A stretch of 64,000 bases of DNA from positions 310,001-374,000 of the forward strand of contig NZ_JASNJD010000002.1 in assembly GCF_030164425.1 (NCBI RefSeq), read 5' to 3'. The position numbers were made by a program, and so were the translations under genes. Below, piece after piece: positions 1-64,000 of this stretch. The notes below the pieces were generated by a model, which was not told the DNA's origin, did not search any database, and worked only from the letters and a program-made list of their open reading frames with translations. Origin of the DNA: Pseudodonghicola flavimaris (GTDB taxonomy: Bacteria; Pseudomonadota; Alphaproteobacteria; Rhodobacterales; Rhodobacteraceae). Each line of letters starts with the position of its first letter. The first letter of the stretch is position 1.

Positions 1-1
1 C

Positions 2-973
2 GGCGTCTCGGAAATGACGGTCAGCCGTGTGCTGCGCAACCGCGGCGACGTCTCCGACGCGACCCGTGCCCGGGTGCTCGCCGCGGCGAAGGAACTGGGC
101 TACGTCCCCAACAAGATCGCCGGCGCGCTGGCCTCCAACCGGGTCAATCTGGTGGCGGTGATCATCCCGTCGCTGTCGAACATGGTCTTCCCCGAGGTTC
201 TGACCGGCATCAACCAGGTGCTGGAGGGCACGCCGCTGCAGCCGGTCGTCGGCGTCACCGACTATCTGCCCGAGAAGGAAGAGCGCGTTCTGTACGAAAT
301 GCTCTCCTGGCGGCCCTCCGGCGTGATCATCGCCGGGCTCGAACATTCCGACCCGGCGCGCGCCATGCTCAAGGCCGCCGGCATCCCGGTGGTCGAGATC
401 ATGGATACGGACGGCAGCCCGGTGGACGCGATGGTGGGGATTTCGCACCGCCGGGCCGGGCGCGAGATGGCCCGCGCCATCGTCGAGGCCGGCTATCGCC
501 GCATCGGCTTCATGGGCACCAAGATGCCGCTGGATCACCGGGCGCGGAAACGGTTCGAGGGCTTTACCGAGAAACTCGCCAAACACGGGATCGAGATCGA
601 AGATCGCGCCTTCTACTCCGGTGGCTCGGCGCTGGCCAAGGGGCGGGAGATGACGGCCGAGATGCTGGCGCGCTCGCCCGATCTGGATTTCCTCTATTAT
701 TCCAACGACATGATCGGTGCCGGCGGTCTGCTCTACCTGCTCGACAAGGGCTATGACATCCCCGGCCGGATCGGGCTCGCCGGGTTCAACGGGGTGGAGC
801 TGCTGCAGGGGCTGCCCCGCCAGCTGGCGACGATGGATGCCTGCCGGCTGGAGATCGGCCGCAAGGCTGCCGGCATCATCGCCGCCCGGCTCGACACCCC
901 GCCGCGCGAGGTCGACAGCCTGATCACCCTGACCCCGACGATCAGCTACGGCGACACGCTGAAGCGCGGCTGA
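2..973 (+). CDS. LacI-family transcriptional regulator (5' end cut by window)
   Basis: The reading frame is open from the first bases, so the gene starts upstream of the window and only the first few residues are missing. The N-terminus is the second half of a LacI helix-turn-helix (VSEMTVSRVLRNRGDVS), followed by the hinge helix region (YVPNKIAGALASNR) and a periplasmic-binding-protein-like effector domain ending with SLITLTPTISYGDTLKRG. The pattern fits sugar or sugar-acid responsive repressors of the GntR/GalR group, but the ligand cannot be read from the sequence. The next gene starts 2 bp after the stop, so the two may be cotranscribed, although a function in common is not obvious. Confidence 0.9.
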   Translation, partial: GVSEMTVSRVLRNRGDVSDATRARVLAAAKELGYVPNKIAGALASNRVNLVAVIIPSLSNMVFPEVLTGINQVLEGTPLQPVVGVTDYLPEKEERVLYEMLSWRPSGVIIAGLEHSDPARAMLKAAGIPVVEIMDTDGSPVDAMVGISHRRAGREMARAIVEAGYRRIGFMGTKMPLDHRARKRFEGFTEKLAKHGIEIEDRAFYSGGSALAKGREMTAEMLARSPDLDFLYYSNDMIGAGGLLYLLDKGYDIPGRIGLAGFNGVELLQGLPRQLATMDACRLEIGRKAAGIIAARLDTPPREVDSLITLTPTISYGDTLKRG

Positions 974-975
974 CC

Positions 976-2184
976 ATGGCGCTGCCGCAGATCGACACCC
1001 GGGCCGCCCGGCGGCTGTTCCTGCATCGCCACGGGCTCGGCACCGCCCCGGCCGGCCCCGGCAAGGGCGCCGATCTGCTCGGGGTGATCGCCGATCTGGG
1101 CTTCGTTCAGATCGACAGCATCGCCACCGTCGCCCGTGCCCATGACATGATCCTCTTCGCCCGCCGACCGGCCTATCGCCCGGCGCATCTGAAACGGCTC
1201 TACGAGGTCGACCGGGCGCTGTTCGAACACTGGACCCATGACGCCGCGATGATCCCGATGGCGTTCTTCCCCCATTGGCGGTTGCGCTTCGCCCGCGATG
1301 CGGAGCGGCTGAAGCAGCAATGGCGCAACTGGCAGCGGCACGATTTCGAGGCCGAGTTCGACCCGGTGCTGCGCCACATCCGCGATCACGGGCCGGTGAC
1401 CTCCTCCGATGTCGGGCAGGGAGAGAAACGCAGCAACGGCGGCTGGTGGGACTGGCACCCTTCCAAGACGGCGCTGGAATACCTCTGGCGCAGCGGCGCG
1501 CTGACGGTGGTGGGGCGCGACGGGTTTCGCAAACGCTACGATCTTACCGAACGGGTGATCGACAGCCACGCATTGGCCCCGCCCGCCGATCCTGCCGCCA
1601 CCATCGACTGGGCCTGCGGCGCCGCGCTCGACCGGCTCGGCCTCGCCACCGCCGGAGAGATCGCCGCCTTCTGGGCGCTGGTCACCCCGGCCGAGGCCAG
1701 AGCCTGGTGCGACGCCGAGCGCGCCCGCGGCGCGCTGATCGATGTCGACATCACCGGCCCCGGTCTCCGTCCTCGCCGCGCCGTCGCCCGCCCCGATGTG
1801 ATGGCAGAGATCGAAACGTTGGCGCCACCCCCCGGACGGCTGCGGGTGCTCAGCCCGTTCGATCCGGTGCTGCGCGACCGCGCCCGGGCGCTGCGGCTGT
1901 TCGGCTTCGACTACCGGATCGAAATCTTCGTGCCCGCCGCCCTGCGCAAATACGGCTATTACGTCTTCCCGCTGCTGGAAGGCGACCGTATCGTCGGGCG
2001 CATCGACATGAAGGCCGAGCGGGAGGCCGACCGGCTGCATGTCACCGCCCTCTGGCCCGAACCGGGCCTGCGCTGGACCGCGCCCCGTCAGGCCCGGCTG
2101 GAGGCGGAACTGACCCGCATCAGCCGCCTCGCCGCGGTCTCCGATGTCAGCTTCGCCGATGGCTGGCTGCGCGCCCCGGTCTGA
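976..2184 (+). CDS. YcaQ/AlkX-family DNA glycosylase (winged-helix crosslink repair protein)
   Basis: A 402-residue protein of the YcaQ (HTH_42) family, whose E. coli member unhooks interstrand DNA crosslinks and excises bulky N7-alkylguanines. The family's catalytic Q-x-D motif is visible as Q45-I-D47 in GFVQIDSIATVARAHD, followed by the typical LFARRPAY segment. The C-terminal half holds the PFDPVLRDR and GYYVFPLLEGDRIVGRIDMK stretches found across the family. The Q-x-D form groups it with YcaQ/AlkX rather than with the Q-x-Q AlkZ self-resistance enzymes of antibiotic clusters, so general genome maintenance is the likely role. Start ATG lies 2 bp after the preceding stop. Confidence 0.9.
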   Translation: MALPQIDTRAARRLFLHRHGLGTAPAGPGKGADLLGVIADLGFVQIDSIATVARAHDMILFARRPAYRPAHLKRLYEVDRALFEHWTHDAAMIPMAFFPHWRLRFARDAERLKQQWRNWQRHDFEAEFDPVLRHIRDHGPVTSSDVGQGEKRSNGGWWDWHPSKTALEYLWRSGALTVVGRDGFRKRYDLTERVIDSHALAPPADPAATIDWACGAALDRLGLATAGEIAAFWALVTPAEARAWCDAERARGALIDVDITGPGLRPRRAVARPDVMAEIETLAPPPGRLRVLSPFDPVLRDRARALRLFGFDYRIEIFVPAALRKYGYYVFPLLEGDRIVGRIDMKAEREADRLHVTALWPEPGLRWTAPRQARLEAELTRISRLAAVSDVSFADGWLRAPV

Positions 2185-2200
2185 CCGCCGACGCCCCGGT

Positions 2201-2225
2201 CTTTTTCTGGCCCCAAATATCCCCG
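2201..2225 (+). repeat. Dispersed intergenic repeat, copy 1
   Basis: The stretch CTTTTTCTGGCCCCAAATAT followed by a C-rich tail begins 16 bp after the ycaQ stop. It resembles four other copies in the window (near 46303, 51591, 56055 and 58947), all downstream of plus-strand genes. The shared core is a pyrimidine run, TGCC or GGCC, AAATA, then CCCGGG-like sequence. Confidence 0.5.
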
Positions 2226-2252
2226 CCAAATGCTCCCGGAGGGCGACGCCGC

Positions 2253-3230
2253 TCAGCCCTCGGCCGGGTCCACCTCCAGCCCGCCGGAAAATCCCAGACC
2301 CGCGGCGCAGACCGTCTGCACCTCCGCCAGGCTTGCCGCGGTGCCGTCTGCCAGCATCTCCGAGACCTCCCGCCGCAGGGCATCCAGCAGATGCGCCAAC
2401 ATCTCCGGCCCGCTCCAGCGGCGCTGCGGCACCTCGGCGAACCAGGCCTCCTCACGGATCAGATCCTCGATCAGCGGATCGATGACCGCGCCGCCCCCGC
2501 CGGGATAACGATACCAGCCCACGCCCGCCGTCTTGCCCAGTCGCCCCTCCGCCACCATCCGGCTGCTGATCGGCCGGGCGCTCTGCGGCAGGATGGCGGC
2601 ACTGGCGGCCAGGCCGATCAGGTCCTGCGCCTCGAACAGCCCGAGATCCCAGCCCCGTGCCACCATCGCCTCGTCCAGCTCATGCGGGATCGCCCCCTGC
2701 ATCAGCAGCTGCTCCGCCGTGCCCGCCAGCCGGGCAGATAGCCGGCTGGCAATCGACGGGCGGCCCACCGGGGCGGCGACCGGGCGGCGCTCCATCGCCC
2801 GGGCCAGCGCGAACAGCGCACCGATCTGATCGGCGGGGGCGATCGGCCCGGCGGCGATCTCCACCAGCGGCCGCAGCTGCATCGGCGCGGCCAGACGGAA
2901 ACCGATGGCGCGGGCCGGCAGATGCGACAGCGATGTGCTCAGCACCGGAACCGCCGGGTCGCAACGGTGCAGAAGCGCCTGCAGATGCGCCTGCCGGGTC
3001 GCGCCCGCCTCTTCCTCCATCGCCTCGATGGCCAGGGCCGCCGCTTCCGGATCGCCGGTGCCGGTGACCAGCGGCAGATCCACGCCGGCGCGCGCCAGCA
3101 GATCGCCCAGCCGCCGCGCCGCATCCGGATCGGGTTCGCAGAGCTCAGGCGCGTAGCCGGCCCGCATCAGCAGCTGCGCCAGCCCGACCGCACCGGGCCC
3201 GGCCCCGAGGATCAAGGCGCGCGCGCCCAT
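2253..3230 (-). CDS. 3-hydroxyacyl-CoA dehydrogenase-like protein with degenerate active site, end of box operon
   Basis: A 325-residue protein with an N-terminal Rossmann fold (LILGAGPGAVGLAQLL), the ALAIEAMEEE segment of the NAD domain and a 3HCDH C-terminal domain (GKTAGVGWYRY). It starts 3 bp after the boxR stop and closes the box transcription unit. In active members the motif IGLHFFNP...LVEV supplies the catalytic His. Here the aligned stretch is IGFRLAAPMQLRPLVEI, so the His is Arg, the FFN is LAA, and only the Glu remains. The usual GF-x-x-NR asparagine is also replaced (PSIASR). The pathway does need a dehydrogenase for 3-hydroxyadipyl-CoA, but this protein may bind the ligand without catalysing. 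Identity of the fold is firm; activity is doubtful. Confidence 0.8.
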   Translation of the reverse strand: MGARALILGAGPGAVGLAQLLMRAGYAPELCEPDPDAARRLGDLLARAGVDLPLVTGTGDPEAAALAIEAMEEEAGATRQAHLQALLHRCDPAVPVLSTSLSHLPARAIGFRLAAPMQLRPLVEIAAGPIAPADQIGALFALARAMERRPVAAPVGRPSIASRLSARLAGTAEQLLMQGAIPHELDEAMVARGWDLGLFEAQDLIGLAASAAILPQSARPISSRMVAEGRLGKTAGVGWYRYPGGGGAVIDPLIEDLIREEAWFAEVPQRRWSGPEMLAHLLDALRREVSEMLADGTAASLAEVQTVCAAGLGFSGGLEVDPAEG

Positions 3231-3233
3231 GGC

Positions 3234-4151
3234 TTAGCCCAGAAACCTGCGCTCTTCGATCAGCGCCAGCAATTGCGCCAGAGAGCTTTCCAGCGACTGG
3301 CCGGAGGTGTCGAGCTGGGCCTGCGCCCGGGCATAGAGAGTTTCGCGGCTGGTCAGGATCGACTGCAACTGCTCCATCGCCTCGGGGTTGCCGGCCATCG
3401 GCCGCTCGTCCCCCTGGGCGCGGACTCGGGCCATATGCTCGTCCGGAGAGGTCTTCAGCCAGATGGTGTGGAAATGGTCGAGCAGCGCGTTGAAGGTCTC
3501 CGGCTCCGCAACGATGCCGCCGGCCACCGCCAGCACCATGCTGTCATGGGTGGCGATGATCCGCGAAATCGCCTGCGCCTCCAGCTTGCGGTATCCCTCC
3601 TGACCATAGAGCGCCATGACCTCGGACACCGGCATGCCGCTCTGCTCCTCGATCTCGCTGTTCAGCTCGACAAAGGGGATGTTCAGCGCCTGGCCCGCCA
3701 GCGCGCCCAGCGTCGATTTGCCGGCACCGCGCAGGCCGATCAGGCAAATCCGATGCGCCCTGAGGGTTTCCGCCGGCTCGGGGTTCAGCAGCCGCAAAAC
3801 CGCCTGTTGCACGTCACTGCTGGAGCTGCGGAACAGGTCGGCGACCCGCAGCGCGTCGGAGTTCCAGGGGTCTTCCTCCCCCACCAGCCATTCGATGCGA
3901 TGATCCAGCGCGCTGGCGACGCGCTGCAGCAGACCGATGGAGATATTGCCCTCTCCCGCCTCGAGCTGCGCCAGATAGCGCGGCGAAACGCCCGAGATGT
4001 CCGACAGCACCCGGCGCGGAATGCCGCGCCGCTCGCGCGCCCGGCGCACCCGGTCGCCGACCCGTTGAATCAACGCGCTGACTTCGGCCTCCAGCCGGGT
4101 GGCCTGCGATTGCGGCGTTGCTTCGCCTCGGAAGTTGGTGATTTCTGTCAT
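3234..4151 (-). CDS. boxR: BoxR, benzoyl-CoA-responsive repressor of the box pathway
   Basis: A 305-residue fusion of an XRE-type helix-turn-helix (about residues 30-90, with GIPRRVLSDISGVSPRYLAQ) and a shikimate-kinase-like domain starting near residue 133 with the P-loop GLRGAGKST (139-147). This architecture is that of BoxR and BzdR, which repress aerobic and anaerobic benzoate genes and release DNA when the kinase-like domain binds benzoyl-CoA. The gene lies inside the operon it should control. The 114-bp gap upstream contains one TGCA half-site at 4176-4179, which hints at weak autoregulation but is not a full operator. Likely targets are the TGCA-N6-TGC sites at 9.5, 12.55 and 15.95 kb. 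Confidence 0.93.
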   Translation of the reverse strand: MTEITNFRGEATPQSQATRLEAEVSALIQRVGDRVRRARERRGIPRRVLSDISGVSPRYLAQLEAGEGNISIGLLQRVASALDHRIEWLVGEEDPWNSDALRVADLFRSSSSDVQQAVLRLLNPEPAETLRAHRICLIGLRGAGKSTLGALAGQALNIPFVELNSEIEEQSGMPVSEVMALYGQEGYRKLEAQAISRIIATHDSMVLAVAGGIVAEPETFNALLDHFHTIWLKTSPDEHMARVRAQGDERPMAGNPEAMEQLQSILTSRETLYARAQAQLDTSGQSLESSLAQLLALIEERRFLG

Positions 4152-4265
4152 GCCACGGCGGAAGATGAAAAATATTGCACAAATCTAGACTGCCGCAGGG
4201 GGAAGGATCAATGCGTTTCGCCGCGTCCGCCCCGAACCTGCAGTATTCTGCGGCCTTGCCGCGCC

Positions 4266-4709
4266 TCAGGGACAGATCAGCGGCAGCACCAGATCGCGGA
4301 TCGGCGGCGGCGCCTCCTGCGAGGTGAAGCTGTCGGCCACGGTGAAGACATTGACGAACTGCCCCTTGAAGCAGAGCGTACCGTCCTGCAGCCCGTCGAC
4401 CCGGAAGGTGATGGATTTCTGCCCCAGACGGCTCGGCCAGACCCGGCAGATCAGCCGGTGGCGCGGCGTGACCGGCGACAGGAAATCCAGGCTCATGTGG
4501 ACGAAGGGCGTCCCCATGTTCAGGTCCAGCTCCATGTGATACCAGCCACCGCCCAGGTGGTGATCCCACCAGGCGTCGATGGCATCCAGCGCGAAATAGG
4601 GCAGCCGGGCGGTATAGGCGATCCTCGCCGGATCGCAGTCCGCCCAGGTCACCCGGATGCTGTGCTCGAAGGGGGGCGGCAGATTCTCCGCCGCGGCCGG
4701 TTCCGTCAT
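4266..4709 (-). CDS. 4-hydroxybenzoyl-CoA thioesterase-family acyl-CoA thioesterase
   Basis: A 147-residue single hotdog-fold protein of the 4HBT type. The N-terminal WADCDPARIAYTARLPYFALDA segment matches the family's active-site loop, with D26 in the position of the catalytic Asp of the Pseudomonas enzyme. It begins 9 bp downstream of the boxA stop, so it is cotranscribed. In box clusters such thioesterases are thought to hydrolyse CoA esters that accumulate as dead ends, or benzoyl-CoA itself, to free CoA. Substrate is inferred from context only. Confidence 0.88.
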   Translation of the reverse strand: MTEPAAAENLPPPFEHSIRVTWADCDPARIAYTARLPYFALDAIDAWWDHHLGGGWYHMELDLNMGTPFVHMSLDFLSPVTPRHRLICRVWPSRLGQKSITFRVDGLQDGTLCFKGQFVNVFTVADSFTSQEAPPPIRDLVLPLICP

Positions 4710-4718
4710 CCGCCCGTC

Positions 4719-5915
4719 CTAATAGGTTTCGACGTGGTAGCGCCCTTCGCCGCGCATGGTGTCGCGCAGCGCCCCCCAGGGCTGACCAATGCTCTCGGCG
4801 ATATTGGTCAGGGTCTTTTCCACCCCTTCCTCCATCCCGCGTAGCCCGCAGATATAGATATGGGTGTTGGGATCGGCGAGCATTTCGGCCACCTCCTCCT
4901 CTTCCGACACCATGCGGTCCTGCACGTATTCCTTGTCTTGGCCGGGCACCCGGCTAAACACCAGATGTTTCTTCAGCAGCGCATCGGGCACTTTGTTGAG
5001 CGGGCCGAAATACGGCAGGCTGTCAGGGCTGCGAGCGCCGAAGAACATCACCATGCCGCCGGATTTGGCCCCGACCGTCCGCTGACGGCGCATGGTGAAG
5101 GCGCGCATCGGCGCCGATCCGGTGCCGGTGCAGATCATCAGCAACCGCGCCTGCGGGTCATCGGGCAACAGGAAGGTGGCGCCAAAGGGTCCGGTCAGCC
5201 GCACCTTGTCGCCCTTTTTCAGATCGCAGACGTAGTTGGAGCACAGCCCGCGGTCTTCCCGCTTCACGGTCAGCGACACGTTGTTGAAATTCGGCCGTTC
5301 GCCGTCGCGCGGGCTCGACACCGAATAGAGCCGCGGCAGATGCGGTTTACCCTCGGCGTCCTGCCCCGGCGGGATAATGCCCACGCTCTGCCCCTCCAGC
5401 ACTGGAAAGGGTAGCCCGCCCAGATCCAGGATGATGTGACGCACATCGGTGTCGGCGCCTTCCGCCGTCAGCCGATAGTTGCCCTGCACCGTCGCCACCG
5501 CGGGCTTCGACAGGTTGTACATGTTGATCGTCGGCTTGGAGGCACTGGCCGGGGCCTTGGCCTTGCCGCCGGCCCCGGCATGCGCCTCGGCCAGCAGCGC
5601 CGCCATCGCGTCGTCGAGCGCCTCCAGCCCGGTTTCCGCCTCGCCGCCGGCGGTCTCGATCTCTTCCTGCGCCGGCAGTTCGTCCCAGTCGAACTGCGCC
5701 TCCAGCGAATAGGGCTCGTTCACCACCCGCCACTCGTCGATGGAGCCTGTGGGGCAGACCGGGATGCAATCCATGCAGAAATTGCACTTCTCCGCATCGA
5801 CCACGACGTTGTTGTCGTCATGTTCGATCGCCTCAACCGGGCAGGTCATTTCGCAGGTGTAGCAGCGAATGCAGATTTCAGGGTCGATCAGATGCTGTTT
5901 CAGCGGTTTATTCAT
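4719..5915 (-). CDS. boxA: BoxA, reductase component of benzoyl-CoA 2,3-epoxidase
   Basis: A 398-residue iron-sulfur flavoprotein that passes electrons from NADPH to the diiron epoxidase BoxB. The N-terminus has two [4Fe-4S] ferredoxin motifs, C15-C18-C21-C25 ([12 protein letters not shown]) and C44-C47-C50-C54 ([12 protein letters not shown]). A linker rich in Ala, Gly and Glu follows, then a ferredoxin-NADP reductase module with RLYSVSSP for FAD and [12 protein letters not shown] for NADP, ending in ...GRYHVETY. The start MNKPLKQHL is chosen because it overlaps the stop of the upstream 58-residue gene in an ATGA, while longer frames run into that gene. Confidence 0.95.
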
Positions 5916-6088
5916 GGAGTCTCGCGCTTTTTGCTCAGGATCACCTCTGGCACCACCAGAGCGTCGATCAGCGCCATGCAGAGGCCGACACAATTTTCGC
6001 AGCCGACGCAGGGCCCGTTGAGCTGAGAAATCTCAACCGACAGGGCGTTCAAACGGGGCGTTTCGGATTTGGACCTGCTGATGTTCAT
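5912..6088 (-). CDS. Small cysteine-motif protein translationally coupled to boxA
   Basis: A 58-residue protein whose TGA overlaps the boxA ATG by 4 bp. The start at 6088 ([16 protein letters not shown]) is preceded by GACGGAG 8 bases upstream, a good ribosome site; a longer in-frame start lacks one. The middle contains [11 protein letters not shown], giving C27-x2-C30-x2-C33-x3-C37. This is the spacing of a [4Fe-4S] ferredoxin ligand set but without the usual following proline, and the protein is too short for a full ferredoxin fold. I do not know a named family for it. Placement between boxB and boxA suggests a role in electron transfer or cluster maturation for the epoxidase; that is inference. 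Confidence 0.75.
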
Positions 6089-6247
6089 GGCAGATGCTCC
6101 GTCTTGCGTGGGTTTTGTGTCGAACCGGACTGGCAGACCGGATCCCGGAAAAAGCACTTCCGATTCCTACTCTACCACATCCCGGACCATCACGGCAAAA
6201 TCGCCTTGGCGGAGCGCGGGGGTCCGGCCCGGGGCAGCCCGCCCCGA

Positions 6248-6262
6248 GCCGAAAGGTTCGGC
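6248..6262 (-). other. Hairpin in boxB 3' leader gap
   Basis: The 182-bp gap between boxB and the small cysteine gene begins with a perfect 6-bp inverted repeat, GCCGAA-AGG-TTCGGC, 9 bp past the boxB stop. There is no T-run, so it is more likely an mRNA stability or processing element than a full terminator. The rest of the gap is GC-rich with no coding signal. Confidence 0.35.
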
Positions 6263-6270
6263 ACCTTTGA

Positions 6271-7722
6271 TCAAGCCATGTGCAGCTTGACGTATTCGAA
6301 GTCGCCGGGCTTGTTGTCGATCCCGACCTTCGGCGGCGCGATCCAGCTGGCATACTGGCCCGGCTCGGTGCAGGGCTTCATCAGCGACTGGATGAAATCG
6401 CCATCGGCGTGGGTCGGCAGCCATTCGGTGACGCCGGCATCGTATTCGGCGCCGCTGACCAGCTGGCCCTCGGGGTTGAACAGCTTCTCGGCGAAGACGC
6501 CGATCTTGCGGTTGAAGGACTCATGCGGCAGCTTCATCTCGAAAGCGACGCCGTATTTCTCGATGATCTTGTTCCAGCGGGTCACGCCACCCTGCGCATC
6601 GCGGGTGTAATCGTCGCGCAGGCGCATGTTGATCGCGGTCAGTGCCGGCACTTCCTTCTGCACCGCCTTGCCGTCCTCGAAATCCCACACCGTATAGGTG
6701 TCGGCCTGCAGCATGTGATCGTCCTTGATCCGATGCTCCATGTACCGGCCCTTGATCCCGGCATTGAAGGCATTGGCCGCGTTGGTCGAAACCTCCTGGC
6801 CGAACAGGTCCAGCGACAGGGTGTAATGCAGGTTCAGCTTCTTCTGGATGGTCGGCAGGTCGATCACCCCGAAGGAGCGGATCTTCTCGATGTCATAGGG
6901 ATCCTCGATCCCGTGCTCCTGCATCACCTCACAGGTCTTCTGGATGGTGCGGCCGACCCCGGTTTCGCCCACGAACATGTGGTGCGCCTCTTCGGTCAGC
7001 ATGAAGCGGCAGGTGCGGCTCAGCGGGTCGAAACCCGATTGCGCCAGGCTTTCCAGCTGCATCTTGCCGTCGCGGTCGGTGAAATAGGTGAACATGAAGA
7101 AGGACAGCCAGTCCGGCGTTTCCTCATTGAAGGCCCCCAGCATCCGCGGCGCCTCTTCCGAGCCGGACGAGCGCAGCAGCAGATCGTCCGCCTCTTCGCG
7201 ACCGTCGCGGCCGAAGTACTTGTGCAGCAGATAGACCATCGCCCAGAGGTGGCGGCCTTCCTCCACATTGACCTGGAACAGGTTGCGCATGTCGTAGAGC
7301 GACGGTGCCGTCAGGCCCAGGAATCGCTGCTGTTCGACCGACGCGGGCTCAGTATCGCCCTGGATCACGATCAGCCGTTTCAGCAGGTTGCGGTATTCAC
7401 CGGGAACCTCCTGCCAGGCGGGCTCGCCGAAATGCTCGCCGCAGGGGATCGTGCGCCCCTCGACCTGCGGTGCCAGCAGGACGCCCCAGCGGTATTCCGG
7501 CATCTTGACATAGTCGAACTTGGCCCAGCCCTTGGGGTCGACCGAAACGGCAGTGCGCAGATAGACCAGCGACTGCTGGAAATTCTGCGGGATCAGGTCC
7601 GACCACCAGTTGATATAACCGGGGTGCCATTTTTCCAGCGCCTTCAGAACCCGCTTGTCCGAGCTGAGCCCGACGTTGTTGGGAATTTGCGTGTCATAGC
7701 TGACATTGATCAGATCGAGCAT
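6271..7722 (-). CDS. boxB: BoxB, diiron oxygenase component of benzoyl-CoA 2,3-epoxidase
   Basis: A 483-residue class I diiron oxygenase that converts benzoyl-CoA to its 2,3-epoxide with O2 and electrons from BoxA. The six metal ligands described for Azoarcus evansii BoxB are all present with an offset of +5: E125, E155 and H158 (VEEGRHLW), D216 (FTDRDGK), E245 and H248 (TEEAHHMF). Length and the N-terminus (MLDLINVSYDTQIPNNVGL) match the family. A GGGAGAGG ribosome site lies just before the ATG. It is the second structural gene after boxC, separated by 55 bp. Confidence 0.97.
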   Translation of the reverse strand: MLDLINVSYDTQIPNNVGLSSDKRVLKALEKWHPGYINWWSDLIPQNFQQSLVYLRTAVSVDPKGWAKFDYVKMPEYRWGVLLAPQVEGRTIPCGEHFGEPAWQEVPGEYRNLLKRLIVIQGDTEPASVEQQRFLGLTAPSLYDMRNLFQVNVEEGRHLWAMVYLLHKYFGRDGREEADDLLLRSSGSEEAPRMLGAFNEETPDWLSFFMFTYFTDRDGKMQLESLAQSGFDPLSRTCRFMLTEEAHHMFVGETGVGRTIQKTCEVMQEHGIEDPYDIEKIRSFGVIDLPTIQKKLNLHYTLSLDLFGQEVSTNAANAFNAGIKGRYMEHRIKDDHMLQADTYTVWDFEDGKAVQKEVPALTAINMRLRDDYTRDAQGGVTRWNKIIEKYGVAFEMKLPHESFNRKIGVFAEKLFNPEGQLVSGAEYDAGVTEWLPTHADGDFIQSLMKPCTEPGQYASWIAPPKVGIDNKPGDFEYVKLHMA

Positions 7723-7777
7723 TCATCCTCTCCCTCAAAAACAGCGGGCGCGCGACATCCGCGCGCCCATCGGCCGG

Positions 7778-9436
7778 TCAGACCCGTTCCATATTGTAAT
7801 CGCCGCGGATGCCGGTGCCGTAGCGCTGCAGCGCCCCGTCCTTGCCCACCGCGTTCGGGCGCTGGAAGATCCAGTTCTGCCAGGCCGTCAGGCGGCCGAA
7901 GATCCGGGTTTCCATCGTCTCGGGACCGGCGAAACGCAGGTTCGCCTCCATCCCGGTCATCGCATCGGGGCTGAAGCTGGCGCGTTCCTCCATGAAGATG
8001 CGCACCTCGTCTTCCCAGTCGATATCGTCGAAGGCATAGGTGATCAGCCCCAGCTTGTCGGCCTCGTCGGCCTCCAGTGGCTCACCGATCTTCTCCTTCA
8101 GCGCCTCGACCGCTTCCGGCGCGCCGAGGAACCGGGTCTCCAGCCGGCTCAGATCGTTGCTCATCGGATAGAGACCGAAGTTGGCCGGCGTCAGCGTCAC
8201 GGTGGCCAGCGGCCGGTTGTCGCCCTCGAACTCCTCCAGCATCATGTAGCTGCGGTCGCAGGCCCAGAGCAGCTCGGCCAGGACCCCGGCAAAACAGCTG
8301 CCGTGCTCGACCATCGCCACCATCGAGCGCGAGGTCAGATCGACCCGTTTCAGCACCCGTTTCCAGTATTTCAGGATCTCGTTGGCCAGCCAGTGATCGG
8401 CATTGTCCATCAGCAGCTTTTCATGCGCGATCAGCTTTTCCGGATCGCCCTGGCTGGCGAAGGCCAGCAGGCCGATCTCGCGTTCGTTCAGCCGCAGATG
8501 CAGGATTGCATCGTCCAGTTCGCGCGCCAGCCGCAGCATATATCCGTCGCTGCCCTGCGCCTGCACCTCCTCCATCGACGCCGGCGCCTCGGCATCCGGG
8601 CCGGACAGCGTGATGGTCGCCTTGCGGCCGTCGCGATCGATGCTCACCTCGACCAGAGAATAGGTGATGCTGTCGTCGCCGAAACGGCGGTCCAGCGGCT
8701 TCAGCGCGATGCCGGTGGCGCCGGAGACCTTGGTCGACTGTGCCGCGAATTCCTTGGCACGCTCCTGCACCGCGGCGTCGAACTTGGAGTTCGGCACCAC
8801 CTCGTCCACCAGCCGCCAGTCGACGGCACGCTGGCCCTTCACCCCTTCCTCGACCGAGCAGAAGACATCGGCCAGATCGCGGCGCACCTTGCGCTTGTCG
8901 GTGACCCGGGTCAGCCCGCCGGTGCCGGGCAGCACCGCCAGCAGCGGCACTTCGGGCAGCGCCACCGAGGAGGAGCTGTCGTTGGTCAGCATGATATAGT
9001 TGCAGGCCAGGGCCAGCTCGTAACCGCCACCGGCGCAGGCGCCCTTGACCGCCGCCACGTATTTCTGGCCGGAGTCCTCTTCCGCCGCCTCAAAGGTGTT
9101 GCGGGTCTCGTTGGTGAATTTGCAGAAGTTCACCTTGTGCGCGTGGCTGGCGCCGCCCAGCATGCGGATATTGGCACCGGCGCAGAACACCTTGTCCTTG
9201 CCCGACTGCATCACCACCACCTTCACCTCGGGGTGTTCGAAGCGCATCCGCTGCACGACGTCGGCCAGTTCGATATCGACGCCCAGATCGTAGGAGTTCA
9301 GCTTGAGCTGATAGCCATCGAACAGCCCGCCGTTCTCGTCCACATCCATGAACAGATTGGCGACCTCGCCATCATACTCGACCCGCCAATGACGGTAGCG
9401 GGAAGGGTCGGTTTGAAAATCGATCACTTTGGCCAT
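7778..9436 (-). CDS. boxC: BoxC, 2,3-epoxybenzoyl-CoA dihydrolase
   Basis: A 552-residue crotonase-superfamily enzyme that hydrolyses 2,3-epoxybenzoyl-CoA, opening the ring and releasing formate to give 3,4-dehydroadipyl-CoA semialdehyde. Crotonase hallmarks are visible in the N-terminal half (KDKVFCAGANIRMLGG for the first oxyanion loop, CAGGGYELALAC for the second). A second crotonase-like half follows, ending TGIRGDYNMERV. First gene of the boxCBA unit, with operators at 9506-9519 and 9592-9615 upstream. A GGAGCGC ribosome site precedes the ATG. Confidence 0.96.
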   Translation of the reverse strand: MAKVIDFQTDPSRYRHWRVEYDGEVANLFMDVDENGGLFDGYQLKLNSYDLGVDIELADVVQRMRFEHPEVKVVVMQSGKDKVFCAGANIRMLGGASHAHKVNFCKFTNETRNTFEAAEEDSGQKYVAAVKGACAGGGYELALACNYIMLTNDSSSSVALPEVPLLAVLPGTGGLTRVTDKRKVRRDLADVFCSVEEGVKGQRAVDWRLVDEVVPNSKFDAAVQERAKEFAAQSTKVSGATGIALKPLDRRFGDDSITYSLVEVSIDRDGRKATITLSGPDAEAPASMEEVQAQGSDGYMLRLARELDDAILHLRLNEREIGLLAFASQGDPEKLIAHEKLLMDNADHWLANEILKYWKRVLKRVDLTSRSMVAMVEHGSCFAGVLAELLWACDRSYMMLEEFEGDNRPLATVTLTPANFGLYPMSNDLSRLETRFLGAPEAVEALKEKIGEPLEADEADKLGLITYAFDDIDWEDEVRIFMEERASFSPDAMTGMEANLRFAGPETMETRIFGRLTAWQNWIFQRPNAVGKDGALQRYGTGIRGDYNMERV

Positions 9437-9505
9437 GTTCGCGCTCCTGAGAACTCTTGCTGATGTGCACTTTAGGACATCAATCCGATTGCGTAAACAG
9501 ATTTA

Positions 9506-9519
9506 TGCATAATAGTGCG
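9506..9519 (+). promoter_or_regulatory. Putative BoxR operator upstream of boxC (site A)
   Basis: TGCATAATAGTGCG, a TGCA-N6-TGCG arrangement, 70-83 bp upstream of the boxC ATG in an AT-rich promoter region. BzdR/BoxR operators are described in the literature as built from TGCA repeats. The same core (TGCA, A/T-rich N6, TGC) recurs upstream of the ligase and TRAP genes. Confidence 0.6.
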
Positions 9520-9591
9520 TATATCGTTTCGTTGTATTTCAGTTATTTAGCGGCAAGCAGAGAATTTTTCCGCCCAATACCGCGCCCCATC

Positions 9592-9615
9592 CACACTATT
9601 GTGCACTATTGTGCA
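9592..9615 (-). promoter_or_regulatory. Putative BoxR operator with 10-bp tandem repeat (site B)
   Basis: Two tandem copies of CACTATTGTG (9594-9613) create, on the minus strand, overlapping TGCACAATAGTGCA (9602-9615) and TGCACAATAGTGTG (9592-9605). The site overlaps the last codons of the DUF309 gene and is about 96 bp, roughly nine helical turns, from site A, which would allow looping. Confidence 0.55.
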
Positions 9616-10054
9616 TATAGAATCGAGACGCTTGCAACAGCGCCTCGGCCCGGCCCGGGGCAATGCCCATCGCGGCGGCCCCCTCGGGCCCCGCCTCCGC
9701 CAGATGGGCATGGGCGCGGGCCGCGATCCGGGTCACCGCCGCAGGACGGCCCATGCGCGCCTTCAGCCCGGCATTGGCCACCTGGATGACGCCCTGCGCG
9801 AAGACCCGGGCACGGGAATTCTGCGGCAGCGCCATCCAGACCGGCTCGAACAGCTCATGCGCTTCCCAGCAATAGCCGGCGTCGAGAAACCGCCAGCCGC
9901 CACACCAGGCCGCGCTTGCCGCCAGATCCGCCACCGACATCCCTTGCCGCGCCGTCGCGGTCAGCGCCGCGAAAGCCCCCTCCGCCGGGCGCGGTGTCCG
10001 CCCCGGCAGATAAGGCCCCGGAAGACAGGACGCGGAGGGCGGCGGCACCGGCAT
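9596..10054 (-). CDS. DUF309 domain protein
   Basis: A 152-residue protein with the DUF309 signature CWEAHELFEPVWMALPQNSRARVFAQGVIQ, a helical family of unknown function. Its ATG directly follows the TGA of the alpha/beta hydrolase gene (TGAATG), so translation is coupled. Its last codons run through the tandem CACTATTGTG repeat that forms operator site B. The association with a benzoate operon suggests an accessory role, but no activity can be proposed. Confidence 0.82.
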   Translation of the reverse strand: MPVPPPSASCLPGPYLPGRTPRPAEGAFAALTATARQGMSVADLAASAAWCGGWRFLDAGYCWEAHELFEPVWMALPQNSRARVFAQGVIQVANAGLKARMGRPAAVTRIAARAHAHLAEAGPEGAAAMGIAPGRAEALLQASRFYMHNSAQ

Positions 10055-10882
10055 TCAGACCGGGACCACCTCGGCCGCCTCGATCCGGGCCAGCCGGGCG
10101 GCGAATTCCGCCGTCTCCGCCAGCACCGCCTCGGATTGTTCGAACTGCGGCGCGTGGCGGCAATCGTCGAGGATCGCCAGATCGACCGGCGCATAGGATC
10201 GCGTCTCGATCTCCTCGATCTGGGCAAGCGTGCCGTATTGATCGTCCCGCCCCTGAATTGCCAGCACCGGCACCCGGAGATAATCGATCACCTCCGCCAC
10301 GTTCCAATCGACGAACCCGGGGTCGAGCCAGACATCGTTCCAGCCGCGGAAGGCGCCTTCGGGGTCGCGGTGGTATTTCGCCATCCGGTCCTTCATGTCG
10401 GTGGTCTCGAACAGCTGTTTCGCCTTTGCGATCTCGGCCAAACCCATCGGTTCGGTGAAGAAATGCGGCGCCATCAGGATCAGCCCCCGCACGCGGAAAT
10501 CCTCGACGCTGCCGGCATAGATCGCGGCGATGGTGGCGCCATCGGAATGACCGAACAGGATGCACTGCCGCACCCCTGCCCGATCCAGCACCCCGGGCAG
10601 CACATCCACCGCCTCGCGGGTCATGAAATCCAGCGGCCGCGGCAGCTGCACCGGGTCCGACTGGCCATAGCCCCGGCGGGAATAGACCAGAACGCCCATG
10701 CCGGTCCGCTGCGCCAGACGCGCCGGGAAATCGCGCCAGAGCGCGGCGCAGCCCAGCCCCTCATGCAGCAGAACGATGGTCATCGCCTGATCCGGCGCCG
10801 GACCGTAGCACTGGTATTCCAGCGTCACCCCGTCGATGACCAGCGGCGTCGCCGGCTGTGCCGACCAGTCCAGATGCGCCAT
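10055..10882 (-). CDS. Alpha/beta hydrolase of the box operon
   Basis: A 275-residue alpha/beta-hydrolase. The oxyanion segment LLHEGLGCAALWRDF, nucleophile elbow GHSDG, the acid region GRDDQYGT and the histidine in DCRHAPQFEQ form a complete triad. The ATG at 10882 overlaps the TGA of the ligase by one base (TGATG), so the long upstream extension is discarded. Such hydrolases are frequent in box clusters, where ester, lactone or CoA-thioester cleavage has been suggested. The substrate is unknown. Confidence 0.85.
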   Translation of the reverse strand: MAHLDWSAQPATPLVIDGVTLEYQCYGPAPDQAMTIVLLHEGLGCAALWRDFPARLAQRTGMGVLVYSRRGYGQSDPVQLPRPLDFMTREAVDVLPGVLDRAGVRQCILFGHSDGATIAAIYAGSVEDFRVRGLILMAPHFFTEPMGLAEIAKAKQLFETTDMKDRMAKYHRDPEGAFRGWNDVWLDPGFVDWNVAEVIDYLRVPVLAIQGRDDQYGTLAQIEEIETRSYAPVDLAILDDCRHAPQFEQSEAVLAETAEFAARLARIEAAEVVPV

Positions 10883-12420
10883 CACGCGGCCCCCCTCAGC
10901 TTGTAACGCTGGATCTTGCCGGTGGCGGTCTTCGGCAGCTCCTCGACGATCTCGACCCAGCGGGGATATTTCCACATGCCGATCCGGGTTTTGACGAACT
11001 CCTTCAGGTCGCAGATCAGCGACGGATCGGCTCCCGACTTCAGCACGATATAGGCGGCGGGCTTGTCCAGCCCCTTGTCATCGGCCCGCGCCACCACCGC
11101 CGCCTCCAGCACGGCGGGATGTTCGATCAGGGTCTGTTCCACCTCGAAGGGCGAAACCCAGATGCCCGAGACCTTGAACATATCGTCGGTGCGGCCGCAG
11201 TAGACATAGCGCCCGTCCGCGGTGCGTTCGTATTTGTCGCCGGTTCGGGTCCAGTGCCCGGCGAAGGTCGACTGCGACTTGTGCCGCCGGTTCCAATAGC
11301 CGTCGGCCGAGGACGGGCCGCGCACCAGCAGCTCCCCCACCTCGCCGGCGCCGACTTCTTCGTCGTGCTCGTCGACCAGCCGCACCTCATACCCCGGCAC
11401 TGGCACACCGGAGGTGCCGTAGCAGATGTCGCCCGGACGGTTCGACAGGAAGATATGCAGCATCTCGGTAGAGCCGACGCCGTCGATGATTTCAGCCCCC
11501 CAGAGCTTTTCCCAGCGCTCGCCGATCTCGCGCGGCAACGCCTCGCCGGCGGAGGTGCAGATGCGGATGCAATGTTCCGGCATTCCGCCCTTCGCCTCCT
11601 GCGCCGCGACCATCGCGGCATAGAGCGTGGGCACCCCGCAGAAGACGGTCGGGCGCTCCTCCGCCATGATCTGGAACACCGAATCCGGGGTCGGGCGGCC
11701 GCCGTAAAGGATCGCGGTGGCCCCCACCGACAGCGGGAAGGACATGCCGTTGCCCATGCCATAGGCGAAGAACAGCTTGGCGACGGAGAAGACCACGTCA
11801 TCCTCGCGAATGCCCAGCACCTGCGCGCCGAAGCTGTCGGCGGTCGCCTTCAGGCTGGCATGCACATGGCGCACCCCCTTGGGCAGCCCGGTCGAGCCGG
11901 AGGAATAGAGCCAGAAGGCCAGTTCGTCCTCATGCGCCTCTACCGTCTCGGCCGGTTCGGCGCCATCGACGAAATCCATGTAGCTGTCGGTGCCCTCCGG
12001 CGCATCGCCGATCACCACGATCGCACGCAGATAGCGGTTGTCGGCCACCGCCGGCGCCACCACCGGCCAGAGATCCTCGGACACCACCAGGATCGAGGCG
12101 CGGCTGTCGTTCAGGATCGCCTCGTAGATGTCGCTGGACAGAAGCGTGTTCAGCGGCACCGGAATCGCGCCGGCCTTCAGCGCGCCCCAGAACACCACCG
12201 GGAATTCGATCTGGTCGCGGACGATCATCGCCACCCGCTCCTCGCGCCGCACGCCATGACGGGTCAGGGCACCGGCGAACCGCGCCGTTTCCTGGACCAG
12301 CTGTGCATAGGTCAGGCTGCGCCGCGCGCCGTCGGCCTCGCGAAAGGCAACCTTGTCGCCACGCCCCTCTTCGATGTGACGGTCGACAAAATAGGTCGCC
12401 GCATTGCCGGATGCCTGCAT
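10882..12420 (-). CDS. bcl: Benzoate-CoA ligase
   Basis: A 512-residue AMP-forming acyl-CoA ligase activating benzoate to benzoyl-CoA, the entry step and the source of the BoxR effector. Diagnostic segments are YSSGSTGLPKGVRHVH (P-loop), SVAKLFFAYGMGNGMSFPL, typical of benzoate-CoA ligases, and TATGKIQRYKLR at the end with the catalytic lysine. Start MQASGNAATYF is preceded by GGGAGGAGGACTC, a very strong ribosome site; the longer frame has none. It leads a unit with the hydrolase and DUF309 genes. Confidence 0.93.
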   Translation of the reverse strand: MQASGNAATYFVDRHIEEGRGDKVAFREADGARRSLTYAQLVQETARFAGALTRHGVRREERVAMIVRDQIEFPVVFWGALKAGAIPVPLNTLLSSDIYEAILNDSRASILVVSEDLWPVVAPAVADNRYLRAIVVIGDAPEGTDSYMDFVDGAEPAETVEAHEDELAFWLYSSGSTGLPKGVRHVHASLKATADSFGAQVLGIREDDVVFSVAKLFFAYGMGNGMSFPLSVGATAILYGGRPTPDSVFQIMAEERPTVFCGVPTLYAAMVAAQEAKGGMPEHCIRICTSAGEALPREIGERWEKLWGAEIIDGVGSTEMLHIFLSNRPGDICYGTSGVPVPGYEVRLVDEHDEEVGAGEVGELLVRGPSSADGYWNRRHKSQSTFAGHWTRTGDKYERTADGRYVYCGRTDDMFKVSGIWVSPFEVEQTLIEHPAVLEAAVVARADDKGLDKPAAYIVLKSGADPSLICDLKEFVKTRIGMWKYPRWVEIVEELPKTATGKIQRYKLRGAA

Positions 12421-12540
12421 GAGTCCTCCTCCCATTCCGGTACTGATGGCCCCTCCGTGAGCCGCTGGCCCGGGCTGGCAGTTCCTCCTCCGCCGGCGCC
12501 GGGACTCGCTTGCTGTCATCATGCATTTTCGGGGCAAGTA

Positions 12541-12577
12541 TGCAAGATAATGCTTACGTCATTGGCATTATTTTGCA
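12541..12577. promoter_or_regulatory. Putative BoxR operator pair upstream of benzoate-CoA ligase (sites C and D)
   Basis: TGCAAGATAATGCT on the plus strand (12541-12554) and TGCAAAATAATGCC on the minus strand (12564-12577) form an inverted pair with a 9-bp spacer; the arms agree at 12 of 14 positions. They lie 121-157 bp before the ligase start. The rest of the 300-bp gap to dctM contains only the terminator at 12666-12697 and no coding signal. Confidence 0.6.
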
Positions 12578-12665
12578 TAATTCGGATGTCGCTGGGGAAG
12601 ACCGCCAGCGGCGCGGGATCCCGAACAACAACCGGCACATCGGATTAAGCTGATGAAAATCCAAT

Positions 12666-12697
12666 GAAAAAACCCGGCCCCCAGACTGGGGACCGGG
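12666..12697 (-). terminator. Rho-independent terminator after dctM
   Basis: On the minus strand a 12-bp stem (CCCGGTCCCCAG pairing with CTGGGGGCCGGG, one G-U pair) with a 3-base loop is followed by six T residues. It lies 27 bp past the dctM stop and separates the TRAP operon from the ligase promoter. Confidence 0.9.
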
Positions 12698-12723
12698 CTG
12701 ACTGTCTCGGCCTGCGACCGTCG

Positions 12724-14220
12724 CTAGCGTATCAGGAACAAGGTAATTGCCGGGAAGGCGACCAGGATGATCACCCGGATGATGTCGGAGCCGACGAAGA
12801 ACATCACCGCCTTGTAGGTGTCGACCATCCGCGTGGTGCGGTCCATCGCGTTGATGATGAACAGGTTCATCCCCACCGGCGGGGTGATCAGCCCGACCTC
12901 CACCACGATCAGCACCAGGATGCCGAACCAGATGGCGACCTGTTCGGTCTCGATCCGGTTGGCCATGCCCCGGGTCATGCGGATATCGAGCGCCTTCATC
13001 TGCTCGCGCGTCAGTTCCGCGCCGGAGGCGATGGCGTTCTTGATCGAGGCGAGCATATCCGCCCCCATCCCCTCGGGTACGCCGTGGCGCAGCACATCCA
13101 TTGCCATGTCGGCCTGCAGATCCGCCAGGTGCACCAGACCGAAATCCATTGCGCTGATCACCGGATAGAAGATCGGGATGGTCAGCAGGATCATCGACAG
13201 GCTGTCCATCAGGCAGCCGAACACCAGATAGAACACCAGGATCAGCCCCAGCACCACCCAGGGGCTGAAGCCCTGACTGACAACGAAGCTGGACAGTTCC
13301 TGCGGCACCTGGGTCAGCGCCAGGAAGCCGTTATAGAAACCCGCCCCCAGCACGATGAAGAAGATCATCGCGGTGGAGCGCGCGGTGACATAGAAGCTGT
13401 CGATCAGGCTCGACCGGTTGAGCCCGCCGTTCAGAAAGGCGATCAGACCGGTGCCCGCGGCGCCGACGGCGGCGCCCTCGGTCGGGGTGAACCAGCCCAG
13501 ATAGATGCCGCCGACCACCAGCCCGAAGACCAGCAGAACCGGCCACACCCGCACCAGCGCGGCGAACCGTTCGACATAGGGCACCCGCGGCCGGGTGCCA
13601 GCAGCCTCGGGGAACAGCCGGACATAGACGGAGATCGCGATCACATAGCCCAGAGCCGCCAGCAGCCCCGGTACGAAGGCGGCCAGGAACAGCTTGGCAA
13701 TGTTCTGTTCGGTCAGGATCGCGTAGATCACCAGAACCACCGACGGCGGGATCAGGATGCCCAGCGTGCCGCCGGCCGCCAGTGTCGCGGTGGAGAAGCC
13801 GCCGGCATAGCCGTATTGCTTCAGCTCGGGCAGTGCCACGCGGCCCATGGTGGCGGCGGTGGCCAGCGACGAGCCGCAGATGGCACCGAAACCGGCACAG
13901 GCGCCGATCGCCGCCATCGCCACACCGCCCTTGCGGTGACCCAGCCAGCCCTCGGCCGCCTTGAACAGCGCGTTCGACATACCGCCCAGCGTCGCGAAAT
14001 GGCCCATCAGCAGGAACATCGGCACGATGGTCAGCGAATAGCTTGAAAAGGTGCTGTAGGCCTCGGTCTTCAGACGGGCGAAGGCCACGGTGGTTCCACC
14101 GGTGACGATGAACATGCCGCCGAGGCCGACGACGAACATCGCCAAGCCGATCGGCACCCGCAGGAAAATCAGCACCATCAGCGCCGGAAAGGAGGCGATT
14201 CCAACTTCAAGTGCGGTCAT
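12724..14220 (-). CDS. dctM: TRAP transporter large permease (DctM)
   Basis: A 498-residue membrane protein of the DctM type with many hydrophobic helices; typical stretches are GILIPPSVVLVIYAILTEQN, FTPTEGAAVGA and ITPPVGMNLFIINA. It is about 70 residues longer than the common 425-430, with extra sequence near residues 370-430 (DMLASIKNAIASGAELTREQ). It forms the Na+-driven transport channel with DctQ. ATGA overlap with the dctQ stop shows coupling. Location beside the box genes suggests uptake of benzoate or a related aromatic acid. Confidence 0.92.
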   Translation of the reverse strand: MTALEVGIASFPALMVLIFLRVPIGLAMFVVGLGGMFIVTGGTTVAFARLKTEAYSTFSSYSLTIVPMFLLMGHFATLGGMSNALFKAAEGWLGHRKGGVAMAAIGACAGFGAICGSSLATAATMGRVALPELKQYGYAGGFSTATLAAGGTLGILIPPSVVLVIYAILTEQNIAKLFLAAFVPGLLAALGYVIAISVYVRLFPEAAGTRPRVPYVERFAALVRVWPVLLVFGLVVGGIYLGWFTPTEGAAVGAAGTGLIAFLNGGLNRSSLIDSFYVTARSTAMIFFIVLGAGFYNGFLALTQVPQELSSFVVSQGFSPWVVLGLILVFYLVFGCLMDSLSMILLTIPIFYPVISAMDFGLVHLADLQADMAMDVLRHGVPEGMGADMLASIKNAIASGAELTREQMKALDIRMTRGMANRIETEQVAIWFGILVLIVVEVGLITPPVGMNLFIINAMDRTTRMVDTYKAVMFFVGSDIIRVIILVAFPAITLFLIR

Positions 14221-14801
14221 TGATCTGTCTCCACCCCGTCCCAGATCCGAATGCGGCCGGTCAGGAACTCAATGATCCGGACCACCGCCATATAAACGCC
14301 GACAACGGCGGCCATCACTGCCCCGATCAGGCTGGCGCCATAGGCCCACCAGACCGGAAACTGCAGCAGAAAGGAGGTTTCGCCGTAGCTTTTCTTCGAC
14401 ATCATGCCGTCGAACAGCTTCCAGGCGATCAACACCAGCACAGCGGCGAACAGCGCCTCGGTCACCATGCGCAGGAACCGGTTGACGCCGCGCGGCAGCA
14501 TATTCGCCAGAACGTCCACCGACGCGTGGCCCGAGCTGATCTGACACAGCGGTATGAAGGCGAAGATGGCAAAGGCCACCCCGGCTTCGACCAGTTCGAA
14601 ATCGCCGTTGATCGGGCCCACACCCAGATCGAGCATCCATCTGGACAGCCCCGGCGCGATGCCTTGCATCAGGCTACTGTGGAAGGCGCCGTTCAACAGC
14701 CGGCCGGCGATCGACAGGCAGGTGAGCACGATCAATGCGCTCAGAACCACCCCGCCGGCGACGGCCATGCCGCGCGCCAATCCCATCATCACTTTGTGCA
14801 T
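14217..14801 (-). CDS. dctQ: TRAP transporter small permease (DctQ)
   Basis: A 194-residue protein with four predicted membrane helices (for example GVVLSALIVLTCLSIAGRLL and GVAFAIFAFIPLCQ), the usual form of the small TRAP subunit. The conserved segment QISSGHASVDVLANMLP is typical. Start at 14801 (MHKVMMGLARG) is chosen because the upstream in-frame ATG lies inside the hairpin downstream of dctP. Its stop overlaps the dctM start. Confidence 0.9.
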   Translation of the reverse strand: MHKVMMGLARGMAVAGGVVLSALIVLTCLSIAGRLLNGAFHSSLMQGIAPGLSRWMLDLGVGPINGDFELVEAGVAFAIFAFIPLCQISSGHASVDVLANMLPRGVNRFLRMVTEALFAAVLVLIAWKLFDGMMSKKSYGETSFLLQFPVWWAYGASLIGAVMAAVVGVYMAVVRIIEFLTGRIRIWDGVETDQ

Positions 14802-14818
14802 AGGTTCCCACCCCCGTG

Positions 14819-14850
14819 AAAAAGGCCGCGGCAGGACACCCGCCACGGCC
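14819..14850 (-). terminator. Hairpin with T-run between dctP and dctQM (attenuator)
   Basis: On the minus strand GGCCGTGGC pairs with GCCGCGGCC (8 of 9) and is followed by five T residues, 17 bp after the dctP stop. It probably stops most transcripts and lets some read into dctQM, giving more binding protein than permease. Confidence 0.75.
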
Positions 14851-14868
14851 CCAAAGATCGCGTTGCGA

Positions 14869-15915
14869 TCACTTCTCGTACATCGGAGTGTATTTCGCGA
14901 TCAGCTCCTGCGCCTCGTCGATCAGCGCCTGACCGTCGATGCCCTTCGAGTTCATGTCCGCCACCCATTCGTCGTAGACCGGCTGGGCCGCTTCACGCCA
15001 GGCGGCGGTGTCTTCCTCGCTCAGGGTGATGATGTTGTTGCCCAGATCGACCGCGGTCTGACGCGCGGGCCCATCGGAATCGGCCTGGGTGCCACCCGCG
15101 AAGATCGAGAACTCCATCCCGGAATTGTCGTCGATCACCTTCTTCAGATCGTCCGGCAGGCTGTCGTACTTCGCCTTGTTCATCGCCAGGACGAAGGTGA
15201 TGGTATACAGCGCCTTGCCGGTGAATTCCGTGTGGTTTTCAACCAGTTCCGGAACCTTCAGCGCAGTGGTCACCTCCCAGGGGATGGTGGTGCCGTCGAT
15301 CACGCCCTTGCTCAGCGCTTCGGACACTGCCGGCACCGGCATGCCCACCGGGGTGGCGCCCAGATGGGTCAGCAGCGCGTTGACCTGACGCGACCCGCCG
15401 CGGATCTTCATGCCTTCCAGATCCTCGGGTTTCTCCACCGGATCGGCGGTGTGCAGCATGCCGGGGCCATGCACCCAGGCCCCCAGAATGTGCACATCCT
15501 TGAATTCGGTGTCCTTCATATGCTCTTCGAACATTTCCCAATAAGCGCGGGTGGTGGCGCGCGCATTGGTCATCATGAAGGGCAGTTCGAACACTTCGGT
15601 CGAGGGGAACCGGCCGGGGGTATACCCCACAACGGTCCAGACCACATCGGCCACCCCATCCATGACCTGATCCATCAGCTCCGGCGGCTTGCCGCCCAGC
15701 TGCATCGACGGATAGCGGTCGACCTTGATGCGGCCGCCGGAGTCCTTTTCGACGTTGTCAGCCCAGACATCCAGCACCAGCTTCGGCACATTGGCTTGCG
15801 CCGGCAGGAACTGGTGCAGCTTGAGCGTGACCTCCTGCGCCATGGCCGAGGTTGCCATCAGCGCGGCGATGGCGGAGCCACCGAGAACGCCCAGGACGGT
15901 TCTCCGTTTGGTCAT
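14869..15915 (-). CDS. dctP: TRAP transporter solute-binding protein (DctP)
   Basis: A 348-residue periplasmic protein. The signal peptide ends near SAMAQEV (residues 20-26); the mature part has the DctP features LKLHQFLPAQANVPK, GMKIRGGSRQVNALLTHLGATPVGMP and QALIDEAQELIAKY. Start at 15915 is supported by GGGAGGAA 6 bases upstream; the longer frame would run through the operator region. It is the first gene of the TRAP operon. Ligand unknown; aromatic acid inferred from neighbours and the shared operator motif. Confidence 0.93.
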   Translation of the reverse strand: MTKRRTVLGVLGGSAIAALMATSAMAQEVTLKLHQFLPAQANVPKLVLDVWADNVEKDSGGRIKVDRYPSMQLGGKPPELMDQVMDGVADVVWTVVGYTPGRFPSTEVFELPFMMTNARATTRAYWEMFEEHMKDTEFKDVHILGAWVHGPGMLHTADPVEKPEDLEGMKIRGGSRQVNALLTHLGATPVGMPVPAVSEALSKGVIDGTTIPWEVTTALKVPELVENHTEFTGKALYTITFVLAMNKAKYDSLPDDLKKVIDDNSGMEFSIFAGGTQADSDGPARQTAVDLGNNIITLSEEDTAAWREAAQPVYDEWVADMNSKGIDGQALIDEAQELIAKYTPMYEK

Positions 15916-15940
15916 TTGATTCCTCCCTTTGACCAGTAAT

Positions 15941-15983
15941 GGCAATATAATGCCCGTTACGATCATTATTGCAATATATTGCC
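15941..15983. promoter_or_regulatory. Putative operator pair upstream of dctP (sites E and F)
   Basis: GGCAATATAATGCC (15941-15954) and TGCAATATATTGCC (15970-15983) lie 26-68 bp before the dctP ATG with a 29-bp repeat spacing. The second is an exact TGCA-N6-TGCC, as upstream of the ligase. Both are also near-palindromes, so another regulator such as a GntR-type protein cannot be excluded. Confidence 0.5.
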
Positions 15984-16760
15984 AGTCTTGCCGCGCAGAC
16001 CCGCCCGATCCGGACTGTCTGTTGTGTCTCCTCCCGCAACCGACCTGCACGGCTGTCTGCTCTCTTTAATGTAACCACGCCCCTGTGGAAATCAGGATTT
16101 TGGTAACACCATTTCGATTTTGTTGTAGCAGCCGCGAATTTCCCGGCCTTGGCGGCCCCGTCGGCAATGGATTTTCCGCTCAGCCGGGGGCGGAAACGTG
16201 GAAACCGGCACCGGGCCGCGCCGGACACGGATCGCCTGCCTGGGCTGTCGCGGAATCACTGGCGGTTCGGCCCCCTCCGCCGACCGTTTTCGACGATGGT
16301 GATCGCCACATCGTCGATCCCCTGACGTCCCTCGGGGCCAGCGCGGCTCTGCGTATCGCTCGGCGGGCCGCAATCGCCCAAAAACTCCATTCCCTTGATA
16401 AAACCGTCATGTGGCAGAACCGGCCCCGCCGCCTACGGCGCCCGGACCAGAGTATCGGCAGCGGAGTCCCCGGTGGGCCCAAAGCCGCCCGGCGCCTGAT
16501 CGCAGTTCCCCTTCGGGCCCACGGCACGTTTCGCCGCGTCCGGCCGATCCGCCCCCGCCTGCGTCTCGTCCCGGCCCGAAGCGACCCAGGGCGCCTCGGT
16601 CACACCGACGGGGGGTGCGTCACCTCCCGCAGGAACCACACGGATGTATTCATGAATTTGACATCTGTTCGCCCAGGCGCCTGCGCCCTGCCGATGCCGG
16701 TGATCGCCTGCCGCAGGTCCGCGCCATCCCGATTCAGCCGCGCTCCGCCCCTGTCCCGGC
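15984..16760. other. Gene-free 777-bp stretch
   Basis: Between the dctP operator and the sulfatase gene no reading frame with a ribosome site, family motif or consistent codon usage is visible on either strand. The open frames present are low-complexity Arg/Pro/Gly translations. No tRNA, hairpin-plus-T terminator or transposon end was seen. It may hold the distal promoter of dctP or the decayed remains of a gene. Confidence 0.5.
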
Positions 16761-18404
16761 CTAATCGCCGGTGTAATCCGCCTTGGCGGGGCCCACGTAT
16801 TTCTCCATCCACTCCGGCGGCACCTCGGTCCCGTCGGCGAGGAAGGTCAGGATCCCCCGACGCAGCGACTTGCCGCGCCCGGCGATGATCTCCGCATCCG
16901 ACTTGGTCACCCGCTGCGACATCCGCCGGCCCCAGCGGGCAAGGTGATCGTAAAGCCTGTCGATCTCGGCCTGGTGGTTGTCGTCCTTGGCCAGATCGTG
17001 GAATTCCTCCGGGTCGGTCTCAAGATCGAACAGCATGGGCCGAAACCCACCCTCGGCATGGATCAGCTTGAACCGGCCGTCGAACACCATGAACAGCCGG
17101 GCATCGCGCGGCGACAGTCCCAGTTTCACCGCCTGCCCGGTGCCGGAATAATCGTATTCGCTGATCGCCACCTGACGCCAGTCCTCCGGCACCTCGCCAT
17201 GCAGCCAGGGCAACAGCGAGCGCCCCTCGACGATATGATCCGGCACCTCGCCGCCGGCGGCCTCGATGAAGGTGGCAGTCAGATCGATCGCCTCGACCAG
17301 TGCGTCGCAGGTGGTGCCGCGGGTTGCATCGGCCGCGTCCCGTGGATCGTAGACGATCAGCGGGATCTTCACCGCCTGTTCGTGGAACATGTCCTTTTCA
17401 CCCATCCAGTGATCGCCCAGGTAATCGCCGTGATCGGAGGTGAGCACGATCATCGTATCGGACAGCGCCCCGGTCCGCTCCAGATGATCCAGGATCCGGC
17501 CCAGCTGATCGTCGCATTGCTTGATCAGCGCCATATAGGCCGGGATCACCTTCTGCCGCACCGCGTCCTGCTGAAACGCCTCGGCCACGCGGGTCTCCAT
17601 ATAGGCGGACAGCACCGGATGGGCATCCTCGCGCTCCACCTCCGCGCGGCGGGCGGCGGGCACGTGATTGGGGCCGAACATGTCATGATAGGGGGCGGGC
17701 ACGATATAGGGCCAGTGCGGCTTGATATAGCTGACATGGGCGCACCAGGGCGTCCTGGCCTGTTCCATGAAATCCAGCGTCTGCGAGGTCAGCCACGGCG
17801 TCTCGCTGTCCTCCTCGCGGATATTGGCGGGCTTGGCGGCATTCTTCAGGATCCAGCCGCTGGCGATCTGGCCGTCCTCGATCCCGGCATTGGCGAAATC
17901 GGCCCAGGGATTGTCCCCCGGGTAACCCTGTGATTTCAGGTATTCGTTATAGGGCGAGCGTTTCTCGTCGTAGAATCCATCCGGCCCCTCGGCCCAGAGC
18001 CCGTCGTCGCGCACCCAGGCATCGAAGCCGCATTCAGACTGCCGTGCGCCGATCACGCTGTCCGGGCTGAGACCCAGCCGCGCCATCCCTTCGGCATCGG
18101 CTTTCATGTGGGTCTTGCCCAGCAACCAGCAGTCCATGCCGATCTTGCGCAGGTGATCGCCCAGCGTCAGCTCTCCCACCCGAAGGGGAAAGCCGTTCCA
18201 CTGCGCCCCGTGAGACGAGGTGTAGCGCCCGGTATAGAAGCTCATCCGCGAGGCGCCGCAAATCGGCGATTGCACATAAGCATTGGTGAAGCGCACACCC
18301 ATCGCCGCCACCAGGTCGAAATTCGGGGTCTTCAGATGCGGATGACCGGCGCAGCTCAGGTAATCGTGTCTGAGCTGATCGTACATGATGAAAAGGATGT
18401 TCAT
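16761..18404 (-). CDS. Sulfatase / phosphonate monoester hydrolase-like protein
   Basis: A 547-residue cytoplasmic-type member of the alkaline phosphatase superfamily. The N-terminus MNILFIMYDQLRHDYLSCAG supplies the first metal aspartate. The nucleophile motif is C49-G-A-S-R53 followed by FYTGRY, where the Cys would be converted to formylglycine. The usual sulfatase Pro (C-x-P-x-R) is Ala here. A second metal cluster, LTSDHGDYLGDHWMGEK, lies a little past the middle. No signal peptide. Substrate could be a sulfate ester or a phosphonate/phosphate diester; neighbours do not decide. Confidence 0.85.
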   Translation of the reverse strand: MNILFIMYDQLRHDYLSCAGHPHLKTPNFDLVAAMGVRFTNAYVQSPICGASRMSFYTGRYTSSHGAQWNGFPLRVGELTLGDHLRKIGMDCWLLGKTHMKADAEGMARLGLSPDSVIGARQSECGFDAWVRDDGLWAEGPDGFYDEKRSPYNEYLKSQGYPGDNPWADFANAGIEDGQIASGWILKNAAKPANIREEDSETPWLTSQTLDFMEQARTPWCAHVSYIKPHWPYIVPAPYHDMFGPNHVPAARRAEVEREDAHPVLSAYMETRVAEAFQQDAVRQKVIPAYMALIKQCDDQLGRILDHLERTGALSDTMIVLTSDHGDYLGDHWMGEKDMFHEQAVKIPLIVYDPRDAADATRGTTCDALVEAIDLTATFIEAAGGEVPDHIVEGRSLLPWLHGEVPEDWRQVAISEYDYSGTGQAVKLGLSPRDARLFMVFDGRFKLIHAEGGFRPMLFDLETDPEEFHDLAKDDNHQAEIDRLYDHLARWGRRMSQRVTKSDAEIIAGRGKSLRRGILTFLADGTEVPPEWMEKYVGPAKADYTGD

Positions 18405-18540
18405 TGCGCCCCCCTGATCCGTCGCTTTGCCGCCATACTGCGCGGGCGGGAACGGGAATGCGAGGGGCAGCGGCCCGCCGCCGGTGGAAAATCGGATCGG
18501 CGGCGGGCGGTCAGGCGGGGATCGGGCACCCCGGCCCGGA

Positions 18541-18978
18541 TCAGAAGCTCAGCACCCGGGCACCTTCGGCGATGATCGCCCCGGCCATCGCCGGCGGCTG
18601 GGCCACCCCCACACCGTCGAGCAGCACCGAGGCATCGGCCCCCTTGCCCGGCAGATAGATCGCGCAGACCTCGACCCTGGCGCCCGGCTCTTTCATGATC
18701 GCCTGCATCAGGCCCTGCGGGCTCATCCCCTTGGGCGGCTGGCCGGCGGTGGCGGTTTCGGGCGCCGCCTTCAGCGCCAGATCGCCGGCCGGACCGCACA
18801 GCAGGATATGCGGCGTCACCCCCTGTTTGGCGGCCTGCATCGTCAGAACCATCGCCATCAGCTGGGTTTGCGGCTCCGGCGCGGTCAGCACCGTCACCAG
18901 CGTTTCGGGCGTCTCCGCCCGCAGCGGCGCGGCCACAGCGGTCAGCGCCATCGCGCCTGCCATCAGGATGCGTTTCAT
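18541..18978 (-). CDS. Periplasmic DsrE-like protein
   Basis: A 145-residue protein with a signal peptide (MKRILMAGAMALTAVAAPLRA) and a DsrE/peroxiredoxin-like alpha-beta fold (QLMAMVLTMQAAKQGVTPHILLCGPAGDLALK, GARVEVCAIYLP). Two cysteines, C61 and C105, sit in positions where sulfur-carrier DsrE proteins carry theirs. A clear AGGAAGGAG ribosome site precedes the ATG. It is the last gene of a trio with a membrane protein and a sulfide:quinone oxidoreductase, so handling of sulfane sulfur in the periplasm is a reasonable inference. Confidence 0.75.
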   Translation of the reverse strand: MKRILMAGAMALTAVAAPLRAETPETLVTVLTAPEPQTQLMAMVLTMQAAKQGVTPHILLCGPAGDLALKAAPETATAGQPPKGMSPQGLMQAIMKEPGARVEVCAIYLPGKGADASVLLDGVGVAQPPAMAGAIIAEGARVLSF

Positions 18979-19015
18979 GTCAGTCTCCTTCCTTACTCTT
19001 CACCAGGATACGTCG

Positions 19016-19375
19016 TCAGATGTCGGTTTCAGATTTGCGCAGCAGCAGCGATTCCAGCGTGTAGACCAGAATCGCCAGGCCGATGGCGCCGGCGACGGCG
19101 ACCATCAGCAGGACGATCACGTCGATCGGCCCGCCCAGATCGGAAAAGCCGGAATGGGTCACCGCCTGCACGAAAAGCACCGCCGCGACGGCGCCGAAGG
19201 GCATCGACAGCTGCGCCCAGAGGAACTTGCGCCAGCTCACCGCCCGGTCGCGGATCAGCACGTAGAAATAGGCCAGGGTGACCACGCCCGCGACCGCCAC
19301 CATCGCCCAGAACAGGCCACGGCCGAAGATTTCCTCGAAAACGGCGATCAGGGTGCCGAAAGTCATATCTTTCAT
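19016..19375 (-). CDS. Small membrane protein, probably DUF5368 family
   Basis: A 119-residue protein with three hydrophobic helices (FWAMVAVAGVVTLAYFYVLI, FGAVAAVLFVQAV and VIVLLMVAVAGAIGLAILVY). The N-terminus MKDMTFGTLIAVFEEIFG resembles proteins I remember as DUF5368; that name is from memory and not checked. It lies 12 bp after the oxidoreductase stop and 37 bp before the DsrE-like gene, so the three form one operon. Possible membrane partner of the exported flavoprotein. Confidence 0.7.
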   Translation of the reverse strand: MKDMTFGTLIAVFEEIFGRGLFWAMVAVAGVVTLAYFYVLIRDRAVSWRKFLWAQLSMPFGAVAAVLFVQAVTHSGFSDLGGPIDVIVLLMVAVAGAIGLAILVYTLESLLLRKSETDI

Positions 19376-19387
19376 CGTCGTGTCTCC

Positions 19388-20707
19388 TCAGGCCTTGCCG
19401 CGCAGCATGGCGTTATAGGTGGCCTTCAGCGCGACTTCCTTCATCAGCCAGCTGATCCACAGCTCTTCCAGCGGGGCGATGATGCCCGGGAAGCTCGGCA
19501 CCAGATTGTCGTTGTAGTCGAACTCCACCAGCATGGCGCGACCGACCCGGGTGATCATCGGACAGGAGGTATAGCCGTGATAGGCCGCATCGGTGGTGTC
19601 GCCGGCGATCTGGGCCACTAGGTGCTCCTCGACCACCGGGACCTGCCATTTCACACTGGCGGCGGTCTTGCCCTTCGGCACGCCGGCGACATCGCCCACC
19701 GCGAAGATGGTGTCGTACCGGCGGTGGCGCAGCGTGTGCCTGTCGACCTCGGCCCAGCCCTGATCGACCCATTGGTCGGCCCAGCTCAGCCCGGACTCGC
19801 GGATCACCGCCGGCGCCCGCTGCGGCGGGATCACGTGGATGTAGTCATAGGCCATCTCCTGCGCGCCCTCGGGCGTGTCGAAGGTGGCCAGTTTCTTGCC
19901 CGGGTCGATCGCCTTCAGCACATGCGAATAGCTGGGCGCGATGGCGCGGTCCTGAAACAGCATCCGCACCTTCTCCGACACGATCGGCACCCCGAAGAGC
20001 GAGGCGTTGTTCGAGGCATAGGTGATCTCGGCCTTGCCGCGATTGCCCGCCTTGCGGATCAGATCGTCGATCAGGAAGGTATGTTTCAGCGGCGCGCCGG
20101 CGCATTTCATCTCGGTCGCAGGGCGGGTGAACACCCCGTGCCCGCCGGCTTCGATGAAGCGGGAGGCGGCCTCCCAGGTCCTGGCGGCATATTCGGGCCC
20201 GGCATAGAGCGCGCCGATCCCCTCCTTGCCCACCATGTCCAGCGAGAAACCTTCGATGGCATCGTGATCCAGCACCAGCCCGGGGGCCAGGATCAGGTAA
20301 TCATAGCTCAGGTTCTCGCCCGACTGCAGCGCCACGGTCTTCGCCTCCGGGTCGATGGCGGCGGCGTAGTCCACCTTCAGCTCGAGCCCCTTGGGCAGCC
20401 AGTCGGCGGTTCGGCTGACCGAATAGCTGGGCGGCTTCAGGCCGGCGGCGATCAGGCTGAACCCGGGCTGATACCAATGGTCCTTGCGGCCGTCGATCAG
20501 GGTGATGCGGGCGCCGTCCAGACGCTGCACCAGCCGGTTGGCGAGCGCGGTTCCGGCGGCGCCGGCCCCGAGAATGACGATATGGGCGCGGGTCGCAACC
20601 ATTGCGCGCGCCTCGGTGGCGGCGCCGGCCGCGCTCAGCGCCGCGGCCCCAGCCGCCAGCCCGAGAAACCCGCGGCGGGTCGGAGAGAACTGTTTGAGAT
20701 CGGTCAT
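19388..20707 (-). CDS. Tat-exported sulfide:quinone oxidoreductase-like flavoprotein
   Basis: A 439-residue FAD protein of the SQR/flavocytochrome c sulfide dehydrogenase group. A twin-arginine signal (TRRGFLG, residues 10-16) shows export in folded form. The FAD Rossmann motif is GAGAAG (47-52); the second FAD motif is FAVGDVAG (335-342). Two cysteines, C202 (EMKCAGAPLKHTF) and C382 (YTSCPMITRVGR), match the redox pair conserved in SQR. It would oxidise sulfide to sulfane sulfur or polysulfide and reduce quinone. First gene of a three-gene operon, 58 bp behind an FNR-type site. Confidence 0.88.
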   Translation of the reverse strand: MTDLKQFSPTRRGFLGLAAGAAALSAAGAATEARAMVATRAHIVILGAGAAGTALANRLVQRLDGARITLIDGRKDHWYQPGFSLIAAGLKPPSYSVSRTADWLPKGLELKVDYAAAIDPEAKTVALQSGENLSYDYLILAPGLVLDHDAIEGFSLDMVGKEGIGALYAGPEYAARTWEAASRFIEAGGHGVFTRPATEMKCAGAPLKHTFLIDDLIRKAGNRGKAEITYASNNASLFGVPIVSEKVRMLFQDRAIAPSYSHVLKAIDPGKKLATFDTPEGAQEMAYDYIHVIPPQRAPAVIRESGLSWADQWVDQGWAEVDRHTLRHRRYDTIFAVGDVAGVPKGKTAASVKWQVPVVEEHLVAQIAGDTTDAAYHGYTSCPMITRVGRAMLVEFDYNDNLVPSFPGIIAPLEELWISWLMKEVALKATYNAMLRGKA

Positions 20708-20764
20708 GCGGTCCGTTTCCTGTTAATCACATCGCGCTTTTTGCATACGACGGGATCCCGGAGT

Positions 20765-20778
20765 TTGACCCAGATCAA
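20765..20778. promoter_or_regulatory. FNR/FnrL-type site upstream of the SQR operon
   Basis: TTGACCCAGATCAA matches TTGAT-N4-ATCAA at 9 of 10 fixed positions and lies 58-71 bp before the SQR-like start codon, a distance typical of activation. It implies oxygen-limited expression. Confidence 0.7.
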
Positions 20779-20846
20779 AAACCTATATGCGGAATGCGCT
20801 TTTTCGCGGAAATACGGGTCGCGTCCCCTCGTGCGGAAATGGAAAC

Positions 20847-20866
20847 GGGCGCCCCGAAAGGCGCCC
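20847..20866 (-). terminator. Candidate terminator after cydX
   Basis: GGGCGCC and GGCGCCC form a perfect 7-bp stem, 60 bp past the cydX stop. The tail on the minus strand is only GTTTCCATTTCC, so it may be a weak terminator. Confidence 0.55.
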
Positions 20867-20926
20867 GCCCCGGTCTGACCCCTCCCAGGGACGTGAAATG
20901 CGGGAGAGGCAAGCTCTGTTAACGTC

Positions 20927-21046
20927 TTATTTCTTCTCGTCTTCCTCGGTCAGACGCGAATCTTCCCGCATCTCGAGCCACATCGCGTTCAGCACCGCGA
21001 ACATTGCGGCCAGCGGAAGACCAAGCAGCCAGGCGAAATACCACAT
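20927..21046 (-). CDS. cydX: CydX, small subunit of cytochrome bd oxidase
   Basis: A 39-residue protein starting MWYFAWLLGLPLAAMFAVLN and ending in a charged tail (RLTEEDEKK). E. coli CydX begins MWYFAWILGTLLACSF, so identity is clear. One membrane helix; it stabilises the haem d/b595 site of the CydAB complex. It begins 15 bp after the cydB stop with a GGAAGGAAAAC ribosome site. Confidence 0.93.
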   Translation of the reverse strand: MWYFAWLLGLPLAAMFAVLNAMWLEMREDSRLTEEDEKK

Positions 21047-21061
21047 TCTTGTTTTCCTTCC

Positions 21062-22222
21062 TCAGTAGCTGTGGCCCGAGCCGGTGATCTCGTCTTCGGT
21101 CACCTTGCCCCAGAGCACTTTGTAGACCCAGGCCGTATAGGCCAGGATGATCGGCATGAAGAACACCGCCATCACCAGCATCACGAACAGGGTCTGATGC
21201 GACGAGGAGGCATCCCAGACAGTCAGGGAGCTGTCCGGATCGACGGTCGACGGCAGGATGAAGGGGAACATCGTCAGGCCAACGCTGGAGATGATGCCGG
21301 CGATCGACAGTTTCGACCACAGCAGCGTCGACACCTCGCGCCCGGCGCGCAGACCCAGAACCGCCATGGCGATCCCGACGAAGCCCATGATCGGCGCGAT
21401 GACGATCCAGGGACGTTCGCCATAGGCTGCCAGCCAGGAACCGCCGCGCGCCACCTCGTTGTAAAGTGGGTTCGACGGGCCGTTGGCCGCCACTTCGCCC
21501 ACCAGGTGGAAGCCGTCCACCCCGACCGCCAGCCAAAGGCCGGCCAGCGCGTAGGTCACCGCCGCCACGATCCCGGCATAGGTGCCGAGGGTACGGGCGC
21601 GCAGTTGCACCGCGCCTTCGGTTTTCAGCGTCAGCCAGGCGGCGCCATGCATGACCAGCATCGACAGCGACACCAGACCCGAGAGGATCGCGAAGGGACG
21701 CAGCAGACCCAGGAACTTCATGTAGAAGCTGCCGTCATACATCGGCATCAGATCTTCGGTCAGGTGGAAGGGCACGCCCAGCAGCACGTTGCCAACCGCC
21801 ACGCCGAACAGCAGCGCAGGGGCCGCACCGCCGACGAACAGCGCCCAGTCCCAGCCGTTGCGCCAGGACTGGCTGTCCCGCTTGGAGCGGTACTTGAAGC
21901 CCACCGGCCGCAGGATCAGCGCCGCCAGCACGGCGAACATCGCCAGATAGAAACCGGAGAAGCTGACCGCATAGAGCGGCGGCCAGGCGGCAAAGATGGC
22001 ACCGCCGCCGAGGATGAACCACACCTGGTTGCCTTCCCAGACCGGCCCCACCGTGTTGATCACCACCCGGCGCTCGACATCGGTCTTGCCGACGAAGGGC
22101 AGCAGCGCCGCCGCCCCCATGTCGAACCCGTCGGTCAGCGAGAAGCCGATCAGCAGGACACCCAGAAGCACCCACCAGATCACGCGAAGGATATCGAAAT
22201 CGATCAGTTCATAGAGAATCAT
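21062..22222 (-). CDS. cydB: Cytochrome bd quinol oxidase subunit II (CydB)
   Basis: A 386-residue membrane protein. The N-terminal helix with SLTDGFDMGAAALLPF, then NTVGPVWEGNQVWFILGGGA, are CydB hallmarks. It pairs with CydA to reduce O2 to water without proton pumping. Five bases separate it from cydA. Part of cydDCABX. Confidence 0.97.
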   Translation of the reverse strand: MILYELIDFDILRVIWWVLLGVLLIGFSLTDGFDMGAAALLPFVGKTDVERRVVINTVGPVWEGNQVWFILGGGAIFAAWPPLYAVSFSGFYLAMFAVLAALILRPVGFKYRSKRDSQSWRNGWDWALFVGGAAPALLFGVAVGNVLLGVPFHLTEDLMPMYDGSFYMKFLGLLRPFAILSGLVSLSMLVMHGAAWLTLKTEGAVQLRARTLGTYAGIVAAVTYALAGLWLAVGVDGFHLVGEVAANGPSNPLYNEVARGGSWLAAYGERPWIVIAPIMGFVGIAMAVLGLRAGREVSTLLWSKLSIAGIISSVGLTMFPFILPSTVDPDSSLTVWDASSSHQTLFVMLVMAVFFMPIILAYTAWVYKVLWGKVTEDEITGSGHSY

Positions 22223-22227
22223 CAGTC

Positions 22228-23835
22228 TTACTCCGCAGGGCTGGCCAGGCCTTCAGGGCCAGCGGCTTGCAGGCGTTCTTCGTGGCGCGCCATCCAGATT
22301 TCGGTTTCTTCCACATCTTCGGTCGGGCCCTTGCGGATGTATTTGATCATCAGACCCATCTCGATGATGAAGAGCACGGTGTAGAAGGCGACGAAGCCGG
22401 CCAGTGTGATCAGCAGATCGCCGACGCTCAGGTGCGACACCGACAGCGCCGTGGGCAGCACCCCGTCCACCGTCCAGGGCTGACGCCCGTATTCAGACAC
22501 GAACCAGCCCAGTTCCGCCGCGATCCAGGGCGTCGGGATGATGATCACCGCAAGCCACAGGGCCGGACGCGGGAACCGCATGCCGCGCAGGTTTGCCGTC
22601 ACCGCGAAATAGGCCATCACCGCGATATAGGAGAAGCCCAGACCCACCATCAGGCGGAATGCCCAGAACAGCGGCCCGACGCCGGGAACGGTGTCGTTCG
22701 CAGCCTTGACGATATCGGCCTCGGTGGCGTTGCGCGGATCCTCGACATAGCGCTTCAGCAGGAAGGCGAAGCCAAGATCGGCGGAATGCTCTTCGAAGGT
22801 CGCCCGCACTTCGGCCGGGGTGTCGGCGCGTTCGGCCCGGATGGTCATCAGCGCGTCATAGGCAACCAGACCCGAGCGGATCTTCTGTTCCGCCTCGGCG
22901 ACCAGATCGTTGATGCCGGGGATTTCCGTGGTTAGCGACCGGGTCCCGATCAGGCCCATGACCCAGGGGATTTCCACCGCGTAATGGGTTTCACGCGCTT
23001 CGCGGTCGGGAATCCCCACCAGGGTGAAATGCGCCGGCGCTTCCTGCGTTTCCCACATCGCCTCGATGGAGGCGAGCTTCATCTTCTGGGTGTGGCTGGC
23101 CGAATAGCCCGATTCATCGCCCAGAACCACGACCGACAGCGATGCCGCCAGACCGAAGGCAGAGCCCACGGCAATCGACCGGCGGGCAAGCTCCATGTGG
23201 CGGCCCTTCAGCAGATACCAGGCCGACACGCCGATCACAAAGACCGATGCGGTGACATAGCCGGCCGACACGGTGTGAACGAATTTCGCCTGCGCAACCT
23301 CGTTGAACACCACGTCGAAGAAGGAGGTCATCTCCATCCGCATGGTCTCGGGGTTGAATTCGGCGCCCACCGGGTTCTGCATCCAGCCGTTGGCGATCAG
23401 AATCCACAGGGCGGAGAAGTTCGATCCCAGCGCCACCAGCCAGGCGACGATCATGTGCGCCGGCTTCGACAGCTTGTCCCAGCCAAAGAAGAACAGCCCG
23501 ACGAAGGTCGCCTCGAGGAAGAAGGCCATAAGCCCTTCGATCGCCAAGGGCGCGCCGAAGATGTCGCCGACATAGTGGCTGTAGTAGGACCAGTTCATAC
23601 CGAACTGGAATTCCATGGTGATCCCGGTTGCGACCCCCAGAACGAAGTTGATGCCGAACAGCGAGCCCCAGAACTTGGTCATCTGGCGCCAGATGGGGCG
23701 GTTCGTCATCACATAAACCGTCTCCATGATCGCGACGAGGATCGACAGACCCAGCGTCAGCGGCACGAAGAGGAAGTGGTACATCGCTGTCATCGCGAAT
23801 TGCAGGCGCGACAGCTCGACGACATCAATATTCAT
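22228..23835 (-). CDS. cydA: Cytochrome bd quinol oxidase subunit I (CydA)
   Basis: A 535-residue haem and quinol binding subunit, close to the E. coli protein along its length. Visible features are the haem b595 ligand in AMYHFLFVP, the haem b558 His in AKFVHTVSAGYVT, the GDESGY segment with the quinol-loop residues KLASIEAMWETQ, and EYGRQPWTVDGVLPT. The long Q-loop form indicates a canonical bd oxidase rather than the cyanide-insensitive short type. Start at 23835 is chosen because GAGGAG lies 9 bases upstream of it but touches the earlier ATG at 23844. An FNR-type site lies 105 bp upstream. Confidence 0.97.
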   Translation of the reverse strand: MNIDVVELSRLQFAMTAMYHFLFVPLTLGLSILVAIMETVYVMTNRPIWRQMTKFWGSLFGINFVLGVATGITMEFQFGMNWSYYSHYVGDIFGAPLAIEGLMAFFLEATFVGLFFFGWDKLSKPAHMIVAWLVALGSNFSALWILIANGWMQNPVGAEFNPETMRMEMTSFFDVVFNEVAQAKFVHTVSAGYVTASVFVIGVSAWYLLKGRHMELARRSIAVGSAFGLAASLSVVVLGDESGYSASHTQKMKLASIEAMWETQEAPAHFTLVGIPDREARETHYAVEIPWVMGLIGTRSLTTEIPGINDLVAEAEQKIRSGLVAYDALMTIRAERADTPAEVRATFEEHSADLGFAFLLKRYVEDPRNATEADIVKAANDTVPGVGPLFWAFRLMVGLGFSYIAVMAYFAVTANLRGMRFPRPALWLAVIIIPTPWIAAELGWFVSEYGRQPWTVDGVLPTALSVSHLSVGDLLITLAGFVAFYTVLFIIEMGLMIKYIRKGPTEDVEETEIWMARHEERLQAAGPEGLASPAE

Positions 23836-23939
23836 GATGTGCATCTCCTCGGGTTTGGTTGCGCAGGCCAATAGGACATAAACCTGCCTCGAAAATGCAT
23901 GATTTCCTGCTTGCTACACCCGGCCGGGTTTGCCCTGAT

Positions 23940-23953
23940 TTGATCTGCGTCAA
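23940..23953. promoter_or_regulatory. FNR/FnrL-type site upstream of cydA
   Basis: TTGATCTGCGTCAA matches the FNR consensus at 9 of 10 positions. It sits between cydC and cydA, 105 bp before the cydA start, so cydABX can be induced by low oxygen independently of cydDC. Confidence 0.75.
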
Positions 23954-23958
23954 AAGGA

Positions 23959-25632
23959 TCATAGATCTGGAATGTATTTTTTCAGGTCCAGCCGGGTATC
24001 GGCAACTTCAGCCTCAGCGGCGCGATGCGTCGCCGCGACGATTACGCTTTGCGGCAGGAACCGGCGGATACCGGCCACCACCGCGCGCGCGGTTTCGGAA
24101 TCCAGACCTTCGGTCGGTTCATCCAACAGCAGAATCTCCGGACGGCGCAACAGGGTGCGTGCCAGAGCCAGCCGTCGTGATTCCCCGCCCGACAGTCCGG
24201 CGCCCCCCTCCCCAAGTGGCGCGGCAAGTCCGCCGCGCATCTCGACCACCCGGTGCAGTGCCACGGCGCGAAGAACCTCCTCTGCCTCCGCGTCGCTCAG
24301 CCCCGGGCGAGCGATTTCCAAATTGTCCCGAACGCTGCCGGCCAGCAATGCGCTACGCTGCGGCAAAAGCGCCAGATGCTCGCGCAGCTCCGGTTCCGGC
24401 CACTGGCCCAGCGGCACGCCCAGGCAACGAATCTCGCCCGCAGCCACCGGCGTCACCGCGGCGATCGCATCCAGCAAGGTGCTTTTTCCGGCGCCGCTGG
24501 CACCGCTGATGGCCAGCATCTCTCCCGGTGCAACCGACAGGCTCAGCCCCCGGATCATCGGCATCGACCGACCCGGATGCGCCAGGGAAACATCGATCAA
24601 TTCCAACCCCTTGGCCGCATCCGGCGCGGGTTTCCGGACGGCTGCTGCGACCGGTTCGGCACCGGTGGGCCGGTCCGCCAACACCCGTTCTGCGGCGTCG
24701 CGCATCCGCCCCAGCTCTGCCACGCCGCGGCGCAGCGGCAGAACGGTTTCCGCCAGCGCCAGGGCAACGAAAACGCCAATGGCGGCTTCGGCCGCGTCAA
24801 TTTGACCCGCCGCGATCAGCGGGCCGGAAATCCCCAGAACCAGCGCCGTGATCAGCGCCACCAGCACCGACAGCGCCATGCCGGCACCGGTATCGATCCG
24901 GTCCAGATGGTCCTGAGCCGCCCGCGCCGCCGCTTCCTCGGCATCGAGACGGGCACGCCAGTCGGGCACCACGCCCTGCAGAATCGCCTCGCGCTGACCC
25001 CGGAACAGGCCGATGGCGCCGCGCCGCAGCGCCTGCATCGCCGCCTCGGCCCGGGTCGAGGGTTCCAGCGTGCGCAGCGCCACCCGGATCAGCACCAGCC
25101 CACCGCCAACCAGATAGCCCACCGCGATCGACGCCGCGACCGGCAGCGCCACCAGCCAGGACAACATGACGAAGGCCACCGCATGGGTGATCACCGCCGC
25201 CGCCACCGGCAGCGCCAGCCGCAACGCGACCCCGTCCAGCGCATCCACATCGGCAGTGATCCGGGTCAGCGCCGAGGCACCGCGCAGCCGCCGCAGCGCC
25301 TCCATCGGCCAGAGCTCCAACCGCTGCATCAGCGTGATCCTGAGCGCCGCCAGCGCCCGCAGCGTCGCGTCATGGGTCAGCAGCCGTTCGCCATAGCGCG
25401 CCACCGCCCGGCCCAATGCCAGGAACCGCACCCCGGCAGAGGGGCGGAAGACGTCGAAGGCGATGCCGATGCCGGCAACCCCGGCCAGCCCGGTGGCGGT
25501 GATGAACCAGCCCGACAGCCCGAGAAGCGCGGCGCCCATGATCAACACCACCACCGTCAGCGCCGCGCCACGGCTCATCGCCCAGGGGTCGGCCGACCAG
25601 ATCAGCCTGAGGATACGCCACAGACGCGTCAT
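23959..25632 (-). CDS. cydC: Thiol reductant ABC exporter subunit CydC
   Basis: A 557-residue ABC exporter half with an N-terminal six-helix domain and a C-terminal ATPase: Walker [10 protein letters not shown] near residue 380, signature [13 protein letters not shown] and Walker [13 protein letters not shown]. With CydD it exports glutathione and cysteine to the periplasm, needed for assembly of cytochrome bd. Overlaps the cydD stop by 4 bp. Ends with the [13 protein letters not shown] tail. Confidence 0.93.
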
Positions 25633-27278
25633 GCCCGGCCCTCCAGATCAATCACCCGGTCCATCGCAGCGCAGAGCCCGGCATCGTGGCTGGCGACCAC
25701 CACCGTGCGCCCCTCCGCCCGCAGATCGCCCAGTGCGGCAATGATCTGCGCCGCCGTGGCGCGGTCGAGATCGGCGGTCGGCTCATCGGCCAGGATCACC
25801 TCGGCCCCGGACAGGAAAGCCCGCGCCAGCAACAGCCGCCGCGCCTCGCCGCCCGACACGCCGGCGCCGGTTTCGCCCAGCCTGGTCTCCAGCCCCTGCG
25901 GCAGCGCAGCGACGATGGCACCGGCCCGCGCCCGCTCCAGCGCCGCGTCCAGATCGGCGCCGCTGCCATGGGGGTCGAGGAAATCGCGCAGCGTGATATC
26001 GGGCACATGCACCGATTGCGGCACGAAGGCGACACGGGCGCGCCAGGCATCCGCGGTCTCGTCGGTCAGCGGCTGACCGGCCACCAGGATCGTGCCGCTG
26101 TCGGGCCGCAGCAGCCCGGCCGCCAGATCCAGCAGGGTGGATTTGCCGACGCCACTCGGCCCCCGGATCGCCACGCTTTCGCCGGCCGCGATCCGCAGAT
26201 CGGGCAGTGCCCGGCAGGCGCCGCCGCGATTGACGCTGACACCGTCGAACCGCAGCTCTGCCGGGCCGCTCAGCCGGGGGGCCACCGCACCCAGACCCAG
26301 CACCGGCGCCCGCGTCTCCTCTGCCAGCGCCCGCAGCTCGTCGCTCACCGCATCGGCGGAGGCCTTGTCGTGCCAGGCCGAGGCCAGATCGCGCAGCGGC
26401 TGAAAGAATTCCGGCGCCAGCAGCAGGATGAAAATCCCCTCACCCAGGGTCAGCGGGGTGGCCCAGGCGCCGATGGTCACCTCTCCCAGCAGCGAAAACC
26501 CGATATAGACCGCCACCATCGCCACGCCGATGGCGGCAAACAGCTCCAGCACCGTCGACGACAGGAAGGCCACCCGCAGCACCGCCATGGTCCGCTTGCG
26601 CAGACCCTCCGCCCGGTCGGCGAAATCGGCGCGGGACCGGTCGGCGGCATTCAGCAGCCGGATATCTGGCAGCGCCGCGATCCGGTCGATCAGCAGCGCG
26701 TTCATGTCGCCGATCTGCGCCATCTGCTTTTCGCTGGCCTCTTTCGCGGCCATGCCGACCAGCGCCATGAACACCGGGATCAGCGGCCCCGCCACCAGCA
26801 GGATCAGCGCCGCGATCCACGACACATAGAAGGTGCAGGCGATGAACAGCAGCGGGATCACCCGCACCCGCGACATCGCCGGGGTATAGCGCGAGATATA
26901 GGGCGCCAGCATCGCCAGCTTTTCCGACAGCAGCGCCGCCAGATCGGCCGAGGACCTGCTGCGGTCGATCCGCAGCGGCTCACGGTCCAGGAATATCCGC
27001 CGCTGGGTGGCGATCACCTCATCCGCCGCGGCAAAGGCCCGGCGCGCGCTGATCCGGTCGGAGGCCGCCCGCAGCGCCCCCAGAACGGCGAATCCCGCTG
27101 CTGCCGCCCAGGCCGCCGGCCCCAGCTCTCCCGCCGCCCATTGCGCGACGGTCCAGGCGATCAGACCGGCCTGCAGCGGCCAGAGCCCCCCCGACACCAG
27201 CGCCCAGAGCGAGGATTGTCGCAGCAGACGTTTCGGGGAGTCGGTGATCAGATCTCGGGCGGAGGGCTTGGCGGGCAT
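25629..27278 (-). CDS. cydD: Thiol reductant ABC exporter subunit CydD
   Basis: A 549-residue ABC exporter half. Membrane domain residues 1-320, then ATPase with Walker [10 protein letters not shown], signature [13 protein letters not shown] and Walker [13 protein letters not shown]. First gene of cydDCABX; no FNR site was seen in the 165-bp gap upstream. Partner of CydC in periplasmic thiol export. Confidence 0.93.
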
Positions 27279-27443
27279 TTCACTTCCGGTCGGGTCGCGC
27301 AGCGTGCGGTTGTATTTTCGTGCTCTCTGCCCGCTACTCTAGTGTGAAACCCCCGGGGTTCCAGCCGAATCGCCCGCGCCCCAGTGACGCGGGGGGGGCT
27401 TCTCCTGCGATATGGAAAGCTCTGCGCAACCTTTTGGAAGGTC

Positions 27444-28283
27444 TCATATTTTCATCATCGCGACGCCGCAGGCGATCAGGCCGGCGGAGGTCCAACGCCA
27501 GCGGCTCACCCTTTCGTGCAACACGAAGGCCGCGATCAGCGCCGCAAAAAGGATGCTGGATTCGCGCAGCGCCGCAACCAGAGCGATCGGCGCCTGGGTG
27601 AAAGCCCAGACCGCGATCCAGTAGGAGCCCAGCGACATCGCGCCGGCGGCAATTCCGGTTCTCCACGCCGGCAACAGCGCCGGAAAGGCCGCCCGCCCGC
27701 GCACTGCGGCAAAGAAAGCCACCATGATCAGCGCATCGCCGACGACCATCCAGAGGATGAATCCAGACGCCCCGCCCGCGATCCGTGCCCCGACCCCGTC
27801 CAGCAGCGTATAGCTGGCGGTGAACCCCGCCGTTCCCAGCGCATAGAACAGCGCCTTGCCGCGCATCCGCCCGCCGCTGCCGCCCTTCAGCGCCATCAAC
27901 AGGATGCCGGCAGAGATCGCCGCCACCGCCGCCAGTGCCATCGGGCTGAACGCCACCCCCAGAAAGGCTGCAGAAACCAGGGTGACGATCAGCGGCGCAC
28001 TGCCACGCGCCAGCGGATAGGCCTGGCTCAGGTCGGCATGGGCATAGGCCTGGATCAGGAACAGCTTGTACCCCGCATGCAGCGCCGCCGCCGCGGCGAT
28101 CCAGGGCCAGGCCGGAACCGGCGGCTGGGCGACGAAAGGCAGGATCGGCAGCGCCAGCGCCGCCTGAACGATCGCCAGCAACAGAACGGTCGACGCCCGG
28201 TCCAGCCCCAGCTTGACGACAGAGTTCCAGCCGGCATGCAGGACGGCTGCAAACAACACGGCGACGAAGACATGATTAGACAT
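27444..28283 (-). CDS. EamA/DMT-family transporter
   Basis: A 279-residue protein of about ten membrane helices in two EamA repeats; AYAHADLSQAYPLARGSAPLIV and TQAPIALVAALRESSILFAALI are typical. Start MSNHVFVAVLF at 28283 is taken because upstream sequence is not hydrophobic and faces the LysR promoter. Divergent from the LysR gene, which likely controls it. Substrate unknown, probably an amino acid or metabolite exporter. Confidence 0.85.
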   Translation of the reverse strand: MSNHVFVAVLFAAVLHAGWNSVVKLGLDRASTVLLLAIVQAALALPILPFVAQPPVPAWPWIAAAAALHAGYKLFLIQAYAHADLSQAYPLARGSAPLIVTLVSAAFLGVAFSPMALAAVAAISAGILLMALKGGSGGRMRGKALFYALGTAGFTASYTLLDGVGARIAGGASGFILWMVVGDALIMVAFFAAVRGRAAFPALLPAWRTGIAAGAMSLGSYWIAVWAFTQAPIALVAALRESSILFAALIAAFVLHERVSRWRWTSAGLIACGVAMMKI

Positions 28284-28444
28284 TGCAGCTCCGGAATCCG
28301 CGGACCGGTCGGGCGGCCGGGCGCGGTGAAAAGGGTGTCGAACGCGACAGGGACGATGGAAACACATGTGACACAGGCTCTTATCGCGGATTGATTTTCC
28401 TTTGAAAACGATGATTAATCACCCCATATGTGAGAAAAACGCAC

Positions 28445-29323
28445 ATGAAACGCGGCACCCTGCCCCTCAACGCCCTGCGCGCCTTCGAGGCGACCATGCG
28501 GCATGGCCAGATGAGCCACGCGGCAGAGGAACTCGGCGTGACCCATGGCGCGGTCAGCCGCCAGATCCGCGGGCTGGAACAGGTGCTGGGCGTGCCGCTG
28601 TTCGAAGGGCCGCGCAATCGTCTGGTCCCGACGGATGCGGCCCGGGCCCTGCAACCGTCGCTGACAGAGGCCTTCGACCGGATCGAAACCGCCGTGCTGC
28701 GCACGATGCACACCGACCGCCGGGTGCTGGACGTATCCTGCCTCAGCACGCTGACGATGCGCTGGCTGATCCCGCGCCTGGCCGCCTTTCAGGCCGAACA
28801 GCCAGAGATCGAGGTGCGGCTGACCGCCGATGACGCGCCGGTGGATTTCACCCGCCAGCGGTTCGATGTCGCCATCCGGGTCGGCCCCGGACCCTGGGGG
28901 GCTGCCCGGGCGTTGCCGCTGTTTGCCGATCTCACCGGCCCGGTGTTGAGCCCAGCGCTCTGCGACAGCCTGCGCGACCCAGCCGCTCTGGATGATCCCG
29001 CCGCATTGCTCGGCCTGCCGACACTCCACACCAGAACGCGGATGTCGGCCTGGCCAGACTGGTGCGCGCAGCAGGGCCTGCCGGTGCCCGAGGCGGCCCG
29101 CATCTTCGAACATTTCTATTTCATGCTGGAGGCCGCAACCGCCGGGCTCGGCGTCGCCATCGCGCCGGAGGTTCTGGTACGCGACGACCTGGCCGCCGGG
29201 CGTCTGCTGGCCCCCTTCGGCTTCCGCCCCTCCGGCCAAACCTATGTCGCGTTGACACCGGAGCAGCCCAGCCGCGACGCTGCCTGCTTCACCACCTGGC
29301 TCCAGCGCATCGCCACCGGCTGA
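28445..29323 (+). CDS. LysR-family regulator (GcvA-like)
   Basis: A 292-residue regulator. The N-terminal winged helix (PLNALRAFEATMRHGQMSHAAEELGVTHG...) is of the GcvA/AmpR type, followed by a type 2 periplasmic-binding effector domain. An in-frame GTG 15 bases upstream is an alternative start; ATG at 28445 gives the usual MKRGTLPLN beginning. Divergent from the EamA transporter across 161 bp, the classic LysR arrangement. Confidence 0.88.
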   Translation: MKRGTLPLNALRAFEATMRHGQMSHAAEELGVTHGAVSRQIRGLEQVLGVPLFEGPRNRLVPTDAARALQPSLTEAFDRIETAVLRTMHTDRRVLDVSCLSTLTMRWLIPRLAAFQAEQPEIEVRLTADDAPVDFTRQRFDVAIRVGPGPWGAARALPLFADLTGPVLSPALCDSLRDPAALDDPAALLGLPTLHTRTRMSAWPDWCAQQGLPVPEAARIFEHFYFMLEAATAGLGVAIAPEVLVRDDLAAGRLLAPFGFRPSGQTYVALTPEQPSRDAACFTTWLQRIATG

Positions 29324-29329
29324 AGCGCG

Positions 29330-30709
29330 TCAAGGCAGCGTTTTGCCCGGGTTCAGCAGACCGGCGGGATCCAAGAGCTGCTTAATCGACCGCATCAGGT
29401 CCAGCGCCACGGGATCCTTGAACCGGGCCATCGACTGCCGCTTGGCGATGCCGATGCCATGTTCGGCGGAAAACGTGCCGCCCATCCCCACCACCAGCCT
29501 ATCGATGGTCTCGCGCAGCGCCTCGGCCAATGCCGCGTCCTCGCGGGTCAGCCAGACGTTGAAATGGATGTTGCCATCGCCCAGATGCGCCACCGCCAGG
29601 CTTTCGCAGCCCGGGTCCACCTGCTGGATCAGCGGCTCGATCCGGGTCAGGAACGCCTCCACCAGATCCAGAGGCAACGCGATGTCGGTGTCGATCACCG
29701 GGTGACGGCAAAACACGATCTCGGCCGAGGCCTCGCGCAGTGCCCACATCTCGCGCCGCTGCGCCTCGGACTGGGCGATCACTGCGTCGGCGATCCGCCC
29801 GGCTTCCAGCCATTGGCCCAGAACCTCCTCCAGCGCGGCGCCGGCCTGACCGATGCGGCGGGCCTGAACCTCGACCAGCAGATTGACCGGGGCCGGTGCC
29901 TCGAACGGCTCCCGCATCTGGGGAAACAGCGCCCTGGCATGTTCGATATAAGCGCGCGGCATGTATTCGAAGGCGGCGACCTCGTTGCCGCTGGCATCCT
30001 GCAGCGCCGTCAGCAGCGCCGGCGCCTGCGCCAGCCCATCCAGCGCCACCATCGCGGTCGCGCGTTCGACGGGGCGCGGGTGCAGCCGCATCACCGCGGC
30101 GGTGATAATCCCCAGCTGGCCCTCGGCGCCGATCATCAGATCGCGCAGATCGAACCCGGTGTTATCCTTGTTGAGTCCGGTCATCAGATCGAGGATCCGA
30201 CCGTCCGGCAGCACCGCCTCCAGCCCCAGGCAGAGCGCCCGGGTGGTGCCATAGCGCAGTACGTTCGAGCCGCCCGCGTTGGTCGACAGCACCCCGCCGA
30301 TCATCGCCGAGCCGGCGGCGCCGAAGAACAGCGGAAAGCACAGACCATGCTCTGCCGCCGCCTGATCCAGCGCCTCGACGATCACGCCGGCGCCGACCAC
30401 CGCCAGCCGGCTCTCGGGCCGGATCTCGCGGATCCGGTTCAGCCGGGCCACCGACAACGCGATCGCCCCTGGGGCAATGGCACCGCCATTCAGCCCGGTA
30501 TTGCCCGCCACCGGCACCACCGGCACCTGGAAATCCGCCGCCAGCCACAGCACCGCCGCGACCTCGTCCCGGTCGGCGGGGCGGACCACCGCAAGCGGCG
30601 CGCCGGCATAGTCGCCGGTCCAGTCCCGCGCCCAGGGCGCGGCGTCCTCTCCGGTCAGGACATGGGCCGCACCCAGACGGGTGCGCAGCCGGGCGATCAG
30701 ATCATTCAT
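29330..30709 (-). CDS. GlcD/D-2-hydroxyacid dehydrogenase-type FAD oxidoreductase
   Basis: A 459-residue flavoprotein of the FAD_binding_4 plus FAD-oxidase C family (glycolate oxidase GlcD, D-lactate and D-2-hydroxyglutarate dehydrogenases). The FAD domain shows VPVVPVAGNTGLNGG and GAAGSAMIGGVLSTNAGG; the C-terminal domain shows VAHLGDGNIHFNVWL and FSAEHGIGIAKRQSM, holding the catalytic His and metal ligands. Convergent with the LysR gene (6 bp apart). Which 2-hydroxyacid is used cannot be told. Confidence 0.88.
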   Translation of the reverse strand: MNDLIARLRTRLGAAHVLTGEDAAPWARDWTGDYAGAPLAVVRPADRDEVAAVLWLAADFQVPVVPVAGNTGLNGGAIAPGAIALSVARLNRIREIRPESRLAVVGAGVIVEALDQAAAEHGLCFPLFFGAAGSAMIGGVLSTNAGGSNVLRYGTTRALCLGLEAVLPDGRILDLMTGLNKDNTGFDLRDLMIGAEGQLGIITAAVMRLHPRPVERATAMVALDGLAQAPALLTALQDASGNEVAAFEYMPRAYIEHARALFPQMREPFEAPAPVNLLVEVQARRIGQAGAALEEVLGQWLEAGRIADAVIAQSEAQRREMWALREASAEIVFCRHPVIDTDIALPLDLVEAFLTRIEPLIQQVDPGCESLAVAHLGDGNIHFNVWLTREDAALAEALRETIDRLVVGMGGTFSAEHGIGIAKRQSMARFKDPVALDLMRSIKQLLDPAGLLNPGKTLP

Positions 30710-30836
30710 GGCATCGGGCCTTGCTGCGGCGGGCAGGCGCCCGCCGAATTGCGATCAGCAGCCGTCCGGCAGAGCCGACAGCTGCACCCTTCCCCCATAG
30801 ACCCGGCCGGGACGGCGCCGCAACCATCCCGCCGGC

Positions 30837-31871
30837 TCAGGCTGGCAACGACGGGCTGAAGGTCATCAGGCTGAGGATGGTGAACATCACCTGGGCGGCA
30901 ACATGGGCGGTATTGGTGGTGGCGTCATATTCCGGCGACACCTCGACCACATCGGCGCCGATCAGGTTCAGCCCCTTCAGCCCGCGCAGCAGCTCCAGCA
31001 CCTCGCGCGGGGTCAGCCCGCCGACCTCGGGCGTGCCGGTCCCCGGCGCAAAACCCGGATCGACCGCATCGATGTCGAAGGACAGATAGGTCGGCCCATC
31101 GCCCACCACGGCGCGGGCACGGCGGATGATTTCGACCATGCCCAGATGCGGCACTTCCTCGGCGTGGATCACGCTCATGCCGGAGACGGTGGAGAATTCC
31201 CACAGGTATTCCGAAGACCCGCGGATGCCGATCTGGATCGTGCGCTCCGGGTCCAGCACCCCGTCCAGCACCGCGTTGCGCATCGGCCCGCCGTGGTGGA
31301 AGCGGGTGCCGTCGGTGGAGCCGCCGGTGTCGCAATGGGCATCGATATGGATCAGCCCCACCGGCCGGTCCCGCCCCAGGGCGCGCAGGATCGGATGGGT
31401 CACCGAATGATCGCCGCCGACCGATAGCGGCAACGCCCCGGCGGCCAGAATACGGTCGATATGCGCCTCGATATCGCGATGGCTCTGCTCCAGATCGTAG
31501 CGCCCGGTGAAGGCGACATCGCCGATATCGGCCACCCGCGCCTCATGCAGCGGCAGGCAGTCCAGCACATGCTCGTAGGGTCCGATCCGCTCGATCGCGC
31601 GCATCGCCCTGGGGCCGAAGCGAGTGCCGGGCCGGTTGGTGATGCCCAGATCCATCGGCAGCCCGGTCAACGCGATCTGCAGCCCCTCGGCTGATCCGTC
31701 GGGCCGGTGCGGCGCATCCAGCAGCGTCGGCACCCCGGACCAGGGCATCGCCCGGGTGCCCGCGGGATTGAACAGCTTTTGCCCGACGCGGGCGAATTTC
31801 GGGTCGTAGATGCGGGTGCTGTTCTGCGCGCCGAATTGCGCCCGCAGGGCCGCCAGACGTTCCTTGTCCAT
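30837..31871 (-). CDS. Agmatinase-family ureohydrolase
   Basis: A 344-residue arginase-superfamily enzyme. The dimanganese ligands are in GGDHS (H155), HIDAHCD (D177, H179, D181) and SFDIDAVDPG (two Asp near 266-268). The N-terminal extension of about 60 residues is usual in guanidinobutyrase, guanidinopropionase and related enzymes, so agmatine is not certain as substrate. It releases urea from a guanidino compound. The neighbour on the same strand is the flavoprotein 127 bp downstream. Confidence 0.88.
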   Translation of the reverse strand: MDKERLAALRAQFGAQNSTRIYDPKFARVGQKLFNPAGTRAMPWSGVPTLLDAPHRPDGSAEGLQIALTGLPMDLGITNRPGTRFGPRAMRAIERIGPYEHVLDCLPLHEARVADIGDVAFTGRYDLEQSHRDIEAHIDRILAAGALPLSVGGDHSVTHPILRALGRDRPVGLIHIDAHCDTGGSTDGTRFHHGGPMRNAVLDGVLDPERTIQIGIRGSSEYLWEFSTVSGMSVIHAEEVPHLGMVEIIRRARAVVGDGPTYLSFDIDAVDPGFAPGTGTPEVGGLTPREVLELLRGLKGLNLIGADVVEVSPEYDATTNTAHVAAQVMFTILSLMTFSPSLPA

Positions 31872-32060
31872 GTCGCTCTTCCGTCTTCAGAGAGGGTCAG
31901 CGCAGGATCACCCCGGATCGGCGGGCAAATCAACCGGCTTCGGTCCCGACCGTGCGGCGGGGCCAACCGGTGACTTCCCCCTGCCTGCGAAACAACGGCG
32001 CCCGCCCGATTTCGCAATGAAAAACTTGAGGGAATCGGCATCCCTCTGCATCATGAGACC

Positions 32061-35000
32061 ATGGGAGACCGTGTAGACCTTTGGCTCAACGACCTGGGGT
32101 TGCACCAATACGCCGATCTCTTCAATCAGAACGATATCGGCCTCCGGGCGCTTCCTCATGTCACGGAAACGGACCTGGTAGAGCTTGGCATCAGCCTGGG
32201 CCACCGGCGCATTCTGCTGGCCGCGATCGCAGAGCTTTCGCATCACGCCGGCGGCGCCGAAGCCGACAGCCCTCCGGGTACGGATGGCGCCGTTTCGACA
32301 GCGGAGCGGCGGCAGCTGACCGCGATGTTCGCCGATCTGGTCAATTACACCGAAATGAGCAACAGCTTCGACCCCGAGGAGATGCGGCCGCCGCTGCAAC
32401 GCTATCAGGATATGGTCGCCGGCGGCATTTCCCGGTTCGGCGGCCATATCGCCAAGTTTCTGGGTGACGGCATGCTGGTCTATTTCGGCTGGCCCACCGC
32501 CTATGAGGATCACCCCTATCGCGCGGTGGCCGCCGGGCTGGAAATCCTCGGACGGATCGGAGAGATCCAGGCCCCCGACGGCAGCCCGCTGGCGCTGCGG
32601 ATCGGGGTGGCAACCGGGCCGGTGGTGGTGGGCGATCTGGTCGGGCAGCAGACCCGCGACGATGGCGCCGTGACCGGCCGGGTCCTGAATCTCGCCGCCC
32701 GGATCGAGGCGCAGGCCACCCCCAATACGCTGGTGATCCCGGCCGAGATGGAGACGCTGCTGGGCGGGATGTTCGAATGCCGCGATCTGGGACCGATGGA
32801 GCTGAAGGGGTTTCGGGCGCCGCAACGGATCCTGCAGGTGGTCCGGGAGAAAACCGCCGAAAGCCGCTATCACGCCGCCCATCCCTCCCGCGGGGAGAAG
32901 ATCGTCGGCCGTCAGATCGAACGCGACCTGCTGGAACAGGCCTGGACCCGGGCGCGGGCCGGCACCGGCGAAGTCGTCCTGCTGACCGGAGAGGCCGGCA
33001 TCGGCAAATCGCGGCTGGTGGAGGATTTCCTGACCCAGCATGTGTCAGCCGACGAGACCGATATCATCCGCCTGAACTGTTCGCCCTATTTCAGCAAGAC
33101 ACCGTTCCATCCGGTCGCCCAACGAATCGCCCAGGATGCCGGGCTGCAGCCCGGCGACGATGCCAGGGTGATCACCGAAAAACTGCGGCACCTGCTGCTC
33201 CTGCGCAAGACCGCCGATCTCGATCACGTGGTGTCGGTCTATCTCACCCAGGTGGCGCCGGATGCCGAGGCCGCCGCACCGATCGTGTCGATGCCGCCGG
33301 AGGAGCGCAAGGACATGGTCACCCGCACCCTGCTGGAGGTGCTGCGCGCCCGCGCCGTCGCGCATCCGGTGCTGATGGTAGTCGAGGATGCCCATTGGAT
33401 CGACCCGTCGACAGCGCAGTTCCTCGGGCGGATCGTCGCCACCTGTTCGGATATGCGGCTGATGTTGCTGGTGACGCACCGGCCGGGATGGACCTGCGAC
33501 TGGGCCAGTCTGCATGGCCATGTCACCACGCTGCACATCCGCCGCCTGGACCCCGAGCAAGTAGCAGAGCTGATCTCTCAGGTCTCGGGCAAGCGCCCCG
33601 ATCCCGCCGTCGCGCGGGATATCATCGCCAAGACCGACGGTGTGCCCCTGTTCGTCGAGGAAGTCACCCGCGCCGTCTTCGCCGCCGGCACCCATCTGGC
33701 CGGCGAGGTGCCGCCATCGCTGCAGGGCGCGATGATGGCCCGGCTCGACGCGGTCTCGGACGAGGCCAAGCAGACCGCGCTGACCGCCTCTGTCTTCGGT
33801 CGCGAATTCTACGCCGATCTGATCGCACGGGCGATGGACCGGTCGCTGGCAGCGGTGCACACCAGCCTGGACGAGCTGTGCAATTCCGGGCTGGTCTATG
33901 AAAGCGGCCAGCACCGCGATGCCTATGTGTTCCGCCATGCGCTGCTGCGCGACACCGCCTATCACTCGATGGTGTCGGAGACCCGGCGCGACTGCCATCG
34001 GCGGGCTGCCGTGGTGTTGCAGGCGCTGCGCCCCGCCGTGGCGGAGCGGGAACCCGAGCTGATCGCCCGGCATTTCACCGAGGCCGAGGCCCCGGCAGAG
34101 GCCTTCCCGCACTGGAAACGCGCGACCGAGATGGATCTGGCGCGTTCCGCAAACGAAGAGGCGCTGGCCCATGCCAAGGCCACCGTCGCCACCGCCGAGA
34201 AGCTGGGGCGCGCCGCCCTGCCGGAACGGATCGCCGCCCGGATCCTGCTGGGCCGCAGCCTGGAGGGCGTGGGCCGCCTGCCCGAAGCGCTCGATACCCT
34301 CTTCGCGGCGATCGACGAATCCTCCCGCGCCGGCCTGGTCGACCTGCACGCCGAGGCGGCGCAGCGGTCCGCCGACGCGGCGCTGATGTCCAGCCACGGG
34401 GTCGAGACCGCCTATGCCGCCTGCCGCGCCGCCCTGGAGACGCTGCCAGACTCGGATGAACGGATGCGCTGCCGGCTGTCGGGGCAGATGGCCCGCTGCA
34501 CGATGCACCTGGGCCGCTTCGCCGAAAGTGCCCGGCTCAGCCACGAGGTGCTGCGGCTGGCACCGCGGCTGGGCGACAAACGGGCGCAATTCGCGGTGAT
34601 GATGTCGCGGTTCTTCGCGCCGCTGCCGGCGCGCGCGCCCGACGAGGTCACCAACTGGCGTGGCCGGCTCGCCGATATGCAGTCCGTCGCCGATGGCCTC
34701 AGCGAGATCGACCGCGGGCGCGACCGGTCGCTGCACTTCTACGTCGCCACCGAAATGGGGGATCGCGACATGGCCGAGGAGGCGCTCGAACGCCTGTCGG
34801 AGGTCAGCCGCGCCCGCAACCATCCGCAGTTGCACTGGGTGGAACAGCACGGCCGCGCCCTGATGGCGATCCTCAACGGGCAGTTCGACACTGCGCAGGC
34901 GCACGCGGAAAAGGCGCTGCGCATCGGCCGACAGACCCATGGGCCGCATATCGAGGGCGTCTACGGGGTGCAGATGTTCACCATCCGGCGCGAACAGGCC

Positions 35001-35585
35001 CGCCTGGGAGAAGTCGCGCCGGTGATCCGCAAGCTGCTCGACGACAATCCCGACGAGATGGCCTGGAAACCCGGCTTCGGGGTGATCGCGGCAGAGCTCG
35101 GCCATCTCGACGCGGCGCGGCGGATCCTGACGGAAATGGCCGAAACCGGGTTCGATCTGCCGATGGACGCGCTCTATTCGACGACGCTGTCCTATCTTGC
35201 CGATATCTGCGTCGCCGTCACCGACGACAAGCTGGCCGCGCCGCTCTATGAGCTGCTGCTGCCCTACCGCGACATCACCGTGACCGCCGGGGTCACCACC
35301 GTCTGCATCGGTGCGGCGGGCCGGCGGCTGGGGGCGCTGGCCGCGCTGCTGGGCGACTGGACCGCGAGCGAGGCGCATTTCGAGCGCGCGCTGGAGGTCG
35401 ACACCCGGATGCGGGCCCTGCCCTGGATCGCCCATACCAAGGCCGGTCTGGCCCGCACCCTGCACGGCCGCGGTCGGCCGCAGGACGAGAAGGCCGCCAA
35501 TATACTTGAGGTTGAAGCGCTGGAAATTGCCGAAAAACACGGTATGCTTTACTTAGCGTCAACTTTGCGGGGACCCCTGCACTGA
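32061..35585 (+). CDS. SAM domain, class III nucleotide cyclase, AAA ATPase and TPR multidomain protein
   Basis: A 1174-residue protein. Residues 5-60 form a SAM domain (VDLWLNDLGLHQYADLF). Residues 82-260 form a class III cyclase catalytic domain with metal aspartates D92 (MFADLVNYTE) and D136 (KFLGDGMLVYF), K132 in the adenine-binding position, and the transition-state pair N210 and R214 (VLNLAARIE). An AAA/NB-ARC-like ATPase follows with Walker A GEAGIGKS (310-317) and Walker B VLMVVEDAHW. The last 500 residues are helical repeats. The family is common in alphaproteobacteria; the complete catalytic set suggests active cyclic nucleotide synthesis under control of ligand binding in the C-terminal half. 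Signal unknown. Confidence 0.92.
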   Translation: MGDRVDLWLNDLGLHQYADLFNQNDIGLRALPHVTETDLVELGISLGHRRILLAAIAELSHHAGGAEADSPPGTDGAVSTAERRQLTAMFADLVNYTEMSNSFDPEEMRPPLQRYQDMVAGGISRFGGHIAKFLGDGMLVYFGWPTAYEDHPYRAVAAGLEILGRIGEIQAPDGSPLALRIGVATGPVVVGDLVGQQTRDDGAVTGRVLNLAARIEAQATPNTLVIPAEMETLLGGMFECRDLGPMELKGFRAPQRILQVVREKTAESRYHAAHPSRGEKIVGRQIERDLLEQAWTRARAGTGEVVLLTGEAGIGKSRLVEDFLTQHVSADETDIIRLNCSPYFSKTPFHPVAQRIAQDAGLQPGDDARVITEKLRHLLLLRKTADLDHVVSVYLTQVAPDAEAAAPIVSMPPEERKDMVTRTLLEVLRARAVAHPVLMVVEDAHWIDPSTAQFLGRIVATCSDMRLMLLVTHRPGWTCDWASLHGHVTTLHIRRLDPEQVAELISQVSGKRPDPAVARDIIAKTDGVPLFVEEVTRAVFAAGTHLAGEVPPSLQGAMMARLDAVSDEAKQTALTASVFGREFYADLIARAMDRSLAAVHTSLDELCNSGLVYESGQHRDAYVFRHALLRDTAYHSMVSETRRDCHRRAAVVLQALRPAVAEREPELIARHFTEAEAPAEAFPHWKRATEMDLARSANEEALAHAKATVATAEKLGRAALPERIAARILLGRSLEGVGRLPEALDTLFAAIDESSRAGLVDLHAEAAQRSADAALMSSHGVETAYAACRAALETLPDSDERMRCRLSGQMARCTMHLGRFAESARLSHEVLRLAPRLGDKRAQFAVMMSRFFAPLPARAPDEVTNWRGRLADMQSVADGLSEIDRGRDRSLHFYVATEMGDRDMAEEALERLSEVSRARNHPQLHWVEQHGRALMAILNGQFDTAQAHAEKALRIGRQTHGPHIEGVYGVQMFTIRREQARLGEVAPVIRKLLDDNPDEMAWKPGFGVIAAELGHLDAARRILTEMAETGFDLPMDALYSTTLSYLADICVAVTDDKLAAPLYELLLPYRDITVTAGVTTVCIGAAGRRLGALAALLGDWTASEAHFERALEVDTRMRALPWIAHTKAGLARTLHGRGRPQDEKAANILEVEALEIAEKHGMLYLASTLRGPLH

Positions 35586-35615
35586 TCCCCGTCATCATAG
35601 TGACAGGAGCCAATG

Positions 35616-35873
35616 ATGCCGCGTTTTCTGATCGAAAGACAATTCGCCGAGCAGCTTCAGATTTCTGACGACGCCAAGCTGCACATCAAGGAAATCAACG
35701 ACGACGAGGGGATCGAGTGGATCTTCTCCTTCCTCAGCGCCGACAAGCGGAAAACCTATTGCCTCTACGAGGCGCCGGACGAGGATGCGATCCGACGGGC
35801 CGCAAAGCGGCTGAACATCCCCGCCGATGTGATCACCCCGGTTGACCGAGTCGACCCGGGCATCTTCGCCTAG
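35616..35873 (+). CDS. DUF4242 (SCO4226-type) small protein
   Basis: An 85-residue protein, MPRFLIERQFAEQLQISDD to DRVDPGIFA, with the ferredoxin-like DUF4242 pattern (WIFSFLSADKRKTYCLYEAPDEDAIRRAAKRLNIP contains the core; only the first part is diagnostic). The Streptomyces member SCO4226 binds nickel. The second of two adjacent ATGs is chosen for its better distance from AGGAG. It lies 27 bp after the cyclase stop and is probably cotranscribed with it. Confidence 0.82.
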   Translation: MPRFLIERQFAEQLQISDDAKLHIKEINDDEGIEWIFSFLSADKRKTYCLYEAPDEDAIRRAAKRLNIPADVITPVDRVDPGIFA

Positions 35874-36011
35874 CGCCCCCGCAGCGCCCCATGCGGGGCG
35901 GCGGCAATCAACCAAAGATCGTCAGCGGCGCGGGGCCGGATGTGGCCGCGAACCGATGGCGGCGCGGCAGACCGGGCAAGAAGCCTCCATACCCTGGGAG
36001 GAACCGAAGTC

Positions 36012-37430
36012 ATGCCTGGTCTGAAAACCCTGTCCGGCGGCACTGCCGACATCTCTGCCGACACCGCCGACGCCCTGGGCGCAAGCCTGCGCGGCGACGT
36101 CTATGCCGCCGGCAGCCCCGAATATGATGCCGCCCGCACGCTTTGGAACGCGATGAACGATCGCCGCCCCGGCCTGGTGGCCCGCGCCTTTGGCGCCAGC
36201 GATGTCCAGAAGGTGGTGGATTTCGCCCGCGATCACGATCTGCTGCTGGCGATCCGCTCCGGCGGCCATCAGATCGCCGGCCATGCCGTCGCCGACGGCG
36301 GCCTGCTGCTCGACCTGTCGCAGATGCGCTCCGTCCGGGTGGATGCCGCCCGCAGGACCGTACGGGTCGAACCCGGCGCCACCCTGGGAGATATCGACAG
36401 GGAGACCGAGCCACATGGGCTGACTGTGCCCACCGGCATCAACTCCACCACCGGCATCGCCGGGCTGACCCTGGGCGGCGGCTTCGGCTGGCTGACGCGG
36501 AAGTTCGGGATGACCATCGACAACCTGCTGTCCGCCGATGTGGTAACCGCCGACGGCCGGTTGCTGACCGCCAGCGCGACCGAGAACCCCGATCTGTTCT
36601 GGGCCATCCGTGGCGGCGGCGGCAATTTCGGTGTCATTACCAGTTTCGAGTTTCGGCTGCATCCGGTCGGCCCCGAGGTGCTCTCGGGCCTGATCGTACA
36701 CCCGCTCGACGCAGCAGAGGCGCTGTTGCCGGCCTTCGCCCGCATCGCCGATGACGCCCCGGACGAGCTGACGATCTGGAGCGTGCTGCGACTGGCGCCG
36801 CCGCTGCCGTTCCTGCCCGAGGCCTGGCATGGCAAACCGGTGCTGGTCTTCGCGGTCTGCTATTGCGGCGATCTGGCGGTGGGCGAGGCCGCCCTGGCGG
36901 AGTTGCGCGGTCTCGGCACCCCGGTCGCCGAGGCGATCGGCCCGACCCCGCTGACCGGCTGGCAGACCGCCTTCGATCCGCTGCTGACACCGGGCGTGCG
37001 CAATTACTGGAAAAGCCACGATTTCGACTCTCTTCCCGAAGAGGCGATCTCAGCGCTGGTCGCGGCGGTGACCGATCTGCCCGACCCTGCCTCGGAAATT
37101 TTCGTGGCCCATATCGGTGGCCAGATGGCGCGGGTCCCGGCCTCGGAAACTGCCTTTCCGTCCCGGTCGGCGCATTTCATCGTCAACGTCCACACCCGCT
37201 GGGAAGACCCGGCGAAGGACGATATCTGCATCGGCTGGGCCCGCGACCTGTTCGACCGCCTCAGCCCCTATGCCATCGGCAGCGCCTATGTGAACTTCAT
37301 GCCCGCAGATGAGACCGCCCGGGTTCCCGGTATCTATCTGCAGAACATGGAACGGCTGTCCCGCGTCAAGGCGATCTACGATCCCGGCAACCTGTTCCGG
37401 GTGAACCACAACATCGCCCCGGCCACCTGA
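36012..37430 (+). CDS. BBE-type FAD-dependent oxidoreductase
   Basis: A 472-residue flavoprotein of the berberine-bridge-enzyme-like family. The FAD domain carries the His attachment segment RSGGHQIAGHAV and GIAGLTLGGGFGWLTRKFG; the Cys used for a second covalent bond in plant BBE is Phe here, so FAD is held by one bond at most. The C-terminal BBE motif is IYDPGNLFRVNHNI. Start is set by GGGAGGAA 8 bases upstream. Substrate unknown; it follows the cyclase and DUF4242 genes on the same strand. Confidence 0.88.
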   Translation: MPGLKTLSGGTADISADTADALGASLRGDVYAAGSPEYDAARTLWNAMNDRRPGLVARAFGASDVQKVVDFARDHDLLLAIRSGGHQIAGHAVADGGLLLDLSQMRSVRVDAARRTVRVEPGATLGDIDRETEPHGLTVPTGINSTTGIAGLTLGGGFGWLTRKFGMTIDNLLSADVVTADGRLLTASATENPDLFWAIRGGGGNFGVITSFEFRLHPVGPEVLSGLIVHPLDAAEALLPAFARIADDAPDELTIWSVLRLAPPLPFLPEAWHGKPVLVFAVCYCGDLAVGEAALAELRGLGTPVAEAIGPTPLTGWQTAFDPLLTPGVRNYWKSHDFDSLPEEAISALVAAVTDLPDPASEIFVAHIGGQMARVPASETAFPSRSAHFIVNVHTRWEDPAKDDICIGWARDLFDRLSPYAIGSAYVNFMPADETARVPGIYLQNMERLSRVKAIYDPGNLFRVNHNIAPAT

Positions 37431-37853
37431 GCCCCGCCGCCGCCGCGGCGGATCAGATCGGCAATGAAGCGATCGGGGCTGACATCCGGCCCTTGCGGAT
37501 GTTGTCGCCGGCCATGCCGGGTCTGCCATGCGGCGCCGTCGATCCGCACATAATGGTTGCCACGCGCCTTGATCGGCGCGCGCCTGACACACCGGGCCCA
37601 GGTGCGGGTGTGCAGGCTGTTGGGAAGGCGGCCGCCCGGCTGACCCTGGCTGCCGTCTTGCTATCGCCTGACGGTCACATCTTGATCCTGCGGATCGTCC
37701 GCCCGAGCCGAGCTGGCCCGCCAATGCGCAATCCCCCGATCCGGTCCGGACCGTGCGAATCCCGGAAACCGCAACCTGCACCGGTCGCGGCCGGCCGTGG
37801 GAGACCCCCAAAGGCCTTCCGCGCCGCCTTTCGGCTTGCCCCCTATTTCCGCG
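37431..37853. other. Gene-free stretch with a possible coding relic
   Basis: 423 bp between the BBE-type gene and dnaE2. On the minus strand one frame reads HTRTWARCVRRAPIKARGNH and on to DRFIADLIRRG with plausible residue usage but no ATG and a stop just upstream. I do not recognise it. It may be the end of a deleted gene at the left border of the imu cassette. No terminator or repeat was seen. Confidence 0.4.
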
Positions 37854-40800
37854 TCAATGGAAATCCCGGCTCGGAAACAATCGCTTGGCCTGCTCGCGGG
37901 GGTGCCTGGCGCGTGGAACCGGGCGAGATCTCGGCGCGCTGTCTGTCTGTGCGGTGGTCTGGCCGATGGCATCATCCATCGGGTGGCCCAGTTCGGACAG
38001 CCGGTGCGAGACGTCCTCGATCTGCTGCGCGATCAGGTGGGTGACGATACCTTCGCGCTGCAGCCGCCCCGTTACCCGCAACAGCCGTCCCCCCATCACG
38101 GCGCGGCGGAACCGCTCGAACACCTGCTTCCAGACCACGATGTTGCTGACCCCGGTCTCATCCTCCAGGGTCAGAAAGATCACCCCCGAGGCGGTGCCGG
38201 GCCGCTGGCGGGTGATGACGAGGCCGCAGACCGTGGTATCCCGCAGCGGGGCGGTGGCCAGCGCGTCGTGGCGGGTGAGCCCGGGCATCGAGGGGCGCAG
38301 CAATTCCATCGGATGAGCGCGCAGGGTCAGGCGCGTGGCGACGTAATCTTCGACCACCTCCTCGCCCAGGTGCATTTGCGGCAGGGAGACCGCGGGTTCG
38401 TGGATCGCCTCTCCGTCCAGCGGGTCGTTGAACAGCGGCAGTTGCGCCGGCGCCCGGATCGCGCGCACCTGCCACAGCGCATCGCGCCGCGTCAGCCCCA
38501 TGCCGGCAAAAGCGTCCGCCTCGGCCAACCGCTCAAGCGCCGAGGGTGCGACGCCGGAGCGTAGCCAGACGCTTTCAGGGTCACGATAACCATTGCCGCG
38601 GGCCGCCACGATCCAGGTGGCATCCTCCTGCCGGAAGCCCTTGATCTGTCGGAACCCCAACCGCAGCGCCAGCGCCCCGTCGGGGCGGCGTTCGAGTGTG
38701 CTGTCCCAATCGCTGTGATTGACACAGATCGGACGGATCTCGACCTGATGGTCGCGGGCGTCGCGTACGATCTGGGCCGGGGCATAGAACCCCATCGGCT
38801 GGGAGTTCAGCAGTGCACAGGCGAAAACCGCCGGGTGATGGCGCTTCAGCCAGGCGGAAACATAGACCAGCAACGCAAAGGCCGCCGCATGACTTTCGGG
38901 AAAGCCATAATCGGCAAAGCCCTCGATCTGGGAAAAGCAGCGCTCGGCCACATCCAGATCATAGCCCTTGGCCATCATGCCGGCGATGAATTTGTCGCGA
39001 TGCTCGCCAATAGTGCCCATGCGGCGAAAACTGGCCAGAGAGCGGCGCAGGTGGTCGGCCTCTTCGGCACTGTACCCCGCACCGACTACGGCGATTTGCA
39101 GGGCCTGTTCCTGAAACAGCGGCACACCCAGAGTCCGGCGCGTAACTTCTGCAAGCGCGGGGCCAAAAGGCTCTGGCGCCTCCAGCCCCTGCCGGCGCCG
39201 GATATAGGGCTGAACCATGCCGCCCTGAATGGGGCCGGGCCGCACGATGGCAACCTCAATCACCAGATCGTAGAACTCGCGCGGTTTCATACGGGGCAGG
39301 AAATTCATCTGCGCCCGGCTTTCGACCTGGAACACGCCGACCGCATCGGCACGCTGCAACATCCGATAGGTTTCGGAATCCTCTGCGGGCACACAATCAA
39401 GCGTCAGGTCCTGCTTTTCATGGTCCTTCAGAAGGCCGAACGCCTTGCGAATGCAAGTCAGCATTCCCAACGCCAGCACATCGACCTTGAGGATGTTCAG
39501 CGTATCAATGTCGTCCTTGTCCCATTCGATCAGGGTGCGGTCCGCCATTGCCGCATTCTCGATCGGGCAGAGCTCGTCCAGCCGGCTCCGAGTGATGACG
39601 AAGCCGCCCACATGCTGCGAGAGATGGCGGGGAAAGCCGATGATCTCGCCGATCAGGCGCAGAGTTTGCGACAACCGCCGGTCGCCGGGGTCAAGACCCA
39701 GCTCTCGGATGCGTTCAGGATTCAGCCCCGAGCTGGACGACCCCCAGATCTGTCCCGACAGGCTGGCTGTCGCGTCCTGGCTAAGCCCCATGACCTTGCC
39801 CACCTCACGGATCGCGGCGCGGGAACGGAAATGAATCACAGTCGCACACAGCCCCGCGCGATGGCGACCATATCGGGCGTAGATCCATTGAATGACTTCC
39901 TCGCGCCGTTCATGTTCGAAATCGACATCGATATCGGGCGGCTCGCCACGGTGACGCGAAATGAAACGTTCGAACACCATGCCGATCATGTCAGGGGAAA
40001 CATCTGTGATGCCCAGCAGATAGCACAGGATCGAATTCGCCGCCGAGCCACGCCCCTGACACAGGATGCCCCGGGAGCGGGCGAACTGCACGATATCGTG
40101 GACGGTCAGGAAATAGGCCGGGTAGTTCAACTCCTGCACCACGGCCAGTTCCTTGGCCAGCAGAGTTTTCGCCTTCTCGGTTGCGCCGCCCGGATAGCGG
40201 CGGGCCAGCCCTTCCCGGGCCAGCCGGGTCAGGCGCACCATCGGAGGTTCCCCGCCATCTGCGATCTCGTCAGGGTATTGGTAGCTGAGTTCGGACAGAT
40301 CGAAACTGCAGCGATTCGCGATCTCCAGCGTCCGGCGCAGGGCCGCGGGGTGGTGGTGAAACAGCCGCTGCATCTCCTGCACGCCTTTCAGGCGGCGCTC
40401 GGCATTGGCAAGCGACCGGGTGCCGATCGTGTCAATCGTACAGCCCTCGCGCATGCAGGTCAGCACATCGGCCAGCTGCCGCCGTGCGGCGCGGTGCATA
40501 AGCACGTCGCCCACGGCCACCATCGGCGTGGCACAGCGCAGGGCCAGCCGGGCGCAGGCGGCCAGCCAGTCCTGATCCGAACCATCATAACGCGGCGCGG
40601 CCCCCAGATAGACATAGCCGGGAAAGCGGCACCGGAGTTTCTGGAGAGCCGGCGCCGCCATTTCCAGCCTGTCGGTCAGCATGATCAGGATCATGCCTTC
40701 GCACCCTTCCAGCATGTCCTCCAGCGTCAGATCGCATTCGCCTTTCCCGGCGCGCCGCTTGCCCAGCGTCAAAAGCCGGGACAGCCGCTGATAGGCGGCG

Positions 40801-41156
40801 AGGTCGGTGGGCAGAGCCAGCCACTCCACCGGGCCGTCGCGCAGCACCAGCCGACAGCCGGTGATCAGCTTGGGCAGATGCGGCGGCGGAGGGGGCATGT
40901 CCTCCTGCTTGCCGATGTCCTGCCCCAAGGAGCTGTCCACCCCATGTTGTGAACGAATTGGCCCCCTGTCCGCAGCCTGGTCCTTGAGAATCTGCAAGGC
41001 ACGATAGGCCCGCACCACACCGGCCAGCGAATTGCGGTCGGTGATGGCAATGGCGGTCAGCCCCAGTTCGGCGGCGCGCGTCACCAGCTCTTCAGGGTGA
41101 GACGCACCGGTCAGAAAGGTGAAGTTCGAGGTGACGCAGAGTTCGGCATAGCTCAT
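37854..41156 (-). CDS. dnaE2: Error-prone DNA polymerase DnaE2 (ImuC)
   Basis: A 1100-residue C-family polymerase. An N-terminal PHP domain (SNFTFLTGASHPEELV, AITDRNSLAGVVRAY) is followed by the polymerase palm with CQGRGSAANSILCYLLGI and the catalytic aspartates in PPDIDVDFEHERRE, then the GFPESHAAAFALLVY helix-hairpin region and a C-terminal OB fold. It performs mutagenic translesion synthesis with ImuA and ImuB. Start MSYAELCVTS overlaps the imuB stop by 4 bp. By eye the middle of the gene is lower in GC than neighbouring genes. Confidence 0.96.
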   Translation of the reverse strand: MSYAELCVTSNFTFLTGASHPEELVTRAAELGLTAIAITDRNSLAGVVRAYRALQILKDQAADRGPIRSQHGVDSSLGQDIGKQEDMPPPPPHLPKLITGCRLVLRDGPVEWLALPTDLAAYQRLSRLLTLGKRRAGKGECDLTLEDMLEGCEGMILIMLTDRLEMAAPALQKLRCRFPGYVYLGAAPRYDGSDQDWLAACARLALRCATPMVAVGDVLMHRAARRQLADVLTCMREGCTIDTIGTRSLANAERRLKGVQEMQRLFHHHPAALRRTLEIANRCSFDLSELSYQYPDEIADGGEPPMVRLTRLAREGLARRYPGGATEKAKTLLAKELAVVQELNYPAYFLTVHDIVQFARSRGILCQGRGSAANSILCYLLGITDVSPDMIGMVFERFISRHRGEPPDIDVDFEHERREEVIQWIYARYGRHRAGLCATVIHFRSRAAIREVGKVMGLSQDATASLSGQIWGSSSSGLNPERIRELGLDPGDRRLSQTLRLIGEIIGFPRHLSQHVGGFVITRSRLDELCPIENAAMADRTLIEWDKDDIDTLNILKVDVLALGMLTCIRKAFGLLKDHEKQDLTLDCVPAEDSETYRMLQRADAVGVFQVESRAQMNFLPRMKPREFYDLVIEVAIVRPGPIQGGMVQPYIRRRQGLEAPEPFGPALAEVTRRTLGVPLFQEQALQIAVVGAGYSAEEADHLRRSLASFRRMGTIGEHRDKFIAGMMAKGYDLDVAERCFSQIEGFADYGFPESHAAAFALLVYVSAWLKRHHPAVFACALLNSQPMGFYAPAQIVRDARDHQVEIRPICVNHSDWDSTLERRPDGALALRLGFRQIKGFRQEDATWIVAARGNGYRDPESVWLRSGVAPSALERLAEADAFAGMGLTRRDALWQVRAIRAPAQLPLFNDPLDGEAIHEPAVSLPQMHLGEEVVEDYVATRLTLRAHPMELLRPSMPGLTRHDALATAPLRDTTVCGLVITRQRPGTASGVIFLTLEDETGVSNIVVWKQVFERFRRAVMGGRLLRVTGRLQREGIVTHLIAQQIEDVSHRLSELGHPMDDAIGQTTAQTDSAPRSRPVPRARHPREQAKRLFPSRDFH

Positions 41157-42619
41157 GCGAATTCCCCCTGCACGAACCAACCGGGGTTTTGTGGCGTGTA
41201 GAACATCCACAGCCGCCGCCCCTCCAGGGTCTCGACCTGCCAATAATCACGCAGGCCACTTTGCCAGGCATCGTCAACCAGCCACCATTCCGGGCAGATC
41301 CGTTCCGGCCCGGAAGCGCGACCCGTGGTGAGTGCCATTCTGCGCCAGCGAAAACGCCGGGGCGGGCGCGGGCCAGTCGCCGCAATGGGTTCCGGAGAAA
41401 AGATCAGGACCGGGCGCGGGCGCAGGCAGGCCCAGCCCGCTTCGGGTTTGGAAAACGCCGCCGGGGCAATGGAAAAGCTCCGCTCGGGGATATGGCTGTC
41501 GGCGGGCAGGAAGCGGAGTACATTTTCCAGCCCGATCCGGGCGCCGATCCTGGTAATCAGGTCATCGAGCCGCCCTGGATCGCGTGTGCTGACATGCGTG
41601 ACCTGCTCGGGAGGCAGGGGCTCGACCTGCAGCGCCTCCAACCGTATCTGGTCGATGCCGAAGCCAGCATTCACTTCAGCCACCCCACGCTGGAACAGCG
41701 GCAGGATGCGGGCCGCATCGCGCAGGGCGCGCGCCAAACGCAGCTCGACATCCTGCACCCCGCCATCCACCAGGCGCAGGGTCAGGCACAGCACCCGCGC
41801 CCCCGCCTGATGATCTGCCAGCTTGCCGCACAGCCGTTCGAGCAGCCGCTCTGTTCCGGCCATGACGTCGTCGACCAGTCCGATCGGATCAGGAAAGGTC
41901 ATCCGCACGGCATAGCAGGGCGGTTCGGCCTCAGGGGTGATCTGTTCCGGCCGGGTGCCAAACGCCTGATCGAGACGCAACAGCAGTTCCGGCCCGAACC
42001 GGCGCGCCAGTGGTGCTCGCGGGCTCTCGGCCAACTGCCCGATGCTGCGCAGGCCCATGCGCTGCAGCGCCATGACCGTGTCGGGATCAAGCCGCAGGGC
42101 CTCGACGGGCAGGGTTTCCAGCACCGCCTCCTCGCCGTGGTGCGCGCGTGCCCAGGCTGCCCCACGCGTATCGCCGCAGCCGATCCGCACCGACAGACCC
42201 GCGCGGGCGAGGCGTGCGCGCATCGCGGTAATCATCGCCGCTTCGCCCCCGAACAGATGCGCCGACCCGGTAATGTCCAGAACCAGCCCGTCAGCCCCCT
42301 CAAACCCAACCCAGGGACACCAGCGTACCGCCCAACGGCGCAGCAGACCCAGAAACCGCTGATCCGCATGCAGGTCCGCCGGCCGGCTCGACAGGTTCGG
42401 ACAAAAAGCCCGCGCATCGGAAAATGGCATCCCGCGATAGAGCCCGCGCGCTCGGGCGGGCTCGTTCAGGCAATAGATCCGGTTGGCATTGTTTTGCTGC
42501 AGCGTCAGGACAAAGGGGCCATCGACCGGACGTGCCCGCAAAACCCGGTCACTCGCGAACCGGGGAAACCACAGTGACACGATGCGTCTCCGGGTCCCAT
42601 CGAACATGCCAGGCTCCAT
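41153..42619 (-). CDS. imuB: ImuB, inactive Y-family polymerase subunit
   Basis: A 488-residue Y-family polymerase-like protein that bridges ImuA, DnaE2 and the sliding clamp. It opens with RRIVSLWFPRFASDRVLR, where active Y polymerases have an invariant Asp, so it is catalytically dead like other ImuB proteins. The LRRWAVRWCPWVGFEGADGL region and the HhH segment LRSIGQLAESPRAPLARRFG are recognisable. The ATG at 42619 has an AGGA 6 bases upstream. Its first 71 bp overlap the end of imuA in another frame, and a LexA box lies 3 bp before its ATG. Confidence 0.92.
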   Translation of the reverse strand: MEPGMFDGTRRRIVSLWFPRFASDRVLRARPVDGPFVLTLQQNNANRIYCLNEPARARGLYRGMPFSDARAFCPNLSSRPADLHADQRFLGLLRRWAVRWCPWVGFEGADGLVLDITGSAHLFGGEAAMITAMRARLARAGLSVRIGCGDTRGAAWARAHHGEEAVLETLPVEALRLDPDTVMALQRMGLRSIGQLAESPRAPLARRFGPELLLRLDQAFGTRPEQITPEAEPPCYAVRMTFPDPIGLVDDVMAGTERLLERLCGKLADHQAGARVLCLTLRLVDGGVQDVELRLARALRDAARILPLFQRGVAEVNAGFGIDQIRLEALQVEPLPPEQVTHVSTRDPGRLDDLITRIGARIGLENVLRFLPADSHIPERSFSIAPAAFSKPEAGWACLRPRPVLIFSPEPIAATGPRPPRRFRWRRMALTTGRASGPERICPEWWLVDDAWQSGLRDYWQVETLEGRRLWMFYTPQNPGWFVQGEFA

Positions 42620-43100
42620 TTGTTCCTGATTTGTTCTTTTTAAGACTCCAGCATTGGCGAGTCGAGTCCTGCGCATCGAAGACCGGCGCGCAATGCCATC
42701 GGGTTTCGGCCGCATTACATCCCATGCCTTCGGGGATCAGGCATAGCCCTGTCGTGGTTCCGGCCCGGGCTGCCAGCTGCAGCCGCCGCCCGGCGGTCAG
42801 GCTGATCGGGGCCGTCAGTTCCAGCACAACGAAGGGCACCGCGCCATCGCGCAGAGCTTCCTCCGCCACTGCGAGCGTGTCGGTCTGGTCCTTCGTCTGC
42901 GCCAGAATCAGCCGTGACGGATCGAAGCCCCCGAAACCCGGCGGATTGAGCCGCTCGGGTCGCCAGCCTTCGCGCACCCAAAACACATCCGCCCCGATTT
43001 GCGCCGCGGTCCAGAGCGCAAAACTTACCGCAGCAGGCCCGAAGGCCTCATGCACACGCGAACGACGGGGAGGATAGGCGATCATGTCGGACAACGGCAC
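42549..43100 (-). CDS. imuA: ImuA, RecA-like mutasome protein
   Basis: A 183-residue protein of the ImuA family, RecA-like but without a Walker A motif in this short rhodobacterial form. Typical segments are SRVHEAFGPAAVSFAL, EEALRDGAVPFVVLEL and GCNAAETRWHCAPVFD. It overlaps imuB by 71 bp. No LexA site was found in the 200 bp upstream; the region there is degraded and carries the integrase relic. Role: modulates ImuB and DnaE2 in SOS mutagenesis. Confidence 0.88.
   Translation of the reverse strand: MPLSDMIAYPPRRSRVHEAFGPAAVSFALWTAAQIGADVFWVREGWRPERLNPPGFGGFDPSRLILAQTKDQTDTLAVAEEALRDGAVPFVVLELTAPISLTAGRRLQLAARAGTTTGLCLIPEGMGCNAAETRWHCAPVFDAQDSTRQCWSLKKNKSGTNGAWHVRWDPETHRVTVVSPVRE
42622..42636. 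promoter_or_regulatory. LexA box (GTTC-N7-GTTC) inside the imuA/imuB overlap
   Basis: GTTCCTGATTTGTTC is a perfect alphaproteobacterial LexA operator. It lies 3 bp upstream of the imuB ATG, overlapping its ribosome site and inside the imuA coding region. Confidence 0.8.
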
Positions 43101-43535
43101 CGGGCCGCTCAGTTGGAATTGACTGCATCGAGACTACACGAAGCGCACACCCCACGTCGATCACCACCCGTCATAGACAAGGCCGGTCGGGCGAGACGGA
43201 GAAGGATGCCGAGGGCCGGCGGACGAAGCGAGATCTCCCGGGCGTGCGGGAGGGGCGGGATTTTAGGAGCAAACGCGTCTTGCGCCACCGGAAGGCTTGG
43301 AACAATAGCGCCCTCGCCCGCGGTCCTCGAACCATGGCTGACAAGGTCCTGCCCGAGAGCGTCTTCAATCAGCTCAAACAAGAGCGGATCGGGCGCGGGA
43401 CCAGCAGATCCTGCAAAGAAACACCCCGGAACGGGGTTCGACGACATCGGGACGTTCCGCAACCCAAGCGCAGGCCTGCGCAGTACGGGACAGCTTGCCG
43501 GGTGATCGGACTTTCTTTGCAACAGGTCCGGGCAA

Positions 43536-43808
43536 GACACGATCCACCGCAAGGCTGGACGTGCAATGCGGTGCCCGGCCAAGGCAGAGGCGACCGCCCA
43601 TGAGATCGGCGCAATGGCGGGCCACAAAACGCTCTCCCAAACCCTGCAATGCACCACAGAAGCTCAGCACGAAGGAGGGGCCGATCCTGCCTTCGGCAAG
43701 CTGATTGCGAGGCCGGACCGCGAACGAAATCTGGTGAACCTTCCCAAAGGTCCGCCAATGAGGCTGACAACCTTAAGAAAAGAAATCATTTTCTGTGATG
43801 AGTGGTGA
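43536..43808 (+). pseudogene. Decayed tyrosine recombinase (integrase) C-terminus next to tRNA-Lys
   Basis: The frame reads DTIHRKAGRAM, then EATAHEIGAMAGHKTLS, then GKLIARPDRERNLVNLP, matching the end of rhodobacterial phage-type integrases (canonical C-T-I-H-G-L-R-K-A-G and A-T-A-H-E-I-x-A-x-T-G-H-K-T-L-S-E-V-Q-R-Y). Two residues of the H-x-L-R box are lost and the catalytic Tyr position reads Cys (TLQCTT), so it is dead. It ends inside the 3' end of the tRNA gene, the classic att arrangement. Upstream (43101-43535) I see no intact gene. Confidence 0.7.
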
Positions 43809-43878
43809 GCCGTGCAGGATTCGAACCTGCGACCCACTGATTAAAAGTCAGTTGCTCTACCAACTGAGCTAACGGCCC
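43803..43878 (-). tRNA. tRNA-Lys (UUU)
   Basis: On the minus strand GGGCCGTTAGCTCAGTTGGT opens a full cloverleaf. The anticodon stem ACTGA/TCAGT encloses CTTTTAA, anticodon TTT; T-arm is GCAGGTTCGAATCCTGC; acceptor stem GGGCCGT pairs with ACGGCTC, one mismatch-tolerant position, and CCA is encoded. Confidence 0.97.
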
Positions 43879-44093
43879 ACTCTGTCGCCGGGGCAATGCC
43901 CCTTGCGGTCCCGCTTCCTAGGACAGAACCAACTGAGGTTCAACGCCTAAATTGCGGTGCCGATGCGCGTTTCCAAGGTCCCGCGCAGCGGATGGCGGGT
44001 CTCTAATGGCGGGGACGCCGGCGGTCAAGCCCAAAAGCGAGGTTTCTGCGCCGGAGACTGGATTCCGTTTCGCGCCGGGTCTATATGCCGGCC

Positions 44094-44933
44094 ATGGCAG
44101 ACCATGCGACCCCCTCTTTGCCCTTCATGAAAATGCACGGGCTCGGCAATGACTTCGTCATTCTGGATGCGCGCGCGCAGGCGATCGGCCTGCCGCCGGC
44201 GCTGGTGAAGGGAATCGCCCATCGCCACTTCGGCGTCGGCTTCGATCAGCTGGCGGTGATCGAACCCGGCCGGAACGGGGCCGATGCGCATCTGGTGTTC
44301 TACAACGCCGATGGCTCCACCTCCGCCGCTTGCGGCAATGCCACCCGCTGCATCGCCCGCCACCTGATGACCGAAACCCGCCGCGATGCGCTGACCCTGA
44401 CCACCGAACGCGGCACGCTCTATGCCCGCGACGCCGGCGATGGGCTCACCTCGGTCAACATGGGGCCGCCGCAACTGCGCTGGGACGAAATCCCCCTGGC
44501 GCGGGAGATGGACACGCTGCGCCTGCCGATCGAAGGGGAGCCCACCGCCACCGGCATGGGCAACCCGCATTGCACCTTCTTCGTCGCGGATGCCGAGGCG
44601 GTCGATCTGGAGGCCCGCGGGGCGGAGATCGAGCACCATCCGCTCTATCCAGAGCGGACCAACGTGCAATTCGCCAGCCTGATCGGCCCAGACCACCTGC
44701 GCATGCGGGTCTGGGAGCGGGGCGTGGGAGTGACTCTGGCCTCCGGCTCCTCCTCCTGCGCCACCGCCGTCGCTGCGGCCCGGCGCGATCTCACCGGGCG
44801 CGCCGTCACCATCGAGCTCGACGGCGGTACCCTGCGGGTCGACTGGCGCGACGATGGCGTCTGGATGACCGGCCCCACCATGCATGTCTTCTCCGGGCAG
44901 TTCACCCCCGCCTTCCTGAAGAGCCTCGGATGA
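44094..44933 (+). CDS. dapF: Diaminopimelate epimerase
   Basis: A 279-residue enzyme interconverting LL- and meso-diaminopimelate for lysine and peptidoglycan. The [10 protein letters not shown] start region and the two catalytic cysteines, C80 ([10 protein letters not shown]) and C222 ([10 protein letters not shown]), are present. An ATG 9 bases upstream is equally possible. It overlaps mtaB by 4 bp (ATGA). Confidence 0.95.
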
Positions 44934-46198
44934 GCGCGCCGGTCTTCACCACCCTTGGCTGCCGGCTCAACACCTATGAGACCGAAGCGATGAAGGAACT
45001 GGCCCGCGACGCCGGGCTGGAAAACGCCGTGGTGGTCAATACCTGCGCGGTGACCGCCGAGGCGGTGCGCAAGGCGCGGCAGGAAATCAGGAAGCTGCGC
45101 CGCGACAATCCCGAGGCGCGAATCATCGTCACCGGCTGCGCCGCCCAGACCGAGCCGGAAACCTTCGCCGCCATGGCCGAGGTCGATCAGGTCATCGGCA
45201 ATACCGAAAAGATGCAGCCCGCCACCTGGGCCGGCATGGCCGCCGATTTCATCGGCGAGACCGAACGCGTGCTGGTCGACGACATCATGTCGGTGACCGA
45301 AACCGCCGGCCACCTGATCGACGGCTTCGGCACCAGATCGCGCGCCTATGTACAGGTGCAGAACGGCTGCGATCACCGCTGCACCTTCTGCATCATCCCC
45401 TACGGCCGCGGCAATTCCCGCTCGGTCCCCGCCGGGGTGGTGGTCGACCAGATCAAGCGGCTGGTGCAGCGCGGCTATAACGAGGTGGTGCTGACCGGCG
45501 TCGATCTGACCAGCTGGGGCGCCGATCTGCCAGGAGAGCCCCGCCTGGGCGATCTGGTGATGCGCATCCTGCGCCTGGTGCCAGATCTGCCGCGGCTGCG
45601 CATCTCCTCGATCGATTCGATCGAGGCCGACGACAACCTGATGCAGGCCATCGCCACCGAACCGCGGCTGATGCCCCATCTGCACCTGAGCCTTCAGCAT
45701 GGCGACGATCTGATCCTGAAGCGGATGAAACGCCGCCACCTGCGCGAAGACGCGATTCGCTTCTGCGAGGAGGCCCGCCGCCTGCGCCCGGAGATGACCT
45801 TCGGCGCCGATATCATCGCCGGCTTCCCGACCGAGACAGAGGCGCATTTCGAAAACTCTCTGAAGCTGGTGACCGACTGCGACCTGACCTGGCTGCATGT
45901 CTTCCCCTATTCCAAACGCCCCGGCACCCCCGCCGCGCGCATTCCGAATCAGGTCAGCGGCCCGGTGATAAAGTCCCGCGCCGCCCGGCTGCGCGCCGCC
46001 GGCGATCTGCAGGTCGACAAACACCTGACCGCCCAGATCGGCCGGTCGGCACAGGTGCTGATGGAAAACGCCCTGATGGGCCGGACCGAGCAGTTCACCG
46101 AAGTGACCTTCGCCGCGCCGCAGCCAGAGGGTCAGATCGTCCCCGCCCGCCTCACCGGCCGCAACGACGACAGCCAACTGACCGCGATCCCGCTCTGA
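44930..46198 (+). CDS. mtaB: tRNA t6A37 methylthiotransferase MtaB
   Basis: A 422-residue radical-SAM enzyme making ms2t6A37 in tRNA. N-terminal cluster cysteines are C11 (LGCRLN), C39 (NTCAVT) and C70 (TGCAAQ); the radical-SAM motif is C147-x3-C151-x2-C154 ([15 protein letters not shown]). The LGCRLN and ISSIDSIE segments mark MtaB rather than MiaB or RimO. Its ATG overlaps the dapF stop, giving a two-gene unit. Confidence 0.95.
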
Positions 46199-46302
46199 AC
46201 GGGTCCAGGGGCGCTGTCCCAGCGCCTCATCGGGCCGCCTCCCGGCTATCCAGCGTCAGAAGGCGGGAGGTCCCGCGCACGCCAATCCTGTCTTCCCCCA
46301 AC

Positions 46303-46331
46303 CTTTCTTCTCTGCCCAAATACTCCGGGGG
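46303..46331 (+). repeat. Dispersed intergenic repeat, copy 2
   Basis: CTTTCTTCTCTGCCCAAATA followed by CTCCGGGGG, about 105 bp after mtaB, then GC-rich hairpin-forming sequence. Close to the copy at 56055. Confidence 0.55.
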
Positions 46332-46380
46332 AGACGCGGCGCCAGCCGCGGCGGGGGCGGAGCCCCTTTTCATCCAAGCA

Positions 46381-46410
46381 AAAGAAAACCCCCGCCGAAA
46401 CCGGCGGGGG
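46381..46410 (-). terminator. Rho-independent terminator of the petABC operon
   Basis: On the minus strand CCCCCGCCG and CGGCGGGGG form a 9-bp stem with a 4-base loop, followed by TTTTCTTT, 27 bp after the petC stop. Confidence 0.9.
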
Positions 46411-46437
46411 CCATATCCTTGTCACCGGGAGCGGCGA

Positions 46438-47232
46438 TCAGGCTTCCAGCTTCTTGCCCTTGATCGGCGCCCAGATGCGCTTGTTGGTGAGGTAGAGCAG
46501 CGCCGCCAGGATCACCAGGAAGATCACCCCGACCAGGCCCGCCTGCTTGCGCGCCATCATCTTCGGCTCCGCCGCCCACATCAGGAAGGCCGCGACATCC
46601 TGCGCCTCGTGATGCAGTTCGTTCGAGTGACCGTCGGCGAATTCCACATCCTCGCCCGACAGCGGCGGCGGCATCGCGATCCAGCCGGTCGAGAAGGCGT
46701 GGTTTTCGTAGAACAGCGTACCGGCCTCTTCCTTCGTCTCGCCGGTATAGCCGGTGAGGATGGAGGCGATGTACTCCGGCCCGCCGATGCCGTTGAACAG
46801 CTGGCTGATGCCGGTGCCCAGCGGCCCGTGGAAGCCGGCACGCGCCTTGGCCATCAGGCTGAGGTCGGGTGCCTTGGGGTCGTTGCCAACCGGGAAGTGA
46901 TCGGTCGGCGTGGCCGGCCGGTCTTCGTCCAGCTCGGGGTCGTAGACCTGGAAGTTCTGCGCGGCATAGGCGCGGACCTGATCCTCGGGCAGCGCCGGGC
47001 CGCCTTCGTCCGCCAGCGTGCGGATCGGCACGAATTTCATGCCGTGGCAGGCGGCGCAGACCTCGGTGTAGATCTGCAGACCGCGTTGCAGCTGGTTCTG
47101 GTCATAGGTGCCGAAGGGTCCTTCGAAGGAGAAGGAGAAATCCTCGACATGGCCACCGCCGCCGGCGGCCTGCGACATCGACGGTCCCAGCGCCAGAGCG
47201 AGGGCGGCACCGATAGCAAGTTTCTTCAACAT
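46438..47232 (-). CDS. petC: Cytochrome c1 of the bc1 complex
   Basis: A 264-residue protein with a signal peptide (ending near SQAAGG), the haem c motif C59-A-A-C62-H63, and a C-terminal anchor helix ([16 protein letters not shown]) followed by a basic tail. It accepts electrons from the Rieske protein in the periplasm and passes them to cytochrome c. Last gene of petABC (fbcFBC); 18 bp after petB. Confidence 0.96.
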
Positions 47233-47250
47233 CTTATCCGGTCCCTTCTC

Positions 47251-48603
47251 TTACTCGGCGGGGGTCGCTTCGGCGCCGCTCAGCTCGGCCGAGGCGGTTT
47301 TCTTGCCGTAATGCGCATCGAAATCCTCTTCGATCGTCGCGGGAACGGCATCGGGTTTCTCGATGACACCGAGGATCGGCAGGATCACCAGGAAGTAGGC
47401 GAACCAGTAGGCCGCCGCCACCAGCGAGATCGAGGCATAGGGTTCCTCGGCCGGCATGCCGCCCAGCCACATCAGGGCGAAGAAGTCGATCACCAGCAGC
47501 AGGAACCACCATTTGAACATCGGCCGGTACTTGCCCGAGCGCACCGAGGAGGTGTCGAGCCAGGGCACCAGCGCCATGGCCAGGATGGCACCGAACATCG
47601 CGATCACCCCGAAGAACTTCGCATCGACGATCCCGCCGGTGACGAAGGAGGCGATCTGCACCACCCAGACGTCGGAGGTGAAGGCGCGCAGGATGGCGTA
47701 GAACGGCAGGAAGTACCATTCAGGCACGATATGCGCCGGGGTCGAGAGCGGGTTCGCCTCGATATAGTTGTCCGGGTGACCCAGGTAGTTCGGCATGAAG
47801 CCGACGATCGCCCAGAACACCACCAGAACGATGGCGAGCCCCACGAAGTCCTTGATCACGAAATAGGGCCAGAACGGCAGCGTGTCTTTCTTGGCCTCTT
47901 CCTTCGACCCGCGGCGCACCTCGACCCCGGTGGGGTTGTTGTTGCCGGTGGTATGGAAGGCCCAGATATGCACGATGACCAGCGCCGCGATCACGAAGGG
48001 CAGCAGATAGTGCAGCGAGAAGAAGCGGTTCAGCGTCGCATTCGACACCGCCGGCCCGCCCAGCAGCCAAGTCTGCAACGAATCGCCGATGAAGGGAATC
48101 GCGCCGAACAGGCCGGTGATCACCGTGGCGCCCCAGAAGGACATCTGGCCCCAGGGCAGCACATAGCCCATGAAGGCCGTGCCCATCATCGCCAGATAGA
48201 TCAGCATGCCGACGATCCAGGTGATTTCGCGCGGCGCCTTGTACGAGCCGTAGAACAGACCGCGGAAGATATGGATGTAGACCGCGACAAAGAACAGCGA
48301 AGCGCCGTTGGCATGCAGATAGCGCAGCATATGGCCGCCGTTCACGTCGCGCATGATGTGCTCGACGCTGGCGAAGGCCAGATCCACATGCGGGGTGTAA
48401 TGCATCACCAGAACGATGCCGGTGACGATCTGCAGCGCCAGGCAGAAGGCCAGGACGATGCCCCAGATCCACCACCAGTTCAGGTTCTTCGGCGTCGGGA
48501 TCATGATGGTGTCATAGATCAGCCCAACGATCGGCAGGCGGCGGTTCAGCCACTTTTCTGCACCGGTCTTGGGCTCGTAATGATCGTGCGGAATTCCGGA
48601 CAT
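47251..48603 (-). CDS. petB: Cytochrome b of the bc1 complex
   Basis: A 450-residue membrane protein with the four haem His in helices B and D (for example [17 protein letters not shown]), the quinol-oxidation PEWY loop ([16 protein letters not shown]) and [17 protein letters not shown]. The ATG at 48603 ([14 protein letters not shown]) follows GGGAGGCGCTT. Longer frames run into petA. Length and N-terminus match Rhodobacter cytochrome b. Confidence 0.97.
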
Positions 48604-48614
48604 AAGCGCCTCCC

Positions 48615-49178
48615 TTACCCCAGCTTGATGGTGGTTTCGTCGACGAATTCCGCGACGGGCACCGGCAGGTTCTCCGGTGCCGGCCCTTTGCGGATACGGC
48701 CGGCCGTGTCGTAATGCGACCCGTGGCAGGGGCAGAACCAGCCATCGTAATCGCCCGAATTGTTGCCCAGCGGCACACAGCCGAGGTGGGTGCAGACCCC
48801 CATCATGACCAGCCATTCACCGGCCTCGTCCATGGTGCGGTTCTCGTCGGTGGCCGGAACGTCGGCGCCCTTGTTCACGTTGCGCGCGTTGGTATCGACC
48901 AGCTCGCTCATCTCGACGGCACGGCCCTCTTCGATCTCCTTCTCGGTGCGACGGCGGATGAACACCGGCTTGCCGAGGAATTTGACCGTGATCTGGGTGC
49001 CGGTCTCGACGCCGCTGACATCGACTCGGATCGAGGACATCGCCTGAACGTCGGCCGAGGGGTTCATCTGGTTGACCAGAGGCCAGATGACGGCCCCGGC
49101 TGTGACGGCACCCGCACCTGCGGTCGCGTAATAGAGGAAATCCCTCCGGGTGCCTTCGTGGTCTTCTGCGTGGGACAC
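48615..49178 (-). CDS. petA: Rieske iron-sulfur protein of the bc1 complex
   Basis: A 187-residue protein with a GTG start ([20 protein letters not shown]), chosen because it gives the Rhodobacter N-terminus and has GGAGAAAA upstream. The twin-arginine anchor is TRRDFLYY. The cluster motifs are CTHLGC (C129, H131, C134) and CPCHGS (C149, C151, H152), with the same numbering as the Rhodobacter protein. First gene of the operon. Confidence 0.96.
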
Positions 49179-49382
49179 GAGGTTTTCTCCAGTTCCAGGC
49201 CCCCTTCGGGGCGGTAAGCGCCAACACCGCACGCGCGCAGTGTCTCAGCGTGGTTTTCTACCGATGACATTCGTTCACGTCCAGCCACCTTGACCCCTTC
49301 AAGAGGCACCTGAAGGGTGGTTTGACGCAGAATGGTCACACTTATGTGAGCAATCGGCCCGCCTTAATTTTATAGCCGAAAC

Positions 49383-49988
49383 TCATGTTTCCGGGCGAGT
49401 CGCAATCATCGAGGGGCGTGATTCGAAGTCGGCGTACCAAGCCGCCAACTGCGGGCAGCCGCTGCGCCAGTCGCGCCCGGGATGACGGAAATCCAGATAC
49501 CCCAGCGCACAGGCCACCGCGATCTGCCCCATGTTCAGGGGGCCCGACAGCAGCTCCATCATCCGCGCCTCGATCGCCTGGACACCGCCGATCGCCTTCG
49601 CCCACTGCGCCTCGATCCACGGAGGATAATGCAGCGATTCCGGGCGGATGCGCCCCTCGTAGACCATCAGAACCGCCGCCTCGAGCACCCCCTCGGCGGT
49701 GGCCTCAAGCACCAGAACATCCCACAGCCGGTCCTCGGGATAGACCCCCGCCTGAGCGCGCACGTCGAGATAGCGGGTGATCACCCGGCTGTCATAGATC
49801 GTGCGGCCGTCCTCCAGCACCAGCGCCGGAATCTTGCCCAGCGGATTGGCCTCGCGCAGCATGGCATCGGTGTCCACCGGGGTGGTCACCACCGGCAGTT
49901 CCTCGATCTCCGCCGTCAGCCCGATTTCCGCCGCCAGCACCCGCACCTTGCGCACGAAGGGCGAGGCGGGGGACATGATCAGCTTCAT
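49383..49988 (-). CDS. Glutathione S-transferase family protein
   Basis: A 201-residue protein, N-terminal thioredoxin-like domain (MKLIMSPASPFVRKVRVLA, with the Ser in the catalytic loop and NPLGKIPALVLEDGRTIYDS binding glutathione) and a helical C-terminal domain with the YLDFRHPGRDWR N-capping region. The upstream TTG is not used since ATG 3 bases later is better placed behind GGAGGAG. Substrate unknown. Confidence 0.9.
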   Translation of the reverse strand: MKLIMSPASPFVRKVRVLAAEIGLTAEIEELPVVTTPVDTDAMLREANPLGKIPALVLEDGRTIYDSRVITRYLDVRAQAGVYPEDRLWDVLVLEATAEGVLEAAVLMVYEGRIRPESLHYPPWIEAQWAKAIGGVQAIEARMMELLSGPLNMGQIAVACALGYLDFRHPGRDWRSGCPQLAAWYADFESRPSMIATRPET

Positions 49989-50045
49989 CAAAACGAACTC
50001 CTCCTCCCGTTTCGCCTCGACCCTAGGCGCAGGCCGGGCCGCTGT

Positions 50046-50663
50046 CTACTGTTGCCGCATCAGCCCGGCGAGCGCTGCCAGCTCCGCCCCGATCCCGGCC
50101 TCCTCGATGCCGGCGGCAGCCGCCAGCCGCACCGCCTCGGGCTTGTTCTGGCCGAGCTTCCAGGTGCCTTCCACCGTCTCGATCCTCAGCCGCACCGGCA
50201 CGATCATCCGCATCAGCCGTGCCAGAACCTCCGGGTCCATCTTGGCTCTGCGCCAGGGAATCTTGGGCAACAGGCGATCTTCGAACAGATCGGACAGCCG
50301 GTCCAGAACGCCGGCCAGCTCCTCCTGCGGCCGCAGCTCCAGAACACCGGTCAGATGCACGGCAACGTAATTCCAGGTCGGCACCTGATCGTCGATGCCG
50401 TACCAGTCGGGGGAGACATAGCTGTCGGGTCCGTTGACGGCGAGCCTGGCCGGCAGCGGCGCGCTCAGCGCCCGGGCGATCGGATTGGATCGGACCAGAT
50501 GCAGCTCCACCGTCTCGCCATCCTCCGACAGCAGGAAAGGCACGTGGCTCAGCATCGGGGCGGCGCCAGCAACGGACACCGCCAGGACCCCGAAGCTGCG
50601 GGCCCGTGCAAAGGCCAGGTTTTCCGCCACGCTGGCGGTATGAAAGACCGGATTTGGATGCAT
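50046..50663 (-). CDS. PaiB-type FMN-binding protein
   Basis: A 205-residue protein of the FMN_bind_2 (PaiB) family: MHPNPVFHTASVAENLAFAR, HLVRSNPIARAL, VSPDWYGIDDQVPTWNYVAV and the C-terminal KLGQNKPEAVR. PaiB of Bacillus was called a transcriptional regulator, yet the fold is a split-barrel FMN oxidoreductase. The longer upstream frame runs through the FMN riboswitch on the other strand and is not coding. Divergent from ribH. Confidence 0.9.
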   Translation of the reverse strand: MHPNPVFHTASVAENLAFARARSFGVLAVSVAGAAPMLSHVPFLLSEDGETVELHLVRSNPIARALSAPLPARLAVNGPDSYVSPDWYGIDDQVPTWNYVAVHLTGVLELRPQEELAGVLDRLSDLFEDRLLPKIPWRRAKMDPEVLARLMRMIVPVRLRIETVEGTWKLGQNKPEAVRLAAAAGIEEAGIGAELAALAGLMRQQ

Positions 50664-50723
50664 CGTGGCGTCTCCTTCCCGGACAGTCTTGAAACCTGCC
50701 GCCCGGCTTGGCAAGTTGGCGGC

Positions 50724-50859
50724 GTTCTCAGGGCGGGGTGAAATTCCCCACCGGCGGTATGCGGGCACGACCCGTGAGCCCGCGAGCGGCCCCAATCGGG
50801 GTGTCAGCAGATCCGGTGAGAGGCCGGGGCCGACGGTTACAGTCCGGATGAAAGAGAAC
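50724..50859 (+). promoter_or_regulatory. FMN riboswitch (RFN element)
   Basis: The closing stem pairs GTTCTC (50724-50729) with GAGAAC (50854-50859). Conserved blocks GGGTGAAATTCCCCACCGG, CCCGCGAGC, AGATCCGGTGAGA and GCCGACGGTTACAGTCCGGA are all in order. It precedes ribH by 77 bp and should switch it off when FMN is plentiful. Confidence 0.96.
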
Positions 50860-50936
50860 GTGCGTCCCGCCCGGCCCCGCCCGTGCGGGCGCCCGTGATC
50901 GCCTTGGGTGACGTGTCTGAACCTATAGGAGAGATC

Positions 50937-51386
50937 ATGATGACACCCACCCGCTTCGCCTTCGTCAAAGCCCAGTGGCACGCCGATGTGGTGGACCGCG
51001 CGCTCGACGGATTTCTTGAGCTGATCCCGGCCGATCAGGTCGATGTCTTCGATGTCCCCGGCGCCTTTGAGATGCCGCTGCTGGCCCGCGATCTGGCAGC
51101 GACCGGCAATTACGCCGCCGTGGCCTGCGCCGCGCTGGTGGTCGACGGCGGCATCTATCGCCACGATTTCGTCGCCCAGGCGGTGGTCGACGGGCTGATG
51201 CGCGCCGGGCTCGACACCGGGGTGCCGGTGCTCTCGGTGTCGCTGACGCCGCACCACTATCAGGAAACGCCGCAGCACACTGAGTTCTTCCGCGCCCATT
51301 TCGTTCAGAAGGGCCGTGAGGCCGCCGAGGCCGCGCGCGCCATCACCAGAACCCGCGCCGCCCTTCTGCCGCTGGCCGCGGAGTGA
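50937..51386 (+). CDS. ribH: 6,7-dimethyl-8-ribityllumazine synthase, type II (RibH2)
   Basis: A 149-residue riboflavin pathway enzyme. Segments IFDVPGAYE-type (VFDVPGAFEMPL), VDGGIYRHDFVAQAVVDGLM and VLSVSLTPHHYQET match Brucella RibH2, the decameric type II enzyme, rather than icosahedral RibH1. The active-site His is in TPHHY. Start follows AGGAGAGATC. Sole gene behind the FMN riboswitch, ended by a strong hairpin. Confidence 0.93.
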   Translation: MMTPTRFAFVKAQWHADVVDRALDGFLELIPADQVDVFDVPGAFEMPLLARDLAATGNYAAVACAALVVDGGIYRHDFVAQAVVDGLMRAGLDTGVPVLSVSLTPHHYQETPQHTEFFRAHFVQKGREAAEAARAITRTRAALLPLAAE

Positions 51387-51392
51387 TGCCGC

Positions 51393-51417
51393 GCCGGAGG
51401 GGGGAGCCCCCTCCGGC
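51393..51417 (+). terminator. Strong hairpin after ribH
   Basis: GCCGGAGGGGG-GAG-CCCCCTCCGGC is a perfect 11-bp stem 6 bp past the ribH stop. A U-run is absent, so termination strength is uncertain. Confidence 0.6.
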
Positions 51418-51550
51418 CGTTCATCGCGGACACTCCTCGCGGGAATTGCGGTCGCGCCGAGTGGCATCTGGCAATGGCAGACGCTGCATTGAAAAGGAGG
51501 CTCCCCGGAGTGCCTCAAGCGCCTCCCGGGGCTCCGCCCGTTCGCGGCTG

Positions 51551-51571
51551 AAACGCTCCCCCGGAGCGTTT
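51551..51571. terminator. Second hairpin in the ribH-thiQ gap
   Basis: AAACGCTCC-CCC-GGAGCGTTT, a perfect 9-bp stem bordered by A and T triplets, could serve either strand in this convergent gap. Confidence 0.5.
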
Positions 51572-51590
51572 CCGGGACGCCGCTCACCCC

Positions 51591-51620
51591 CCTTTTTCCG
51601 GCCTTAAATATCCCGGGGGG
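51591..51620 (+). repeat. Dispersed intergenic repeat, copy 3
   Basis: CCTTTTTCCGGCCTTAAATA followed by TCCCGGGGGG, then GGCAGCGCCCC-like sequence shared with the copy at 56055. It lies about 200 bp after ribH. Confidence 0.5.
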
Positions 51621-51650
51621 GATCGCCGCAGGCGATGCGGGCAGCGCCCC

Positions 51651-52349
51651 CTACCCTTCGCCCAGATAGGCCCGGAGCGCCGGCGGCGGGGTATCGAGCA
51701 GCGCCGCCACCGGCTGCGGCGCCCCGGCCACCCCATCGGCCACCAGAATGGCCTGCCCGGCGATCCGCCGGGCATCGGCAGGATCGTGGCTGATCATCAT
51801 CAGCGTCGCGCCACTCTCCGCCGCCAGCTCCGCCACCAGATCGAGCATTTCCGCCTTCAGCGCCGGACCCAGCGCCGCGAAGGGCTCGTCCAGCAACAGA
51901 AGCGGCCGGCCCTGCAGCAATACCCGCGCCAGTGCCGCCCGGCTCTGCTGCCCGCCCGACAGCGCGGCAGGCTTTCGATCCTCCAGCCCCTCCAGCCCGA
52001 CGCGCGCCAGCGCCTGCCGCACCCGTGTCCGATCCGCCGGGGTCAGCCGCAGGTCGGGACTGACCCCGAGACCCGCGTTCTCCGCCACACTCAGATGCGG
52101 AAACAGGTTGCCGTCCTGGAACAACATCGCGATGGGTCGCGCCCCCGGAGCGTCGCGGCCGATATCGCGCCCGTCCCAGAGGATCCGCCCCGCCGCCAGA
52201 TCGCGAAACCCGGCAATCGCCTCGAGCAGCGTGGTCTTGCCGGCGCCCGAGGGGCCGATCACCGCCACCCGTGCCCCGGTCTCCACCGACCAGTCGGCAC
52301 GCAGGGTGAAATCGCCCGACCGGATCTGCACGCCCTCAAGCCTCAGCAT
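51651..52349 (-). CDS. thiQ: Thiamine ABC transporter ATPase ThiQ
   Basis: A 232-residue ABC ATPase: Walker A GPSGAGKTT, Q-loop FQDGNLFPH, signature LSGGQQSRAALAR, Walker B LLLLDEPFAAL. Third gene of thiBPQ; overlaps thiP by 14 bp. Powers uptake of thiamine and its phosphates. Confidence 0.92.
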   Translation of the reverse strand: MLRLEGVQIRSGDFTLRADWSVETGARVAVIGPSGAGKTTLLEAIAGFRDLAAGRILWDGRDIGRDAPGARPIAMLFQDGNLFPHLSVAENAGLGVSPDLRLTPADRTRVRQALARVGLEGLEDRKPAALSGGQQSRAALARVLLQGRPLLLLDEPFAALGPALKAEMLDLVAELAAESGATLMMISHDPADARRIAGQAILVADGVAGAPQPVAALLDTPPPALRAYLGEG

Positions 52350-53895
52350 GGCGGCGCCCTCCCCGGTCGAAGAGCCAGAACAACAGCACCGACAGGGTCA
52401 GCAGCAACAGCGCCGCGCCCGCCGCCGCCTCCATCCGGTAGGCGCCCATCAGGCGATAGATCTGCAGCGGCAAGGTGGCGACCTCCTGATCGGCAAACAG
52501 CGCAATGACCCCCAGATCGCCCATCGACAGCGCCGCGGCAAGCCCGGCGGCAAACCCGATCTGCGGCCGCATCCGGGGCCAGAGCACAAGGCGGACAAAC
52601 GCCCTTCGCCCCATGTTCAGGCTCAGCGCCAGGCGCCCGAAATCGCCGATCACCGCCCGCGCCCGCGGCACCAGGATGCGCAATGCGAAAGGCAAGGCCA
52701 TCAGCGCGTTGACCAGCGCCGTCACCGGCAGCGCCAGGGCCGCCGGATCGGCGACTGGATAGATCACGATGAAAGCGCCGGTGCCGATCACCAGCGGCGA
52801 CACCGCCATGCCCAACAACCCCGCACCCTCGACCCAGCCGGGATGACGCATCAGCGCCACCGCCACCGCCATCGGCAGCGCGATCAGCAGCAGGATCGCC
52901 GTGCTGCCCGCCGCGATCAGCAGCGAATTCAGCGCCGCGCCCCAGACGCTGGCCGGCAGGGCGATCAGGCCCGCGACACCCTCGGTCGCGATGGCGGCCA
53001 GCGGCAGCAGCAAAAACAGCGCGGCAAGGGCAATGGCCAGCCCATCCTGCCCCTTCAGCACCCAGCCCTGCGCATCCCAGCGCCGGATCGCGCGGTCGAG
53101 CCCGACGCCGAAGCCCTCGCCCATCGCCGCGCGTAGGGCCAGCGCCGCGGCCACGCCGGTCAGAACGATCTGCAGCACCGACAACAGCGCCGCGCGGGCC
53201 AGGTCGAAATCGAAGCGGAAGGCCTGATAGATCGCCAGTTCCACCGTCGTCGCCCGCGGCCCGCCGCCCAGCGTCAGCGCCACGGCGAAGGAGGTCAGAC
53301 AGATGGCGAAGATCACCGCCAGCGCCCCCGGCGCGGTGCGGCGCAGCATCGGCCATTCCAGCAGCCGCCAGATCGCCCCCGGCCCGGCGCCCAGCTGGGC
53401 GGCCAGACGAAACCGTTCCGCCGGGATCTCCTGCCAGCCCTGCAGGATCAGCCGCGTTGCCAGCGGCAGGTTGAAGAAGACATGCGCCAGCACCACCCCA
53501 TGCAACCCGTAGATGCGCAGCGGCGGCAGTCCGATCAGGCTCAACCCCTGACTGATCCACCCCGAGCGGCCGAAGACCGCCAGAAGCCCCAGCACCGCAA
53601 CGATCACCGGCAGGATGAAGGGCGCCCCCATCAACGCGATCAGCGCCGCGCGGCCCGGAAACCGCCGCCGCGCCAGCGCCCGCGCCACCGGCAGGGCGAA
53701 GCCCACGCTCACCCCCGCCGACAGCGCCGCCTGCACCACGGTGAAGCGCACCGCCTGCCAATCGGCGGGACCGAGGCCACGCCCAGCCTCCGCCCGCCAG
53801 AACACCGCCGCCAGCGCACCGAGGATCAGCACCGCGACGCCCAGCGCCGCGACGACCCCCAGCGCCGGGCTCAGCGGCTGAGCGCGGCGAGCCAT
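52336..53895 (-). CDS. thiP: Thiamine ABC transporter permease ThiP
   Basis: A 519-residue permease with two binding-protein-dependent transport domains in one chain, each with an EAA loop (for example FRLAAQLGAGPGAIWRLLEWP and LALSLNMGRRAFVRLVLWP). About twelve helices. Overlaps thiB by 25 bp and thiQ by 14 bp. Confidence 0.92.
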   Translation of the reverse strand: MARRAQPLSPALGVVAALGVAVLILGALAAVFWRAEAGRGLGPADWQAVRFTVVQAALSAGVSVGFALPVARALARRRFPGRAALIALMGAPFILPVIVAVLGLLAVFGRSGWISQGLSLIGLPPLRIYGLHGVVLAHVFFNLPLATRLILQGWQEIPAERFRLAAQLGAGPGAIWRLLEWPMLRRTAPGALAVIFAICLTSFAVALTLGGGPRATTVELAIYQAFRFDFDLARAALLSVLQIVLTGVAAALALRAAMGEGFGVGLDRAIRRWDAQGWVLKGQDGLAIALAALFLLLPLAAIATEGVAGLIALPASVWGAALNSLLIAAGSTAILLLIALPMAVAVALMRHPGWVEGAGLLGMAVSPLVIGTGAFIVIYPVADPAALALPVTALVNALMALPFALRILVPRARAVIGDFGRLALSLNMGRRAFVRLVLWPRMRPQIGFAAGLAAALSMGDLGVIALFADQEVATLPLQIYRLMGAYRMEAAAGAALLLLTLSVLLFWLFDRGGRRHAEA

Positions 53896-54857
53896 TCGGC
53901 CAGCGCCGGATCGCGCAGCGCCGCCGCCTCATCGGACGGGAACAGCAACGCGGTCTTCGGCTGGGTCAGCGTCTCGAACCCCTTCGGCAGCCCTGCGGCG
54001 GGGGTGACGGCAGGATACATCCAGTTGGCGGTCGGGATCACCGACTGGAAGGCATCGGTCACCATGAACTGCAGGAACCGATCCGCCAGCTCCGGCTGAT
54101 CGGAGGCCGCCAGCTTGCCCGCGACCTCGACCTGCATGTAGTGGCCCTCGTCAAAGAGCGCGGTGGTCTTGCTGTCGTCCTCTTCCGCAATCAGGTGATA
54201 GGCCGGCGAGGTGGTGTAGGACAGCACCATGTCGGCCTCCCCGTCCAGGAACAGCCCATAGGCCTCCGACCAGCCCTTGGTGACGGTGACGATATTGTCG
54301 GAAAGCCCGGCCCAGATCGCCGGCGCCTCATCGCCATAGGCGGCCTTCACCCACATCAGCAGGCCCAGCCCGGGGGTGGAGGAGCGCGGGTCCTGGATCA
54401 CGATCTTCAGATCGCTGTCGGCCAGTTCGCGAAAGCTGTGCGGCGCCACCAGATCGCGGTTCTGCACGAAGGCGAAATAGCCCCAGTCATAGGGGATGAA
54501 GGTACTGTCGGACCACTCCAGCGGCAGGGTGTACTCGGCCGCGACCTCGACCGGCGCGAACAGCCCGGTGTCGCGGGCGGCGGCGGTCAGGTTGGTATCG
54601 AGACCCAGAACCACATCCGCCTCCGACCGCGCGCCCTCCAGCCGCAGCCGCGCCAGCAGCGCGGCGCCATCGCCGGCGGCGACGAATTTCAGATCGCAGC
54701 CGCAGTCCGCCTCGAAGGCCTTTTCGATCGCCGGACCCGGACCCCAGTCGCTGACGAAACTGTCATAGGTATAGACGGTGAGAACGGGGGTCTCCGCCGC
54801 GGCCATCTGGCCCGCTGCGCTGGTGATCAGTCCCGCTGCAAATGCAAGATACTTCAT
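53871..54857 (-). CDS. thiB: Thiamine-binding periplasmic protein ThiB
   Basis: A 328-residue binding protein with a signal peptide (ending near AGQMAAAETP). The mature part LTVYTYDSFVSDWGPGP, LVLGLDTN-like (VVLGLDTNLTAAA) and PYDWGYFAFV match ThiB. AGGAGG precedes the ATG. Controlled by the TPP riboswitch just upstream. Confidence 0.93.
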   Translation of the reverse strand: MKYLAFAAGLITSAAGQMAAAETPVLTVYTYDSFVSDWGPGPAIEKAFEADCGCDLKFVAAGDGAALLARLRLEGARSEADVVLGLDTNLTAAARDTGLFAPVEVAAEYTLPLEWSDSTFIPYDWGYFAFVQNRDLVAPHSFRELADSDLKIVIQDPRSSTPGLGLLMWVKAAYGDEAPAIWAGLSDNIVTVTKGWSEAYGLFLDGEADMVLSYTTSPAYHLIAEEDDSKTTALFDEGHYMQVEVAGKLAASDQPELADRFLQFMVTDAFQSVIPTANWMYPAVTPAAGLPKGFETLTQPKTALLFPSDEAAALRDPALAEWLAALSR

Positions 54858-54902
54858 GGCATCCTCCTTTGCGGCGTCAGGGCAAGGGTGGAGGCATGTC
54901 CA

Positions 54903-55040
54903 TAAACCTTCCCTCCGCCGGTATGAGCCGGTTCAGGTTCAACGGGTTCGCATCGCGCATCTCAGCCCGTCTTCCGCAGCAGCCGGGCGCCGGGCCTGAC
55001 CCGCGCCCCCGATGCGGCGCCAGGGCACCCCGAGGTGGCG
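54903..55040 (-). promoter_or_regulatory. TPP riboswitch (THI element)
   Basis: On the minus strand the order CGGGGTGCC, GGGCTGAGATG, ACCCGTTGAACCTGA, CCGGCTCATACCGGCGGAGG and GGAAGGT is the TPP aptamer. It ends about 46 bp before the thiB start. Confidence 0.95.
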
Positions 55041-55085
55041 CCGACCCTATGCGCGGGGGCGATGCGAGGCAAGCGGATTGCAGGG

Positions 55086-55499
55086 TCAGAGCGTATTGGC
55101 GCGATAGAGCCGGCGCAATGCGCCGATCATCTCCTCGAACGACTGATCCAGAGCGCGGCAGGTCTCCTCCGTCGGCACCAGACAAACGGACTTGCCCCGA
55201 CGCTCGCGGCGCAGATAGCCGGCGGCCTCCAGATCGCCGACCTTGCGGTGCAGCGTCGCGATCGGCAGGTCCAGCGCGGCAGAGAGCGCGCTCAGGTCAT
55301 AAAGCCTGTTCTGCAGTTGCCCCTGAACCACCGTGCGCACGATCAGCGCATCGACCGGTTTGCCCCACATCGCGGTTTCCAGCGAATAGAACCGGTTCAG
55401 GCAGCCAATGATCTGCTCCTGCACCTCCTGCCTCAGCGCCTGGCGCAGATCCTCCGGCAGGGCGGCGTCGTAGATGCTGCGCGACGGGCGCTCTGTCAT
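55086..55499 (-). CDS. MarR-like winged-helix regulator
   Basis: A 137-residue protein with a winged helix in its centre (LSALSAALDLPIATLHRKVG, then GYLRRERRGKSVCLVPT as wing). Flanking helices would form the dimer. Divergent from the MAPEG gene 109 bp away and next to the TPP element. Target and ligand unknown. Confidence 0.75.
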   Translation of the reverse strand: MTERPSRSIYDAALPEDLRQALRQEVQEQIIGCLNRFYSLETAMWGKPVDALIVRTVVQGQLQNRLYDLSALSAALDLPIATLHRKVGDLEAAGYLRRERRGKSVCLVPTEETCRALDQSFEEMIGALRRLYRANTL

Positions 55500-55608
55500 G
55501 CCGCGTCCCCGTCTGGTTTCCGATCCGGAAAGGTTGCCGCTTGGCCTGCCGGGATCCCCCGTGCCACACCGGCCACGCGAACGGCCTCCCCTACCGAAAG
55601 GACCATAA

Positions 55609-56028
55609 ATGACACTCCCTGTCGCAGCGCTTCTGGGCTTTGCACTCTGGACCCTGCTGATCCTCTTCGCAACCGTCGGCGTCTATCGCTGGAGCCGCAT
55701 CCTCACCGGCAAGACCCGCATCAGTCACTGGACCGCGGATCCCGACGCCGGCTCCGGCCTCTATCCCCGTGCAATGCGGGCGCATATGAACTGCATCGAA
55801 AACCTGCCCGTCTTCGGCACCATCGTCTTCGTGATCGACCGGGTCGGCGCCACCGCGCCGGCGCTCGGCATCCTGTCGGTGATCGTCCTCGCCGCCCGCA
55901 TCGTGCAGAGCACCATCCACATTGCCCTGGAACAGACCGACCGGGTGATCTTCCTGCGTTTCACCTTCTACTTCACCCAGATCGTGGCGATGATCGCGAT
56001 GGTGGCGATCCTGCTGGCGACTCTCTGA
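55609..56028 (+). CDS. MAPEG-family membrane protein
   Basis: A 139-residue protein with four helices and the MAPEG pattern RAMRAHMNCIENLPVFGTIV and AARIVQSTIHIA. MAPEG proteins are glutathione transferases or peroxidases of lipophilic compounds. The substrate is unknown. Divergent from the MarR-like gene, which may regulate it. Confidence 0.85.
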   Translation: MTLPVAALLGFALWTLLILFATVGVYRWSRILTGKTRISHWTADPDAGSGLYPRAMRAHMNCIENLPVFGTIVFVIDRVGATAPALGILSVIVLAARIVQSTIHIALEQTDRVIFLRFTFYFTQIVAMIAMVAILLATL

Positions 56029-56054
56029 CCCCGAAACACCGGGCGCGTGCCAGC

Positions 56055-56104
56055 GCTTCTTCTCTGCCGAAATACTCCGGGATCCGGGGCAGCGCCCCGG
56101 GTCC
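56055..56104 (+). repeat. Dispersed intergenic repeat, copy 4, with hairpin
   Basis: CTTCTTCTCTGCCGAAATAC then TCCGGG, followed at 56080-56104 by GGATCCGGGGC-AGC-GCCCCGGGTCC (10 of 11 pairs). Placed 27 bp after the MAPEG stop. Here the repeat and hairpin look like one unit, possibly a terminator. Confidence 0.6.
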
Positions 56105-56180
56105 GCCACCTGCCCACCGGGCGAATCCGCTTGAGCCATGGGGCGCACGCCGCTAATCACCCCGGCAAAGGAGAGCCCCC

Positions 56181-57296
56181 ATGTCCATCAACACATTCGG
56201 CCATCTCTTCCGTGTCACCACCTGGGGCGAAAGCCACGGGCCGGCGCTCGGCGCCGCGGTCGACGGCTGCCCGCCGGGCATCGCCATCGACGAGAGCATG
56301 CTTCAGCATTGGCTGGATCTGCGCAAGCCGGGGACCAGCAAATACACCACCCAGCGGCGCGAACCCGATGCGGTGAAGATCCTCTCCGGCGTCTTCGAAG
56401 GCCAGACCACCGGCACACCGGTGCAGCTGATGATCGAGAACACCGATCAGCGGTCCAAGGATTACTCCGAGATCATGGAGAAATTCCGCCCCGGTCATGC
56501 CGATATCACCTATTGGCAGAAATACGGCATCCGCGATTATCGCGGCGGCGGCCGCTCCTCGGCCCGTGAAACCGCCGCCCGGGTCGCTGCCGGCGGGCTG
56601 GCGCGCGCGGCGCTCTCCGCGCTGGCGCCGGAGATCGAAATTCAGGGTTTCATGACCCAGATCGGCCCGCATGGCATCGACCGCAGCCGCTTCGATGCCG
56701 GGCAGATCGGCCAGAACCCCTTTTGGTGCCCGGATGCCCACGCGGCGGAGGCTTGGGCCGGCTATATGGACGCGCTGCGCAAATCCGGCAATTCGGTCGG
56801 CGCCATCATCGAGGTGGTTGCGAAGGGCGTGCCCGCCGGCCTCGGGGCGCCGATCTACGGCAAGCTCGATACCGATCTGACCGCGGCGATGATGTCGATC
56901 AACGCCGTCAAGGGGGTCGAGATCGGCGAGGGCATGGCCGCCGCGCTGCTGACCGGCGAGGAAAACGCCGATGAGATCTTCATCGGCCCCGATGGCAAGC
57001 CTGTCTATTCGTCGAACCACGCCGGCGGCATTCTCGGCGGGATTTCCACCGGGCAGGACATCGTGGTGCGCTTCGCGGTGAAGCCGACCTCCTCGATCCT
57101 GAAGACACGGGCGACCATCACCAAATCCGGCGAAGCGGCCGAGATCATCACAAAGGGCCGGCACGACCCCTGCGTCGGCATCCGCGCCGTGCCGGTGGCC
57201 GAAGCGATGATGGCCTGCGTGATCCTCGATCATATCCTGCTGAACCGCGGCCAGATCGGCGGCGCGGTGGGCGAAACCCGGGGCCGTATTGGCTGA
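56181..57296 (+). CDS. aroC: Chorismate synthase
   Basis: A 371-residue enzyme forming chorismate from EPSP with reduced FMN. Motifs [39 protein letters not shown] and [16 protein letters not shown] are diagnostic. AGGAGAG precedes the ATG. Downstream HD-domain gene overlaps its end. Confidence 0.97.
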
Positions 57297-57951
57297 TCTC
57301 GACGGGTTGCGCGCCCGGCTGCGACAGATCGCGGCCCACCGGATGGCTCAGGACAGCGCCCATGATCTGGCGCATCTGGACCGCGTCTGGGCCAATGCCC
57401 GCACCATCGCGGATGCGGATGCCGACCGGCAGGTTCTGCTGGCGGCAAGCTATCTGCACGATCTGGTCAACCTGCCCAAGGACAGCCCCGATCGTGCCCG
57501 TGCCTCGACCCTCGCGGCCAGGGCAGCGGCGCCGATCCTGCACGATCTGGGCTTCGCCCCGGACCGCATCGCCGCCACCCGGCACGCCATCGCCGCGCAC
57601 AGCTTTTCCGCTGGCCTCCCCCCGGAGACGCCGGAGGCGCGCATCCTGCGCGACGCCGACCGGCTCGATGCGCTGGGGGCGATCGGGATCGCGCGCTGTT
57701 TCGCGGTCTCCGGCGCCCTTGGCCGGCCGCTCTACGATCCCGCCGATCCCTTCGCCACAGCGCGCAATCTCGATGACCGGCACCAGACTCTCGATCATTT
57801 TCGCGTCAAACTTCTGAGACTTCCCGCCGATATGCTGACCCGGGGCGGCCGCGCCCTTGCGCAGCGCCGCGCCGCGCGCATGATCCGCTTTCTCGAAGAC
57901 CTCGCCGAGGAAATCGGCACCGATCTGCCCCCGGACTGGAAGACCCCATGA
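57289..57951 (+). CDS. HD-domain phosphohydrolase
   Basis: A 220-residue HD protein with H-HD-D metal ligands: [20 protein letters not shown] and [13 protein letters not shown]. It resembles YedJ/YpgQ-type small HD phosphohydrolases. A TTG start overlapping aroC by 8 bp is chosen; the next ATG would cut off the first 18 residues and part of helix one. Substrate probably a nucleotide. Confidence 0.82.
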
Positions 57952-58892
57952 ACGACATCATCAGCATCACCGCTCCGATCTACGCGGCTGTCCTGATCGG
58001 ATATCTTGTGGTGCGCCTCGGCTGGTTCCGCCCCGAAGACATGCGGATGATGGGACAATATGTGCTGAACCTTGCGCTGCCGGCGCTGCTGTTCACCGCG
58101 CTTGCGACCAGGCCGCTCTCGGCGGTGCTGCGCACCGATTACCTGCTAGTGATGCTGGCCGGCGGGCTGGCGACGATGGCGCTCAGCTTCGGCTGGTTTT
58201 CTCTCACCGCTCCCGACAAACTGCGCCGGGCGCTGGCGGTGCTGGGGTCGGCCTGTCCGAACTCGGGCTTCATCGGGTATCCGGTGATGCTGCTGCTGTT
58301 TCCCGATCTGGCCGGAGTGATCCTGGCGCTGAACGTGCTGATCGAGAATGTGGTGGTCATCCCGATCGGCCTGGTGCTGATGGATCTGGCCTCCGGCCAG
58401 GCCGGGCTGTCGCCGCTCCGCCTGCTGGCCCGGGTGCTCCGCACCCTGCTGCGCCGGCCGATGGTGATCGGCATGATCGCCGGGCTGGCGGTCTCCGCCC
58501 TGGGGTGGGAGCTGCCGGCGCCGGTCCTGCGGCTGACCGGCATGTTCGGCACCTCCGCCGCCGCCCTGTCGCTGGTGGTGATCGGCGGCTCTCTGGTCGG
58601 GCTGCCCATGAAGGGCAACAAGCTGCTGGCCGGCCAGATCGCCACGGTCAAGCTGCTGCTGCACCCGGCGATGGTGGCGCTGGCCGCGGCGCTGCTGCCG
58701 GCGCTGGGGCTGGCCGCCCTGTCGCCCGACATGTACGCCGCCGCGGTCCTGTCGGCGGCGATCCCGATGTTCAGCATCTATCCGATTCTGGCGCAGGAAC
58801 GCGGGCTGGGAGGGGCCGCCGCCATCGCGCTCCTGCTGGCGACCTCGGGCGCTTTCGTGACGCTGAACATCCTGCTCGCCTGGCTCACCTGA
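57948..58892 (+). CDS. AEC-family transporter
   Basis: A 314-residue protein of about ten helices, N-terminal IYAAVLIGYLVVRLGWF and central GSACPNSGFIGYPVMLLLF are the family's marks. AEC proteins export or import organic acids such as malonate and auxin-like acids. Overlaps the HD gene by 4 bp (ATGA). The malonyl-CoA synthase gene is next but convergent. Confidence 0.88.
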   Translation: MNDIISITAPIYAAVLIGYLVVRLGWFRPEDMRMMGQYVLNLALPALLFTALATRPLSAVLRTDYLLVMLAGGLATMALSFGWFSLTAPDKLRRALAVLGSACPNSGFIGYPVMLLLFPDLAGVILALNVLIENVVVIPIGLVLMDLASGQAGLSPLRLLARVLRTLLRRPMVIGMIAGLAVSALGWELPAPVLRLTGMFGTSAAALSLVVIGGSLVGLPMKGNKLLAGQIATVKLLLHPAMVALAAALLPALGLAALSPDMYAAAVLSAAIPMFSIYPILAQERGLGGAAAIALLLATSGAFVTLNILLAWLT

Positions 58893-58946
58893 GCGTCCGC
58901 CTAGGGTCGCGGAGCGGCCGGCCCGCCCCTCCGGCCGCGCCAGCCT

Positions 58947-58970
58947 GCTTCTTCTCTGCAAAAATACTCA
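58947..58970 (+). repeat. Dispersed intergenic repeat, copy 5
   Basis: GCTTCTTCTCTGCAAAAATA then CTC, 55 bp after the AEC stop. The GGG part is lost, so this copy is truncated. Confidence 0.45.
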
Positions 58971-59000
58971 CCGATCCCGCGGCCGGGACCGGGCGCGCGC

Positions 59001-60503
59001 TCAGCCAAGAAGCTCGGCGTAGGTGTCGCGCAGCGCCTTTTTCTGCACCTTGCCCATGGTGTTGCGCGGCAGCGCATCGATCATCACGATGCGCTTGGGC
59101 TGCTTGAACCGGGCGAGCTGACCGTTGAGCGCGGCGGTAATCGCCTCCGGCGTCGTGCCTTCGCCCTCCGGCACCACCAGGGCCACGACCGCCTCGCCGA
59201 AATCGGCATGCGGCACCCCGATCACAGCGCTTTCCAGCACGCCGGGCAGATCGTCGATCAGGCTTTCGACCTCTTTCGGATAGACATTGAAGCCACCGGT
59301 GATGATCAGGTCCTTTTCGCGGCCGACGATGGTGACATAGCCGTCGGCGTCGATCATCGCCATGTCGCCGGTGATGAACCAGCCGTCGGGGCGCAGCTCT
59401 TCCGCCGTCTTCTCCGGCATCTGCCAGTAGCCCTTGAACACATTGGCACCGCGCACCTCCAGCACGCCGATCTCGCCCGCCTGCACCTCTTTGCCGTCGT
59501 GCATCACCCGCGCCTCGACCCCCGGCAGCGGGAAGCCGACGGTGCCGGCGCGGCGTTCGCCGTCATAAGGGTTGGAACAGCTCATGTTGGTCTCGGTCAT
59601 GCCGTAGCGTTCCAGGATGCGATGGCCTGTGCGGGCCTCCCATTGCTCATGGGTGTCGACCAGCAGCGGCGCCGAACCGGAGATGAAGAGCCGCATGTTC
59701 GCCGCCCGCTCGCGCGTCAGCCGCGGATCGGCGAGCAGCCGGGTGTAGAAGGTCGGCACCCCCATCAGCGCGGTGGCGCGCGGCATCGCCTTGAGGATCT
59801 CGTCGGCGTCGAAGCCCTTGAGGAAGATCACCTGTGCGCCCGCCAGCAGCGCCACGTTGGTCGCCACGAAGAGCCCGTGAGTGTGGAAGATCGGCAGCGC
59901 GTGGATCAGCACGTCCTGTTTGGTGAACTGCCAGTAGTCGCGCAGCATCTCGGAGTTGGAGGCGAGGTTGGCATGGCTCAGCATCGCACCCTTCGACCGC
60001 CCGGTGGTGCCGGAGGTATAGAGGATCGCCGCCAGATCGTCGGGGCCGCGCGGCACCGGGGTGAACCCGCCGCGCCCGACCACCGCGTCGGTCAGCGTGC
60101 CGAGCCCCTTGGCGTCGAGCGTGACCACCCGGGCGTCGCCGGCGATGCCTTCGATCGCCTCGTATTTCGCCGGATCACAGACCACCACACGCGGGGTGGC
60201 GTCGCCCAGGAAATAGGCGACCTCGGGCGTGGTATAGGCGGTGTTGAGCGGCAGGAAGATCGCCCCCGCCATCACCGTGCCGAGATAGAGCTGGATCGCC
60301 TCGATGCTCTTGTCGACCTGCACCGCGACGCGGTCCCCGGGCTGCACCCCCATCGCGACCAGCGCCGCGGCATTGCGTTCGGCACCGGCGAAAAGCTCAC
60401 CGAAGGTCATGCTGGCCCGGGCCGGGAAGGTGGCGAAATTGCGGGTTTCCTGGCCGACGGCGGCGGCATGCAGCCGGGCGATCAGATAGTTGTCGTCATA
60501 CAT
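59001..60503 (-). CDS. matB: Malonyl-CoA synthase (MatB-type)
   Basis: A 500-residue AMP-forming ligase making malonyl-CoA from malonate. P-loop LYTSGTTGRSKGAMLSH, LPIFHTHGLFVATN, the A5 motif ERYGMTETNM and the catalytic lysine in NTMGKVQKKALRD. MatB enzymes share the LPIFHTHGL and VPTFYTRLL segments. AAGGAGCGCC precedes the ATG. Confidence 0.9.
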   Translation of the reverse strand: MYDDNYLIARLHAAAVGQETRNFATFPARASMTFGELFAGAERNAAALVAMGVQPGDRVAVQVDKSIEAIQLYLGTVMAGAIFLPLNTAYTTPEVAYFLGDATPRVVVCDPAKYEAIEGIAGDARVVTLDAKGLGTLTDAVVGRGGFTPVPRGPDDLAAILYTSGTTGRSKGAMLSHANLASNSEMLRDYWQFTKQDVLIHALPIFHTHGLFVATNVALLAGAQVIFLKGFDADEILKAMPRATALMGVPTFYTRLLADPRLTRERAANMRLFISGSAPLLVDTHEQWEARTGHRILERYGMTETNMSCSNPYDGERRAGTVGFPLPGVEARVMHDGKEVQAGEIGVLEVRGANVFKGYWQMPEKTAEELRPDGWFITGDMAMIDADGYVTIVGREKDLIITGGFNVYPKEVESLIDDLPGVLESAVIGVPHADFGEAVVALVVPEGEGTTPEAITAALNGQLARFKQPKRIVMIDALPRNTMGKVQKKALRDTYAELLG

Positions 60504-60599
60504 GGGGCGCTCCTTCTCCTCGCTGCGCGTTTGTGCGCCCTATGAGCGGCGGAAATCAAGCCGTTGATCTTTTCCGGCAACCGAAGCAGGGTCGCGCGC

Positions 60600-61538
60600 A
60601 TGGCAACTTCGTTAACATCGCATCGACCCGCCCTGGCCATCACGCTGAAACTCAGCGCGATTTGCCTGTTTTCCATCATGTCGGCGCTGATCAAGGCCAC
60701 CGCCGACGATGTACCGCCGGGCGAAGCGGTGTTCTTCCGGTCGTTCTTTGCAATCCCGGTGATCCTGGTGTGGATCGCCGCGCGCGGCGAGCTGCGCAGC
60801 GGGCTGGTGGCGCAGCGGCCGATCGTGCATTTCTGGCGCGGGCTGATCGGCACCTCGGCGATGGGGCTGACCTTCTCGGGGCTGGGCCTGCTGCCGCTGC
60901 CCGAGGTCACCGCCATCGGCTATGCCACGCCGATCCTGACGCTGATCCTGGCCGCCGTTATGCTGGGCGAGCGGATTCGGATGATCCGGCTTTCCGCCGT
61001 CGCCATCGGCCTGGTCGGGGTGCTGATTATGCTCTGGCCGCGGCTGGGCGGCACCACTTCCGGGCAGGGCGCGGCGACGCTCGGCGCCTTTCTGATCCTT
61101 GGTGCCACCTCGCTCAGGGCGCTGGTGCAAATCCATATCCGCAAGATGGTCGAAACCGAACGGACCTCGGCCATCGTGTTCTATTTCTCCGCCACCGCCG
61201 CCGGGCTGGCGCTGCTGACCATGCCTTTCGGCTGGGTGGTGCCCCGGGGCGAGACACTGGCGCTGCTGATCCTGGCCGGGCTGATCGGTGGCGGCGCCCA
61301 GATCCTGGTGACCTCCTCCTATCGCTTCGGTCCGGCCTCGATGCTGGCGCCCTATGAATATGCCTCGATGCTCTTCGCCATCCTGATCGGCTATGTCTGG
61401 TTCAAGGAGGTCCCGACGCTGATCATGCTTTCGGGAGCGGCGCTGGTGATCGCCGGCAACATCCTGGTGATCTGGCGCGAACATCAGCTGGGGCTGGAGC
61501 GGTCCCGCGCCCGGGCGGTCAGCGATCCCAAGGCCTGA
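60600..61538 (+). CDS. EamA/DMT-family transporter
   Basis: A 312-residue protein with ten helices in two EamA repeats (IMSALIKATADDVPPGEAVF and SSYRFGPASMLAPYEYASML). Start MATSLTSHRPAL is the likelier of two in-frame ATGs, 36 bases apart. Substrate unknown. Confidence 0.87.
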   Translation: MATSLTSHRPALAITLKLSAICLFSIMSALIKATADDVPPGEAVFFRSFFAIPVILVWIAARGELRSGLVAQRPIVHFWRGLIGTSAMGLTFSGLGLLPLPEVTAIGYATPILTLILAAVMLGERIRMIRLSAVAIGLVGVLIMLWPRLGGTTSGQGAATLGAFLILGATSLRALVQIHIRKMVETERTSAIVFYFSATAAGLALLTMPFGWVVPRGETLALLILAGLIGGGAQILVTSSYRFGPASMLAPYEYASMLFAILIGYVWFKEVPTLIMLSGAALVIAGNILVIWREHQLGLERSRARAVSDPKA

Positions 61539-61606
61539 CCGGACAGCGGGCGCCTTTACCCCGGCGGCCGCCGCCCTATGATCCGGACAAAGATCAGGAG
61601 ACCGAG

Positions 61607-62218
61607 ATGAGCGACCAGACAGCCGACGCCGCCAGCCACAAGGCGAAGATGCAGAAACTGCAGGCGGAACACCGCGCCAAGGTATCCGAGGCCGGCGATC
61701 CCGATCGCGGCCTGGTGCTGGTGCATACCGGCAAGGGCAAGGGCAAGTCCTCCTCCGCCTTCGGCGTGGTGGTGCGGGCGCTGGGGTGGAAGAAATCCGT
61801 CGGCATGGTGCAATTCATCAAGGGCAACTGGATCACCGGCGAACGGCAGTTCTTCGAACGGCTCGGCGGGGTGACCTGGTACACCATGGGCGAAGGCTTC
61901 ACCTGGGACACCCAGGACCGCGACCGCGACATCGCCGCAGCTCAGGCCGCCTTCGCCCGCGCGCGTGAGATGATGGAGAGCGGCGATTTCGATCTGATCG
62001 TGCTGGACGAGATCAACATCGCCCTGCGCTACGACTACCTCAGCGCCGAGGAAGTTCTGGAAGGGCTGGAGGCGCGCGCGCCCCGCACCGGGGTGATCCT
62101 GACCGGCCGCGATGCGCCGGCCGCGATCTGCGATTACGCCGATCTGGTCACCGAGATGACCGAGGTGAAGCACCCGTTTCAGGCCGGCATCAAGGCGCAG
62201 CGCGGCGTCGATTTCTGA
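61607..62218 (+). CDS. cobO: Cob(I)yrinic acid a,c-diamide adenosyltransferase
   Basis: A 203-residue CobO/BtuR enzyme adding the adenosyl group to cobalt. P-loop GKGKGKSS (42-49), VGMVQFIKGNWITGE and DLIVLDEINIALRY are diagnostic. AGGAGACCGAG precedes the ATG. No other cobalamin genes or cobalamin riboswitch were seen in the window. Confidence 0.95.
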   Translation: MSDQTADAASHKAKMQKLQAEHRAKVSEAGDPDRGLVLVHTGKGKGKSSSAFGVVVRALGWKKSVGMVQFIKGNWITGERQFFERLGGVTWYTMGEGFTWDTQDRDRDIAAAQAAFARAREMMESGDFDLIVLDEINIALRYDYLSAEEVLEGLEARAPRTGVILTGRDAPAAICDYADLVTEMTEVKHPFQAGIKAQRGVDF

Positions 62219-62495
62219 TCCTCCGCGCCGCTCCGCCGGCGGCACGCTTCGCCGATGCCGGGGCGGACCCACGGCGCAGATCGCCGCCGCCGCCCCGTCA
62301 CCGCCCGCAGCGCCACCGAGGGGAAGGCGCCGGGTTCGTTTCCGGGGTGGCGGCAGGATCACACGCCACAACCGGCATCCGTCCCGCAGGCCGCCCCGAA
62401 AGGCTGAAGTCCCCAGGCTGGATGCGCGGCATCTGGCGTCGGCGCATATCTGACAAAAACAATCGGAAATCACAAGCGGCAATTTGCCCCGAACG
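62219..62495. other. Gene-free gap between cobO and the aminotransferase
   Basis: Including the terminator the gap is 333 bp. No convincing reading frame, RNA gene or repeat was seen; frames present lack ribosome sites. Confidence 0.5.
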
Positions 62496-62526
62496 AAAAA
62501 CGGCGCCGGGAACCCCCGACGCCGTT
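62496..62526 (-). terminator. Rho-independent terminator after the aminotransferase
   Basis: On the minus strand CGGCGTCGGG pairs with CCCGGCGCCG (one G-U) around a 4-base loop and is followed by five T residues, 28 bp past the stop. Confidence 0.9.
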
Positions 62527-62551
62527 CGATGTCGCAGCTGCGCAGCACCGA

Positions 62552-63949
62552 TCAGGATGCGGCTTTCAGCAGGCCTTCGTCCTTCACCCGGGCATAGGTT
62601 TCATCCAGCGCGCGGGTGGCGCGTTCGATCAGGATGTCGGCCTCGCCCGGGGTCATCACCAGCGGCGGCGAGATGATCATCCGGTCGCCCACATGGCGCA
62701 TCACCAGATTGTTGGCAAAGCAGCGCTCGCGGCAGATATAGCCGATCGTTCCCGCCTCCGACGCGAACTTGGCCCGCGCCGCCTTGTCCGGCGTCAGTGC
62801 CAGAGAGCCCATCATGCCGACGATGCTGGTGTCGCCCACCAGCGGATGATCGGCCAGCGCGGTCCATTTCTCCGCCAGATAAGGGGCGATGACATCGCGC
62901 ACATGCTCGACGATACCTTCCTCTTCCATGATCCGGATGTTCTCCAGCGCCACCGCCGCGGCCACCGGGTGACCGGAGTAGGTATAGCCGTGGTTGAACT
63001 CGATACTGTCGAGCACCGCGGCCACCTCGTCGGTGACGATCGACCCGCCGATCGGCTGGTAACCCGAGCTCAGCCCCTTGGCGATGGTCATGATGTCGGG
63101 ACGAATGCCCATGGTCTCGCTGCCGAACCAGTTGCCGGTCCGCCCGAAGCCGCAGATCACCTCATCCGCGATCAGCAGGATTTCATACTTGTCGCAGATG
63201 CGCTGGATTTCCGGCCAGTAGGTCGCCGGCGGCACGATCACCCCACCGGCGCCCTGGATCGGCTCGGCGATGAAGGCGGCGACCTTGTCTTCGCCGTATT
63301 GCAGGATGGCCGCTTCCAGTTCCTGCGCCCGGGCCAGGCCGAAATCCTCCGGCGCGGTATCGCCGCCCTCGCCCCACCAGTAGGGCTGATTGATGTGGTG
63401 GATATCCGGAATCGGCATGCCGCCCTGGGCGTGCATCGCGCTCATCCCGCCAAGCGAGGCGGAGCCCATAGAGGTGCCGTGGTAAGCGTTCTTGCGGCTG
63501 ATGATGATCGACTTGCCGGGCTTGCCCTTGGCCTGCCAGTAGGCGCGCACCATGCGGATGTTGGTATCGTTCGCCTCGGATCCGCCAGAGGCAAAGAACA
63601 CGTGATTCAGATCGCCCGGCGCCTTCTCGGCGATCTTGGCGGCCAGCGCGATGGCCGGCACATGGGTGGTCTGGAAGAAGGTGTTGTAATAGGGCAGCTC
63701 GCGCATCTGACGGGAGGCGACGTCCGCCAGTTCCTCGCGACCGTAACCGATGTTGACGCACCACAGCCCGGCCATGCCGTCGAGGATCTCAACACCCTCG
63801 CTGTCGGTCAGGTAAACGCCCTTGGCCCGGGTGATGACCCGGGCGCCCTTTGCCGCCAACTCGTCATTGTTGGTGAAGGGGTGCATGTGGTGGGCCGCAT
63901 CCAGCGCCTGAAGCTCGGCAGTCGGCATGTGATTGGTAATAGCGGGCAT
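62552..63949 (-). CDS. Class III aminotransferase (omega-amino acid or amine:pyruvate type)
   Basis: A 465-residue PLP enzyme. Cofactor-binding SGGSEANDTNIR, the DEVICGFGRTG segment and the Schiff-base lysine K291 (TIAKGLSSGYQPIGG) are present. The N-terminus DAAHHMHPFTNNDEL is typical of rhodobacterial taurine, putrescine or beta-alanine:pyruvate transaminases. The donor cannot be chosen from sequence. AGGAG lies 7 bases before the ATG. The 50 bp upstream run to the window edge. Confidence 0.9.
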   Translation of the reverse strand: MPAITNHMPTAELQALDAAHHMHPFTNNDELAAKGARVITRAKGVYLTDSEGVEILDGMAGLWCVNIGYGREELADVASRQMRELPYYNTFFQTTHVPAIALAAKIAEKAPGDLNHVFFASGGSEANDTNIRMVRAYWQAKGKPGKSIIISRKNAYHGTSMGSASLGGMSAMHAQGGMPIPDIHHINQPYWWGEGGDTAPEDFGLARAQELEAAILQYGEDKVAAFIAEPIQGAGGVIVPPATYWPEIQRICDKYEILLIADEVICGFGRTGNWFGSETMGIRPDIMTIAKGLSSGYQPIGGSIVTDEVAAVLDSIEFNHGYTYSGHPVAAAVALENIRIMEEEGIVEHVRDVIAPYLAEKWTALADHPLVGDTSIVGMMGSLALTPDKAARAKFASEAGTIGYICRERCFANNLVMRHVGDRMIISPPLVMTPGEADILIERATRALDETYARVKDEGLLKAAS

Positions 63950-64000
63950 CGCGGGGCTCCTGAAAACGAAGGTTGCCCCGAAGATATGATCAAATTGCGC

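Follow-up and report, generated by a model that had tools for sequence, protein, structure and literature searches.

The window, the stretch of 64,000 nucleotides of Pseudodonghicola flavimaris DNA that was analysed here, carries a box gene cluster for benzoyl-CoA epoxidase and its partners. The features considered below are the following:

3234..4151, minus strand: gene for a BoxR-type regulator with an HTH and a shikimate-kinase-like domain (NF006015, E 8.2e-118; Pfam SKI and HTH_3).
4266..4709, minus strand: gene for the 4HBT-type thioesterase of the box cluster (Pfam 4HBT_2).
4719..5915, minus strand: boxA, the reductase of benzoyl-CoA epoxidase (TIGR03224, E 9.8e-165).
5912..5915, minus strand: ATGA stop/start overlap of the small gene and boxA (sequence).
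5912..6088, minus strand: gene for a 58-aa Cys4 protein, referred to here as the small gene (translation, homologues, invariant residues).
5978..6010, minus strand: C-x2-C-x2-C-x3-C motif, residues 27-37, a probable [4Fe-4S] site (sequence; weak PsaC similarity).
6097..6100, minus strand: GGAG ribosome-binding site, 8 nt ahead of the small-gene ATG (sequence).
6169..6198, minus strand: promoter-like element TTGCCG-N18-TAGAGT, 80 nt ahead of the ATG (pattern count).
6271..7722, minus strand: boxB, the diiron benzoyl-CoA epoxidase (TIGR03225, E 3.8e-275).
7778..9436, minus strand: boxC, 2,3-epoxybenzoyl-CoA dihydrolase (TIGR03222, E 1.2e-288).

BoxA, BoxB, BoxC and the BoxR-type regulator all score above their NCBIfam cut-offs. 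The available text of PMC5489048 describes the reduction of BoxB by BoxA/NADPH. The box locus is flanked by a LacI-YcaQ gene pair, and a TRAP dctM relative also belongs to this neighbourhood. A DUF309 protein is encoded between boxC and a hydrolase gene (9596-10054, minus strand). A relative of it was matched in 42 of 106 loci, many of which are too short to contain one, and in one locus without box genes (L064) it lies directly ahead of the small gene.

The TGA of the small gene occupies 5912-5914 and the ATG of boxA 5913-5915, while translation of the ORF places the four Cys of the product at C27, C30, C33 and C37. The earlier note had described a short ORF with a ribosome-binding site, an ATGA junction into boxA and four Cys, and the sequence bears this out. 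Where the two genes overlap, the arrangement of stop and start makes it likely that the small gene is translationally coupled to boxA.

Conservation was followed in the family, which here means the family group to which the window belongs (394 genomes). In NCBI taxonomy, the named relatives belong to Paracoccaceae or Roseobacteraceae, order Rhodobacterales. Matches to the small gene at E<=0.01 were found in 65 of the 394 genomes, with that in G314 judged spurious. A contig scan confined to close relatives matched two Antarcticimicrobium, Pseudodonghicola xiamenensis and Seohaeicola saemankumensis. The P. xiamenensis locus is identical to that of G138 (L007/L080), a genome of the same genus group as the window, and the S. 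saemankumensis locus (L008) is identical to that of G005. Residues C27, C30, C33, G35, C37 and P47 are invariant in all 68 aligned rows, an alignment that retains one identical pair (L007/L080) and leaves out L059 and L069 (frameshifted), L073 (spurious) and duplicate loci of one genome. Also outside this alignment are four divergent ORFs that were found later (L082, L097, L102 and L105), in which the four Cys are kept but the tail is not. The protein has 53-60 aa in 60 of the 68 rows. Pairwise dN/dS is 0.20-0.33 for the window, L005, L006 and L010, and reaches 0.86 in remoter pairs. Conservation of so small an ORF in relatives rules out a chance occurrence. Both the reading frame and the cysteines, on whose conservation in relatives the gene had been staked, are conserved in the family genomes.

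The spacing of the four Cys suggests that they probably hold an iron-sulfur cluster. The window protein reaches no Pfam or NCBIfam cut-off; its best Pfam match is Fer4_18, at 14.9 bits versus a cut-off of 27, and the best across 60 relatives is Fer4_21 (E 5.2e-4). The best PDB profile matches are the motifs of PsaC, with an E of 7.4e-5 summed over two motifs that are each weak singly. Bacterial 2[4Fe-4S] ferredoxins and PsaC, members of the Fer4 clan, have the same Cys spacing and this weak profile similarity, but they have two motifs whereas the window protein has one. Specifically, it lacks the pair of CxxCxxCxxxCP motifs looked for in a Fer4 protein, and the residue that follows its fourth Cys is Met rather than Pro. 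The N-terminal 2[4Fe-4S] domain of BoxA, encoded at the same locus, shows the same spacing twice in most BoxA rows. BoxA differs from the small protein in these two motifs and in its FAD/NADPH domains. In BoxA of L090, L092 and L099, from genomes without the small gene, a full second CxxCxxCxxxC is missing from the first 62 residues.

An AlphaFold2 model built from a five-sequence alignment has a mean pLDDT of 51, with two helices and no strands, and a model this poor does not support a ferredoxin fold. The low-confidence model and the failure to pass a family cut-off would also suit a metal-free, disulfide-bonded or zinc-binding small protein acting as a scaffold or stabiliser. Such a protein is very unlikely here, as four Cys within 11 residues, at ferredoxin spacing, would suit a cubane better than zinc.

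With a single four-Cys motif in a chain of 58 aa, the window protein has the hallmark of semidoxins or half-ferredoxins, represented by PD1 of Thermoanaerobacter and designed semidoxins. In the available text of PMC12648291 these are likewise short and carry one four-Cys [4Fe-4S]-type site. The stringent set described there is of ~30 aa, versus mostly 53-60 aa here, and PD1 was modelled as a beta-alpha-beta homodimer (PMC12648291), a fold that does not appear in the low-confidence model of the present protein. Unlike semidoxins, the window protein has no Pro right after its fourth Cys, the family has an invariant Gly between the third and fourth Cys and an LPxxVL-like tail, and the small gene adjoins an oxygenase gene. 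The same text, from an InterPro-signature search, reports that short one-motif ferredoxins are rare and occur almost only in anaerobes (PMC12648291). As the window protein lies below the Pfam cut-offs, a search of that kind may miss this family.

boxB was found in 81 of the 394 family genomes. Immediately 3' of boxB, 60 of these 81 have a Cys4 ORF, in 53 cases between boxB and boxA. One of the 53 (G017, L082) has diverged too far for its homology to be certain. Homologues in this interval, which had been put forward as a check on the gene, are thus present elsewhere in the family. The stop/start overlap is conserved too: 37 of the 53 loci have ATGA (G005 counted by hand, from the identical locus L008), 3 have a one-base overlap and 13 have other spacings. 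In four further genomes (G080, G213, G220 and G390) the Cys4 ORF follows boxB and boxA is not next, and in three more (G139, G240 and G302) an ORF with a variant motif does so, again without boxA next. Seventeen of the 81 have boxA next to boxB without an intact Cys4 ORF, including G009, where the copy is frameshifted. The remaining four have neither next to boxB (G344, G102, G056 and G378), with the boxB locus of G344 and G102 at a contig edge and not readable further. The gap between boxB and boxA is 192-601 nt with the Cys4 ORF and -4 to 238 nt without it, ranges that include three named loci.

Counted by tblastn-type matches over the 394 genomes, with G314 dropped, 55 have both the small gene and boxB, 26 have only boxB, 9 have only the small gene and 304 have neither (Fisher p 1.8e-37, kinship uncorrected). 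The small gene is not present wherever boxB is, as a core Box component would be, and a Box gene set can exist without it. On a quick 81-row BoxB tree its presence and absence take 12 changes at the fewest, 8 of them forced by firm branches.

Genomes in which boxA is elsewhere or missing separate the two neighbours of the small gene. In both G213 and G080, boxA is found on a different contig. Its neighbours there, assigned by eye, resemble ligases and hydrolases in G213, and hydrolases and boxC in G080. In both genomes the small gene still adjoins boxB. In the 99% complete G390, boxB and the small gene are present and boxA was not matched at E<=1e-20; a flavodoxin-like gene, similar at 60% identity to those described below, lies away from its cluster (L165 4951-5412). 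G220 also has boxB and the small gene without a boxA match, in a genome that is only 75% complete. By this comparison, the small gene is more closely linked to boxB than to boxA. Its position, and the fact that it stays beside boxB in G213, G080 and G390, support a link to BoxB. The earlier note had also considered assistance in cluster insertion into BoxA, and this role is disfavoured. In G213 and G080 the small gene does not accompany boxA, and 16 genomes with adjacent boxB and boxA have no Cys4 ORF, besides the frameshifted copy of G009. A dedicated insertion factor for BoxA was rejected on these grounds.

In five box clusters boxA is replaced by a gene for a flavodoxin of ~152 aa, between boxB and the thioesterase gene (loci L087, L097, L102, L105 and L106). 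Pfam Flavodoxin_1 matches on two of the five have E values of 1.4e-24 and 2.3e-22. No boxA above cut-off was found anywhere in these five genomes. The flavodoxin appears to serve BoxB as another source of electrons. Beside boxB in G139, G240 and G302, all flavodoxin loci, the small protein has the variant motif CxxxCxxCxxxC, which occurs in 0 of the 57 remaining Cys4 loci; the flavodoxin loci of G056 and G378 are without any Cys4 ORF. On the best tree of BoxB, two changes account for the variant rows, and the firm branches are compatible with one. Because these branches allow a single origin, the pairing of variant and flavodoxin is only suggestive.

An attachment to boxB could also mean that the small protein is a maturation or repair factor, either for the diiron centre of BoxB or for a Box Fe-S cluster, which would deliver iron or a cluster and have no role in turnover. 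The small gene is beside boxB, not boxA, in both genomes where the two are separated, as this would predict, and its frequent absence (the 12 changes, 8 forced, on the BoxB tree) suits an optional aid. A parallel is PaaD, for which such a role has been proposed. It too is a small accessory protein, encoded in the operon of phenylacetyl-CoA epoxidase, a relative of BoxB that likewise is a diiron CoA-ester epoxidase (PMC4498308). The available text reports that PaaD is needed in vivo and not in vitro, which is in keeping with such a factor (PMC4498308). PaaD differs in having about 170 residues and in being DUF59/SufT-like (PMC4498308), whereas neither a Pfam search with the window protein nor the profile of its relatives gave a match to DUF59 or to an Fe-S assembly family. 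A maturation role alone also leaves the altered motif of the three flavodoxin loci without an explanation. This explanation is unlikely, though it deserves serious weight.

The small gene also occurs outside box clusters. Nine boxB-less family genomes carry it, with the copy of G143 frameshifted, and no boxA match was found in any of the nine. The nine box-less loci described here are those of eight boxB-less genomes, leaving out G143, and the second locus of G383. The small gene adjoins the LacI-YcaQ pair in five boxB-less genomes, and four box-less loci have a TRAP dctM relative a few kb away at most. A shared partner was sought and rejected, as no neighbour is common to all nine loci. Presence in boxB-less genomes probably indicates another client or function there. 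On a LacI tree of 15 rows, the box-less rows need 5 changes (4-5 in bootstraps), only 2 of which are forced by firm branches, and they show no clustering against shuffles. In this tree G138, the congener of the window, groups firmly with two box carriers in a set of three rows. This grouping suggests that G138 lost its box genes and retained the small gene. Its box-less copy (L080) has all four Cys and a dN/dS of 0.16-0.26 against the window, L005, L006 and L010. Other box-less pairs have dN/dS of 0.22-0.86 with synonymous changes that are saturated or few, so that constraint on these copies is not well shown; part of their divergence may predate a box loss. At the second locus of G383 (L053), a copy of the small gene is flanked by a boxR homologue and by a gene that by eye is acyl-CoA-ligase-like. 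A TRAP dctM relative is close by and the 12 kb contain no match to boxABC, so that the locus looks like a decayed box cluster.

The promoter-like element of the window recurs at some of these loci. In 8 of 68 upstream regions the pattern TTGNNN-N18-TANNNT has its end 70-90 nt ahead of the ATG, versus a mean of 0.14 and a maximum of 2 in 500 single-base shuffles, a count in which kinship of the regions is uncorrected and which was made after the pattern had been noticed. L080 is one further carrier, at 69 nt. Nine loci in all, that of the window included, thus have the element, its end 69-81 nt ahead of the ATG; two of them, L074 and L080, are box-less. Choosing promoters by the best sigma-70-like score alone was unconvincing (4 of 58 regions at p<=0.05).

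These copies raise the alternative of a redox or regulatory small protein that is independent of the box genes, perhaps with its own promoter, and is kept in the box locus for another reason. The nine boxB-less carriers, five of them at the LacI-YcaQ locus, would fit this, as would the LacI tree, where 5 changes are needed and only 2 forced, the constrained four-Cys copy in L080 and the promoter-like element in L074 and L080. Against it stand the strong association of the small gene with boxB and the weaker sign of constraint in the other box-less copies. In addition, the nine loci have no neighbour in common, and YcaQ-LacI and dctM are box neighbours as well. On balance such independence is rather improbable. 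Oxygen sensing was among the roles listed in the earlier note. A sensor of oxygen or redox state that controls box expression, perhaps with BoxR, would be consistent with the small gene lying ahead of a boxR homologue in L079, L062 and L053. No DNA-binding domain was matched in the small protein and no boxR match was found in the five box-less LacI-YcaQ loci, and a sensor is very improbable indeed.

Wider searches gave nothing convincing beyond the family, whether in 385 alphaproteobacterial genomes, 388 Pseudomonadota genomes or a plasmid collection, the last of which gave no match at all. The profile was built from 60 of the 68 aligned rows. Among the 385 alphaproteobacterial genomes, 81 have boxB, 79 of these outside the family, and the profile found no homologue near boxB in the 79. 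It matched 24 of the 385 at E<=0.01, the genome of the window included, with a best other E of 3.8e-4. Several of the weak matches have internal stops or lie inside long frames, and those in the boxB carriers G494, G594 and G688 are far from boxB. In 28 non-family boxB loci that were read directly, the strand of boxB carries no Cys4 ORF up to a distance of 1.5 kb. Of the 388 Pseudomonadota genomes, 7 gave a match at E<=1e-4; six of these belong to the family, and the match in the seventh lies inside a 1017-aa frame. A literature search, with subscription journals mostly outside its reach, found no paper describing the small gene, and absence from print is not thereby established.

We tentatively propose, with somewhat less than even confidence, that the small gene encodes, in this one family of Rhodobacterales, an accessory iron-sulfur protein of benzoyl-CoA epoxidase with a redox role in the reduction of BoxB, and that it has another use too. 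Through its four invariant Cys a single chain would bind one [4Fe-4S] cluster, or a half-ferredoxin-like homodimer two, and the reduced protein would pass single electrons to BoxB, a possibility already raised in the earlier note. It may relay or buffer electrons alongside BoxA or flavodoxin as the main donor; as a second option, it may bring an over-oxidised diiron centre of BoxB back to the diferrous state. XylT-type ferredoxins, which are plant-type [2Fe-2S] proteins, reactivate catechol 2,3-dioxygenase. They share with this proposal the idea of a small Fe-S protein beside an oxygenase that re-reduces its iron, but no match to such a family was found here.

That the small gene stays with boxB across swaps of donor, and yet is dispensable, fits an auxiliary electron relay or reactivator, and also a PaaD-like maturation aid. 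An accessory role for BoxB is opposed by the lack of a homologue near boxB in the 79 non-family boxB genomes, by the 17 boxB-boxA loci without an intact ORF, by the two flavodoxin loci that have none and by the nine boxB-less carriers. A further point against it is that the account of Azoarcus-type BoxAB in the available text of PMC4498308 mentions no third electron carrier and has only minor BoxA needed.

Descriptions of benzoyl-CoA epoxidase comprise BoxA and BoxB, and a conserved third gene, found in one large family of bacteria, suggests a step in the electron supply of BoxB that has not been described. If the small protein binds a cluster, it would be a rare short one-motif Fe-S protein tied to oxygen chemistry, versus the mostly anaerobic occurrence given in the available text of PMC12648291. 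A bolder version, which we regard as doubtful, is a natural half-ferredoxin that dimerises to hold two clusters and serves a diiron epoxidase together with BoxA or flavodoxin, its Cys spacing re-tuned for each donor. If true, Dayhoff's proto-ferredoxin would have a living counterpart that is in use under aerobic conditions. The genome of the window itself encodes a flavodoxin on another contig (L166 4977-6676), 51% identical to the box-type flavodoxin, which adjoins an NADPH-ferredoxin-reductase-like gene (by eye), and a congener (L167) has the same pair.
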